Of a stretch of 64,000 bases of DNA, positions 1-64,000 are shown piece after piece. The notes beneath the pieces are model-generated. The model did no database searches and was not told the DNA's origin. It was given only the letters and a program-made list of their open reading frames with translations. The DNA comes from Cystobasidium ongulense (lineage: Eukaryota > Basidiomycota > Cystobasidiomycetes > Cystobasidiales > Cystobasidiaceae). Within the stretch, counting starts at the first letter, position 1, and every line of letters begins with the position of its first letter. The stretch spans positions 496,001 through 560,000 of the forward strand of contig BQUP01000005.1 of NCBI GenBank assembly GCA_022835595.1. The letters run 5' to 3'. The position numbers were made by a program, and so were the translations under genes.

Positions 1-3000
1 TGTCAGCAACACTTTCTGCGTTTATCAAGAAGTGTCCTACATACCATTTGCCAGTACGAGCGAATTTGGCCTGATAAACGCCTCTTTCGCTCATACGATC
101 ATTCTGCATGTTCGCTCTCTGCCGTTTGAACCATGTTGGCTCGGACTTTTCCTCGTGCTCTTCAACACCGATGGCTCCTGTATCTTCCCACTTTTCTGTA
201 TCTCCACTTTTATCTAGGTCGCCATTTTGATGATCATCTTCGTCTGCGATGTCTTGCGACTCTTCCGCTAGTCCCCCTCCCTCTTCTTCCTCCAGCGTTC
301 CGAGATGAATCTCGCCCTTAGACCTGCTTGGCTTATCTGCTGCTGCTTCATTGTAGTCTGCTGGTGCTCGTGCTTGGCGTGACTGGTCTACCCAACGCTG
401 CCTTTCTACTCTGTGAGCGCGAGTCGACTTCGTAAAACGCGCCGAGCCTGCTTTGCGCTCGCCCGCCTTCACAGTGTACTCGCGCATGCGTAAACCTTCT
501 AGGAGAGAGGGATCGGCAACATCACCAATCAGGCTGCTGTGTCCCTCAGATAGACCTCTACTAAAGTGCATAGTGACATCTAATATTGGCTTTCCTTGAT
601 CCGAGGCTTCCTGCTTACTGGCTTCCAAAAAGGCGCCAGATCTCGCCTCTGTATCAGCGGCCTTCTTGGCAGGCAGCGATTCGTCTAAGCGCTTGATAGA
701 TTCCAGCTCCAGCAAGCCGGCAACATTATTCTGTCGGCGCCTGGAGAATGAAAAACAACTTTCGTTAAGAATGGTGATCGGATTGACCTGATAAACAATC
801 TTACCTTTTCACATCTGGCCCATCATACAGACCCACACGCACAGTATTAGTAGTATCGTCATGCAAGTTGGTGAGCCACACCATGCCTTCGCTGACGGTA
901 TTCGATGGCATCAGTTGGTGGGATGTGGTCTGAAGCCGGAATTGTATTGCCCGCTGATATCTTCGTAGGACGGGAAACCGTAGAGGGGGGTCAAAGTGCC
1001 ATTCAACTGCTCACATTCATTCAGCCTTGTGCACGGTCTTTTTTGTTGTAGGGCGCTCTCACCAGTGCCAGACTCGTCTGCTGACTCAACAGATGTGGTC
1101 GTGCGACGTTTCCCGTTCGAAAGTCGAATGTTGATAGACCCTTTGAAATCGCTCGGGAGATTGCGAGCGACGATTTTATCGAGCATGACGTTGCCGATAT
1201 TCCAGCCTTTCAAGGACTGAGGAAGAGATAGATCGACCGGCATGAAAAGCAAAGAAATTCGACATCGACCGGTACCTACGAAGTTTTGACAATCAGTGGG
1301 TGCTTCCTGGAAGGTCAAAATATGGACTAACCGATTCCTCCCAAGATAGGGCGCCAAGCTGCAAAAACGATTTTAGCGTGGGGAGTGCAATATTCCCAAG
1401 TCCCACTGACCTGTTGCTTGTGAAGAGGATGTCAGCATATCTGCCAAGCGCATCGCAATTACGCCGACTACAGCATCTTCCTCTGTATGTTCACGAATAA
1501 TCAGCGAAGCCGTAGAAGTTCTTTTACCAATGTCATAGCTCACCTCGTTCTCTATAATCCATGATAACGATGTCAACCCTGGTTTTGGTCCAGTCGCGAC
1601 AAAAGACTTCTGTTTTGGCATTGATGTATGGGGAAGAAGACATTCGCTTGAGGCGGGTGACGTATAATTGCTCATCATTAACGTACTGTGGTAGGTAAAT
1701 GTAAGCTAAGCATCCGGCCTCGGCGTAGAAGCGACATACAACTTGGGCGTATGTAGAAGGAGTATGCGTGTCTGATCCATGCTTTCCCCTCATTGAGCTT
1801 CTTTTGATCTCCAAATCGGCCATCTGGTGTATCTGGATTGCTAGTACCCCGCTTACTTGCTCCGAAGCTGGTGGCAGCTTGGCGTCCATCTGCGACATAT
1901 AAAGCTAATTATTAGCCACTGCAGTCACACACAACTCGCGCCTCTTTCTTACAGTCTCTCTGATTCGGTCGGCGACTAAGGACATGCATGAATTAGCCAG
2001 CTGAGCGTGAACAATGTGCGATGCAGATCCGGGCTCACAATGTCCAGCTCTTTTTTGAGAATTTGCATCGTCCACTAGTGGCGCTGCTGCTCCCCCTACT
2101 TTCATCTTGATGGTGGTACCCGCTGGAGCCTTCATAGATCCCGATTTCAAATCTTGCATCTCGAAGTAACCTGCTGTGTATTTGAGTGATCCTTTGTTGT
2201 TTGTGTCTCGCACAGCACCGCTAAGCTTCCTTTCGTAGGTATGGATTTTCCCTCTATGTTCGAAAAGATCGTTGATGTCGAGGTCGACCGTACCAAGCGA
2301 GCTACAGCGAGACAGGTTGTTCAGTCATTTGCAACATCTTGGCAATCTTCACAACATACTCGTCGGCCGTGATACGATCAGAGTCCCAGACAGTCAAGCC
2401 CAAACGCTCTCCTTCTCTGAGCGCATCTGTACAGGGCGACAGTAAGCTCACTACTTTCCGCTTGAATGAGAGTCGACCTACCAGGAGGGACCAGTACGAA
2501 ACAGACCTCCTCCCACTGTGGATTGAGCTCATTGCGTATTACTCGGGTTCTGTATCTGTGTCAATTTGTCAGTTGAGTCGGAAGAGGTTTCATCGCTAGT
2601 AAGATCACTGACAAGGTCTTGCCGAGTTTCGCCCATGTCACAACGACGAAAGGATCGGACTTGGAGCTAGTATCAGTGTTACTGATACCTTCTGCTGAAT
2701 GTATAGCAATGACAACTAGTCCTCTATTGTGCGTTGTCAGATCAACGTCTTTGCCCTGCGGGAGGGGACAGCCACGAAGATGAACAAGTGCCATTAGCAT
2801 CTCAAAAGTGTAATTGCGGACTCACCAAAAGCAATCGCGATACATCCATGGTAAAGGCATTGGGTGCTATAAATCCGCTGATGATATCGCTAATTGCGTA
2901 GTGTACATAATCACTTAGGAGAGGAAGGCGCATGACATTGAGAGTCTTCAACGGCCTGGCAGACAACGTGAACTGTGGCATCTCCGGGAAAGATAAGGTG

Positions 3001-4100
3001 GCGTTCCTATAATAGTAAAGACGGCCTTAGCAAGCATTTCAGTATTGAGGCAAAGGACACAGCACATACTTCACGAATGGAGGATCCGATATGAGTTCCA
3101 TACGAGTCCTAACTGAGCCGGAAGCAGCTGAGACTTCTGCAAATATAGGTACTTCAATCGTAGACACGCCGTCAACGCCTACGGCAACCCATATAAGCAT
3201 ATGAATATTGTCCTGCGATGCACAAGATATTTGCTTAGACGGGAAAAGGACTCAGATGCTTCGCGAAGTCACTCACGCTAGCTTTTTCTCGTTTCGAGCC
3301 ATCGTAACCGAATTCGACCTCCATATTGACGTGACGTGAATTATCCTCCTCTGGCTGGTGACCTTCGGAAATGGGCACCGAGGGATCCATACGAGTCATT
3401 TTGCGGACACGAAAAGGAGTGATACCCATATCAATTTCTTCTACCCGCACGGCGCTGATTATAAAGGGAAATTTGTTCTTGAGCGCATCCTCCAGTATGT
3501 CCATCACCGGCAGCAAGAGATCGGTATTGATAATGGGAATCATTTTAGCTATCACTGCATTCAGCCATTCTGCGCTTTCAGGTTCTTCGAAGTTGCCAGA
3601 TTGTATCTTCGCATCCGCCTGCGTTGATCCGGAAAGAGGAGGAAGGCGTGGCCAGCGTGGGCGCATTAGTGGCGCTGTTCGAGCCCGCGAATTACAATAC
3701 GCACCTCTTTCTGCATAACGCGCTGGGCTTCAGCGATGTAGCTGTGACTAATGTTCTTGGACTGTACGAACACAATGAAGGCTGCACACGCGACTGCTAA
3801 CATGATCCACCAATTGCTGAACCTGCTTCTTTCGATCAGCATCGCGGCGCCGGCTACCAGGACCAGTATGCAGGTGGTAAGAAAGACACCTCGCCCTCTG
3901 TACTTGCTGAGGACGGCATCGTGAATGTTCTGAGTGGATGCATTTGGTCGTTCGTCTTGCTGACCGACTGAGCGGTCTGTCAAAGCTGCAGTCCCGTCGA
4001 GGTGGTTTACGTTGCTTGCTCTCTTGCCTTGTACCACATCGTCCATTACACCGCGCTGCTCAGGCATAGCGGCACCGTCGAGTCCATCGCTAGTGGTCAT
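1..4100 (-). CDS. SMP/C2-domain membrane-contact-site protein (tricalbin / Mug190-like), C-terminus cut by window edge
   Basis: Probable ER-anchored lipid-transfer tether. The N-terminal part has two adjacent hydrophobic segments (around GVFLTTCILVLVAGAAMLIE and WWIMLAVACAAFIVFV), a possible membrane hairpin. An SMP lipid-transfer domain follows (ESAEWLNAVIAKMIPIINTD at about 3600-3540), then a C2 domain (GLVVIAIHSAEGISNTD, SKSDPFVVV at about 2710-2630; LGLTVWDSD at about 2400) and a second C2-like region at about 1890-1460. This order matches fungal tricalbins and S. pombe Mug190. Many short introns split it; exon 1 ends at a GTGCGT donor near 3704 and resumes at GCGGATGC near 3629. The frame is still open at base 1 (reading FARTGKWYVGHFLIN), so the C-terminus lies outside. 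I chose the ATG at 4100; another in-frame ATG lies at 4253. It is divergent from ARL8. The family is clear; the exact orthologue is not. Confidence 0.8.
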
Positions 4101-4473
4101 CGCCGTCTTCAGAAGTCGTGCGCGAACATAGCTATCGCCTGTGCTGGTCGGTGCAAAGCAGCAAAACCAGAGCAGAGGTGGAAAGCGAGTCTGGAGAACC
4201 TTGTCCTTCGTCTTGTCGTCGACCTCGTCACCGCACACGAGACTGCACGTCATCTACCACTCCGCCGTATTGAGTGGTCAAGGGCAGACATCTGGACGAG
4301 TAGAGTCGAGTAAGAAGGATACACGCTCTTGACAAGCCCTGCATTGCAGCTGGCCGCTATCTATCTGTCTATCGTGACCTCGGACACCGATCACCTGCAA
4401 CCGCTGCCAGCTGGGACGTGCAGTTTGGAGAGCATTCTTTAGCAGAGTCGACTTGCACTTGAAGCACACAATC

Positions 4474-5613
4474 ATGGTGAACCCATTCGCAAGCTTCTTC
4501 AACTGGCTGCGGGGGCTGTTCTTTTCCAAGGAGGTCGAGATTATCATAGGTGCGTGGATGCACATCGAAGGCTGCAATCACGCTTTAGAGCTGACGCTTG
4601 TGCTTTCACTCTGTCTGCGCTGAGTATACAGTTGGTCTGCAGAATGCAGGTAAGCAACCTGCATTCCCCCTCGTTGCCATCGTCATGAGTATCGACAGCT
4701 GATAGGCCTTTTCACGCAACAGGCAAAACATCTCTCGTCAATGTCTTGACGGTATGGACAGCCAGCCAGCCTTACCACAGTCCATTCGGCACCATGTCTG
4801 ACACTTACATCCCTCAGGCCGGCCAGTTTTCAGAAGAAATGGTCCCCACAGTGTGAGTGCCGTTCGAAATGCTGCCCTTCAAGGAGGATACCTGACTCAT
4901 TCCGTTTACTTGAATATTCAGTGGGTATGTTGCTATGTTGTCGGAAAGGACCAAGGCTCCTTTGCCTCCTGTGCTGACTTGTATCGCAGATTCAACATGA
5001 AGAAAGTAAAGAAAGGCGCTGTGACAATCAAGCTGTGGGATATAGGAGGGTAAGCCGATTCTACTTCCTTCCTTACCCTAAAATCACAGACCTGACATAG
5101 GTGTATGCACAGACAAGCTCGCTTTAGAAGCATGTGGCAGCGATACGCGCGAGGAGCAAATGCTATACTGTGAGTGGGCTATGCCATGCTAATGGAGCCA
5201 GACTAATACTGCTACTCTACAGCTTCGTGGTAGATTCGGCCGACGCATCCCTTCTTGAGACTGCCAAGGCCGAGCTTCTTGCATTGATAGAGAAGCCTGA
5301 GCTATCGGGGATACCTCTACTTGTCCTATGCAACAAGACTGATCTACCCGATGCCATGAAAGCAGAGGAGTTGATCGACAAGCTGTATGTGCTCAACCAA
5401 CAAACGTCTGTATCATCATTCAAACTGACAGGTACATTTGCGACACATAGGGAACTGTCGAAAGTAACGGGGAGAGAATGCAGGTGAGCCTTGTCCGGGA
5501 CTGGAATGTTAAAGGACGAAAAACTAACTCTGCCTTCTAGCATATACTCGATTTCATGCATGAACTCCACGAATATCGATATAACCCTTGACTGGCTCAC
5601 CAAGCGGGCTTAG
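4474..5613 (+). CDS. ARL8: ARF-like small GTPase ARL8
   Basis: Lysosome/vacuole-linked ARF-family GTPase of 181 residues. The reading frame gives P-loop GLQNAGKTS, switch I VPTVGFNMKKV, switch II WDIGGQARFRSMW, NKxD as CNKTDLP, and a C-terminus ending ISCMNSTNIDITLDWLTKRA, all typical of ARL8. The N-terminus (MVNPFASFFNWLRG) is an amphipathic helix without Gly2, as expected for ARL8 rather than myristoylated ARF. I read ten coding exons: 4474-4549, 4632-4649, 4723-4751, 4818-4852, 4922-4924, 4990-5049, 5113-5169, 5223-5384, 5451-5483 and 5541-5613, summing to 546 nt. The fifth is only 3 nt and is needed to restore the conserved glycine of VGFN. The gene is divergent from the C2/SMP gene. Confidence 0.93.
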
Positions 5614-5800
5614 CGCCTATCTTCGTCATACGTAATGATCAGCATTCGTTCAGTTCATTCCCATTGTAATGCATTTTGTAGCTCTTCTCGCTGTTCATAT
5701 TTGATACAACAACATCGACTGTATTTACTACCAATCTCGGATGGCCCAGCTAGATATACACGTGGCGACTGGTAAAGGTGCCTGAGGATCATTGCGAGAC

Positions 5801-7100
5801 TTAAGTACTTTGCATATTCGGCTTAATATCATCCATACTTGACTCTCGGATGGTTGTGATAGGAGAAGCTTGATTTGATGAGATAGTCTGCTGCACTGAC
5901 TGGACTGCCTGCGGGACTGGGGCAGATGATGCAGCAGGTGTAGAAGCTGAGGATGTCGGTTGCACAGATTGGGAAGTTGCGTGCTGTTGTACAGGCCGCG
6001 GATAAGACGGCTGAGGGGTTGGCATATGTTGAGGCGCGGGAGTTGACGGCTGTGAACTGTATTGCTGTTGTTGCTGAGGCTGATGCAGCTGTTGTTGTTG
6101 TTGTTGTTGTTGCTGCTGCTGGTATTGCTGCTGCTGAGGTTGCTGCATCTGTTGCATATGCTGAACATGTGGCTGAGTCTGCTGTACCGGTTTCGGGACA
6201 TGCACAAGAGGTCTTGGAGGCCCGTTGATCCATGTAGCAGGATACGGACGTATCCATTCTATAGGCCTTGGATCACTATTCTCATCGTCCAAAACGACCG
6301 CCACCGGCTTGTATATCACTCGCTTCACGATGCGAGGGGTGCTGTCCCATGTTTCCAGCCCTGTTCTTAGAATGACAGATTGTCCTATCTCGTATTCTCC
6401 ACTGCTAGGCTGTTGACCTGGTCTAGATCCGACGAGAACGGAAGAAAAGCAAGCAATTCAGATGTCCGCTACCGAGAAGAGCTGATGGTTTGCGGAGGGA
6501 ACATACAATGTTTGATCTACACTCGCAAATAGTCTTACTCGTCTATTGTTCCCTGGTCCCACGCTGTGAAGAACAAATCAGAGCTTTGCATTGCCAATCT
6601 TTGTAGCTTTCCAAACTGACCACTCGAGATTACGGTCACGACAGAACTGGCAGCTGCGGGATTACAGTCATTTCAGCCCCAATTGGCAATAATCAAGCAG
6701 AACTTTGACTCACGCATCTGCTAAGCTTGTCCTTGCACACTGTACTGCCTGTACTCTGCAGTAATCTGCATCAAGTGGCACAAGTGTCAACAATCGATCA
6801 TGCAAGGCTCGTCGACATATTGCTCGTTTTCTGTATCTTGCCAGCGTACGACTGCAAGCCAGCTCGAGAGGTGACATCACCTTCCATTCAGGTGAACTCA
6901 CCACATGAAAGCTCTGACAAAGGCAGTCCGCCCGCTCCGTACTCCCAATTCGTGTTCGCATCCGGTACCAGACCCGAAGAAGCTGCTGCGAAAGCGCCAA
7001 AGACCATGTTGGCTTCTTGCTGATTGCGCAAAGCTTCGCCAGCCGCATCGTCCAGCGCTGATTGCTGCGGACGCCATGAAGGTGCTCCTGATGGATCCAT
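5801..7100 (-). CDS. Glutamine-rich protein with a Zn(II)2Cys6-type cluster
   Basis: Putative fungal transcription regulator of 320 residues. Five exons (7100-6902, 6765-6714, 6653-6621, 6563-6507, 6422-5801) join into one 963-nt frame. The joins create a full zinc-cluster spacing C-x2-C-x6-C-x8-C-x2-C-x6-C at residues about 66-95 (SCDYCRVQAVQC, then ACQFCRDRNLEC). Two features are unusual. The basic residues normally found between cysteines 2 and 3 are missing (CRVQAVQC), and the cluster is internal. After it comes a folded-looking stretch (EYEIGQSVILRTGLETW, IEWIRPYPATWINGPP) that I cannot assign, then a long Gln tract with CAG/CAA runs at about 6060-6190 and a Ser/Pro/Gln-rich tail. The start is the first ATG of exon 1. 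DNA binding is inferred from the spacing only. Confidence 0.66.
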
Positions 7101-7405
7101 GTTATCTGCTGGTGCAAGCGAAGTTAAGTGGAAGCAGAGGGAGCAGGAGCAGGTTAGAGGCATGCATAAAGAGGCCGTCGGGGCTGCAAAAGCAGCAAGA
7201 TAGCCTCTGGAGTGAGTGAGTGAGCTGCTTCATTGCAACATCATTGTCATTTCGCAGTCGAGGAAGGATACATATTGTCTTTGCGACTTTTCGAAATGTC
7301 TTGGTAATAAGAGAACGCTATGAACCAAACAACGGAAGCGCTAAGCTGCTCAGCACAGGCTAGCAAATGCTATAACTTCCATTCTTCTTCATCAGGCTAT
7401 CCTGC

Positions 7406-10400
7406 TTAAACATCGTATGCTACACGAGCACCCGCAAATACGTACGGGTAGCCGGCTTGGTACTGTCAATCGAAGAACGAACGAACGTCAGAAATCGCAA
7501 ACGCCCAGTAAGAAGAGATACGCTGTTTTACTTACCCAATTGGTAAAGGTCTTTCTTCCTGCAACACGAGGAATTGTAGCTGTTGTTGATACAGAACAGA
7601 ACATCAAAAGGTTGTGATCAGTTGAGCTGCTCGTCTTACAATCTCCCAAGTTGATTAGAGCAGGCTTACCGAAACTACCACCAAGCATGATCCAGTGGCA
7701 GCCATCGAAAAAGTCTTCGGAATAGCCAGGATATAGCTCAGAGGTTCTCCATCCTTCATAAGCTGAGAATTCGGTAGAGCACCACTCCCAAACACCTCCA
7801 TTGGAAGCGCCAGATTTGCTACCGTCCCTATTGACAGCTGGCAATCGGGCACTAAACCCAAGGAATACAAGGTCAGTTCATACAAGGCAATGACATCCTC
7901 CATACAACGATGGAATTGACTCACGGAACCGGATGCCAATTTGCGAAACCGATATTTGCTCCGACATGATCGACAGGATTGTCGACTATGAATCTTCTCA
8001 ATTCTGGCTCGGTAGGTAATCTACCTCCTACGCTCTTGGCATGAGCAGCCAATTGCTTGCCGGATGCCATGACCGGCCAGTCCCCGGCAATATCGATGGG
8101 CACCAAGCTTGGTGCAGTGAGCACCTTAATTGACACGTTTCCATCTTCTGCGACTATCCATGATCCTGGTAAAAGTTCATCCTTCTTGTCTCGGGATGCA
8201 CTCTGCCAGAATTTGAGGTAGTCTCCATTGCTAATAGGTAAAAGGGAGATCTTGAATGAAGGTACTTGAACAGTACGCTGAGGAGACTCATTGTCCCAGC
8301 CGAAAGTGTGGGCAACGTCGAAAGTAGTTTGATGGTCGAGATGGTCGAAATCATCATGTCCAATCTCAACGCTCGAAGTGAGATAAGTGACGGTGGTTTT
8401 TTCGATACTTCTCTGCTCCTTCTCTACCTGAGTGCGCCACTGTAGTGCAAGAGCACGCCAGTCAGGCGTAGTGAATCCAGGTGCGGGATTAAGCTTCTGA
8501 GCCGGGATCTGAGCGCACATGCTGCAATGAGCAACAGACACGAATCAGATCTATACTGGCAGCTTGTGTGAAGAGCTGCAGGACTTACTATAGCAGAGTC
8601 TCTAAATGCATCACCTCATGCTCATAAACCATCTGTAAGACTCTAACCAATCTAGTATCAATCTCCTCTGAACTCTTTCCATCCAATTTCTGGTCGTATA
8701 TACCATGAAGACGAGATCTAACTCTATCTCTATATTCAACAATTTCATCGACATGTGGCCAATCTTCCATTTGAGTTGGAACTACTGAATGAGCATGTAC
8801 TTTTGATGGATCTTCCATGTTTGGATCTATTCCTCTTTCGAACATCTCGGGATAATGAGCTGGTTCGGTATATCCTTTTCCAGTGTATTTCTGGCAGATG
8901 GCAAGGCAGTTTTAGTTGCAAGTTACCCATCTCAGAGAAGTCGATGTTACGATCTGCGACTCACGCTTAGCTGGATATCGAGGAAGCCAGGTATGTGACC
9001 GAGGTAGAACAAACAGATATGCCTCAGGTCGATGGGCTTGGTATGAAGGAGGTCTCTCGGGATCATAGACAATGTCTGTGCGTGCACCGCAAGATAAGAC
9101 AAAGGTCAGCTTCTCATCATGGCAACATAACTCGTTTCGTCAAGCTTACGACCGAATCCCAAGCAGCCCAGAGTCTGTCCCATTCCTCCAAGCTAGGTAA
9201 TCCGAAAGGATTTTCACTCTTTTCAATACTTTCAAGAGTACTAGGGAAATGGAAAGGAGCTTTCTCAAGTAAATATAAATGATAATTACCGGTAATTTTA
9301 TCATCTGTCCATTTTTGAACTAATCTTAATCCAGCAGAAGAGAATAATTTTAAAGCTTCTAATTCTGTATATTTGTATGATCTTTCAATGGCTATCAATT
9401 CATCCTTTTCAAATTGGATAGTATCGTTCACTTCTCCTGAAATGGGCAACTCGAAATTGTCTTTCACACGTAGGTAAGCTTCGTGTCTTCCTTCTCTTTT
9501 ATTATATCGATTCGCATATTCGAATTTGTCTTGAGCAAGACTTCCTTCTTTGATATCTTCATTCAAGATTCGACTAACATGGTCTACTCCATTCAAGATG
9601 AAAGCACGTGTAACTCCAAGTGAGTCATTATATGCCTTTTCAATTCTAGGACCATCGTCGCATCCATCAATACCAATAAGTAGAGTATCTCCAACGGTCA
9701 TAGCTTCATTACTGATCTTTTGCAAGAATTCAGCTCCTTCTTCCCGCGAATAATTACCAATACTGGATCCTAAGAAGAGTATATTCTTTCTTTCTGAATG
9801 GATCGTAGATGAGTTATCTAGCTTGCCTTGTTTGAGGTATGGAAGAGCCTCATCGTATGAAGCACAAATGCCTCTAGCTAGGATTTTCTTGTTTGCGGTC
9901 TCTCCTTCCGCGTTTGAAGCTTCCTCCTTTGCATCTTTACCACCCTCATCATCAGGGATAGAAGTGGTAACAGCATCAGGAATAGTTTCCTTCAAAGAAT
10001 CCAAAGTCTGAACAAGTTGACCGAATTCAAGATCCAAAGCGAAATAATTGACATTTGAGAGTATAGATTCCGAGAGTATGGTATCTGAAATAGCTTGCAA
10101 TAATACCGATGTCTTTTTCAGACTTCCTGCACCTAGTTCGATGACTGAACCTGTAGTTTCGGTAGTGGAAGTATCGTCGATGCTAAGACTCCCGTTGACA
10201 CTGTACAAAGACCCATATCGAAAAGTATTAGCTTAGATTGCCAAACGAAGGGGTGTTGCAATGGCATGATCAGCAGTCTTGCACGCACCCGTAGTTGTTC
10301 CTGCCAACTCTCCCGTCGCCCCTGCGTAGGGTCAAACAAGCGAAATATCAGTATAACAATCTTTCAAAGCATGACCCAGAGCCGACAAGCTGAGCGGTTT

Positions 10401-11411
10401 CAATAAGCAACAAGGTAAACGATAACTCACCACTTTTCCTTGTGCGCACCTAGACTCTGGAATCCAGAGTCTTTACTTCCGAAACCAGTATCTTCAGAAT
10501 CTTCAGATGAACCACCAGTTCCACTCCCTTCTTCACTTTCGTCACCTTCAGAAGAAGCATGTTGAATAGAATTCGTTTCATCACCTTCACTCGAAGTAGA
10601 AGGACTTGATGATCTTTTATTTGCGTTCTTGGACGGTGTTATTTTGGAAGGTTGAGATGCGAATAATCGTCTTGCCTGAATCCGTGAAGCAACACCAGAT
10701 AGTCCGAAAGGTAGTGGAGGTTGTGTTATTCCCATTTTATAATGGCAGATGGAGGGGAATTGATAGAGAATGTAAAACAAGACCAAACAGAACCAAACAT
10801 CAGTCACCGACTACCATCCTGCCCAGGCAAGCAGGAAGAACACGCACGATATCACACCCATGAGTCTTGAGGATGGATAATTCCGAGTTATACAGGTAGT
10901 AATCGTCGGTCTGAGTAATATCATCGTATATGTCGAGGCCTGTACATCCAAAGAGTGTGCCATGTGACATTCGCGCACGCCGCCGTGATGGGCAGGAGCG
11001 GGGACGAAGCGGAGGACCCACAAGGAAAGACGTGGGGTGACGTGAATGCAAGACGAACCGTCAGTACGGCGCCGTCACTTCTGCGTATACACCAACAGCC
11101 CTTGGTGATGCGGGACTGGCACCTGTGAAGGCCGCGTGTCGATCGGCGTTGCTGCAGCCAGGAACGGGTAACCCACCTTTGTGATCATAGAGCACGACGG
11201 TAGGAATAGTCTTTGTGTATTGCCATGCTTTGTCATCTTGAGCCTGTCCAGGTACTTGAGCGACTGTGCCCTTCAAGCCTTGAACGATGCTCTCCTTCAG
11301 AGAAGAAGGCGGAGACGTCACTTGTGCTTCTTCATTATTACGACTGCCTTTGGGAATCGGAGAAGAGGTAGGACCGTCTGGACTTGGTCTCAGATTGAGT
11401 ATGTCGACCAT
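7406..11411 (-). CDS. EGT1: Ergothioneine biosynthesis fusion enzyme EGT1 (EgtD-like methyltransferase + EgtB-like sulfoxide synthase)
   Basis: Bifunctional fungal enzyme that trimethylates histidine to hercynine and then joins cysteine oxidatively to give hercynylcysteine sulfoxide. The start is MVDILNLRPSPDGPTSS; then TIPTVVLYDHKG, GLDIYDDITQTDDYYLYNSE, GDGRVGRNNYGVNG, VIELGAGSLKKT and ILFLGSSIGNYSREEG mark the SAM-dependent histidine methyltransferase. A DinB-type iron-binding part (YEHEVMHLETLL, with H-x3-H-x-E) and a formylglycine-generating-enzyme-like part (GGRLPTEPELRRF, NGGVWEWCSTEF, YPGYSEDFFDG, PRVAGRKTFTNW) follow. The last exon ends YQAGYPYVFAGARVAYDV. A Ser/Glu/Asp-rich insert of roughly 65 residues (about 10650-10440) sits between ELSILKTHGCDI and WGDGRVG. 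At least eight introns. It shares a 1.1-kb upstream region with the surface-protein gene at 12540. Confidence 0.9.
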
Positions 11412-12539
11412 GCTTTACGTTGGTGTTTTGTGATGTTGGTCTCTGCAGACACTTGGTGGACAGCAGCAGGAAATCCTCGACACTCGTCGGCGACTTAGTT
11501 CGGCCGACGTGGAAAGTGGTGGCGAATCGAGCTGAGCGTGCTGCTTTGTAACACGGTGGTTGCTGTGTAGAGAGAGATGGATGGTGTGCAAGTATGATAT
11601 GGGAGTGTGTGTCTTATTGCGCCTTGGTGCTCGATAGCTCGATGGTTTATTCAAGTCTATGGGATCCCGGTAGTGGGCAGAGGATCTCCGACTGGATGGA
11701 GGATATCAGGACTACCAGTAGAGCAACCAAGTATGAGGATGGTGAGGAGTCAAGATGCAGTCAATCCAAGCCAAGCGAGAATAAGCGATAGACTCGTGGG
11801 TGTCAAGTCCCTCCCCTTCATGCCCTGTCAAATAGTCGACGTTGCAACGTGACCTGGGTCCATGTGCTGATGATATGCGTGAATGGTCACACGGATGGGA
11901 CGCATGCGAGGTCGACCTGTATGCTGATGCTCAGCTGGTGAGCGAGGCTGCGATAGTCGCCATGTACGGTACTGCTGCCATGGTGGTGTACTGCCCATGT
12001 GGACGTATACCGGTACTTGCTAAAGCGTGACAGGCAGCACTACCGGTAATATTATTGGATTCATCTCCGAGTTGTCACCCGAACGCGCAAGCATAGTGAT
12101 AATGCAACCACTTCAATAATCAATCTACAGTGCGTACAAGGTTTACGTGCAAGTTGAATTGCTATTGTTCCAAGCCGGTGCGGTGCTCAAGCTTGCGAGC
12201 ATTCCTCACAGATATGCGCGTTTGTTGCTCACCATTTATTAGCAAGGTGGCTTCTCGTCCTTGCAACGACTCAATTCGATATAATTTACAAGCAGGTCTT
12301 GATAACATCATTCTATCTGTCTTTACCCTCTCTCCAACTACAATCACTGCAATTCTCCACCTGTCTCGTAGGTCCGAGTCTCTCGCTGAGCTATTAGCTT
12401 CCTCTCTCGCCCGTGTTTCTGACCTGCGCTGTTGATTGATTCCTGGCTCAAAGCAAGAAGCGAGCACCCTCAACCTCGCAGCCGCCGTCCTGCTTACCTC
12501 TACCCTCGCTGCCTTCCAACGACACACTAGACTGTCAAC
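11412..12539. other. Divergent intergenic region between EGT1 and the GPI-type surface protein
   Basis: This 1.1-kb stretch lies between two divergent start codons. It should hold both promoters and 5' UTRs. ORFs here are short and resemble nothing I know. The part just before 12540 is pyrimidine-rich, as in many fungal core promoters. No TATA box or RNA gene is convincing. Confidence 0.5.
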
Positions 12540-14083
12540 ATGCTCGCTATCCTAGGCGCTGCAGCTGCGGCCACACTCGCTTTCGCCCCTGCTCTTGTCC
12601 GTGCTCAGCTGGATTCACTCAGAGGCACAATCCCCGGCTCGCTGCATCAATGCGAGGTGTGTATCGCACCGCTGCAAGCAATCTAGCTTGCATAGCCTTG
12701 CTGACTCGTCTATCTCCTGCTCCTCCTCCAGAACACAAACATGTTCTTCTTCGATAGCTCCAATGCCCGGTACGCGTTTCTCGACTGGCATGCATGCTGG
12801 GTGGCCGGTCGTCACGCCACACTATGCAGGACAAACACACTCAAGCATACACAAGCATCGTACTGACTATACAACCTATCTTCTGTTGCTACTGCTTCCC
12901 ACAGCCCCCTCACCGTCCTCTTCCTCGATCCTGACAACATCCCTGCCTCTGCAAGAAGTGGTACAGTTGAATTAAGTGATGCAGCAGGATATTCACCATT
13001 ACAAGTCATTCAAGGAATAGATACACCAGATGCAGCTCAATACAATTTCCAATTAGGTCTAGAAGCAGGTCAAGAATTTGAAGTTTTTGCTTTTCTGGAA
13101 AATGGTCAAGGAAAAGCTCTATCTTTGACTAGAACTGTCACTACTCCTCTACCGGGCGCTACTTCATGCTTGGGTGATGTTCAAACTACGTGAGTGATGA
13201 CCCTTTCTCCTTCTCTCGTCTTGGTCTTTTCTCTCTCTCTCTCTCTATCCTTCCTTTACTTTTCTCCGCTGGGTTGGGATTACCTAACTCAAACTGGCTG
13301 GATCCCGCACCATACCTCCGTTGCGTGGTCCAAACGGCTATCGACGTCCTTCTCCTCCTCTGGCTTGGTACAGTCTCGAATCTCTTCCTGACCGAACATG
13401 CTTCATCTTACTCCTCCACTCGCTCGTCATGCCATCGCCACATGTCGCTTTTACGGCTCATGACCACGTCTCTCCGTCTTTCTACCCATCCTCCACACTC
13501 GGCTTTCACGTCTTACACCCAATATAGTGTTTCAGGAGTTGACGCAGTTTCCACACCCTCTTCCTCTCGTTCCACTCGTCCTTCATCTTCCTCCTTCTCC
13601 TCATCAATTCGCCGAACATCTTCTTCCTCATCGAACAGAGTAAGCGGCGTCGATGCCGCCCCTGCCACTACGCCCGCAAGCTCGTCGACCGAATCAAGCA
13701 CTAGCGCTCGTCAAACAACGTGAGTTCTGCCACATCCTCTCGGGCGTTTCTACAGTTGTCCCTCAACGAAAATTGGCTAACCACCTTGCATACCATAGCT
13801 CTGCTCCATCGTCTACGGTTGCCTCCAATACTCGATCCACCTCCACTACTCGAGTAACAGCTACAGCTACACCGTAGGGCGCTCCACTTCTTCTACTAGT
13901 ATTCTCAGCTGGCTAACACTTTCCTCTTTCCTTTCCCTTTCTCTGTTCAGTACTACATCCGCTGGCTCGGCCGGAAATGCAGCTGCTCTTTCTTCTCTCC
14001 CTACTGGTGCTGCATCTTCGAACATGCTCATCAATGGTATGCTAGTACTCGTAGCTTCGTTGGCGGGTTTAGCTATGCTTTAA
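12540..14083 (+). CDS. Secreted Ser/Thr-rich, probably GPI-anchored surface protein
   Basis: A 279-residue protein from six exons (12540-12656, 12732-12769, 12905-13189, 13528-13719, 13799-13873, 13951-14083; 840 nt). It starts with a clear signal peptide (MLAILGAAAAATLAFAPA, cleavage near VRAQ). A compact domain of about 110 residues follows, bounded by cysteines (HQCENTNMFFFDSSNARP to PGATSCLGD). Next is a Ser/Thr-rich stalk, then a small-residue site and hydrophobic tail (AASSN, MLINGMLVLVASLAGLAML), the usual GPI layout. The Cys-bounded domain resembles in layout the ectodomain of the three membrane proteins just downstream, so it may be a secreted relative. The 338-nt third intron is long for this locus, so an alternative exon there is possible. 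Function unknown; a cell-wall or surface role is inferred. Confidence 0.72.
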
Positions 14084-14811
14084 GCGACAGAGCTCGAAAG
14101 CAGACCAAACATGCGAATAGACAGCTTTTCAACCCCGTCTTTGAACTTCCGTACATAGTTGATGTTAAGTTAGTTTGGTGAGAGTTCTAGAAAATTGACT
14201 TGGACACTACGGTATCGTTTTGTCCGTACTGTTTTTAGTCTGACCCTCGATGTTATTCGTATGAATTTTTATGTTTTGAATTCGGCAATTTATAACTTAT
14301 GGTGGACCATGAAACATTGGACGGTTTTATGAATTGACTTTGAAACAATAACACGCACTGCACGAGTTGTCGCCAGCCAGATCTCTGACCACAGTAGGGA
14401 GAAGAGGGCTACGTGGTGGTGGCAAGACCGCGTCCATCGCAGAAGATGGTTGGACTCGAATCGGCTGGTTTGCTATACTTTGACTCACCCAGCTATTCAC
14501 AGTACCGTACCCACCTTGCAGCACAGGGTGGAATATAGTCAGCACCCACCACTTGACCGCAGCCAATGAGGGATTTACGCCATCTACACATCTGGGGTTG
14601 TTGCATCAAGTTGGTTCTCGCGCGCGCCCATGACAAAAATCGCGATCGACGAGTGACTTCCGACACAGAGGCTGGAGAGAGAGACTTGTGCCAGCTTCTG
14701 GAACATTGGACTGACCCGCTTGTACGCTTGCTGACTGCTGTGCGTCTCCGAAAATGTATTAAATTGCTGGACTCCCTCGCGGAACAAGACTCTTCGAATA
14801 TATAGATAGAT
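14084..14811. other. Intergenic gap, no gene supported
   Basis: About 0.7 kb holding the 3' end of the GPI-type gene (AT-rich at 14150-14340) and the likely promoter of the next gene. Short ORFs on both strands have no recognisable content. Confidence 0.4.
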
Positions 14812-16374
14812 ATGCAGGCTTCGACTGTCAAGAGCCAACACTTTGAGAAGAGGCAGAAGAAGAGCAAGCGAGAAGTGAAGAATGCGCATAGTGATTCTAT
14901 CAGAAGGAAGCAGCCGTATAAAAGGCAAAATGATAATTCAATAGATGGTACAATAGACTGGGACACCACATCAGGAGACTGGAGGAGATGTGAGACTATG
15001 TATCTGACTTGGGCAGGTGGTCATGGTCCATTCAATATAAACGCTACTTCTTATCCCGACAATAACTCAAACGCAAATGGATACCAAGGTGCTCTGCAAT
15101 GGCAGATTGCTTATCTTGTCGGAAATCATAATTATCAATGGGTTGGTACGTGTTTTTCCTCCTACTTCCCATTTGATCCCCGTGGATCTCGAGATTTAGG
15201 AACATCACAACCAAATATGCACTTGCTGACGCGACTGCTCTGGCTTCACACTTGATTCATTACATACCATCTTTCCTTAAACGACGATACCACAGCTCGA
15301 GCACCTCCAAATACCACATTCTACTTTGATGTCGAAGACACAAGCAATGGAGAACGTATCTCTAGCTACCTCCCAATACATATAAATGATGCATTCGCAG
15401 CTGGTCTCACATCATGCCAAGTCGACTATAGTAATGCTGCCAACACAACCCTCATAATCGAAGGAAGCGACACTGTATCCATATCAACTACATCGATAAC
15501 AAGTTCCGCATCATTATCATCAGCAGCAGCAACAGCCATACAACCTGCTTCTACTTCATCATACTCCAATATGGGCACACAACAAGGAGATAGTATCTCT
15601 TCCTCTTCTCAAAATTCAATATCCGACAAAACCGTCAAAGCTCTCCATGCGGGAATCGCAATTCTCATCATAGCTTTGTTCGCGATGGGCTTGATGCAAT
15701 ACAGATTACGAAAACGATTAGCTAGATTACAAAAAGGCCATTCTACAGTTGGAAGATGGATGAATCATCATGATCTTGGTCTTGGCAGGGATGGCATAAA
15801 AGAGAAGAATGCTACAGAAGCTCGAGGCGCCGTGAGAGGTGGCCGTGAGAACGCGCAAGTCTTGAGACCTGCCTCTTCTTCGAGTAATCTATATGCGATC
15901 AGCGAAGCAGGTTCATCATCAAATTTCTTTGCACATAGATCCGCATCTCAATCAGGCGGTGGAAGTACTATATCACGTGCAGGATCAACATCAACGACGC
16001 GTCTTCGACCCTCTTCGATGTCATCATCAGCGACGAGTAACCCATTCGCTGACAATACAGAACCAATGGAAGATGAAGGGGATGACGATATAATCCATAG
16101 ATCAGCATCTCAAGCTAATCGATACTCACAAGCTGAGAGTATGATTTCAGATGCGAATACTGTTGTCACTTCTACATCCGGGAGATTATCATCTATAGCT
16201 CCCTCAGATCAAGTTTCTTCCATCGGTAATGCTTCAGTCATAAGCGATGATCATTATCATCGTGCTAAGGCTTTCACTATCGCTAGAGGAGCTGGGTTGA
16301 CTGGTGCGGCTGGAATTGGAGGTGGACAATTCCTAGATCCGAATAATCTCGCTTTTTTTGATAGTAGACGGTAA
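14812..16374 (+). CDS. Single-pass membrane protein of the local tandem family, copy 1
   Basis: A 470-residue protein, two exons (14812-15145, 15296-16374). The N-terminal half is an extracellular-type domain: CETMYLTWAGGHGPFNINAT, QWVARAPPNTTFYFDVED, closing with LTSCQVDYSNAANTT. A Ser/Thr-rich linker, one transmembrane helix (LHAGIAILIIALFAMGLMQY) and a basic stop-transfer RLRKRLARLQKG follow. The cytosolic tail shares FFAHRSAS, NPFAD, YSQAESMISDANTV and SDDHYHRAKAFTI with the next two genes. No N-terminal signal peptide is visible: the N-terminus is basic (KRQKKSKREVKN) and an in-frame stop lies just upstream of the ATG. It is either a reverse-anchored (N-out) protein or has a missed upstream exon. 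The W-x-GG-x-x-P(F/Y) motif recurs in many fungal surface proteins; ligand unknown. Confidence 0.75.
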
Positions 16375-17052
16375 GCGTGTGGAGAGAGCAGGGTTTTGAG
16401 AAGATAGCTAGATCGTATCGCATTATTTCATCATTTTTCACCTCAGCATTCGTACTTCCAGTTTCATAATATCATGTATCAGTCAGATTTGGACGCAATG
16501 TATCTACTAAACGCGCAGTCAAGCGAGTGCATCTTAACTGGACTGCCGCACATCTAAAATGGACGCGACTTGCCTTGCTTGTGACTCTTGCTTTGTACCG
16601 TGGTCATATGAAGGCCGGCCGGGTTCAGCATGCAGTAGATGCTTTGCCGAACGTGCACGTGATCTCTGCAACAACGCGTGTTGGCCTGCTATTTTCCAGA
16701 GCTAGAGCAGATATCCACCGGCACTTGTCGAATGCAGTAGTGATAGTCCAGAAAGTAGTGCAGTACTATCGAGAAAGTAGTGCAACATTACTTTGTTCTG
16801 CTTCCTTCCTGCATGCAAAGACGGTCCAAGCCCAAGCTGGCCCTATTTCCCTTCGGCATGCTTCGCAAACCTTGAATGGCGGCTATCCAAGCGGAAGCAA
16901 GACAGAAGAGTTCAAAGCAGTTGGATGTGTTCGACTCTGTACTTTAGCTTGTTAATCGTCCATCAGCGATCATACAACTGCGCTCACTGTAGTCTTGGTA
17001 CTATACCTGCTTGCGTTCAGAGAAACGCGCCTGGGAAATACGACAATCAATC
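16375..17052. other. Intergenic gap, no gene supported
   Basis: About 0.7 kb. A 142-codon frame at 16527-16955 lacks family motifs and I treat it as chance. A short direct repeat (agaaagtagtgca) occurs twice at about 16749-16785. Confidence 0.35.
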
Positions 17053-18475
17053 ATGAAGCAATCGCACGCATCAAAGCACACACACGCACTGCAGCAACGA
17101 CAGCAGCAAGCAGACGACGACGACAGCCAGATCCACTGGAGCGACGGATATGCAGCCCCGTCCGCTGTTCAGCCCTGCAGCAGCGTGGGCCTGTCGTGGT
17201 CCGGCGGTGTGCCCCCGTATGGTCTGCAGGGACGCTGGTGGCCGGACCAGACGAGCAGCTACACCGACGATACCGCGAGAGAATGGATCATAGCGTCTGA
17301 TATGTCGTATGCTACGTACGACTGGCTGGGTGCGTCGCTAGCTCTAGGCCTCGTACTTGTCCTAGTTGCTGACCCGTCGCACTGACCGATATCGCATTGC
17401 AGCTACCGTCCCTGCCAACTCGACAGTCTGGATAGACGCCTTTGACAGCGCATCAAGCCAAAGCAGCACCTTGATCTTCCGAGTCAACTATACAACCTCC
17501 GCCCAGCCTGATTCGACATGGTGTATGTCGCAGTATCCCGAGGCAGTAGCCGCCTCTCCAGGTGTACGAGTGGATCTCCAGCAGGCTGCCATTATCACGT
17601 CGAGTGCGATGGCGCCCACAACAACATCTACAACAACATTTAGCAGATCATCTTATACACTCGCTCCAGCGCGCAACGGCACAGGCTCTTCAAGCGGCGC
17701 TACTCAAACGCTCGCAGAGAAAGAATATGGAGATAGGTCTGGCGTCATCGCTGGTCTCTCAATTTCCGTCGGAGTACTATCTCTAGCTTTCTTACTGTTG
17801 CTCTTCTTTCATATACGCCTAATAAGACGTGTAAAACGATCTGAAAAAGGCCAAGCGACTATCGGGAAATGGTCAAAGCGACACTTTGACGATGATGCTC
17901 AGGAATTAGACGATGCGGAAAAGCCGTGGGAATCATTCACTATCACAAAGCCACAACCAACGTCATCTTTATCGTCAAGGAAGGAACGCATACCTCATAC
18001 ATTGAGTGGTGCTTCCTTGTTTAGCACACAAAGTGGCACAAGCAGAATGTCCTCTTTCTTCGAGAATAGATCAGCATCTCGGACCGGCCAGAATAATAAC
18101 AACGAACGACACGACATGCGCCAATCTTCATCGAGTACTGCCAATCCCTTTGAGGACTACAGTGAGATTGCCAGCACGTCATCGCACCACACCACGAGAA
18201 CGACAACGACAATGGGTGAAAATGCATTATCAGCATCGATATCAAAACGATACTCGACTGCAGAAACTGCGATTTCGGAATCCAATACTATACAATCTGG
18301 AAGTGGGAGGAGTCATTTATCTGCTACTCCTTCTGAACAAGCTTCTACTGTCGGAGGTGCTTCGGCTGTCAGCGATGAATACTATCACCGTAAGAAAGCA
18401 ACTACTATCTCACCTACTGGAACTTCGGGTAGTGCTATGAGAAAGTTTTTGACTCCCGGGAGGAATGGAGCTTAG
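17053..18475 (+). CDS. Single-pass membrane protein of the local tandem family, copy 2
   Basis: A 449-residue protein, two exons (17053-17329, 17403-18475). The ectodomain has VQPCSSVGLSWSGGVPPYGL, GRWWPDQTSSYTDD, REWIIASDMSYATYDW, then ATVPANSTVWIDAFDSASSQ and a closing Cys. Its transmembrane helix (VIAGLSISVGVLSLAFLLLL) is followed by basic RLIRRVKRSEKG. The cytosolic tail carries SSFFENRSASR, ANPFEDYSEI, KRYSTAETAISESNTIQSGS, SEQASTVGGASAVSDEYYHR and KKATTISP. It is much closer to copy 3 than to copy 1, so the 2/3 split is the more recent duplication. The intron after the ectodomain Trp is at the same place and phase as in copies 1 and 3. No signal peptide is visible (MKQSHASKHTHALQQRQQQ). 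Confidence 0.77.
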
Positions 18476-19182
18476 TGATATCTTCGAAGCGAATGACTGA
18501 TATATCTCGCAATTATCGCATCGTATGGCATTAAATCGTCCTGTTAAGTACAAATGCGTATGATAGCGTCACGGGCCGCGATCCCTCCAGGTGTATACTA
18601 CGACTTCAGTCTTGGCATGTATCATAACATGATATCAGAGAATGGGGAATAGAGAATGAGCTAGAGCAATTACTATTGATTGTTACTATCTCTTAACTCA
18701 GAAGTATCATTTTGATGAGTTTGGTGCTTTTGTCGTTAGCCTTTCAAGCGACAGTCTTTAACATGCTAGTCCAGGTAAAGCGAATCGAAGTAAAACACCA
18801 GTCCCAGTCGAGTAGTCTAGACATGATGCTTTTACAACTGCACTCCGAATCATAACGGTATCATGTCGCACGCATTCGGCATTTGAGTATTTTCACGTGA
18901 CTGGGATTTCTTTCCATTTCCGGCCGCCGATATCGACGCGGACAAGGAACGCTTGACAGGGAAGAGGGTGTTTGCATATCGGACAAGCAGAGCAGAAGAT
19001 TCAAGCAAGCCTCGAGCAGGTCAATTGTCGAAGCACTTGATCAGGACAACTCGGTTATCCATCTACCTGAGATGCTGCACCCTTGACACTTGGCTTGCCT
19101 CAGCCTTCCTAGCAGCAGAGTCCCGAGTGCATGCCAGACGCTGTTCACAATAGGCAATAATCGCATCGCAAGACCCCAGCGC
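18476..19182. other. Intergenic gap, no gene supported
   Basis: About 0.7 kb between copies 2 and 3 of the tandem family. Nothing recognisable beyond the expected 3' UTR and promoter. Confidence 0.35.
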
Positions 19183-20638
19183 ATGCATATGGCCAAGATG
19201 CAGAGCAGCAATGGCAACGGCAACACTGCAAGTGTAAAGCAACGACGACAAGCAACTAGCTTCCCGTGGGATGAGGATACCGGGCCCACGTCGGTTCAGC
19301 CCTGCGACAATGTCACGCTCGCATGGCATGGCGGAGTGCCCCCGTACACTCTGCGTGGAAGATGGTGGCCCAACAACTCCTCAGGCCTCTTCGAAGACAC
19401 GCGCGAATGGATCATAGCATTCAAACTGCCATATACAAGCTTCAGTTGGACAGGTGAGTCGTGTCGGCGGAGTTCACGCGTTGCGGGATGCACGGGCTGA
19501 CTCAGGCAGTGGTGTTACTCTGACTGACCATCCAACCACCCTGTTTTGTAGTTGCAATACCACCCGCATCTACAGTCTACATCGAGAGCTTCGATAGCGT
19601 TGTATCTTCAACAACTACTCGAATCATCCGCGTTGGCGAGTATGATACCTTGGGTCGATGCCAGTCGGCCTTCCCGCAAGCTATTGCCGCCCCAGCGGGC
19701 GTGAATGTAGACCTCGCTCTGGGATCTTCAGGGTCGAATAGCGGTAAGTCATTGTTTTTAATACACCAGACTAGTCGACAGAAATGCTGAGTCCTGCTCA
19801 TTTTTCCTTTCGACTTTTTGACCGTCTTCGAGCAGTATCATACTATGACGATCCAACTGACGCTGTCACGGGACTCTCTGTCGTCGTCGGTCTACTCTCA
19901 TTGGCCCTCTCCTTCTTCGTATTCCTCTATATTCGCTTACGGAGGCGCTTGAAAGGGTTGGAGATTAAACAAATGACAATGACCAAATGGGCCAAGCAAC
20001 CGTACAACGATCCGAGCGAAGGCAACACCAGTGCAACCAGTGAAACAACGGAGAAACCGTGGGAGACATTCTCTTCCATCATGAAACCTCACGCAATCTC
20101 TTTTAAGCCTTTGCCTTCGCCAACGGAATCGACGGCGTCAACCTCAAAGTCTCCTGCATCTTCTGATCCATTCTTTGGCTCATCCATACTCAGCAAACAA
20201 AGTACAAACAGAAGCACACATTCGTCATTTTTTGAGAATAGATCAACTTCGAGTCTTGGAGGCGTTTGCCGCGATAAACCCCTTCCACGGGGTTATGCAA
20301 GCAATCCATTTTCAGACGAATATAGCGAGATAATCAGTATTACGACACGAAGTAATACAGATGACGAAGAAGAAGAAAACCACTCGAGTGCAAGCAGCAA
20401 GAGACATTCAACGGCAGAAACTACAATCTCGGAAAGCAATACTATACAATCAGGTAGAAGTCACATTTCTTCAACTGCAATGTCGGAACAAGCTTCTACT
20501 GTAGGAGGCGCCTCAACCGCCAGCGACGAGTATTATCATCGCAGAAAGGCATGCACTATTTCCCCGACTGTGCAGAAACTCAATGGACTTCCTTTCTTGA
20601 ACCCGGAAATGGCTTCTTCTTCAAACTATAGACGATGA
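19183..20638 (+). CDS. Single-pass membrane protein of the local tandem family, copy 3
   Basis: A 421-residue protein, three exons (19183-19453, 19552-19743, 19836-20638). The ectodomain has VQPCDNVTLAWHGGVPPYTL, GRWWPNNSSGLFED, REWIIAFKLPYTSFSW, AIPPASTVYIESFDS and closing CQSAFPQAIAAPAGVNVDL. The transmembrane helix (TGLSVVVGLLSLALSFFVFL) precedes RLRRRLKG. The tail shares SSFFENRSTSS, SNPFSDEYSEI, KRHSTAETTISESNTIQSG, SEQASTVGGASTASDEYYHR and RKACTISPT with copy 2. Compared with copy 2 it has an extra intron before the membrane helix and a shorter Ser/Thr linker. No signal peptide is seen. In-frame ATGs at 19189 and 19090 are alternative starts; neither creates one. Confidence 0.75.
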
Positions 20639-21147
20639 AGTACATCAGTCTGGACGCACAATCCTCAATAGGGAGAAATGTCAGTGGGTTAGTAGACCAA
20701 CCGCTAGGAATGAAGTGTGTTTTCAAATGGTGTACGGTTAGAGGTTCAGTTGAGAGTAGTTGATTGCGGCACAGTCTGTACGAGTAAAGAGGCAAACAAA
20801 AGAGTCCATGTATTCTGTCAGGCATTCATTGTAGTCCGTTTAGCACATTTCATCATCATCAAATCACAAAAATATATACATCAAAGTAACGAGGGAACCA
20901 CAAGGGATTCGTAGGGACACTAGCTCATGACTGCCCACACAATGCTACAGGTAGAAAGTAAGGAGGAATACTGATACATCCCGCTTAGCTTCAGCTAAGC
21001 AAGGGAAAATGTCATTGCGATGTGCTTTGACATTGAAGAACTATTGAGCTCCTTGTGCAGGTTGGTTAACATTTTGACCAGGGCGATAGACCGGTATGAT
21101 GTACATTCGTTATTGCAGCGATGACGGAAGTGCGAGTTCGCGGGAGC
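20639..21147. other. Convergent 3' intergenic region
   Basis: Half a kilobase between two converging genes. It should hold both 3' UTRs. AT-rich around 20840-20900. No gene seen. Confidence 0.4.
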
Positions 21148-23027
21148 CTAAGCATGACCCTCCTCTTCGGCTTCCACAGACCCTCTTTCAACATCTTCAT
21201 GATCGTTGTTAGCTTCCCGCCGTAACCTCCTGTTCCTTCTCAATCGTCTCAATCTTCCCTTCTTCTGCGTACCATCTTCTTCGCCCAGCACAGCCCTCTG
21301 ACATACCGGACATCTACCAGACGTCTGTAGCCAAGGAGCTAAACAGTCTTTGTGTATGGTATGCCCACAAGGCAGTAGTGACAGTGGTTCCAAGTCTTTC
21401 AATGCTTTGTCGCGCTCTTCTGGAGTTGATTTAGCTGATGGTGGTGGTTCGTAATCGGATAAACAGATTGGACAACTGCTTAGATTGTCAGGGAGAGGAT
21501 GAAGTGGATATTTCGTCGGTACGTATAGGCCGTTGGCAGCGCCTTTTGCCGCATTCGATACACCATCGCTAGCAGAGCCTCTTTTGCGCTTGAAGAAGAT
21601 ACGCAGTAGATGACGTCGTCGAGGTTTAAAGGATGCATTTTCGGGTGATTGGCTTGATGAAGTAGCTGTATTGGGAAGGGACGAAGCATCTTCTGTTCTA
21701 CTGTCTGACCGCTTTTCAGCATGTCCGCCTTCATAGGGAACTGTGGCTTGTGATTTCTCTGCTGTCTCCGGTGCAGGAATGTAGTATACAGTGGGCAGTT
21801 TAGCGATTTCTTCCTTAGTCAATGGACCAATTTCATGCTTCTTTTCGAGCCCTCCAAATGCGCGGAGAATCATAATAACGACTGTCGAAAGAAGCGCACA
21901 CAAGATACTCAGAATCAAATGCTTTTCGCCAAGTAAGGATAGCACTTAGGCGAAAAACTCACGGGGTAAGAAGAAAACGACCGCGAGAATGATAATAGCC
22001 AATTCGGCGATGCGAATGTATGCGATGATGAGAATGGTCAAGGCGGACCACCACATATATGGACTAGTGTCTCGACATTGTCCGCCAGAATAGAGCCAGA
22101 CGTTGCCCAGGAAGAACCAGACGAAGGAGAAGAGAGAAATCAGATCGGAAGCACTGTCGGCGATGATTCAAACTGGTTAGCTCAGAGGTACACATAGCAG
22201 TTCACGGCATATCTTGCAGCCTTACCTCCGTAATCTTGAATCAAGGCGGGAATTGCCGACAACGCGACGTGACTCCCTTCGTTCCCTACTTTCCGGTGTA
22301 TCTTCCTCACCACGCGGAGGGCGTCTGAAGTATAGGTTTCAGAACACGTTTCAACTTTGTCAATGAGCACTATAATGCAAGGATTGACTCACCCAGGCGG
22401 TGCCAGAGCGTTGTAGAATGATACTGGATATGCGATTGCAACTCTGATGACATGTAGAGCAATGAAGACTCTTAGAGGTTTTTCACATGTCTGGTGAGCC
22501 GATAATGCAAGCATGATGATGAATGTTGCAACTTGAGCAATTGTAAATGCGCCTTGAAACAGAAGGGCACATCTTGAGCGTGACCTTAGTTGTGTTACGC
22601 CTGACCACAATCTGCGCGCCAAGGAGATTCGAAGCTGAGCAGCTGGTGTCATGTTTGCTGTTGGAGTTGCAGGAGGTATGCTATCCTCGATATTGTCTTC
22701 GTGTACATCGTCGCTTGCTTCGTCACCTTCATGCGTGTCAGCAGCAGCGGAATCGCCAACACTGGGCGATGCAGCCGGTGAACGCGGACGACGACGAGTA
22801 GGGCCATCTAGAGTGTCCTCTTCATCGCTCTCGTTTGCAGTGGCATACGAGCTCGCTCTCGTTGACGGCCTCACAAGTCCAGGATTGGCGTTGTTGCTGC
22901 TGCTGCTCTCGCCACCGTGGCTTCCAACTCCGGCTACAGCAGTCACGACAGCCAAGGTGACTGCCGGGGGGTACGAGTGAGATATCGTCGTATCTCCAGT
23001 TGTAAGGTTCCCATCTTCTGCACTCAT
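21148..23027 (-). CDS. Multi-pass membrane RING-H2 E3 ubiquitin ligase
   Basis: The protein starts MSAEDGNLTTGDTTISHSYP. A long acidic, Ser-rich cytosolic region (DEEDTLDGPTRRRPRSPAAS) leads to hydrophobic helices (FTIAQVATFIIMLALSA, VFIALHVIRVAIAYPVSFY), then further membrane segments in the third exon (LISLFSFVWFFLGNVWLYSG, WWSALTILIIAYIRIAEL, AIIILAVVFFLP). The C-terminal RING is SSCPICLSDYEPP, then LLPCGHTIHKDCLAPWL and GRCPVCQRAVLG, the C3H2C3 pattern. The tail is basic then acidic. Four exons: 23027 to about 22390, about 22320-22210, about 22165-21960, and about 21865-21148. This architecture is common in fungal ER/Golgi/vacuolar E3 ligases; the substrate is unknown. Exon ends are estimated by eye. 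Confidence 0.82.
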
Positions 23028-23280
23028 CCTCGCCTTTCAGCGAGCGAGAGGTGTAGTCAGAGTGAGGGCAAGAGACAAGCAAGTTGGTCTGGGCGGCGGG
23101 CGTGAGGACTCTTTGCCACTGGAACATACAGTGTAAAACAAAGGCAGTGTGTATGGTTGGCGTCATTACTGAACGCTCCATCGCAGAATCATATAGTGGC
23201 TAGGCCGGGGTCTCTAGAATTTACGATCTCTAAGTCTATAATACTTGAAGATCAAACACTATTAAAGCACAGATCATTCC

Positions 23281-24292
23281 CTAGTCCTCCCAAACTGAAC
23301 TGCTTACTTTCCTGATAACCTCTATGACAGTTATCCAATGACTTCTATCGAATTCAAATGTACCGGCATCCTTCGAAGGTGGGTTTAGGCATTCCAGAGT
23401 AGCTTTCATAGCAGCTTCCACGGCATTGGGCCAAGTCCAAGCAATCTGAAGGAGTTCACCGTCCAGTAGTTGATCTGGAACTGTAATTACATCTTCTCCC
23501 CGTAGTAGAGTGCTCCTATCTTGGTCGAAGGAGACGCCGACTAGCTTGGAGCGAGTGATGCCGAGTTGAGTCAGATCCCACATGAGGAAGATCCGAATAA
23601 TGGCGCCAAGGAGAGAGGTACAGGCTTCCATATAGAGACCATCGCACTCGTCGTGGTGTGCCATGTTATATGCAGCATTCAGGGCATATGTGTGGTAGTC
23701 GCGTGGATTGGACCAAGGTGAGACGTGCTCGTGGTCTAGATGAAGGGTGTCAGTAGTCGTAATTGCAATGGCGCGGATGGCGAGGGGACACACCTATCAT
23801 ATCCTTCCACGGAACTGAGTCCATAGTATAGATGGACAGGCTATGCTCAGCTTCAGCCCATGCCTTGATGAAGCCAAGGCGAGTTTCGAATTCCTGCTTG
23901 AAGGCGGCGGTCTTGATGCCGCCGAAGACCGGGATATTGGAGTAGAGGATGTTCAGAGTTGAGCGCTGTATAGTCAAGGTCAGCAGCATTATAAGCTTGC
24001 AACGTAATGAAGCACAACCTACACTCTTGGAACCAGAAACAGGTGGAGGAATGTCCTTTGAAGCTCCTTCGCATTGCCTGGACTACAAGGCAACGCAGAA
24101 GAGTGAATACACGACTGGGGAGGATGAAGGGCAGGGAGCATGACTCACGCAATAGAAAGGCTGGTGTACAAACGCAGCAGGTTGGTCGATGGTCTCCCCG
24201 CACGTCGAGCAGGTGGTCGTCTCGCTGAAGGCAGCAGAACTGAAGCTGTCCTTGCTGGAGCTCTCGCTGGTGACACTCGCGGCTGTAGGCAT
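23281..24292 (-). CDS. MYND-like zinc finger protein, degenerate finger (tandem paralogue 1)
   Basis: Starts MPTAASVTSESSSKDSFSSA. The finger reads CSTCGETIDQPAAFVHQPFY followed by CSRQCEGAS after splicing to the acceptor just before TCCAG at about 24080. This keeps the first C-x2-C and the YCSxxC element but lacks the middle C-x2-C and the closing H/C pair of a true MYND. The remaining helical part (STLNILYSNIPVFGG, IIRIFLMWDLTQLG, VPDQLLDGELLQIAWTWP, HWITVIEVIRKV) matches the neighbouring gene at 24724-25715 segment by segment. The two are tandem duplicates on the same strand. MYND fingers usually bind proline-rich peptides; here the role is unknown. An upstream ATG near 24676 is in frame, so the N-terminus may be longer. 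Confidence 0.65.
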
Positions 24293-24723
24293 GGTTAGCT
24301 GCGAGAGAGTAGCTGTGGGGTGATACAAAGCTAAGAGACCAGAGGCATCAGTGCAGACGTTGCAGCTCGCTCTCGTCCATTCCCATGCTGCATTCTGTGT
24401 ATCCTCCTTTGCCGCGACAGGCCAGAACGGGCTCGACGATGCAGCGTGATATCGAGAGTGAGATGCTGCCTCGTGCAGACGGCTCGTTGCTGAGACGTGG
24501 AATAATTGAGTGATCCATTGCTTCGCTGCTGCCGTGCCTTTCACAACTGTCGATGTGGTGCAGAAGTAAGCTGGACACGTCCACCGTCGTGGTCTTCTGA
24601 GGAAGCAGCTTGGTGGCGAGGATAACGTGGCGGAAAGGCTCGAAGGTTTACACGACAACACGGTATACATTGGCAAGAGCCGAATGACAGTCTAAACAGT
24701 GTAATACCGAGGGCATAGGATGG

Positions 24724-25715
24724 CTAAGCTTTGTGGACGGTTGCGGTAAGGCCAGGACCGCCATTCAACTTCTCCCTAATGACAAGTATATCGATAATCA
24801 TCCAATGAATTTGAGCCTGTCTCAGATCCTCTTCGTATTCCTTCTTCGGAAAGAGAATCATCTCCAAAGCAATGGGCCAGACGCTAGCTAGAGTGAGATA
24901 TTCATTCACTGAAAGCTTGTGTGGTACAGCTACTAGTTTAGCTCCATTGATAGGCGCTCCACCTTTTATAGTGAGTTGTGTATCGATGTAGTTTGCTACA
25001 GCTTCTGCTTCACTTCGTTCCATTGCAGAAACATCGTGCATGAGGAAGATGCGGATCGTGGAGACGAGTAGATATGTTGATTGTGCATAATTTCGAGATT
25101 TGCGGTCTGACATGAAATGGAATGGAGACTGGTTCTCGTGCTCTATATAATGTTAGCCGTGCAGGAGACACTGATCAGCCCGCGCCAATCCAACAGCTTC
25201 TTTCCACCTCTATTCAGGCTGCACTCACCAAGTAGCTTACGGCATACGGCCTGTTTCGTGCCCTTCTTCTTCCCTACAGGCGGGCAGGACAAAGCAAGCG
25301 CTAGCTCTACTCTTTTCAGATAGTATTGACCAAAGATTGACGTTCTATTACCTTTCCAGGGTTCGAGATCCACAGGGAGACGAGAGCACTGTACAGGCAA
25401 AGCAGTCCGCGCAAATGTCAGCACGAGCTTTCTAAGAGTGGAGAAACTAGCACATACCGAATCTTTGTGGCGTCTCCAATCGTTTTGCTGGCATGAGCGT
25501 GACTATCGTGAAGTCTAGTATTTCAGCCTCGAACAGTAAGGTCCAAATTGGCGATAGTAACTCACACAATACCAAATGGATTTGCATCTCCCACATCGAC
25601 GCAAGCGACGGTATGAAGGTTCACTGCACCCCTGACAAACGCCGTGGATGACACTGTCGCTGGAGGAAAGAGAGCTTGTACTCGTGGAAGGACTGGTGAG
25701 GAGCAGGGCAGTCAT
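24724..25715 (-). CDS. MYND zinc finger protein (tandem paralogue 2)
   Basis: Starts MTALLLTSPSTSTSSLSSSD. After splicing, the N-terminal finger is a full MYND: CQGCSEP, RRCGRCKSIWYC, SRSCQQNDWRRHKDSC, giving C-x2-C, C-x2-C, YC-x3-C and H-x3-C in order. The exon ends TGT|gtgagt near 25564 and the acceptor before TCACGCTC support the join. The C-terminal helical domain (STIRIFLMHDVSAMERSE, KLVAVPHKLSVNEYLTLASV, IHWMIIDILVIREKLNGG) parallels the downstream paralogue. The middle exon around 25290-25250 is the least certain part. The finger is probably a protein-protein interaction module; no catalytic domain such as SET is present. Confidence 0.7.
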
Positions 25716-25929
25716 GGCAGTGTTTGGTACTCGAAAAGTGAGCTGAAGTGCAACATGGCGTCGTGGAAATCCGTATTTTTGTAAATCTTTTTCGAGTGTT
25801 TATCCTTATCACGACACGGCTGGACCAAGAATGTAAATGTCAATGCCACATCCGGTCAATCTAGAAATGATGATTGTGAATTTCCCGGGCAGTCCAGGTA
25901 TTGTACGAAGCATCTCGTATGAGATTCCG

Positions 25930-26713
25930 TTAATTTTTCGTACTAAGTACATCCTGCAGGAATGAGCATAGACCAGCCAAAGTATGTCCGGTCATATTAT
26001 GGCGCATATCAGGTAATAAAGCCCATGTGACGTCGAAACCAGCTTTCTCAAGTATTGGAATGCCCTCTTTCATAACCCAAGGTTGAATCAGAGTATCGTC
26101 TTGTCCATGTACCACGAGCAAAGGTTGGTCTTTGATGATTCCTCTGTTTTCGCTTTCGATGAGCTCGTCGAATTTCGATCTCATAGGGACATAGCCTGCA
26201 ACGAGTGCGATTCCTGCTATTCTATCTGATGGAGTCTTTTGTCGGGTTACTGACCAGAGTGCTGTTATAGCTGACCCCTGAGAGAAACCACCGAGTACAA
26301 TCTTACTTCTAGGGATACCGGATCGTTCTTGCTCTTTGATTAGTCCATCCGCAATGTCAATGGCTGACGCATAGTGAGACAGATCGCCAGTTGGATCACT
26401 GTCCTGTACTGGAACAGGTATATACCAAGCTCTCTCGGCTGCTTCATGATTGAAGTCGGCCGTCGGAAAGATGAAACGCGTAGTTGTAAGGCGACCAGCT
26501 TTATGAATTTGGTCGGCAAGGTTTTGATAGCTGAATATGAAAGCGTCAGAAGACTGGTCTTGAGCTCAAGGTTGTCTCCGCCCGTGTCGACAGTTACCTT
26601 GATCCTTCGTCTCCCAGACCGTGGAGGAAGATGAAAGCCGAATCTACCTCGCCTCCAGGAGGATCCACAACGACGGGAGGCATAGGCTGATCGTACGGTA
26701 TTGGATCTGTCAT
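25930..26713 (-). CDS. APT1: Acyl-protein thioesterase / lysophospholipase family serine hydrolase
   Basis: A 238-residue alpha/beta hydrolase that removes S-palmitoyl groups from proteins. Two exons (26713-26598, 26530-25930). It begins MTDPIPYDQPMPPVVVDPPG and has the oxyanion segment FIFLHGLGDEGSSYQNLA, the nucleophile elbow LGGFSQGSAITALWS, the acid in VVHGQDDTLIQPWV and the histidine in LLPDMRHNMTGHTL. Length and motif order fit the cytosolic APT1 family. The intron splits the codon just after GDEG. It is upstream of and divergent from DHFR. Confidence 0.92.
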
Positions 26714-27251
26714 TGTGCAAGGCTTTGCGTGTGCGAAGGGAGGAAAGCAGCAATGCCGGTCAGCTTCAGGTGGAGAGATAGGGCAGCGAGCGCGGTGCGA
26801 ACTTGATCGAGAGGCTGAAAGAGAACCTGCTCACTCCAGCCTTGAAGTTCATGAGTTCAGATGCATGTCCAGGAGTGCATGCACGAGAGCGTGACGATGT
26901 GCAGGTGGGTGTAGCCGTGCTACTGCACCCTCAGGTTCTGGACAAAATTGCAGGATGATCGGGTGTTGATGATCCGTGAAGAATGGCTGTATTGTCGATG
27001 GATCGCATAGCAAGAGTAGAACGTAAGCTTGTAAGCAGGCATCTAAGCGTATAGGTAGATTGGGGGATGTCTCTGCTCCGTGCGCTTGGATGATACATGC
27101 AAGCTACACTTGGAGAGAGCAAGAGCCTTTGCCAACAAATTGGTCGGGCGCGTTGCTCTCTTCTGCACACAACCGCCTGCAACAATTGTCTTGTCCGAAG
27201 CGGTATTGCGGTACACGTAGCAATCTCGACGCCTCGATACTTATGCGCATC
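26714..27251. other. Divergent promoter region between the thioesterase and DHFR genes
   Basis: About 0.5 kb between two divergent start codons. No separate gene is supported; short frames read through it but carry no motif. Confidence 0.45.
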
Positions 27252-27944
27252 ATGTCTACATCCACCTCATCACCGCTCAAAGCGACCTTGATAGTCGCGC
27301 ACGACTCATCACGTGGAATAGGCCTGAATGGCAAACTGCCATGGAGGCTCAGCAAAGAAATGAAGTACTTTGCTCAAGCTACATCTGCTGTACCATCTGG
27401 AAGTGGGAAGCAGAATGCTGTAATCATGGGAAGAACGACGTGGGAAGGGATACCTAAAAAGTTCAGACCGCTGAAGGAGAGAATCAACGTCGTGCTTTCC
27501 AGCAAGACGCGTCAAGAGCTGTAAGTTTCACACCATCGAAGAAGAACAAGCAATAATATCTCAAGACTGATGATGTACGACAGATCTCTGCCCGAAAACG
27601 TCCTCCATGCTACGTCTCTGCACTCAGCCATGCAATCCCTCTCCACTGATGCATCAACAAGCGAAAAGCTACACCACGTCTTCATCATCGGAGGAGCGCA
27701 ACTATACAACAAAGCCTTACAAGACCATCCAGAGATAGCAACGCGCATCCTCCTAACCCGCATTACAAAAGGTGACGACCAGTGGAAATGCGATACTTTC
27801 TTTCCTCAACTCGAAGCGAATCAGTGGCGGCAATGCAGCATTCAAGAGCACAGAGAGTGGTTAGATGGTGTGGAGATTCCCGAAGAAGAGGTGCACGAGG
27901 GAGAAGTGGCCTGGAAATATGAGATGTGGGAACGTAAGCGTTGA
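27252..27944 (+). CDS. DFR1: Dihydrofolate reductase
   Basis: A 209-residue enzyme that reduces dihydrofolate with NADPH for thymidylate and purine synthesis. Two exons (27252-27520, 27584-27944). It shows [66 protein letters not shown] and a C-terminal strand with [16 protein letters not shown]. The active-site acid is the Glu of LSKEMKYF, and the GRxT and GGxxxY cofactor motifs are intact. I chose the ATG before [10 protein letters not shown]; another in-frame ATG lies at 27243. Confidence 0.95.
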
Positions 27945-28139
27945 GCATGACTACGTGGGAAGCAAGCAGGCACGGCAAGTTCGGCATGATGAAGCTCTTT
28001 TCGATATGCCAATGTACCGCATAGATTCATATATTAAGGTCTACTGACTGACGAGAGCAATTCTATCGTAATATGACAAGCATAGTATAGCTACATGGGG
28101 TCTATCCTCGTGTCTAGTCTAGTCAGAGTATGCTAATAA

Positions 28140-29541
28140 TTAGTAGAAGACCCGTCCGGTGCCTGTTGAAAGCGCCAATGATAGCTGTCAATACACAGCA
28201 AGTAAACACGAAGCTCGAAGAAGCTATGAACTTACCTTGACACGCTCTGCATGTTTCCGTGTCCAGTAAGAGGAAGCCACATTCAACGACACCATCGCCT
28301 CCGCAGTTCGGGCATAACCGTCCGCCTGCAATAATGCAGAGAACACATTAGCTTCACCTTCTTCTGAATACATGGTATATCATCCAGTCCTGTATTGCTT
28401 ACCAATTCGAGGGTCACCCGGCCGCACGACCAGAGCACCAGGTGGCGGTCTTCCATAACTCATACCTGATACGAAAGGCATCGGCCCTGGACCCATTTGA
28501 GGCTGGTTATAATATCCTTGTGAAGGAGGAACCATATGCGGAGGTGGTGCAGGAGGAGGTCGGGGTACCATTTGTGGTGGAACGAGTCCAGGCTGACCAG
28601 CTTGATAATATCCTGGATGGGAATATGATTGCTGAACCGGGGGAGGTGAGAATGGCTGTGATGGGGCCGGTGATGTGCTTGCTGAATAACGAGAGTTGGG
28701 CAATGGCTTCTGAAGACATGGATTTGATAGATTAAAATTGGGAGAATCCCACACTGCTGCTGTATAGTTGCGACCGTACTTGTTCCAGCACTGAAGGGTC
28801 GGACATAGTGTCAGCGAGAACCTTCTCTAAGAATGAACTCCCCGTAAAGCGATACCTTTTCATGCGGGTTGCCAGGGTCAAAGGCTTTGTATCCAGTATT
28901 GTCTGTGTTGGGAATATAAGCTTTTACGCAATAATATGAGCCATATGAAGCAAAATAGACAACTCACGACACTTGTCACAGTATACTCCCGGCGGATAGA
29001 TCAATATCTTCCCCTTATGAAGGAGAGGTTGCCCGCTCATAGGATGCGCTGAAGGAGCGTACCTAGCTGTCGGACGCGGCTGTTCAACATGGGCAGGCTG
29101 TTGGTTCGGCAAAGCGGGCCTATTGAAGGTGGATATTCCATCCACATGAGGAGAGGGTATAGGTCTCCGAATGCTTCCACTGCTGCTTTGTAATGATGGA
29201 TGTTGAGGTGGAGGGGGCCGTAGTTGGGAAGATGTGGAAGAAGTAGAAGGTGGCGGACCCGAGGGCGGAGAAAAGGAAGACGATGCACCTGTGTACGATG
29301 GTCGTAGAGCTGGAGCAGGAGGAGCTTGGGTAGCGCTGAAGAGTCCGCTGTCTTGAACTTCATAGGGTCGCGCAAAGTTGGCTTCAATTGTTTGCGAGCC
29401 ATGGTGCGCTACTGGCTCGTAAGGCGGTGGAGGCTCGGCATCTGCGAAAGCCTCATCTCGACTGCTTTCCGGCGCAGCGGGTGGGTAGCTCGACGCAGAG
29501 GGTCCCGTGGCCATGCTTGCTGGCGTGGATTGTACGGCCAA
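28140..29541 (-). CDS. HUA1: HUA1-like proline-rich zinc-ribbon protein
   Basis: A long Pro/Ser/Gln-rich, probably disordered protein with two small Cys modules typical of fungal Hua1. The first module follows ILIYPPGVYCDKC and continues NTGYKAFDPGNPHEKC after an intron. A Pro-rich stretch with VPRPPPAPPPHM follows. The last module, split over exons, reads GRLCPNCGGDGVVECG, then ETCRACQGTGRVFY at the C-terminus. The last join uses the acceptor inside ttcaacag, giving CQGTGR and stop at 28140-28142. In yeast, Hua1 is a cytosolic protein linked to actin patches and ubiquitin-related sorting. The start (MAVQSTPASMATG) has a second in-frame ATG nine codons in. Middle exon ends are approximate. 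Confidence 0.82.
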
Positions 29542-29627
29542 TGGCTTATGCTGATACAGAAACCTGATAATGCCTCGATCACCTGCGTCTTCAGGACAGG
29601 CGAGTGTCCGCCTTCAGACAGGCTACT

Positions 29628-30101
29628 ATGTTGGCTGTGACGGGTGTGTCTGTTGCGTTAGCTTGCGTGGAAGCTAGCAGACTCCCTCGCCGGACGGTGG
29701 TTGCTGCCCTTCCAGCCACAGAAGTTCACTCTGGCGGTACCACTTGCACAGCCAAGAGCGTTTTATTGGTTCGCAGCAGGCTCTTCCAGCTGGAAAAGAT
29801 GAGCAAACTTGAAGCCGTCGCTGCCTGTGAGTGTACGGATGGTGCGACGTTCGACGAAGCAGTTGCTTGCGGTCCAAGCTGTCAGATTGTGATTGCGGTC
29901 AGCCGTCCATGTCACGGTGGCGCTCGCTGTACCGACGAGACAATCGGCCTGGCAATTCAAGCAGGCCAGTCGCTGATACATCGGTCCAAAGGCAGCGAAG
30001 TGAAGCCAGATTGCTGTATGCTCGGACCAGACAATCCTGTGCTCGAGGGAGAGAGTCGAGCTTCATCTATGCCCAATCACCTATACGCGTCGACGTTCTG
30101 A
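29628..30101 (+). CDS. Candidate small cysteine-rich secreted protein (weak)
   Basis: A single open frame of about 157 residues, starting MLAVTGVSVALACVEA, which could be a signal peptide. After it come nine cysteines, several paired (ACEC, CGPSC, CHGGARC, DCC). No homologue is recognised. The opposite strand is also open over much of the stretch, the start is under 100 bp from the divergent HUA1 start, and no intron or conserved motif supports it. It may be chance. A small secreted protein is the best guess if real. Confidence 0.25.
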   Translation: MLAVTGVSVALACVEASRLPRRTVVAALPATEVHSGGTTCTAKSVLLVRSRLFQLEKMSKLEAVAACECTDGATFDEAVACGPSCQIVIAVSRPCHGGARCTDETIGLAIQAGQSLIHRSKGSEVKPDCCMLGPDNPVLEGESRASSMPNHLYASTF

Positions 30102-30510
30102 AGTCACTTGTAGCCTGTATGATAATTAAGCGATGCGAGCTTCAAATCATTACAATTGTAATGCACTCAGTCAGTCTAGTATGGACATCATACACCAACC
30201 ACGCAACAACCGGCTCAAGGGTTGGCCGCAAGTTGTAAGCCAGCTCACTCTAGTCCAGAGGCTCGGCATGGCTATTCCGTCAACAATTGACAGCGGTGAG
30301 ACTATCCCATGAGCACACCTGCGAGCTGCCTTTCGCACGATACTATGCATATGACAATGTCGTATACTTGTTTGTTCAGATTTTCGATCTTTTATTCCGA
30401 CACATTGCTACATTGCGCTATACTTGTACAGCAGATCAAATCCTGGGGAGAAAAGCGGACATCTTGAAAGGGAAGGAAAGGCAGGCGATCCTTCATTGTA
30501 GCACGACGCC

Positions 30511-32377
<1,867 letters not shown>

Positions 32378-32774
32378 AGCTGTGTATCTGGGTTGTCGCG
32401 CTGATTGTGGTAGAGGAACAAGCTCGACCAGCTGTTAGCCGCGTCATTCAGCTTACTCTTCCGACGACCGATTGACCAGCCAGGCAGAAAGCGAAGCAAG
32501 CAGGACACCCGGACAAGCAGGGTCTTGTGGTGAATGAAAATCAAATGCATGTATGCCTCAAGGCTGCTCTGTTGGAAGCTACCAAATGCTAATGGTCTCT
32601 AAATACACTGAACTGCTAGATGGGAAAGCTCGAAACCAGACAAGACCAACGAAATTCGAGACTATCTATTGCGAATAAACTAGTTAAATACTACTGTGTG
32701 TATGATATTGTCCATTACTAATGCTAAAATCTACCAACTAATCTATCAAAAGAAAAACTAAACAAAGACTAAAT
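32378..32774. other. Intergenic: RPT2 promoter and downstream gene 3' UTR
   Basis: About 0.4 kb between two genes on the same strand. The lower half (32640-32774) is AT-rich and free of ORFs, fitting a 3' UTR. No other feature. Confidence 0.4.
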
Positions 32775-34368
32775 CTACTCAATAGCCTTTCTGTTTACTG
32801 GTTTGTAGTTGCGCATGGCTCTCTTCACAGATCTCTTGCGCATGCTGTCAACAGTATCATAGAAGTGTTCAACCATTCTGTCGTTCTGTCTTTCCAACTT
32901 TGTTCTGTTCTTTTTCTCTTCTGCTGTCTTGACTTTCCTCTCCTCTGTGGTCCAGAAGAATTCGTACTCTCCGTTTCCATAGTCGGTAAACTCTGCTAGG
33001 ATGGGTTTTCTCTGTCCTTTTGAATCTTCTTCTTCTTGTACACTAGGAAGTCCTGCTTCTTCTCGTTGAATACCCTCGCTACATATGGTAGGAATGGTAT
33101 CATCGTCTGCATCGGAAGTGGTGATTTCAGAGGTGTTGGAAGCGGTGCTAGGTTTCTTAAGGGTCGAAGATGGTCGTGTGCTTGATGACGGAGTGAGAGT
33201 GGGGGTCGGAGCCAAGTCGGAATCGGAGTCGGAGTCGTCGAGGTCAGAGTCGTCGAGGTCGGAGTCGTCGAGGTCGGAGTCGATGAGGTCTTCGTCGGAG
33301 TCGGTGAGATTGTCGTCGTCATTATCGGACAGGAGTTCGCCAGTCTCGGTATCGTAGTCGCCCTCGACGTAGAAAAGGTCGCGGCGGGCAGGTCTTGAGG
33401 TTGATGCCTTGGTGGTGTTCTTGATGCGCTGTGAGGAGGGTGAGGGAACAAGAGATCTATTAACTAGCCGCCCTTTAATCTCCTCCTTCTTGTCCTGCTC
33501 TCCCTTTCTAATTATTTCCATCTCTCCCTTCCTTTCCTCCTTCTTTACCTTGGTGAAGCTACCCTTTGTAGCTTGTTTGCCCTTGTTATTAGCCTTGGTG
33601 GCCTTGGAAGCTGATGCCTTCTCATTGAAAGCGAAAGTCGTGCGACTATAGAAGAAGCCACTGCCCTCGGTAATCACCTCGTTCAAGTCATTGCTGCATC
33701 GCGATGATGTGAGAGGCAAGCCTTCAAAACTGTCGAGACCTCCGATTTTGGAGAGAGTTGTAGGTCTAATGGTCGATGAACGACTCTTCTTGGCCTTATC
33801 CGCAACTCTCGAAGATCTAGCTGTGGTCTGTTGCGGGTGCGTAGACTGAATCAGTACAAAATCGAGAGGTAATACGAAAAATATGATATGACAGATGACT
33901 CACCGTTTCTACGACCTCCTTCTCTTCCTTCTTGACTACCTTAGCCTTGGAGGCTGTTGAACGGAGCTTTTTTACTTGACGTGGAGTATTGACCTCCTTC
34001 GCAATGCTATCGTCCTCGGTGCGCTTTCTCTTTTCAGCTGATGATTGCTTGGAGGCGGCGACTTTCTGCTTCTTAGCGATGGTCTTGTCTTCCTCTGTAG
34101 CATCGCACTTGCGTTTGGTCGACCTAGTAAAGGAGGTGTCGGCAGTTGGAATCGAAATACCCGAGGTGGTGGCGCGGGTTGCAGGAGCTGCACGAGTCGA
34201 CTCTGCGACCGCAGCTTTGCGAACGCTGGAGCGTATAGCCTGTGGCATAGCGTTTCGTCTGGTCTTGCCGTGAGTCTCATAGTCTTTCTTGGCTTCTGCT
34301 TTCATGCGCAGGTATAGTGGGGAAGATGAGGTGGCAGCTGGTGCTCTCGAGCGAGTCGAAGGAGCCAT
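32775..34368 (-). CDS. Unrecognised nuclear-type protein with basic N-terminus and Asp/Ser repeat
   Basis: A 505-residue protein from two exons (34368-33904, 33827-32775). The N-terminal half is Lys/Arg/Ser/Ala-rich with several nuclear-localisation-like stretches (TKRKCDATEEDKTIAKKQK, AEKRKRTEDD, RQVKKLRS). The middle contains a Lys-rich part and an acidic array of DDSDL units at about 33300-33215, encoded by an 18-nt tandem DNA repeat. The C-terminus is the most structured part (EFTDYGNGEYEFFWTTEERK, NDRMVEHFYDTVDSMRKR, RAMRNYKPVNRKAIE) and would be the best search query. I do not recognise the family. A chromatin or nucleolar role would fit the composition but is a guess. The ATG is preceded by a short (ATCACC)n run. 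Confidence 0.65.
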
Positions 34369-34479
34369 GGTGATGGTGATGGTGATGATTGTGGTTTGAT
34401 GTTGAAGTAGCTCGAAGCTGTGTGCTGTGAGGCTGATTGCTGTGGGGCAAAGTGCTTAGACGCTGTGAACTTAGAGGTT

Positions 34480-35150
34480 CGGTGCTGTGCTAAGCGGTGG
34501 GAAAGAAAGAAAGAGAGAGAGAGAAAGAGGCAGAACAGAACGAACCCATTCGAAAGCCCCCGGCTGGTAAAAGGTCATGCGACTTACACCGCATGACGTG
34601 GCAGTGCAACCCTTTCTAGCGAAGAATGACTTGTACGTTCTCTCCCTGGTCTATGTAGCGAGAAATGTGAATTCCGCTTACAAATCAGCTTACAAAGCAG
34701 CATTCTTCGCCCAGTCTTTGAGGTTTCATCGGAATTCAGCGATGCAGGATGGAATGGAGCAGACCACGAACGTGCACGTCAGTGGTACGATAGTCATTGA
34801 CACATAGCTTCATGCTAGCCGAGCATTGATCTGGATGCATGGTATGTGGTCCCGAAACTTCATCAGTCGCCTTGCAGGAACTCAGCAAAGAGGCCCAGGA
34901 ATGTAAGTCTTCAGAGGTAACGCACAGCTTCTTAGGTCATCTTTGTATGATGCACTGGATTTGTAGGCGACTAAAATGGCAACTTTCGAGTCATTCTTCG
35001 CTCAAAAGAGTTGCGAGCTTGCAGCATGGCCCTTAAGCCGGGCTTCGATCACGCATTCGTCTGCTTGCGGACCCACAAAGCAGGATCTGTACCTGCAGCT
35101 ACTTAGACACCACTTGCAGCCTTGTGCCTCTAGCTTTGTTTGTTTCTTTT
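34480..35150 (+). repeat. Diverged direct repeat, copy A
   Basis: This segment matches 38510-39170 in the same orientation with many small differences. Shared blocks include the start (ggtgctg..taagcggtgggaa), a purine run of gagagagag, the block cagcaaagaggcccag, cagcttcttaggt, acaaagcagga, ctgtacct and gacaccactt, in the same order and at similar spacing. Copy A lies upstream of the MFS permease; I see no gene in it. Identity is clearly below that of a recent duplication. Confidence 0.7.
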
Positions 35151-36337
35151 CTCTCATGCTATCTTAACCTTGCTTCCCTCATAACTATTGAGGAAGTCGG
35201 TCTCTCCAGTTTCAATATGAGGAGATTATGCTAGAATTGGGTTTTTTGTTGGCTATTTGAAGCTTCTTCGTCGTCTTGGTTAGGAAGGCCTACGGTAAGT
35301 ACTTCTTCTCGTCAAAGTCCCTCGCTATAGAAGGTGGCGATAGAATCGTCGTCGGAAGTGTACCGTAAGCGATTGAGGTGTCGGGAGTGGTGGAGGAGGT
35401 TTTCTTGCACCTTCTTGAAGGCCAAGTATGGTGACGGTGGTGTGCTTCAAGGGGTGAGGGGGAATATCGAGGCCGAAATGAAGTTGGACTTCGGCATGGC
35501 CCGAACCAAAAGGTTCCCCGGTAAGTACAGGTAAATTTACGGTAATTCCGAAGGGCTTAGTTTTGTAATTTACTGTAAGTTAGGTGAACCTGATGAACTA
35601 GCCATGGTTTGCCAAGCAGAAGGCCTCATCCGCCAATAAGTTACAGCTGCACCACTGGTGCGACCAATGACCATCAGTGCAATTTGAGAACACCGGTGGC
35701 ATGTTTATCGACGCCGGCGGGATGTGCTGAATGCCGGTGGGATGTCATCGAATGGCGAATGGGTCGTCGTCGGTGTAAATAGAGCCAAAGTCGCAACAGA
35801 TAACGCCTGACGTGGGTACCCTGTACGTACAGCTTGGTATATGTAGACCACAAGCGCGATGCGAAGCAGGACATGCGCTGCTGTCGCAAGAATCTATGTG
35901 GCTATCGCTAAATTTAGCTCAGGCTGCTTCGACCGAGCATGATAAGTTTCTGCCGAACTGCGAATTATATTTGTGCCAAGGCAAGACATCGTCAGAGATA
36001 GAAGGCGAGGCGTGCCGAGGTGAGCCCCATCCCGAAATTATTACAACCCCGCGGCGCCCCGACTGTTCTATTCCTTTGCTCTTCCTGCACCAATCTAAGG
36101 ATATCTAAAGGAACTAAAAGGAGCCCCGCGCCCTTCTGTGATGGGACCCCATCTAGTCTCAAGTGCTGGTTCTCTCTTCTTCTCCCTCTCCTCTCCTCCT
36201 CACTCTCAGTTCTTCTAGAGCCACTCTTCCCTATTCCACTTCCCTATTGCAGAAGCCTACCTACTACTCTGGCCAGTCATCACCAGTTTTGGAGTCTCTC
36301 AAATTCACATATTAAGTGAACCACTCAAGCCGACATT
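35151..36337. other. Intergenic region upstream of the MFS permease
   Basis: About 1.2 kb without a supported gene. It has two donor-like cggtaagtac sites (about 35293 and 35519) and a short frame at 35334-35534, possibly debris of a lost gene, plus two similar ccggcgggatgt and ccggtgggatgt units near 35715-35740. A pyrimidine-rich stretch at about 36170-36240 precedes the permease and is the likely core promoter. Confidence 0.4.
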
Positions 36338-38336
36338 ATGCCCTCGCTCCTCAGTACTCGAAGTAATTCTACAACAGACAAGGCCGATTATGTGCATACC
36401 GAAGAGACCGTCGGGCATGTAGCGAGACAGAAACCTACCCTCGAAGCTATCAGTGAGGATGTGGAAGCAACCAGGGTCCTAGCGGCACATGAAAACGAAG
36501 CCGCCTGGACGGAGCACGAGGAGAAACGTCTTGTTCGCAAGACGGACTACGTGCTCCTCCCCGTTGTAAGTGCTCCTCATGCAACCTACATGCTTGTGGG
36601 TTGCGGCCGACTTGCGCATCTGCTAACATGATCCCCCTGTGTCAACCGCGCCTACATCAGATGGCCTTCACCATAGCTCTTCAGACTATCGACAAAGGTT
36701 TATATGGAAATGGTTGTGTTTTCGGCATGTGCACGGATCTCGACCTATTCGTGCCCTACACCGATGCCAATGGCGTGACAAAGAACGATACTGGACGGTA
36801 TTCTTTTGCCTCGATGATCTTCTACTTGGTGAGCTTGTGTATGCGTGACTTTCTACATGTCCGACCGCTGGCTAATCGCTTAGCATCATAGGGCTACATG
36901 GTAGGACTGTACCCATTGGCTTATCTGGCTCAGCGCTACCCAACGGCGAAGATGACCGGCCTGTACACCTTCGTCTGGGGCATAGTCATGCTCATGCAAG
37001 TCGTCGTTACGGACTTCCAAGGCGCTTATGCACAACGGTTCTTTCTTGGAGTTTGCGAGGCCGGCGTGACCCCAGCATATACCCTTATCACTTCCATGTT
37101 CTACAAGAAACAGGAACAATCGCTCCGCTTTCCCCTTTGGTACGCCACTGGGTTTTGCGGCTTGGGTTGTGGCTCGTTCATCACGTATGGCCTCGTTCAC
37201 ATCGAAACTGGTTTCGCCAAGTGGAAGATCATGTACTTGTTCTACGGAGTCCTGACCGTCGTTTGGGCGGTAGTCGCTTGGTTCGTCTTGCCTGACTCCC
37301 CTGGTAGTTGCCGTTGGTTTACGGAGAGGGAGAAATATATTGTAAGTGGGCTTATACATGAGCTATAGAGACCCTATTGACGTATACCTCCCTTTCTGGG
37401 ATTAGGCGGTAGCTCGCTTGAGATCCAATCAAGACTCGGTCAAGAACACCACTGTCAAGAAGAACCAGATAATCGAGGTGCTCACGGATATTCGCGTCTG
37501 GCTCATCGTGGTCATCACTTTCCTCTCACTCTGCCCGAATGGTTTGACAAGCACCTTCATCCCGATTGTGGTAGCAGGTATGTCATACCATACCTGGTGT
37601 GTCTGCCCCCACAGTCAAGCTAACGCAAGCCTTGCATTGTACCAGGTCTTGGCTTCGACAGCTACCAGAGCGTCATCCTATCGGCTCCAGCCTTTTTCGT
37701 ATCTGGCTTTTCTGGCATCATCCTTGGATACTTTTGTGTATACACTAAGAACACGCGTGTCATCGGCACCATTATTACTCTTCTGGTGAGCCTTCTCAAG
37801 TATCTGCGGTCAGGAACCCAGCTGACAGTATCTCCGTACACAGCCGTGCTTGACTGGTTGCCTCCTCCTCTGGCTGGCACCGCGCTCAAACATCCCAGCT
37901 CAGCTTATTGGCGTGTACCTGAATAGCACTTTCGCTGGAGCGTTGTCCCAAATCCAGGCTTTCATCCCGTCTAACACTGCTGGAACGACCAAAAAGATCA
38001 CGGCTTCTGTTATGGCATTTATGGCCTATGCGGCTGGAAACATTGCAGGTGAGCAGAGTCATTTCCGCTTAGCCTGATACTGGTAGCGCTGGCTAAACGT
38101 TCTTGGATCGACCAGGGCCTCTGTTCATGAAGGCCAGAGAGGCACCGGCCTATACTAGCGGCTTCAAGGCAAACACAGTCTGTGTCATCCTCGCTATTTT
38201 CTTCCTCTGCATATACGGCGCGCTATGCATCAAAGAGAACAAGCGACGTGACGGATTGGGTGACGTTGCCAAGGCCGACCACGCTTTCGAAGATCAGACC
38301 GATAAGCAGAACCTTTCTTTCAGGTACGCTATCTAA
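36338..38336 (+). CDS. MFS permease of the allantoate/nicotinate (Dal5/TNA1-like) anion:cation symporter family
   Basis: Twelve-helix plasma-membrane transporter. Exons join to give the cytosolic start MPSLLSTRSNSTTDKADYV, then LVRKTDYVLLPVMAFTIALQ, TIDKGLYGNGCVFGMCTDL, the SMIFYLGYMVGLYPLAYLAQ region, RFFLGVCEAGVTPAYTLITS, WYATGFCGLGCGSF and the second half SVILSAPAFFVSGFSGIILG, NTAGTTKKITASVMAFMAYA, AAGNIAGPLFMKAREAPAY. The NTAG-x-TKK and GN-x-x-GP motifs are typical of the Dal5 family. Substrate is likely a small carboxylate such as allantoate, ureidosuccinate or nicotinate, but cannot be fixed from sequence. At least six short introns. It is flanked on both sides by diverged direct repeats. 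Confidence 0.88.
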
Positions 38337-38509
38337 AGTCCGAACCCGAAGACGTGGAGAGGCTGCCGTCGGCCCCTTGTAAGATTTGGTGCTGTATGAG
38401 CGGTGAGAATCAGAGAAAGGAAGAAGATTGGAAACTTATGAATTGAGTGCTGTTGAGAGGTATTAAGAAGGAAAAGTATGATTAGATCCAGTCCTTGTGG
38501 AGATTTGGT

Positions 38510-39170
38510 GCTGCAATAAGCGGTGGGAATTCTGAGAGAGAGAGCGTCGAAACAGGTCGAGCATACCGATCCTTTTGACTAGCCCATCGCTGGAACCTAA
38601 TCAGATTGCTCACACGATATGACATTGCGTTGAGATCTTTGCTAGCCTAGATGTGCTTTAACGTTCTGTCCTGATCTGTACAGCGCGAGATGCACGATTT
38701 CACTTACCAGGATGCATGACTGAACAGCACTCATACCTCATTAAGCTGACGCCTCGTCGGAATCTCAGGACCCGGGATGCGTGGGATCATAGGACAAAAG
38801 TCAATGGCACGGTAATCTTCAGCATATTGCTTTCTGGCGGCTGCAGGCAGATCCGGATCCATCGAACCAGTTACCGTGGCTGCCTCTAATTAGTCCGTCC
38901 TGCCGGAACCCAGCAAAGAGGCCCAGCATTGTGGATCTTCAGGGCTATCGTGCAGCTTCTTAGGTGATCTCATGTGTTAAGCTGCCTTGTAAATGGAGTA
39001 ATGTACTTTGCTCAAGCGAGTTCGAGCATAGTCGTGTTCTGCTCAAGTCGACGTTCGATCACGCGCTGCAAAACCTGACTTGCTGGTATTTCGACTCTGC
39101 TTGCGTCGACCTACAAAGCAGGAGCTGTACCTTCAGCTACTTGGACACCACTTCACACCTGCCGTCTGAT
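38510..39170 (+). repeat. Diverged direct repeat, copy B, forming the MAK16 upstream region
   Basis: Partner of the repeat at 34480-35150, same orientation, about 4 kb apart. It ends within a few bases of the MAK16 start codon, so it contains that promoter and 5' UTR. A second, shorter similarity to its own beginning (gatttggtgctg..agcggtg) lies at about 38383-38405, so this boundary was duplicated locally as well. Confidence 0.7.
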
Positions 39171-39175
39171 TCAGT

Positions 39176-40414
39176 ATGGTGAGTTATCCCCCAGTCTCGA
39201 GGGTGTCTTTGAACGAAAGATCTGACGAATGTGCCACCATCACCTTCGACAACCACAGAATCAAGCCGAGGAACTCATCTGGCAAGCGATTGGACCTTCA
39301 GGCGCCTCGTTCTGCGCTTTCAAAGTCAAGTATGTTGTCAAGACGAGTGCTGCTGTCGTACATGGAGGCTGACTTGAAGCTACCCCGCAGGACTGTAACC
39401 CAGAATTTTTGCAGAAACCAATACAATGTGTCTGGTCTATGTGAGGAGAGACCGGTATCCAGAGTCAGCGTTTTTCAAGTCTGACATACTTGTTCATGCT
39501 TACAGGCAGTCGTCAAGCGTGTCCACTCGCAAATACAAAGTATGCAACAGTGCGCGAACAAGAGGGTGCGTATTTGCAGCAGTAGCTTGCCACCAAAAGA
39601 ATCCCTTCTAACCCATGCTGTTCATGTAGGTTCATTGTATCTGTTCATGAAGACACCAGAGCGAGCGCATCTGCCAGCCAAGATGTGGGAAAAAGTAAAG
39701 CTATCAACAGATTACGCAAAAGCGTTGGAACAGATTGATACAGAACTACAATACTGGCCGTCCTTTCTTAAACACAAATGCAAACAACGTACAACCAAGA
39801 TCGTTCAATATCTCATTAAAATGCGTAAACTTCGTACGAGAGAAACTGGCAAATTAGTCCCTGTGAAGAAAAAGCTTGAGAGGAGAGAAGCTGCGAGAGA
39901 ATCTAAAGCTCTGGCTGCTGCTAAGCTTGAGAAGAATCTTGAGAAGGAACTTGTTGCACGGTTGAAGAGTAGAGCATATGGTGACATGCCTCTGAACGTC
40001 AATGAAGATGTCTGGCGCGCAGTGCTGGAGAAAGAACGCTTAGATGCCGAGAAAGAAGGTGAAGAGGCTTTGGAGCTCGAGGAGGACGACGATGACCTCG
40101 ACGAAGAAGACTTGGAAGACGAAGAGGAAGACGAGTTTGAAGGTGAACGTGAGTTCATTGAAGACTTCGAAGAGAGTGATGCGGAAGATATGGAAGATGA
40201 GAATGGCTTCGCCGGAAGCGACGATGACGACGAAGAAGACGATGTTAGCGATAGTGACGACGACGACGATGATGATGCTTCGTCCAGACGTAAAGGAAAG
40301 AGAAGAGCAGTCGAACGTAAGGCCGCTCCTCCTACGAAGAAGCCACGCAGAGGCCCTCGAGTCGAAATCGAATACGAAATGGAAGGCCCTGCAAGAGATC
40401 AGGTCTATGCTTAA
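39176..40414 (+). CDS. MAK16: MAK16, 60S ribosome biogenesis factor
   Basis: Nucleolar 66S pre-ribosome protein of 322 residues. Five exons (39176-39178, 39259-39329, 39391-39440, 39506-39565, 39630-40414; 969 nt). The spliced start reads [16 protein letters not shown], then [75 protein letters not shown] and [17 protein letters not shown]. The four Cys of the N-terminal Fe-S/zinc-type motif are all present. The C-terminal third is a long Asp/Glu tract (about 40070-40290) followed by a basic nuclear-localisation end, as in other MAK16 proteins. The first coding exon is the bare ATG. The upstream region is the diverged repeat copy B. Confidence 0.94.
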
Positions 40415-40859
40415 AGCAGACTTGCCATTCTTGCTATTTGTGTACTGTTGCATTCTGGGCATGAGCAGTATGTTGTTGCCGTAAGGGAGTGGTTCTCATC
40501 TTGTTGTTAGTAATTAGCCTTTTCGAAATCAGTGGCCAAGCAGGCTTTCAAGTAACATGTTGCTATCGAGCTGTTTCGGTACAAAGCAGCTTGCTCGGGT
40601 TTAATGATGTGGACTAAGCGCAAAATTGATTTTGGAACGGGCTTCGCTTCTGCTATCAATCATCTCAATCATCAAAGAAAAATTCATTCATTACAAATTG
40701 ATTGCCCTGTGCCTACACCGATATAACACATCATCATCGTCACCCGCAACTAAAACTGAAACTAAGCACTTAAACGCAATGATGCGTCTCAAAATATTCC
40801 TACATTCCCCAATTCCCTCTAATGCGTCTCGCGAGTCTGAGCAAATGAAGCAAAGAGCG
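40415..40859. other. Convergent 3' region of MAK16 and CENP-A
   Basis: About 0.45 kb between two converging stop codons. It is AT-rich and open in one frame on the minus strand (to about 40691), which matters because one possible CENP-A splice form would read into it. No separate gene. Confidence 0.4.
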
Positions 40860-41999
40860 TCAGCCATACTGAAGCAGGGATAATGACACGCCTGCAGTCT
40901 GCAGTCTGCATTCAATCGGTCCGGAAAGGCTCATTGTTGACTTACTGCATATCTCTGTCCATTATCGTCACACGTCTGGCGTGTATAGCGCATAAATTCG
41001 CGTCCTCGAACAAGTGTACCAGAAAACTGAGGGGGAGCAACACGAGAAATTTAGCATTCATAACACTGCGAGAAAGAGGAGTGGGTCACGTACGCCTCTG
41101 AAGCTTCTTGCAGCGCCAAGATAGCTGAAGACTGCCACCGCAAACCGAGACCATCTTCTCGGGTCGGCGCGTGCTGAAGTGCAATTTCGCGAACCTGATT
41201 GCATCGAAGTGTCAGCATGAGCTCCACCCTTTGCATTCCTTTAAGGTACAATGCCGACATACAAGTCTCGAAAATGGCAACTTCCTCAGCAACAAATCCG
41301 TACTCTTCTGATACTGTCGGATTTCTTTCAAAGCTTTCATGCCCGGTCTGTAACGACGCGGCTTTCGGGGCGCTGCTTTCTTCGCTGGTACGTTGCGGTC
41401 ATCATCCGCATTATCACCTCTCCCTTGTACCGGACGCTCTCTTTCTTTGCCTTTACTGTTGCGCTGCGGTGACGAGGGTTCGCGTTGTGGACTTGACTGT
41501 ACACGTCGAGGTGGCGGCGGGAGAGGATCTCCAGCTGGTGGGTGTGAAAAAGGAGACAATCAGACAGTTTGCGATGCCAATAGAGAATGAGGTTTACTCA
41601 CGTCTGTTTGTTCGCGGTCTGTATGGTCCAGGTCCAGTCGTCTTTCGCGCGACTGCTATTCGAAAGTGTGGCGGGCAGCGAGAAGTTCGCATAAAGAGAA
41701 CATGGTCAGCGCACACACTGACGAGGTGACTGCTTTTGCCTATATATAAACAGACTCTACGCACCTGGAGAAGCGACTGTGCTTGCTTCACTCTGCCTCG
41801 GCCTTGCAGCAGCAACACCTGACACGCCCTGCGGTCGCTTCTTGGGCGGCGAGGTACCACTAGGCCCAGCTACAGGCACTCTATACGTCGAAGGGCCGTC
41901 TTGTATCTCTCTTGACGTCTTCGCGGTGAGCTGCTTGCGTATTTGTGCGCTCTGTCCTGCGTCCCGCGCGGGCGAAGAGCCTTGCGTCGAGCGTGCCAT
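40860..41999 (-). CDS. CSE4: Centromeric histone H3 variant CENP-A (Cse4)
   Basis: Marks centromeric nucleosomes. About 262 residues from six exons (41999-41765, 41655-41602, 41534-41263, 41194-41094, 41026-40946, 40905-40860 in one splice form). A long unique tail ([20 protein letters not shown] ... [20 protein letters not shown]) leads to the histone fold [60 protein letters not shown] and [20 protein letters not shown]. The lengthened loop 1 with Trp ([12 protein letters not shown]) and the divergent tail distinguish it from canonical H3. After DMQ the usual LARRIRG is not found: an in-frame TAA follows unless the GTAAGT there is spliced to one of three tandem acceptors in three different frames. 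Identity of the core is secure; the C-terminus is not. Confidence 0.9.
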
Positions 42000-42085
42000 C
42001 CGCCGGTCACACTCGCGCTGTTCGCGGACGAGAGGTCGGCTGCTTTAGGACACTAACGTAGATATACTACGACGAGCAAGCTCCC

Positions 42086-42379
42086 TCAGCGTGTAACACC
42101 TTCTGAGCCTCTGCGCTTGCTGCGTGCTGCTTTGTTCTCAAGTGAGAGCTTTTGCAGCGTCTCTGCCACCTGCACCGCGTCTTCCAGGATTGTGCAGCTT
42201 CTACAGCAGGCGCTGAAGTCCTCCTTACTGCGAAATGGACGTGACGGTATGCTTGAGTTGCCCAATCTGCCTGTCTTGCTGTCCTGTCCTCGTCGAGTAT
42301 ACTTTATGCGATCGGCTTTGAGACAAGCCATGGGACAAGGCGACGAGGAGTAGACACTCTTATCTCTTTCCATCATCAC
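42086..42379 (-). CDS. Candidate small protein upstream of CENP-A (weak)
   Basis: A single 97-codon frame between the divergent CENP-A and cytidine deaminase starts. It could begin at the internal MACLKADRIKYTRRGQ. It has a Cys group (FSACCRSCTIL) and an amphipathic, charged C-terminal helix (EDAVQVAETLQKLSLENK, then SKRRGSEGVTR) that looks more protein-like than chance frames nearby. No family is recognised. The stop lies 86 bp before the CENP-A ATG on the same strand. It may instead be plain promoter DNA. Confidence 0.3.
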   Translation of the reverse strand: MMMERDKSVYSSSPCPMACLKADRIKYTRRGQDSKTGRLGNSSIPSRPFRSKEDFSACCRSCTILEDAVQVAETLQKLSLENKAARSKRRGSEGVTR

Positions 42380-42443
42380 GTTCCACGAGGAGCTTCCGAT
42401 ACGTCAATTGCATCTGCTGTCTGACCATACATCGAGATTCATC

Positions 42444-43252
<809 letters not shown>

Positions 43253-43428
43253 AGTATTGTCCATTTGAGAATGCAGAGTTCAAAATAACAGATGTAGAAG
43301 TAAAGCTACATTTAGCGTGAGCATCGGACGCTACTGGCTAGGCAAATGTTCAAGCGAAAGCGCTGAATTCTAAATAAAGACTTGACTGATTGTACGATGT
43401 CTCATTCTGCCTCAAAGCCTTCTGAATA

Positions 43429-44724
43429 TTAAGCCAGTGTCATGATGATAGGCAATACCACCAGCATCAGGCATGTAAAGCCTGTGGAGCGAGCCTTTGA
43501 AGCCACCCCGGTGCCGGCACTTGAGGGAGCTTGCTGGCCGTTATCAGTCTTCTGACCTGCGTTCTGATTGGAAATGCCAGCTACAGTAGGGAGAGCCGCA
43601 TATTCCGAAGGTGTTGTGTATACAAAGCGGTCAAGGTCTGTGAACAGATCCAAGGTGATGAGCAATGTATGGATATAGAATCTGAGGAGCATTGCTGCTT
43701 ACCAAAGTAGGAATAATTTAGAGTAGGGATAACCCAGTTGGTGACCGTTATCGTATGCTCGGACGAGGTCAAGGGCGCAGCGGAGAACTGCAGTCCAGGT
43801 AAGATTTTTTCGCAAGCGCCAGACTCGAAGGGACCACCACATCCGAGAGGTGTTTTGTGACTAGTTGTGACACCATCCAAAGTGACATTGAAAGCATAAT
43901 GATCGTTGTTCGCATCGCCAAAAAGGTAGATTGCTGATCCGTTGAAGCTAAGAGTTACGCTTGCCCCACTTCCGTTGGTATATGAGGTTGTACCTCCCGA
44001 GAAAGATGGACTGGAATTGCTGTCCCAGACACCGGTGTACACTAGTCTATCGCTATTGTCTTCTACAGTTGTATTGGTAAGGGTAGCTCTGGCGGGGCCG
44101 CAAAGACAAAGTCAGTACGCAAGGTGTGATTGGGCTCAAATTGACTAACCCTTCAGCAGCGATGGGTACTGTGAGCCTAGCAAAGTCTAGGAGCATTTGT
44201 GAGCCTTGTGTTGTATTGCCATCATTGCCAAGATTACGCAGGACGAGCGAATGTTGCTGAGATACGTTCAGGCCGGTCGTTGAATACAAAAGATAAGGAA
44301 GAGTTCCGTTCGTAGTGGAATAAGCGGTTGATGTTGTATTTTGACCGTCCAACTCGACACTGTAACTTCCAAAGGCTGGACCGGATGCGCCAAAAACTTC
44401 AATGCCCGTTCCAACGAAAGTCAGATTGACATAGGCAGATGTATTGGTTGTAGAATGAGCAGTTCCATCCAGAAAGACTGCATAGACTTCTTCGTTCTTT
44501 GATGGGTCTGCAGAAACAGCTTGTTAGGGAAGACGTGGTTTGTTTATGCATACAGACCTACCATTTGTCTCGAAAGCAGAGTCGTCGGAATAAGTCCAGA
44601 GTGCGTCGAAGTCGTCGATAGTTACATTGATGCTCTGTGAAGCATAAATGTTCCAGCATTTATCGTGAATCTTCCCATCCTTGACAAGCACTGCCTACCT
44701 GAAGAGCGGTGGCGAGATCTGCCA
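43429..44724 (-). CDS. GPI-type surface protein with two tandem beta-sandwich-like modules
   Basis: Spliced product begins MADLATALQSINVTIDDFDA and has two similar modules. The first is LWTYSDDSAFETN, AYVNLTFVGTGIEVFGASGP, SYSVELDGQNTTST. The second is LVYTGVWDSNSSPSFSGGTT, ASVTLSFNGSAIYLFGDANN, YAFNVTLDGVTTSHKT. Repeated features are a W..YS/TG strand, S/T-x-T/S-x-x-F-x-G-x-x-I-x-x-F/Y-G and a y-x-V-x-LDG strand, a layout common in basidiomycete surface and transmembrane proteins. Many N-glycosylation sequons are present. The C-terminal exon has a Ser/Gly linker and a hydrophobic end (GFTCLMLVVLPIIMTLA) fitting a GPI signal. I see no N-terminal signal peptide in this start, so exon 1 may be incomplete. 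Ligand unknown. Confidence 0.68.
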
Positions 44725-44961
44725 TGACTGCCTTGCTGCTGCAGGAGCCAGTGTCTTCTGAGGTTCAAAACGAGTGGAGAAGCGAGTGTGGGTGATGATA
44801 TGTCAAACCGAGCTTCACTGTATGCGCCGTTCCCTTACGCTTTTCGGTTGGCGTTAGGCGGACACGACGACGCCTCTTTCAAGCTGACTTGACCTCTGAC
44901 CAATTCCACCACAATCCAAAACAACCACCGACTGCCCGCCTACCCAAACCAACGCATCTCA

Positions 44962-45857
44962 ATGATGTTCACCAACGTGCTAGTCTCCAGCTTCGCGCCG
45001 TTCCCAACGCTCTCCCTCCAGCTGCCATCCGACCTGCCAGCCGAGTCTACACTTGCCTACGTACTCAGCCCGCTCTGCGATCCAGCAAGCCAATCCCTCA
45101 GTCTCTGCAATGGACGCAGCATATCCAGTGGTGCAACGGTCGGTTCGCTGGCTGCTAGCGGCTCCTTCGCCCAGATTAGGCTCGCAGTCCGTCTGCCTGG
45201 CGGCAAAGGTGGTTTCGGATCACAGCTTCGAGCAGCAGGAGGGCGAATGAACAGCAAGAGAGGCAAAGAGAACACAGATAGTTGCAGAGATCTCAACGGA
45301 CGTAGATTATCAACTATTAAGGAGGCAAAGAAGCTGGCGGAATATGTAGCGTCTGCACCTGAACGTGAGGCTGCAAAGAGAGAGGAGGCCAAGGCGAGAT
45401 TGACGAAACTGCAGGAAGAGATACAGAGAATGGATGGTGGGAACACTTCTGGAAGCGACAAAGCATCAGGCTCGAATGCTGGCGCTTCCACTTCCAAAGC
45501 TGGTGTGAAGCGTCGTCTGGACGATCAGAAGTTCGTTGAAGAGAGCAGAGAGATGGTCGATAATGTCAAGAATGCTGTTGCAGCAGGTGAGCTTGCACAT
45601 CCTCGCAGCTTGGACATGTACTTGAATGTAGCTAATATACATTTCCCTCAGCCATGATGAAAAAGCGCAAGCTTGCCAAGACAGCTCCACCCGCCGCCGT
45701 CGCTGAGGCTTCAAGTACAACGTCGTCGACTCCAAAGACGCCGACTGCTGCAGCCACAGCCTCGTCAAGCGTGCCTTCCACCAGCGAGATCGGAGAACCC
45801 TCCTCTGTAGCCTCGGCAGAAACTCCAGCTGCGGCGTCAGTATCCGCTTCTGCATGA
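44962..45857 (+). CDS. SDE2: SDE2, ubiquitin-fold splicing and genome-maintenance factor
   Basis: A 276-residue protein, two exons (44962-45586, 45652-45857). The N-terminal ubiquitin-like fold (MMFTNVLVSSFAPFPTLSLQ to IRLAVRLPGG) ends in the invariant processing site GGKGGFGSQLRAAGGRM, where deubiquitinases cut after the second Gly to release a Lys-starting C-terminal protein. The released part continues NGRRLSTIKEAKKLAEYVAS, a coiled-coil, and a basic MMKKRKLAK near the second exon start, then a Ser/Thr/Ala-rich tail. In S. pombe the processed form joins the spliceosome for intron-specific splicing and supports telomeric silencing. The start codon is followed directly by a second ATG, either could serve. 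Confidence 0.9.
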
Positions 45858-47337
45858 TTCGCTTTGACTTCCTAGTCGTGGGTGTTGATCCTGCACTTCC
45901 TGAAGTCAGGACAGTCCGAAGATATACAGAACTCTTCTACTTTACTATTTGGCTTCTCCTGCAAGTGTCGGAGCTCAAAGCGTTTATCTTGTCGTTCTTA
46001 TTTATCGACCGCTTCAATCACTGCTGTTAGTGCATGTACCCGCAGTATTTCCGTTGAATATCATATGTTGGGATCATCATCTTTTCCTTTTTTACATTGA
46101 ATGTAGCTGTTTCGCTACTCTACCCACCGTATCTCGAACTTGCTACTATAATTTGCAAAAGAATCAGCATCGCTTGAGAAGTTTTGCTCAGTAGGTCATT
46201 TGCGAAGCCAAAGCTACTTTATTAAGGTCCTTAAGCTTTGTGAGCTGATATACTGATCCTCTGCAGGCAGTCAATCAATCTAGTCCGCTTCGACCTGTCT
46301 ATCGAAGAGGCGACCTGTGGCCAATGTATACTCTTCAATATATTTCCCGTGACTTTCGGCTGCCACCATAAAATGTTCCAGGTACTGAATATCCGAAGAT
46401 TGAAGTAAACATACCGGAAGATAGGGTGCGTAGTTGTGCTCTTCACTAGCTTCACTAGCACCGGTTGATTTTCCTACCCTTTGCATCGCTCTTAGCTAAT
46501 CTTCGTTGTGGTGACCCTTGCGCTTTGTGCGTATTAGTGTGCAATGTCAGTCGAAGACTTAACCTTCTTGGCTGATACCTGGCCCCTACGTCTGCAGACA
46601 AGCACGTATAGGCAAACGACAGCAGTACTTCCATTATTAGGCGGTTTACAGAGCGTACTGATCTCATCAAGCAGACTGCAGTCAGAGCACTACAGTATGC
46701 TGGCCGCGATAGTTCGCTGACAGCCAAAATTCAAAGAGACCGTCCATGTACATCATGGAGGGGCATACTCGTTACTTACAAGAAACACTGCGAGTCAAGA
46801 AAATAAGCGAACTTGCAAACAGCGCCGTTATATCGGTTCCGACAACTATGATATTTACAGACGATCATACGCAAGGCGGACCGCTCACAGCGCAACCCGA
46901 ACCGAATTATAACTTTATTGAGTTGTTGGGGCCCGTATTTACTTCGGCACGATGACGCCTCTACAGTCTCGCCTATCCTAGCGCTCCCTTGAGAGCCCGA
47001 AGGCGGTATCGGCAAGTTCTCAAGCCTCAACAACCTACCGACGATCGACCGGCTCTTCGTCATCTCAGCCGGAACCGCGTGCATGCAAGCAAGGTGGGAA
47101 TAATAGCGAGATACTAAAACCTCGCGAGGTAGAGGGCCTCCAAAAAGTATCCACTTTTCAAGACTTACTCCACACTCTGCACAACTTACCTCCGCTTTCT
47201 TCGGTCGTTCTGGTACACAAGGCTTCGGAGCTCATCAGCAACTTTCCCAAATCAGCCACTAGGTATAGGTGTACTGGTCCATTGACATCTACCGAAATTC
47301 GCGAAGAATCTCCAGTCTAGCTCTGGATTTGAAGAAA
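45858..47337. other. Long intergenic region between SDE2 and the sugar transporter
   Basis: About 1.5 kb, one of the longest gaps here. Frames of up to about 100 codons occur on both strands but lack motifs, splice support or composition typical of genes. The first 300 bases are the T-rich SDE2 3' UTR. No RNA gene seen. Confidence 0.4.
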
Positions 47338-49593
47338 ATGACAAAGTCTTTCAGATATAGAGGCGAGCCAGTCTCCCTGACTGCGTTCGTGGTCTCGACA
47401 TTCGTTTCTCTCGGCGGCTTTATCTTTGGTGTGTGACTACCATATTATGGCTCATGGTAGTCGATCATGAGGGGGGCGATATCTTACTGACAATGTGTTG
47501 CACTCGCCCAAATTACAACCATTTCTTCAGGTTACGACATCGGTAAGGCTGCAAAGCAGATCATCAGTGTTTCAGTTGGAAGACTGACCAGACTTGATAT
47601 CTCCAGGTTATATTTCAGGATGTCTCGTTATGCCCCCATTCATCCAAGCGTATGGAACGCTCAACTCGGAAACCGGGGCTCTGTACCTGTCTCCTGGCCG
47701 TCAAGCGATTATCACTGCTATCCTCAGCGCTGGTTCCTTCACAGGAGCACTGCTCGGGGTCCCGTTTGCTGATTACGTAGGACGGCGCGGAGCTATTTTC
47801 GCGGCAGCCACCACTTTCGTTATCGGTGTTGTAAGTTTGTGATATATTCGCCCAAATGGGCCGAATACACCCATATTATGTTAAAGGCGGGAATGCTGAT
47901 ATACCTCTATAACAGATAGTTCAAGTCGCGCCTTCAGAAATCTACGGTGCCTTCTTAGCAGGTCGATTTATTGCCGGCGTAAGTTCTTCTCCAGGAACGG
48001 CAATCCAAATGCATCGTTCTAACTTGCAAGCTTCCTCTAGGCCGCCGTTGGAGCTTTGTCTGCTCTGGTGCCATTATATCAGGGTGAAATCAGTCCCAAA
48101 AGCTTAAGAGGTGGCTTCACTTCCTTGTATCAGCTTATGATCACCATTGGTATCCTCAGTGAGTTCGATTTACCTGTGCGCCTCTCAGGATGCTTTGACT
48201 AATGCTGCTCATCTGCAGTTGCCTACATCATCGACTACGCTACGAAGGACATCTCGAACTCTGCCTCATATCGCATTCCTATCGGTATTCAGTGTGCTTG
48301 GGGCCTAATTTTAGCTGCTGGCTGTCCCTTCCTACCCAAATCACCGAGAGAATCTGTTCTCAATGGACACGAGGACAACGCACGTAAGACAATTGCTTCC
48401 ATGCACGCGGTCGCTTTACATCACCCTCTAGTCGAATATACTGTCAAAGAGATCCGTGAGAAGATTGCAGAAGAGCGTGGTAGCGGATCTGGTTACAAGG
48501 ATTGCTTCAACTTCAAGTCAGAACTGCAGACTGGTCAAAGAACACTTATCGGAATGGGTGTACAGTCTTTCCAGCAACTTACGGGAGCCAATTTTATTTT
48601 CTATTACGGAACGACTATCTTCAAGAACTACGCCTTGGACTCTTACGTTTCCCAAATCATCTTTGGCGCTTTGGATGTGAGTTGTCCGTTCGCCAAGATT
48701 TACCGCGAACTTTACTGAATCTTCGTCCTTAGGTTGCTGGTACTATTCCAGGTCTCTATCTGCTCGACCGCTTTGGTAGACGACGTACAATGATTACCGG
48801 GGCTATCGTTATGGGTCTTTCGTATATGCTCTATGCTATTTTGGGTTCCTACGCTCTCTTCCCGAACAACGATCCCAATGCCACAACCCAAAACAGCAGC
48901 ACAGGTGGCGCTATTATCTTTGTTATCTGCATCTTCGTCCTTGCCTACGGCTGCAGTTGGGGTCCTGGAGGTGAGTGCGGAATACAACGTTTGTCCTGAA
49001 AATCTGCCGACGCTAATTCGCGTTTGTTTCGATCAGGTTGGGTCAACACTGGAGAAGTGAGTACACGTGCAAGACCGTTTTGTGAACGCATTCTAACGAG
49101 CATGGTTCCGTACAGATTGCACCGCTCCGAACCAAGGCTAAGCAACTCTCATTTGTTGCCGCCTCGAACTGGACGTGGAATTTCCTTCTCTCCTACTTCT
49201 CTCCCTTCATCGCTAGCGACATCTACGCCAAGTATGGGTTCGTGTTTTTCGTGAGTCTATGTCTTATATACATCAATGCACCGCGAGCGTCCCTAACACA
49301 AACCTTCCCAGGGTTCCAACTTTTTGGCTGCGTTTTTCATATACATGTTTGTCCCCGAAATGAGCGGTCTCTCGCTTGAAGAGATCAATCTGCTTTTCCA
49401 GAGCAAGATCCCTGCACGTAAATCCATTGCATGGAACAAAGAAGTGAGAGCCCGCGATCATGGGTTCGGAAATGGACAGGACGTTACGACAATCGCTGCC
49501 ACGAATCCAAACTCTGAGACATTCAACGGAGAGAAAGCCAAGCCTGTGGCTCAACACCTCGACTCGCAAGAATCCACGTCAACAGCTGTATAA
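47338..49593 (+). CDS. MFS sugar transporter (hexose/sugar porter family)
   Basis: Twelve-helix sugar permease. Spliced text gives MTKSFRYRGEPVSLTAFVVS, then GGFIFGYDIGYISGCLVMPP, the RR motif FADYVGRRGAIFAAATTFVI, AGRFIAGAAVGALSALVPLY, QGEISPKSLRGGFTSLYQ, GVQSFQQLTGANFIFYYGTT, GLYLLDRFGRRRTMITGA, CSWGPGGWVNTGEIAPLRTK and FVPEMSGLSLEEINLLF. These are the conserved sugar-porter motifs, including QQLTG-N and PETKG-like VPEMSGLSLEE. At least nine exons; exon 2 is 12 nt (47531-47542) and another is 20 nt (49037-49056). Substrate is probably a hexose, but other sugars are possible. Confidence 0.9.
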
Positions 49594-49764
49594 GTGCCAG
49601 TAGAGGCCGGAATAAAGATGTGCACAGGAAAAGTGCTGTCCTTGAATTTGAGGCAGTTCTTGTGTCTGTCTGTGTCAGCTCCACACAAAAAACCTACGGG
49701 TGTCAGTAAACTTCAGTATGGTCATGTAATAATGGAGAGGTAGAGATTCATTATAAGTACGGAT

Positions 49765-50464
49765 TTATGTACATGGCGCGGGTACACTCTTTAACGCATG
49801 TAAATCAGGAAAAACCTCCTCTGTAAACAACTTCGCCATGTAATCCGAAAGTAACAGCTGGTAACAGGAGGATTTCTCGGCTGCGATAACCATCGCACCA
49901 ATGTACGCTTCGTACATCGTCTCCATAATCTTCAAATTACGTTTCATAGCTTCTATATTTTCCGTTGCTTTGAGTTCCGAGTCTAGAGCATATGACCAGG
50001 CAAGCCGTGCATTGACAGCATTTGTAACCATGTGATTTTCGGCATCCTGTTGAGATCAAGGAGTTTGCTCAGATTATCCAGATGCGAGCAAGAACAAGTG
50101 GCAAACTCACGCAGCATTGCTTGTTGCTGGCTGTCGACTTGTGCAGCACTAAACTAGCAAAACTGCGACAGTATCGATCCCCGACAAAAGCATAGTACTT
50201 CCAAGGTTGTCGAGTACCATTGCTATGTCCATGTTCGATTAACCAACTGTCGTGGTTTCTTGGCAAGTCCTCGCAGCTCAGAGGCAGGTTTGGTAAGGCA
50301 GGCAATTTATCCAGTCGAATAGTCGTGGTAGGTTTCCTCCAGTCTTTGGGGAATGTTCTCTTTAGTGCGCATCGGTAGCCAAGGTTGATAGGATTGGTTA
50401 GACGTGCAGGAGTAGTCATCCCAGCCCCCATGCCAAGGTAGTTCTTCGAGACAATTGTGGCCAT
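49765..50464 (-). CDS. RNase III-fold protein, catalytic residues degenerate
   Basis: Roughly 210 residues, mainly two exons. The first reads MATIVSKNYLGMGAGMTTPA and later YAFVGDRYCRSFASLVLH; the second reads NHMVTNAVNARLAWSYALDS and METMYEAYIGAMVIAAEKSS. The order (FVGD..., then a V-x-N/A helix, then YEAYIGA) is that of an RNase III domain. Of the usual metal-binding acids, the Asp of GD and the Glu of YEAYIGA remain, but the acid before LEFLGD is replaced and the Asp three residues before the final Glu is Thr. It is therefore probably a non-catalytic member, such as those found in mitochondrial ribosomes and RNA-processing complexes. No dsRNA-binding domain follows. Exact family not assigned. 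Confidence 0.6.
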
Positions 50465-50684
50465 GTTATAGCTAGGTCGATAAGGTAGAGAGCAGGAAGG
50501 AAAACAGAAGCCGAGAGAAAGCTCGCTTGTTGATTGCGATAAGCACCATTATAGACTCCAAACAAAAGCCTGTCCTTTGTTTCATTTACTGAGGTTGGCA
50601 TGGAAGCCTTGACAGTGAAACCGAGCGGTCAAAGCACCTTTTGTTAAGCACCACAAGCAGCAACTTTGGCTTATTGAGCCAGTC

Positions 50685-52606
50685 ATGTCCCTTCCGCGGC
50701 GTGTGCCGTGGGCGAACCAAGAAGAGTACGAGGAGGTGTTCAGCCTGTTGTTCGGCAGCAATGGCGACTTGGAAGCTCAGCGTCGAGCTGTCAATCGGGT
50801 ATGTTTTTCGAAATGCTAGGTTCCAGCAGCACCAGAGGCCTACCGTTGTTGACTGCTTGTGATTGTCTCTAATGCATATCCTCCAGATCCACGTCTGGCA
50901 GTCTCGAGGATGCTGTCCATACGCTGCAGAAGCGACGGGCTCGATTTTGGCGGTCATTATGCGCGATGCATCAGCCGGCCCAGCCTCTACCTCCGTCTTT
51001 CCTGAGGTGCTCAGGCTGGCATATGCGATGTCCTTGACTCGGTGAGCAAGCAGGCACATGCGTGTTGACTTGCTTGTTGCGAGGCAGTTTGTGCAAGCAA
51101 ATCCCGTGCAAGCTCTGACAATTTTCGCGCCACTTCGGTCACGGTTGCAACAGCTTCGTAAATGGACTCGTAGACCCAGCACAACAAGGTCCTTTCGCTC
51201 GTTCGATAGCCTCGATAGCAGCGCAGATTGGCCTGCCTTTATGGTTTGTCGAGCTCCGCCATGCAGCCACTCATGAAGACCTACCCAGCTTGCAAGTCCT
51301 TCGAGATGCTGGAAGGAAGGTGAGTATATTGAGACACCCGCCGCTTTCCACTTCATGTTCATTATCTATATTTATGACAGGCAATGGACTGGCTCTATCA
51401 GCGTTACTGGCTTGCCCAGATGCAGTCTACCTTGAGCGAAAGCGCTGCCAACCGCACAGAAGAGATCTCAGAAGCGCAGAAAGCAGAAATTGCCCGCTTA
51501 TTCACCCTATACAAAAGGTTACAAAAGGAAGTCCTTCGTGATGCATCAGTGTCGAAGGACAAGGGACTTGGAAGGGTCATACAAGCCATTGAAAGATGGA
51601 CAATTGATGTAGGGACAAGCGCAGCGAGCTTGGGTAATTCGGCAGCTTACAAAGCTAGCAACGCTACGGACGCAAGCACAGCAGGGTGTCAAGCTCTAGC
51701 ACAGGTAATGACAGAGACTGGCTTCCTGGTCCCGACCTCGAAAAAGTTAGTCTACCACAAGTATAGAGGTATTTCGTCAGGCACGTGACTAATTTCGTTC
51801 TTTACAGGAAACGGCCGTCTAGCAGAGATAGTGAGCTGCCGCGTGAAGTGCACTCTATATGGACTCCTTTACTGGAACATCTCGACGACACTTTTGAGGA
51901 CTTCACCTCCACTCTCATCTGGCAGTGTCTAGATTTACTGGACAATGAAAAGTGTGAGTTCGCGTTTGACTTGCATTGCTCTTTCTGTCTAGTACCTCTT
52001 ATGCTTTCTGTTTTAGCGTCTATTCTCGAGGGCAATGCAATTAGCAGGGAAAAAAGCTATATCAATACTATCAAGTTATGGGCTATCGCTTTGCTCGCCA
52101 ACGAAGACGATGATTTGCAAGAAGAGGTTCTGCGATTCTGTCTTGTAAACAACAACACCAAGTACGTCAGAATACCCCGTAATATCTAAGTTGTGATTTC
52201 TAATACTTGTTCACGCGATAGTACGGAATACGTGCTGTCCAGTATCATTCAGGGCCGCGAGCATCTTGCCGAAACTGTGAAAGCCCTCCAACGAATACAG
52301 AGATCTCAACCAGCACTGGTATGATTATCATCCGGCCCGCGCTGGACATGCACGACTAACTTTTCATACCCACAGGTTGCACCTATCGAGGATACCGATA
52401 TCGAGGCCGCTCTGTCACGATTCGAGCAACGCCTCAGGCAGGTTGAAGCGTCTCGGTCAGACCAATTGACAACTGTGCCGACCGGACCTAAAGATGAGGA
52501 CTTATCCAATGGCTCGAAGTGGTCCCTTGTAGCAGAACGGTATTGGCAGCCCTGTCCATTTGGAATGCTCCCTGGAGGGATACAGCCAAGTCTTGAAGTG
52601 AAGTGA
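50685..52606 (+). CDS. LAS1: LAS1, pre-rRNA ITS2 endonuclease
   Basis: HEPN nuclease that works with Grc3 to cut ITS2 during 60S maturation. It starts MSLPRRVPWANQEEYEEVFS, followed by AVNRIHVWQSRGCCPYA, LRLAYAMSLTRFVNGLVDPA, QQGPFARSIASIAAQIGLPL and the HEPN active-site motif WFVELRHAATHEDLPSL (R-x4-H in RHAATH). The next exon starts AMDWLYQRYWLAQMQ. The C-terminal half, helical and less conserved (HSIWTPLLEHLDDTFEDF, SYINTIKLWAIALLANEDDD), ends in a Trp-rich tail (KWSLVAERYWQPCPFGMLPG), resembling the C-terminal segment that contacts Grc3. About eight exons. Divergent from the RNase III-like gene. Confidence 0.93.
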
Positions 52607-52634
52607 CGCAATCAATCATCACCCTGTTCTCGTT

Positions 52635-54894
52635 TCAACCTGCCCCGAGTCTCTTCGTGTGTTGCTGCCACCGCGCAATGCGTTGGGCGGCATGTTTTTT
52701 GACCAACGTGACAACCGCGCGAGCGCGAATGCGAAAAAAGCGCGACCGAAAGAAGAGCAGTGCGGCAAGCCAAATCGCCCATTTTGGCATGCCTCGAATG
52801 ACATTGTAGGGATTCAATAGGGAGATTAAGCTAACGATCTGTTGTGACTGCTCGGCTTCAGGCGCCCAATGAACACCTTTGCGTTTCCTTCTCTTTGGTG
52901 AGAATCCATCATCTTCATCTTCGTCTTGCTGCTCATTCTGGGATCTCCGCTGGACCCATCCCTTGGATACTGCTCCCCATCGAAGCAGGAATGACCAGAC
53001 AATGCGCCACGCTATGGAAAGGCGGTACTTCACTTTTCGATGAAAGGCCAGTATGCGAAGTGCGAAAAGGTACGATAGCGTTCTGACAAGATCTCTCTTG
53101 CGACGCCGCGTGTGAAAGGCGCGAGGATGCGGCAATTTGACTGTAGATGACGGAATGCCAGGCAGATAGCGTGTAGCAGGGTAACCATAGAACGGGTTGT
53201 TGGCATTGTATGGTGACTGAGGTGAGGACTGAAGTCAGTGCAGATCTGAAAGGACAGTACTCTTTGGCTTACAAGAGTGCCAGAGCTCTGACCGTGGCTA
53301 ACAGGCACGTGGGTCATATCATTCTCCACCAACTGAGTTCTCAAGCGAGCCAAAGACGATGCCCTACTCAAATCGCTTGTAGCCGTCGGGCTGTTTCGGG
53401 CGCTAGTCGTCCTGCTCTGAATGGCAGAAGAAGGTATCACAGCATTTCTAGTCTTGCTACTATCTGATTCGAAAGAGTCCTGATCCCAGGTATCCTCTTG
53501 TTCACCGTTGCTTGTTATGTCACTATCTTCATTTTCGTAATACGTCTCTTCAAGAGATTCCTGAGCTTTGAAATCAAGGGGTTGACGGATGCCGCTGGCA
53601 GGTACACTGGAGCTTGTTCGATTAGGAGACATCATCGGACTGGCAAGTTGCAGGCCATTAGCGTTCAGGCTTGGCACGGTCGAACTTGCTGGTGCTGCTG
53701 TCGCAGTCATATCCAGCCAAGAAGGGTGCTTCTGTTTGTATCCTTGCAGGTTTGTGTAAGAGACCATCGGTGAGTGTGCACTCAGACTGCGAGGTGTACC
53801 AGCGGCTGAGTAAAAGGTTTCGCGCATGCTTTCGAGTGAAGATATTCGCGAAAGTGGTCGGGAGGTGGCGGGCGACGGAGCACCTGAGTGTGATGGGGTT
53901 GACGAACGATACCGTAGAAAATACGAAGGCCGCCCATACTTTGTTAGAACATAATTGCTTGATAGGCGGTATTTGTAGCTGACCTCGCCTCCATGCTCTA
54001 TGGTGACGTTACTAATTAGTTCTACGTCGGCAGCAAAAGGTAAAGAGCTGGTATGATACCTATCAAGAGATGTTCCTTGTCGAAGTATGTGAGCATGTCT
54101 TCTTTCGAGTTGAAAAGAATACGTTCCAAGGCCGCCTTTGGCAAGACGCGTTTGCTGATTTGCCACATTCCTGCATATGCCCAGCCATAGTTGAGGATGT
54201 AGATGGCACCAATCATCCCTATAAGATAGAGACTCTAGTAAGATGAGAATTCACAAATGCTGAAACAGGGCTTACCTGGAAAGTGTTTCTTGAGCAGGTC
54301 TACGACAAAGGGCAGCATTTCAACCTCGAAATTCGAGAAGTTGGCACCTTCGAGATTGAGAATGATGACTATCTGAACATGCGCGTTACTTTCATCTCGC
54401 TTGCTTGCATCTGCCAAAAAGCGCCGTGCTACTTCCAGGGTATATGCTACGAATTCCTTGAGAGCCTCGAGGGTATTGTCCTCGGGCCGGACGACATGTG
54501 CCAAGTTGAGGACAGCAGCATATCTTCCAAACTTGTCGTGCAGAGTGGGATGAAAGTAGAAGAGCGGGTTGCCCGAGTACAGCGGATCCAGCGACGAGGG
54601 CGACACGAGGTCGATGGAGGTACTCAGGCGCCATTGCAGTGTTTCGTCCAGCAAGGCAGCCGCGATTGCCGGTTCAAAGTGTGCCTTTCGCAGGAAGCGA
54701 AAAAGGGTGACTGGGTCATCGATGAACGCTCTCGCTCTATCGAGGCCTGCTTGACCCAGCTGCAGCTTCTCGACCACGCGTGGAACCAGCGAGGCCGCGA
54801 CTTCGCTCTGCAGGGCGAGTGTCGAACCGAGGTATTCGTGGTACAATCCATTGATGGTCGTCCATCTTTCCCGCAGTGATTCCAAGTTGACCAT
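52635..54894 (-). CDS. CRAL-TRIO (Sec14-like) lipid-binding protein with membrane-associated C-terminus
   Basis: The protein begins MVNLESLRERWTTINGLYHE. A CRAL-TRIO N-terminal helical part (TLFRFLRKAHFEPAIAAALL) is followed by the lipid-binding core (YFHPTLHDKFGRYAAVLNL, IVIILNLEGANFSNFEVEML, MIGAIYILNYGWAYAGMWQI, LPKAALERILFNSKEDMLTY, DKEHLLIEHGGE). The last motif corresponds to the usual LP-EYGG end of the fold and fixes the third exon acceptor. A Ser-rich disordered linker of about 290 residues follows. The C-terminal region is basic with hydrophobic helices (IVWSFLLRWGAVSKGW, PKWAIWLAALLFF), likely membrane-attached. Typical short Sec14 proteins lack this tail. Lipid ligand unknown. Four exons by eye; the large third exon ends at a donor near 53271. 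Confidence 0.78.
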
Positions 54895-55074
54895 GGACAG
54901 GTGTAGGTGTGGTTACTATGAACACATTCGTCGCTGCTGTTGTCGTTGCTGCTTGAAGAGAGACAGCCGTCGGTGCTGTCCATGATATCCTCGATCACGT
55001 TCTGTTTAATGCGAGGATTTCTTGACTTGCAATCTTCAGCCTTACCCATACTGAAGCTCAAGAAGCCTCACATC

Positions 55075-58000
55075 ATGCTTCCCTTCTCCAAGATTGCTTG
55101 CATACAGTGCAGGCAGTTCGCAATTCGCAGCTTTGCCAGCGCGGTCGCGGCATCGACTCCATCGACTTCCTCAAATCCTGCGCCGGCGCCACTAGCTATA
55201 CCGCTTGAAGTGAAGCATACTCCTTCCAGTGAAGCCTTGAAGGCGGAAGCGAACACAGTCCAAGACGCTGGACCCCCAGCCGACAATATTGCAGCTTCGT
55301 CCGCCAACGAAGCTCCCCGATCGTCGAAGCCATTGTCAACCTTGGCTCAGCTACTTGAAGAGCAAAGGCTGCAATCTATAAATCCACCCGTCAACCGCAT
55401 CAATAAAATAGTCAGGAAGACACCCGTATATCCTCACGAACCCGTGCCGAAGATCAAAGTATTCGTAACCTATCGGGAGATAAGATTTCGCAGACCCTAC
55501 TCTAGAACATGGATCACTAGAGAATTCCCATCGGCTTCAGCCCTGTCAAGGCCAAGGAAGTCTCCGCGTTCTACTGATCCCATTATCATAAGACCTCTAG
55601 ACGAGACTACTGCTGCAGAGATTGCTGCTCTGCGGAAAAGCACGCGTGCAATAGAAAAATTTGCTACATCTCCGTCCGAGTCTCATGGGCGCAAAAAGGG
55701 TAGGCCTTTACGACGACCTTCACGAAAGGACACCTTGTCCGAATCTGTCGCGAGCGTGAATGCCTCCGGTTTTGAGAAGCGAGACTGTACGTTCAAAACG
55801 TGTACTTGTTGTTAAGTCGCCACACTAATACCAAAGTGTGTGACAGCTCTCACAGTTTCGTCCGAGTCCGGTTTCGAGCTTGCTGCGAACGCTTCGGAAG
55901 AACGGATGGATGCCGCTGTAGCAGCTCTAGAACGATTATCAGCAAAGGAGGATCCACCAAGGGATGATTTGAAGGAGCTGTTCGCTCGCTATCTGGATTC
56001 TAGCCTCAATGTGGCAGCCAAGCGACAAATCGTCAGAGAAATGAGAGCTCAATTTCAAAGCCAGTCTGCAGAGCACGGCGATGAAGCGCTTCAAGCTCTC
56101 GAAGATTGCTTAGAGCAGGACACCAGCCCGCAGGCCGCGGAGACCGACGCACTAGAAGGCACACTGGTCGCTCCAGAAGTGCAGATCGATACAGTCACTC
56201 CATTAAAAGACGCAGAAGTCGCAACACTGGCACATGGACTTCAAAGAGTTCTTTTCAATCCTGGGATACATTGGCTACAGCATCCTAGAACCGGTTTCTA
56301 CAATTATACGAAGGCAGTCCAAGCTGTAGCAGACAGGGAAGAGTTTGACTTTCAGCGATTACCGAAGTTCGTTCGGCCTAGTCAGGATGCAGATCTCCGC
56401 GAATTGCTCAAGCAGAGTGGTCGAAGGTTTGCAGGAAGTACATCAAGGTAAGTCCCTGTTCGCAGATGATGAACAATGTATATGTGGCAATTGTCTGACA
56501 TTTCTATCGCAGTTTGACGAGTGCAATGTCACAAATATACTTCGCACTCAACAGCAAGAAGAAGCTCAATACGCAGACCACTAACTTTGTGGATTCCGTG
56601 AGTAGACGGCGATTCGGGTGCGGTTCATTGTGAGGCCGTGCTGACTGTGATACCAACAGCCACGTATATTCTCAGCAGGAGCGCGGAATCCTGCATCCAT
56701 AGTTCTACGATTGACAAACGAAGGCACGTATCTTGTGGACGCTGATAAGAGCGTAGACGACAAAGAAAGCAATCCAGGCGCGAGCGTCCTCTCCGAATTA
56801 GGACATGTATTGGAACGACAACTCACTTTAGAGCCGGATCAGTTTTCTCGCTTTCTCAAATCGTCACCTGATCCATTCGAGCCTCATGAGATGCGAGAAA
56901 AGCGAGAAGCATATCATTACTCTGCTAGCAAGAACTTGGTTATGAGATCACAATTAGATTGTCACGATAACAGACTACCCAGGAAGACATTCGATATCAA
57001 GACCCGAGCCACTGTCGCTATCAGGATGGACACTTTGAACTATCGAATGAATAGAGGATACCTGATCTCGAAAGCTGAAGGTGCACTCGAGAGTTTTGAG
57101 AGGGAGAAATATGATCTCATCAGATCTGCCTTCCTCAAGTATTCGATGCAGGTCAGGATTGGTAATATGGATGGTATATTCCTAGCATATCACTCGTATG
57201 TTCATCTAGTCCCGCAAGAGTTCGCAAAGTCAACAGCTAATTCTTACTCTTCTGCTTTTCTCAGCACTGGTCAAATCTTCGGCTTCGAGTATCTAAGCCT
57301 GGAAGAACTGGACAAGGCTATAAGTGGAAGTCACGAAGAATCGACACAAGCCTTCCATCTTTGTGTTGGACTACTTGAGACGATATTTGAACGTGTCACT
57401 GCTGATCAGCCTGCAACTGTAAGCCAATGTTGCGTATGTCCATACTGCCGGAACAATGAACTAATGTCATGATGTCCTACCTGTTTAATAGACATTACGC
57501 CTGCATTTGCAGGGCGATCATGGTCGTCTACAGGTGTTTGCCGAACCTCGACCTGATCTCAGTCTTTCTACAACGGAACAGGCGGAAAATGGCGAATTCA
57601 AAGACAAGAATGATACTGCCGAAGTATCTTCGAAAGATGTACGATTGTACACGTTCAATGTGTCAAGCTATCTCAATGGTCACGAGGTGAAGCAAGGCTC
57701 GCCTGTAGATTTCGCGTCTGTTCCTATCGAGCACATTCCAAATTATGCACCTCCTTCGAGTCAAGCATCTTCTCAAGACGTGGAGGCGAACGGAGTAGCT
57801 CCTAAATCAGCATTCGGCAACTTCTTAGAGCAAAGAGAGAAAGCCGAAGTTGCTTCACTAGATGCTGAAGATACCAAGCTTTCACAAATTATTTGGTCTA
57901 TCAAGTACACGATCACAGAATCTAGAGATCAGAAACAGGTCGGCAAAGCTTTGAAAGAGCTTAGACAACTCCAGAGGATATTTGGCAAGTATGTTTTGCT

Positions 58001-58446
58001 GCCTGAAGGATTACCTGATCAAATGGTCAATAGCATCGTTGGACAAAGATCAACTCCACCAAAGAAAGCAAATGCGATAGAGAGCTCTCAGACACAACAG
58101 GGTCCTGGAGGGGCGGAGCAGGCAGGCCAGGAGAAGCAGAGCGAGGACGGCGAAGCTGTGACTGGAGCTCATGGCGATTGGGTGCAGAAAGAAAGCTCAC
58201 GTAAAGCAGGAACTTTGGTTGAGAAATGGGCTGCTTTCCGACCACGCTCTGGTGTCCGGTATACGTGAGTCGCCTTCATGAATTAATTCGTCAACCATTG
58301 CTCCTTACTAATACTCAGGAGCATCTGTTTGCAGAACCACACCTACTGGTCTGATTGCGAGTGTGCGAAGACTGGCTGCAGAAGGCAGAAAGCGCCTTGC
58401 AGCCGCAGCCAAGGCGAAGAACGGGAAAAGACCGCATTCATTCTAG
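55075..58446 (+). CDS. PET127: PET127-like mitochondrial RNA-processing protein
   Basis: Large mitochondrial protein. The N-terminus MLPFSKIACIQCRQFAIRSF is a typical presequence. After a disordered Ala/Ser/Pro-rich region the Pet127 domain begins LAHGLQRVLFNPGIHWLQHP, EEFDFQRLPKFVRPSQD, GRRFAGSTSSLTSAMSQIYF, then PASIVLRLTNEGTYLVDADK, EAYHYSASKNLVMRSQLDCH, KTFDIKTRATVAIRMDTLNY, SFEREKYDLIRSAFLKYSMQ and QIFGFEYLSLEELDKAI. A PD-(D/E)XK-like nuclease fold has been proposed for such proteins; the Q-L-D and D-I-K-T-R motifs here fit. Yeast Pet127 acts in 5' processing and stability of mitochondrial mRNAs. The last exon ends TTPTGLIASVRRLAAEGRK with a basic tail. About seven exons. Confidence 0.9.
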
Positions 58447-58620
58447 GTGCACCAATTGGCATTTTTGCAGTTCACCGCTACCGCAGTTACCTGCTTGTTA
58501 TTATACATTTCACTTATTGTACATTTTGTAGATATCTTTGCATTACGGTACAAATAACATTGTCGACTAGAAAACCGGTTGTTCTTCTCGTGTCTCTATG
58601 TATTGCCATACACCGTTGCT

Positions 58621-59121
58621 TCAAAGCTTTCCCTGTGTCAAGTCGTTGCGGAGCTTGTCCCCCAGCACTAGTACACAAGGCCCGCCGTAGACTGTCCTTT
58701 CCCGGAGCCATTCGTTGCACTTGATCAGTTCTATCACTTCCCTGTCTTCAGCGCCCGGCTGTGGGGAGCCGTCAGCATGTGCAGATACTTGAGTGGTGTT
58801 TACTGTCAGACTAACCTGTAACCACAGCCCAGCTAGCTCGCCGTCCTTCAAAGCCTGTTCTAATATAGTCTTTGAGACTTTTGGCGGCGTCACTATACTG
58901 AGGGATGTGTTCCTCTTGTCTTGCAGTTTCTCGACGTCAGGTATGCATTTCAGACCCAATATCTCGTCAGAGGTAGGAGTTACGGGAGTGACTAGTATGT
59001 CTCGCGACTTGTACCAGTCCAGAAGGATGTAGCCAAACTTCGAGGTGTTGTTCGATGCACCTGCCACTGCGTACCTCGAGGCTGTAAAGAAACGGTGCTG
59101 TATCGAGGAGAGATCGGCCAT
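58621..59121 (-). CDS. CoA-binding / Rossmann-fold protein (YccU-like)
   Basis: Short protein of 147 residues (166 if an intron is kept). It starts MADLSSIQHRFFTASRYAVA and shows the CoA-binding Rossmann pattern: RYAVAGASNNTSKFGYILLD, YKSRDILVTPVTPTSDEILG, SLSIVTPPKVSKTILEQALK, GELAGLWLQPGAED, then GGPCVLVLGDKLRN. Bacterial and fungal relatives are small cytosolic proteins of unknown function. A 57-nt GTTAGT...CACAG segment between LWLQ and PGAED is taken as an intron because it restores the family motif LQPGAE. Upstream in-frame ATGs (59349, 59424) would add a presequence-like region (ARWLSSRPINPASNLPGG), so a mitochondrial form is possible. Confidence 0.83.
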   Translation of the reverse strand: MADLSSIQHRFFTASRYAVAGASNNTSKFGYILLDWYKSRDILVTPVTPTSDEILGLKCIPDVEKLQDKRNTSLSIVTPPKVSKTILEQALKDGELAGLWLQVSLTVNTTQVSAHADGSPQPGAEDREVIELIKCNEWLRERTVYGGPCVLVLGDKLRNDLTQGKL

Positions 59122-59337
59122 TTTGGGAGCGAGACGGCGCAGTGTCGGAAGCAGCGTGGCGCGAGTTGGGATGGTGCGCAGGAGTTCCTCACTTGATGCA
59201 AGCAAGTTGTTCGGATGAGCAGAAGAAAGATGGTCAACTGGCTTCAAGTCCCGGCCAGTGACGCCACCAGGAAGATTGCTGGCTGGATTGATTGGCCGCG
59301 AAGACAGCCAGCGAGCTTCTGAGGCGTACTGAGCACC

Positions 59338-59757
59338 ATGCGACTGCATGCGACGCTCCTCGAAGCTCTTCAAACCACTGCGTCGCCTCGTTGCGGCTGC
59401 GCAGCGGCTGCATTGCTCGATCACGCTGTCCTTTCAGGCAAAAATGCCGGCCATCAAGAGGAATACGTGGTTTGCATCCAACTCGACTGCACTTCCTCGT
59501 CCGTATCCTTGGAAGGTGTACACTGCTTCGTCCACGCCCGCAGTCTGCATCTGCGCGCGCACACTCTTTCCTCCCAGGCCAAAGTCAGCCATCTGTGCCT
59601 CTCGCCGCCAAACCTTGGCTCAAACAGACAGCAGCACAGCAACTGCATCGACATCCAGTACAACGCTCAGGTATCCGATACTGTACTTGGCGAAGCTGCC
59701 CTAGGACTGGTTCCTACTGCTCTGGATGCAGTCATCGTACTCGCCAAACCGCATTAG
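59338..59757 (+). CDS. Unrecognised short ORF between the CoA-binding and nucleotide-sugar-transporter genes
   Basis: A 139-codon frame starting MRLHATLLEALQTTASPRCG and ending VLGEAALGLVPTALDAVIVL, AKPH. The C-terminal part looks protein-like, but other frames in the same stretch are also open, so the frame choice is uncertain and an intron may be present. The stop lies 76 bp before the next start codon, and the start is divergent from the CoA-binding gene. No family recognised. Confidence 0.35.
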   Translation: MRLHATLLEALQTTASPRCGCAAAALLDHAVLSGKNAGHQEEYVVCIQLDCTSSSVSLEGVHCFVHARSLHLRAHTLSSQAKVSHLCLSPPNLGSNRQQHSNCIDIQYNAQVSDTVLGEAALGLVPTALDAVIVLAKPH

Positions 59758-59833
59758 TTGTCATTAGTAACCAAACATGTGAGCGAGCGCTTGGACAGTT
59801 TGAACCGACAGGTGGGTTACGAAAGCTGACAAT

Positions 59834-61591
59834 ATGGACCACACCCCTGTCAGGCTGTCCATAAAGACAGCATCACTCGCACTGTTATGTGTATGGATGA
59901 CTCTGCTCACGGGTGAGGTGTCCTGTCATTTGCAGTCAATGTTTTACCCGTGGCTGATGCTCTAGGCTGCGCATTTCCTTCGGTTCAACTCCGCTGCATC
60001 AACCCACCCGCTATCCACGTCTACTTCTGTCAATATCGCTCATCACCCATGTAACAGTCATCATGCATGTTTCGCGCACAGAACGTCCCGCCGGAACTCC
60101 GCCCTACAAGCCAGCAAGCGCAGTTATCCTCGCCGAATTCGGAAAACTACTCATCTCTGTCCTACTCGCATATCGCGAATGCAAAAAAGCTATCAGGCAA
60201 GAACGAGAGCTCGTTTCGTTACACTCGCCAAGTGGACAGGACGTGCTGTTCGACACCCTGGATGGAGATCTTGAACCCCGACCACAGCGTACATCATTAA
60301 GCCGCCGCGAAAGCGCAACAGCACTACGCCGCCAGAACGGTCTAGAGGAGGAGAAGGAAGCTCTACTGCCGCCTATAGAGTCTGTCGGATCGTCAGTTCC
60401 AATGTCCAAGCGAAGGAGTTCACAGTCTTCTTGCGCATCGTACAAACAGAACAGTCTGGACAGCCACGCCCACCACAGAGAAAGTTCTGCAAGTTCGACT
60501 TCGGACGACGATGATTCACTACCGGAATATCCGGGTTCACCTTCGGATAGATTAAGGTCTGATTTTCAGATCGAACACATCGCCCCGAGAGACGTAGCGC
60601 GACGAATGAAGGAAGATACGTTCGGGCCAGACTGGATGAAGCTTTCTGTCCCTGCTTTCTTGTTCACCGGGCAGAGTAATTTGAGCTACTTTGCTAGCAC
60701 AAACCTGTCGGTGCCTGTGTTTCAGATAACATACCAACTGAAGGTAAGCCTAAACCGGTCGCTCATGCTCTAAATGTTTGCTGACGGGATCTTTCACAAT
60801 TCACTCATGTTATATAGATTCCTGCTACAGCGTTGTGTTCTGTTCTTATGCTTAACAGAGCCTTATCACGTATGCAGTGGTTCGCCATTGTCCTCCTCTC
60901 CGTGGGCGTGGGCATCGTCCAGCTCGCTTCAAGTACAGCAGACAAAGCCTATCACGCGCACAGTACTTCAGGCGTCGACACCTCGGATTTCGGCATGAAC
61001 AACTCCACTGTAGATGGCCTACTGGATCACCCTTTAAGAAGCGTCACCGCTCGAGCGGCAGTAGACCATGTCGTGGAGCATGTGGAGATGAACCAGATGC
61101 TTGGCCTGCTAGCTGTCGTGCTCGCCTGTCTCTCGTCTGGCTTTTCAGGTGTATTTTTCGAAAGACAACTGAAAAGATCACCTCCTCCCCCATCAAGTCC
61201 TGCAACTCTAAATAGTACCGAAACGCCTGCCCGCAAAACAGGCTTATGGATTCGAAACATTCAATTATCAATGTTCAGCTTGTTAGTAGGATCAACAATC
61301 TATGCCATCTCCTCGCCTTCCGATATTCCAGATTTCTTGATAGGATTCACGCCTATCGTCTGGTTCGTGGTCTTCATACAAATCGTTGGAGGTCTCTTGG
61401 CGGCAATCGTCATCCAATACGCAGATAATATAGCAAAAACCTTCAGTGCTTCTTGCTCTATTATTCTCTCCTTTGCGGTATCCATCGCTTTCTTCGATTT
61501 CCAGCTATCTCCGGGTGTGGTAGTGGGTGCAAGTGCCGTTCTATTCGCAACCTGGTTGTTCAGTAAGTCTGCAGCTTTCGGCCCGTCTTAA
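59834..61591 (+). CDS. Nucleotide-sugar transporter (SLC35A / UDP-galactose transporter-like) with large cytosolic insert
   Basis: Golgi antiporter of 512 residues, three exons (59834-59912, 60058-60743, 60818-61591; 1539 nt). Exon 1 supplies the first helix (KTASLALLCVWMTLLTVIMH) joined to VSRTERPAGTPPYKPASAVI, LAEFGKLLISVLLAY. Later helices include NLSYFASTNLSVPVFQITYQ, LKIPATALCSVLMLNRALSR, MQWFAIVLLSVGVGIVQL, ACLSSGFSGVFFERQLKRS, IVWFVVFIQIVGGLLAAIVI and QYADNIAKTFSASCSIILSF. The YADNI-K-F and FERQLK motifs are diagnostic of the UDP-Gal/UDP-GlcNAc/CMP-Sia transporter family. Between helices 2 and 3 is an unusual Ser/Arg-rich insert of over 100 residues. Substrate not fixed. Confidence 0.9.
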
Positions 61592-62417
61592 ATAGGGTTG
61601 GAATATGTACGATGCTGATTTCATCATTAAAAATTTTGAACCATAGCCTATTCAGCACCAGCTCCTGCAAATCCGTCCGGAGGTACTTCCTTCCTTCCGA
61701 CATCTTTACAATCCGGTTCACATGCTGCGAGTAAAAATTTCGCATATTCACAATTACGTCCGTCGCCAAAGCTGTCCGCCTATCCGTGTACATCCGGCGA
61801 AAGTCCAGATCTATTCAGGTATGACAGCGACCTTCGGAGACCCAGTGTTCTCCCAGGGTTTGGACCTCGATGAGGTAGCCGAACAGTGTACTCCTCGTCA
61901 GGATCTGCTGCCTTGGAGTCGTCCTCAGTGCAAAATTCTTTTGCAGGGATGTTCATTCGACTTCCAACGTATATGTAGTCTTATGTGATATCTTGCGAGC
62001 AAGCGTCGTAAGCTCCAATTCATCCTTTATTGCGTGCAGTCCTACAGATCCTTCGAACTCAGTATAATCCACATGTAGCATAAAACAGAACGGACATTAG
62101 ACATCTGCAGCATGAAAAGGCTTTTGCCTTATAGACAGCAACGACATTGCATTTACATTTCTAGTTGTAGTTACGTTGACTTTTGCAAAGCTGGCCAGAC
62201 ATACTATCTAAATCCGAACAAACCAGTAAATGCAGCAAGATGGCTTTGACAGAACTTTATAACGGCCGTGATTGGGTATGGCTAGATCTCACAGAGCCGT
62301 AGTTTGGGTCGGAGAGGAAGGGACATTGAGGTGGTGATGTAGATGGGGAGATGGGATTGTGATGCAGGCTTCCACCGACCGTGGGCCAAAGCTAGCATCT
62401 TGAAGGTGTTTGGCTTG
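61592..62417. other. Convergent intergenic region
   Basis: About 0.8 kb between two converging genes. Mixed AT-rich 3' UTR-like sequence; a few frames below 90 codons without motifs. Nothing else seen. Confidence 0.4.
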
Positions 62418-64000
62418 CTACCAGGCTAGCCAAGCAAGTGGACTCTTCGGGAATGCACGATTGAGAGCCTTCCTACTCTCGTCTAGCAAGAGGAGACCGA
62501 CTGCAAAGGCCACAGGAATGAACCAGTACTCAACCGATACTCCTCTAGTAAGAAAAGTTTTGTTGAAAAAGGGAACGCTGGGGTTGTCGGAATATCAGTA
62601 TACCGTATGCTGCAAATACAGAACGAGACGGCTTACTAGGAGAAGAAAGAAGCAATGACCAGGGATAGGCCCATAGCTGGGAAGATAGCCAAATTGCGTC
62701 CAATGCCGCGAAACGGATTCTGCTGCAAGATTGAGAGCTTTCTTGTCCTTGAGCTCAACAAGTTGCCGAATTGCATTATCACAAGAGTGTAGAAGTAGAC
62801 GCTTTGAGCTCGGTTGATCTCTTCATTGTAGAAATCCGCAGAAATGCCTTCGGGCAGAACGCCATAAGCTAAAGCAATCTGGCTGAACCGAATGCCCCGC
62901 TTTTGTAGGTACCAGAAGGCCATCGCGCAAGCGCATAGGGATTCCGTCAGACCGAGGAAGCCGTAAGCGTGAAGCAGGAGACGCCATGTGACGAGTCGAT
63001 CCTTTCTTGGGTTTCGAGGAGGACGAGACAGCAAATCGGCTTCTGGCTTCTCTAGGACCATTGTCAGGGCTGGAAGGACGTCGGTAGCGACACAGATAAT
63101 GACTAGGGAAAGGACTGGGCATCAGGCAGTGCTATTGGACGAACAGAGATTGTCATAACTCACTCATTTGAAGGTTGCTGAGTACTTGAGGTAGACCGAA
63201 GACAGCATTTAAGATGACGGGCATGAGCTCAGAGAAGGAACCAGCGGCTATATGACACATGTTAGATAGGAAGCGAGGTTTCTTAAGGACAGGTGTAAGC
63301 TTACGGAGCAGATATAGAATGGTCTTTTGCAGATTGTCAAATACGAGACGACCTCTCTGGATAGCAACGACGATAGAAGAGAAGCTCTCCAAGAGAACCA
63401 TATCTGCCGCTTCAATCGCAACATCGGATCCTCCGCCCATTGCAATACCAATATCGGCTTGCTTGAGAGAGGGACTGTCGTTGACGCCGTCACCGGTCAT
63501 GCCCACACAATAATTTCTTTTCTGTAGTTCCTTGACGATACGAAGCTTCTGTTCGGGACTTGTACGAGCAAAGACGACCTCTTCATATGAACAGGCGGCA
63601 TCCCAGTTAGGGTCGGTCATTTTGAGCATGTCATCACCTTCGAGTACGAGTGAAGTACGGCCAAGGTGTATGTCACCCCTGCCATCAACCATTATTCCCT
63701 TTTCCGACTCCATGTCGTTGAACAAGTCGTTTAAGCCGTGAACCCGGGTAGCATCGGTAATGATGTTGCATTTCTCGGCAATAGCAGTGGCAGTCAATTT
63801 GAAATCACCGGTGACCTATAGTATGTCAATCTATTAGCATTCGCTTTGGCAACAAGCAGTTAGATACTGTGTCTTCACTCACCATAAATACCTTGATTCC
63901 CGCTTGCCTGCAGATCGAGATAACCTCGGGGATCTCTTCTCGAGGAGGGTCCACGATTCCGACGAGCCCGATGATCTCGAGATCCCTGGTGTGAGAAGTT
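62418..64000 (-). CDS. P-type cation ATPase (type II, IIC/ACU-like), N-terminal part beyond window edge
   Basis: C-terminal half of an ion-pumping ATPase. It enters the window at IIGLVGIVDPPREEIPEVIS, then the nucleotide-domain motifs AGIKVFMVTGDFKLTATAIA, VFARTSPEQKLRIVKELQKR, the hinge GMTGDGVNDSPSLKQADIGI, AMGGGSDVAIEAADMVLLE, and membrane segments (GSFSELMPVILNAVFGLPQV, LSLVIICVATDVLPALTMVL, YFYTLVIMQFGNLLSSR). The last exon reads SVEYWFIPVAFAVGLLLLDE and ends SPLAWLAW at 62418. The D-x-x-P-P-R, TGD and GDGVND motifs are intact. The family is Na+/K+ or K+-uptake type as in fungal IIC-like pumps; ion specificity cannot be read from this half. The phosphorylation motif DKTGT lies upstream, outside the window. 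Confidence 0.88.

Follow-up and report, generated by a model that had tools for sequence, protein, structure and literature searches.

In the CYP621A P450 genes of Fusarium, a 1-nt exon supported by SRA reads is described in the available part of the report (PMC12940212). Experimentally verified 1-nt exons are found in the plant genes APC11 (PMC4674806) and VPS55 (PMC8831610). As far as the accessible portions of these two papers go, the exon of Arabidopsis APC11 is constitutive and a consecutive removal of its introns has been proposed (PMC4674806), and some VPS55 genes also yield transcripts without the exon (PMC8831610). For Cryptococcus neoformans, in which the median intron length is 56 nt, the accessible section describes exons of down to 1 bp (PMC3990503), and 6 bp is the shortest exon reported for P450 genes of Phanerochaete in the excerpt at hand. 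Exons of 3 nt occur in animals, i.e., in TnT and hth of Drosophila and in Ncam of rodents (PMC7392893, PMC8042270), and the 3-nt exon of hth alternates with a 48-nt exon, according to the available texts. Exons of 1–3 nt probe the lower limit of what the spliceosome will retain as an exon, and they also give rise to annotation errors. The preliminary description of the present locus called exons this short very rare; this is a fair statement, but 1-nt exons had already been published in plants and fungi. Among the papers listed in searches of an open-access library for ARL8 in fungi and basidiomycetes, microexons of Arf-like genes, fungal microexons, and 3-nt exons, no report of a microexon in ARL8 was seen.

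The locus is an ARL8 gene on the forward strand of the window, which is the whole stretch of 64,000 nt analyzed. Its coding part, with the stop codon TAG included, extends from 4474 to 5613 and consists of ten exons (4474–4549, 4632–4649, 4723–4751, 4818–4852, 4922–4924, 4990–5049, 5113–5169, 5223–5384, 5451–5483, and 5541–5613); the lengths of the exons other than the fifth are 76, 18, 29, 35, 60, 57, 162, 33, and 73 nt. The spliced translation gives 181 amino acids and ends at the stop codon. Residues 3–179 of the product align without gaps to ARL8A (PDB 4ile_A) over 177 residues with 226.8 bits, and the full model matches Pfam Arf (PF00025) with 164.0 bits. Five PDB matches with an E-value of 1e-45 or better (210.3–226.8 bits) were obtained, namely two ARL8A chains, ARL10C, ARL10B, and ARL8B, where ARL10B and ARL10C are presumably earlier designations of ARL8 proteins. 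Arf3p followed with 124.7 bits, as scored with a draft model having its last exon in a wrong frame. Within the Arf family, the best match of the product is ARL8, over the full length. The translation contains GLQNAGKT, PTVGF, WDIGGQ, and NKTD, which we take to be the P-loop, the PTxGF motif of switch I, the WDIGG motif of switch II, and the NKxD motif, respectively. The presence of nine introns in 546 coding bases suggests a lineage rich in introns. In the accessible part of one study, basidiomycetes including Cryptococcus are termed the most intron-rich fungi (PMC3990503). Six of the nine introns are located at or before coding base 221. Exon 2 (4632–4649, forward strand), which is 18 nt long and belongs to the P-loop region, is a second microexon of this gene.

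The fifth exon is composed of the three bases TGG at 4922–4924 on the forward strand. Exon 4 (4818–4852, 35 nt) ends with the codons of VPT plus the GT of a Val codon. The T of TGG completes this codon, and its GG opens the Gly codon, to which exon 6 (4990–5049, 60 nt), also on the forward strand, contributes the closing A before FNMKK; the split codons are GT/T and GG/A. Rereading and re-splicing of the sequence reproduced the exon borders of the preliminary description, and translation confirmed its assignment of the three bases to these two codons. We enumerated splice patterns in 4818–5049 that have GT-AG, GC-AG, or AT-AC ends and comprise either a single intron or two, the minimum intron length being 35 nt. 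Among the 555 patterns that are in frame and free of stop codons (29 with one intron and 526 with two), a single one yields VPTVGFNMKK, with introns 4853–4921 and 4925–4989 around TGG, which agrees with the preliminary description, where this was the only route found to the motif. The shorter GFNMKK was found in two of the 555 patterns, both with two introns. Since none of the 29 one-intron patterns holds GFNMKK, the glycine is not supplied by any single intron. With a length of 3 nt and with splice sites on both sides predicted from sequence alone, TGG would qualify as a microexon (an internal exon of 30 nt or less with functional splice sites on either side), and this predicted microexon of ARL8 has strong support from the sequence.

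The two flanking introns have the lengths and the GT...AG ends originally given for them. Intron 4 (4853–4921, forward strand, phase 2) is 69 nt long, begins with GTGAGT and ends with TTCAG, with CTGAC 26 nt from its 3′ end; intron 5 (4925–4989, forward strand, phase 2) is 65 nt long, begins with GTATGT and ends with CGCAG, with CTGAC 12 nt from its 3′ end. All nine introns of the gene are of the GT...AG type with lengths of 53–82 nt, each having a branch-like motif, and the lengths of introns 4 and 5 are inside the range of the other seven (53–82 nt). An origin by duplication of one intron was also considered and rejected; the similarity between introns 4 and 5 is at chance level (equalled or exceeded in 62.5% of 200 shuffles), and the best shared piece is 6 bases long. 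For introns elsewhere in the window, a crude gene finder predicted 479 introns (median, 107 nt), among which 217 had a length of 120 nt or more and 185 one of 137 nt or more, but it heavily over-predicts, to a large extent in DNA that is probably non-coding, and these totals were set aside. At ARL8, the same program also placed an exon of 3 nt, flanked by introns of 71 and 78 nt, the outer borders of which differ from our model. A stricter scan gave 13 introns (median 86 nt) at a first threshold and two introns, one of at least 137 nt, at another. In one short, hand-picked model of a HAD hydrolase built on a Pfam hit (62418–63885, minus strand), all four introns are 57–67 nt long. Since the yield of the window-wide scans was small, the comparison rests on the seven other ARL8 introns.

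A splice-site scoring matrix was built from these seven introns, which is a small set, and the training introns themselves scored 7.2–10.0 bits for donors and 5.8–10.1 bits for acceptors. The donors of introns 4 and 5 scored 7.7 and 7.1 bits; values at least as high are reached by 1.2 and 1.7% of GTs in the window, respectively. The acceptor of intron 4 scored 8.4 bits, a value that 0.3% of AGs reach or exceed. The acceptor of intron 5 scored only 0.3 bits with this seven-intron matrix, and 44% of AGs in the window score as high. Because this acceptor is common to the skipped form, its weak score cannot separate the included form from the skipped one. As the gene is probably fungal and the two introns lie next to each other, they might also represent a stwintron, in which one splice element of an external intron is split by an internal intron and no exon separates the two; such introns are excised by consecutive reactions, according to the accessible text on them (PMC5639578). 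Here, however, each intron has a donor, an acceptor, and a branch motif of its own, all uninterrupted and without nesting, which differs from the defining arrangement of a stwintron, and the glycine needs three coding bases between the introns. We regard a stwintron as extremely unlikely.

Without the three-base exon, direct joining of 4852 to 4990 keeps the frame and yields VPTVFNMKK with the loss of just one glycine, as was foreseen in the preliminary description. In each of the three alignments shown, the skipped form is interrupted by one gap, which coincides with the glycine; the score of this form against 4ile_A is 218.0 vs. 226.8 bits for the full model (8.8 bits less), and that against Pfam Arf is 154.6 vs. 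164.0 bits for the included form (9.4 bits less). The glycine of switch I is kept in all five aligned ARL8 chain sequences, which represent no more than the two paralogues ARL8A and ARL8B; its conservation presumably extends beyond these two. The same joining would result if 4853–4989 were one intron of 137 nt, with TGG being accidental and the protein lacking the glycine. Such an intron could use the outer donor and acceptor, and three of the 13 introns in the strict scan have at least 137 nt, indicating that longer introns are possible in this genome. It would, however, cost a conserved residue, its length would be exceptional for this gene, at 1.7 times that of the longest other ARL8 intron (82 nt), and it would leave a TGG element of this quality to chance.

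The probability of such an element was estimated by fixing the outer splice sites and dinucleotide-shuffling the 126 bases between them 200,000 times, and also by substituting 127,427 overlapping other pieces of the window for the 126 bases. With both introns being at least 45 nt long, AG-NGG-GT appeared in 1,153 of the 200,000 shuffles and in 786 of the 127,427 window pieces, and the stricter YAG-NGG-GTRNG in 57 and 90, respectively. When CTRAY at 8–40 nt from the end of each intron was additionally required, three of the 200,000 shuffles and none of the 127,427 window pieces remained. A TGG element of such quality would rarely arise by chance, and we consider the single 137-nt intron to be very unlikely.

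We therefore return to the reading in which 4922–4924 is an exon, and regard it as very probable that TGG is a real, constitutive 3-nt exon of the ARL8 gene. Introns 4 and 5 would each be recognized by intron definition, since each has its own donor, branch motif, and acceptor and a normal length; the very short other exons of ARL8 (18, 29, 33, and 35 nt) also fit with intron definition. We infer constitutive use. The two introns are probably removed consecutively, because three bases cannot hold both the upstream and the downstream recognition complexes as exon definition would need. With TGG included, the PTVGF motif of switch I would have its conserved glycine. Arf proteins have PTxGF in switch I, where Thr binds magnesium and the residues after Gly begin the interswitch; therefore, loss of the glycine should shift the strand and likely inactivate the protein. 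From this we infer that skipping would leave an ARL8 one residue short in switch I, which is most likely non-functional.

Inclusion and skipping might instead depend on conditions, so that ARL8 would exist as two proteins, with and without one glycine of switch I. Skipping preserves the frame and leaves the outer splice sites unchanged, and, in the available parts of the respective reports, Trichoderma Xlr2 provides a precedent of a microexon switch and the 3-nt exon of Drosophila TnT is left out in one larval muscle system. Against this, the residue lost would be the glycine kept in all five ARL8 chains (ARL8A and ARL8B), in a nucleotide-binding switch, which is an argument of likelihood only. 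Given this conservation and the ungapped alignment of the included model to ARL8A, the one-residue protein switch suggested in the preliminary description was unsupported. A regulated TGG exon is, in our estimation, unlikely; slightly less likely still is that its skipping would create a second ARL8, naturally nucleotide-uncoupled or dominant-negative, that tunes ARL8-dependent transport. Constitutive inclusion would be the simpler reading.

Other features of the window were recorded. An SDE2 splicing-regulator domain is found at 44893–45657 on the forward strand (Pfam SDE2, 9.2e-25), and it also weakly matches, below the cut-off, the yeast-type N-terminal model. Fission yeast Sde2 reportedly acts on particular introns, and a link of the present SDE2 to the TGG exon of ARL8 would be pure speculation. 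On the minus strand, Pfam matches of a histidine-specific methyltransferase (9117–10232) and an FGE-sulfatase (7921–8544) are arranged in tandem, and together (7921–10232) they presumably resemble the fungal Egt1 ergothioneine gene fusion. A Pet127 match was also obtained with Pfam. Together with the short introns, the matches to SDE2, to the two Egt1-like domains, and to Pet127 point to a probable fungal origin of the window. A low-complexity run of TTG/CTG triplets at 6080–6140 lies inside minus-strand open frames, in one of which a glutamine-rich stretch is predicted. No Rfam match was found in the whole window at gathering scores. Relatives having this pair of introns were sought with the ARL8 protein in collections of viral and genome contigs, which are not eukaryote collections; 13 pattern matches in the viral contigs, with the first 147 residues as a query, and 55 in the genome contigs were obtained, and none of either was confirmed by tblastn.

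A gene finder is likely to call a 137-nt intron at this locus and thus to produce an ARL8 without the switch I glycine. Omission of a 3-nt exon is especially treacherous, since the frame is kept and no alarm is raised.

The TGG of ARL8 joins an already known class of ultra-short exons. With the exons of plant APC11 and VPS55, it shares the position of an ultra-short exon between two introns, whereas these are, in the accessible parts of the papers, experimentally verified 1-nt exons of other genes in plants. Cryptococcus neoformans is similar in having an intron-dense fungal genome with short introns and ultra-short exons, but the 1-bp exons are reported without gene names in the section on them, as far as its available text goes. 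The exon of Drosophila TnT has the same length of 3 nt and likewise adds or removes one residue; in contrast to ARL8, the accessible texts present TnT, hth, and Ncam as alternatively spliced animal genes. As described in the available part of its report, CYP621A of Fusarium is also a fungal gene in which an ultra-short exon, inferred through homology and splice sites as TGG was, is hidden in an apparent intron of approximately double length (139 nt, compared with 137 nt in ARL8) and supplies part of the codon for a glycine in a conserved motif. The same text points to the differences: the gene is unrelated to ARL8, the exon of CYP621A has transcript reads whereas that of ARL8 was predicted from DNA alone, and skipping of 1 nt shifts the frame, whereas skipping of the 3 nt in ARL8 keeps it. 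With these differences, the Fusarium exon may be seen as nearly a twin of the ARL8 case.
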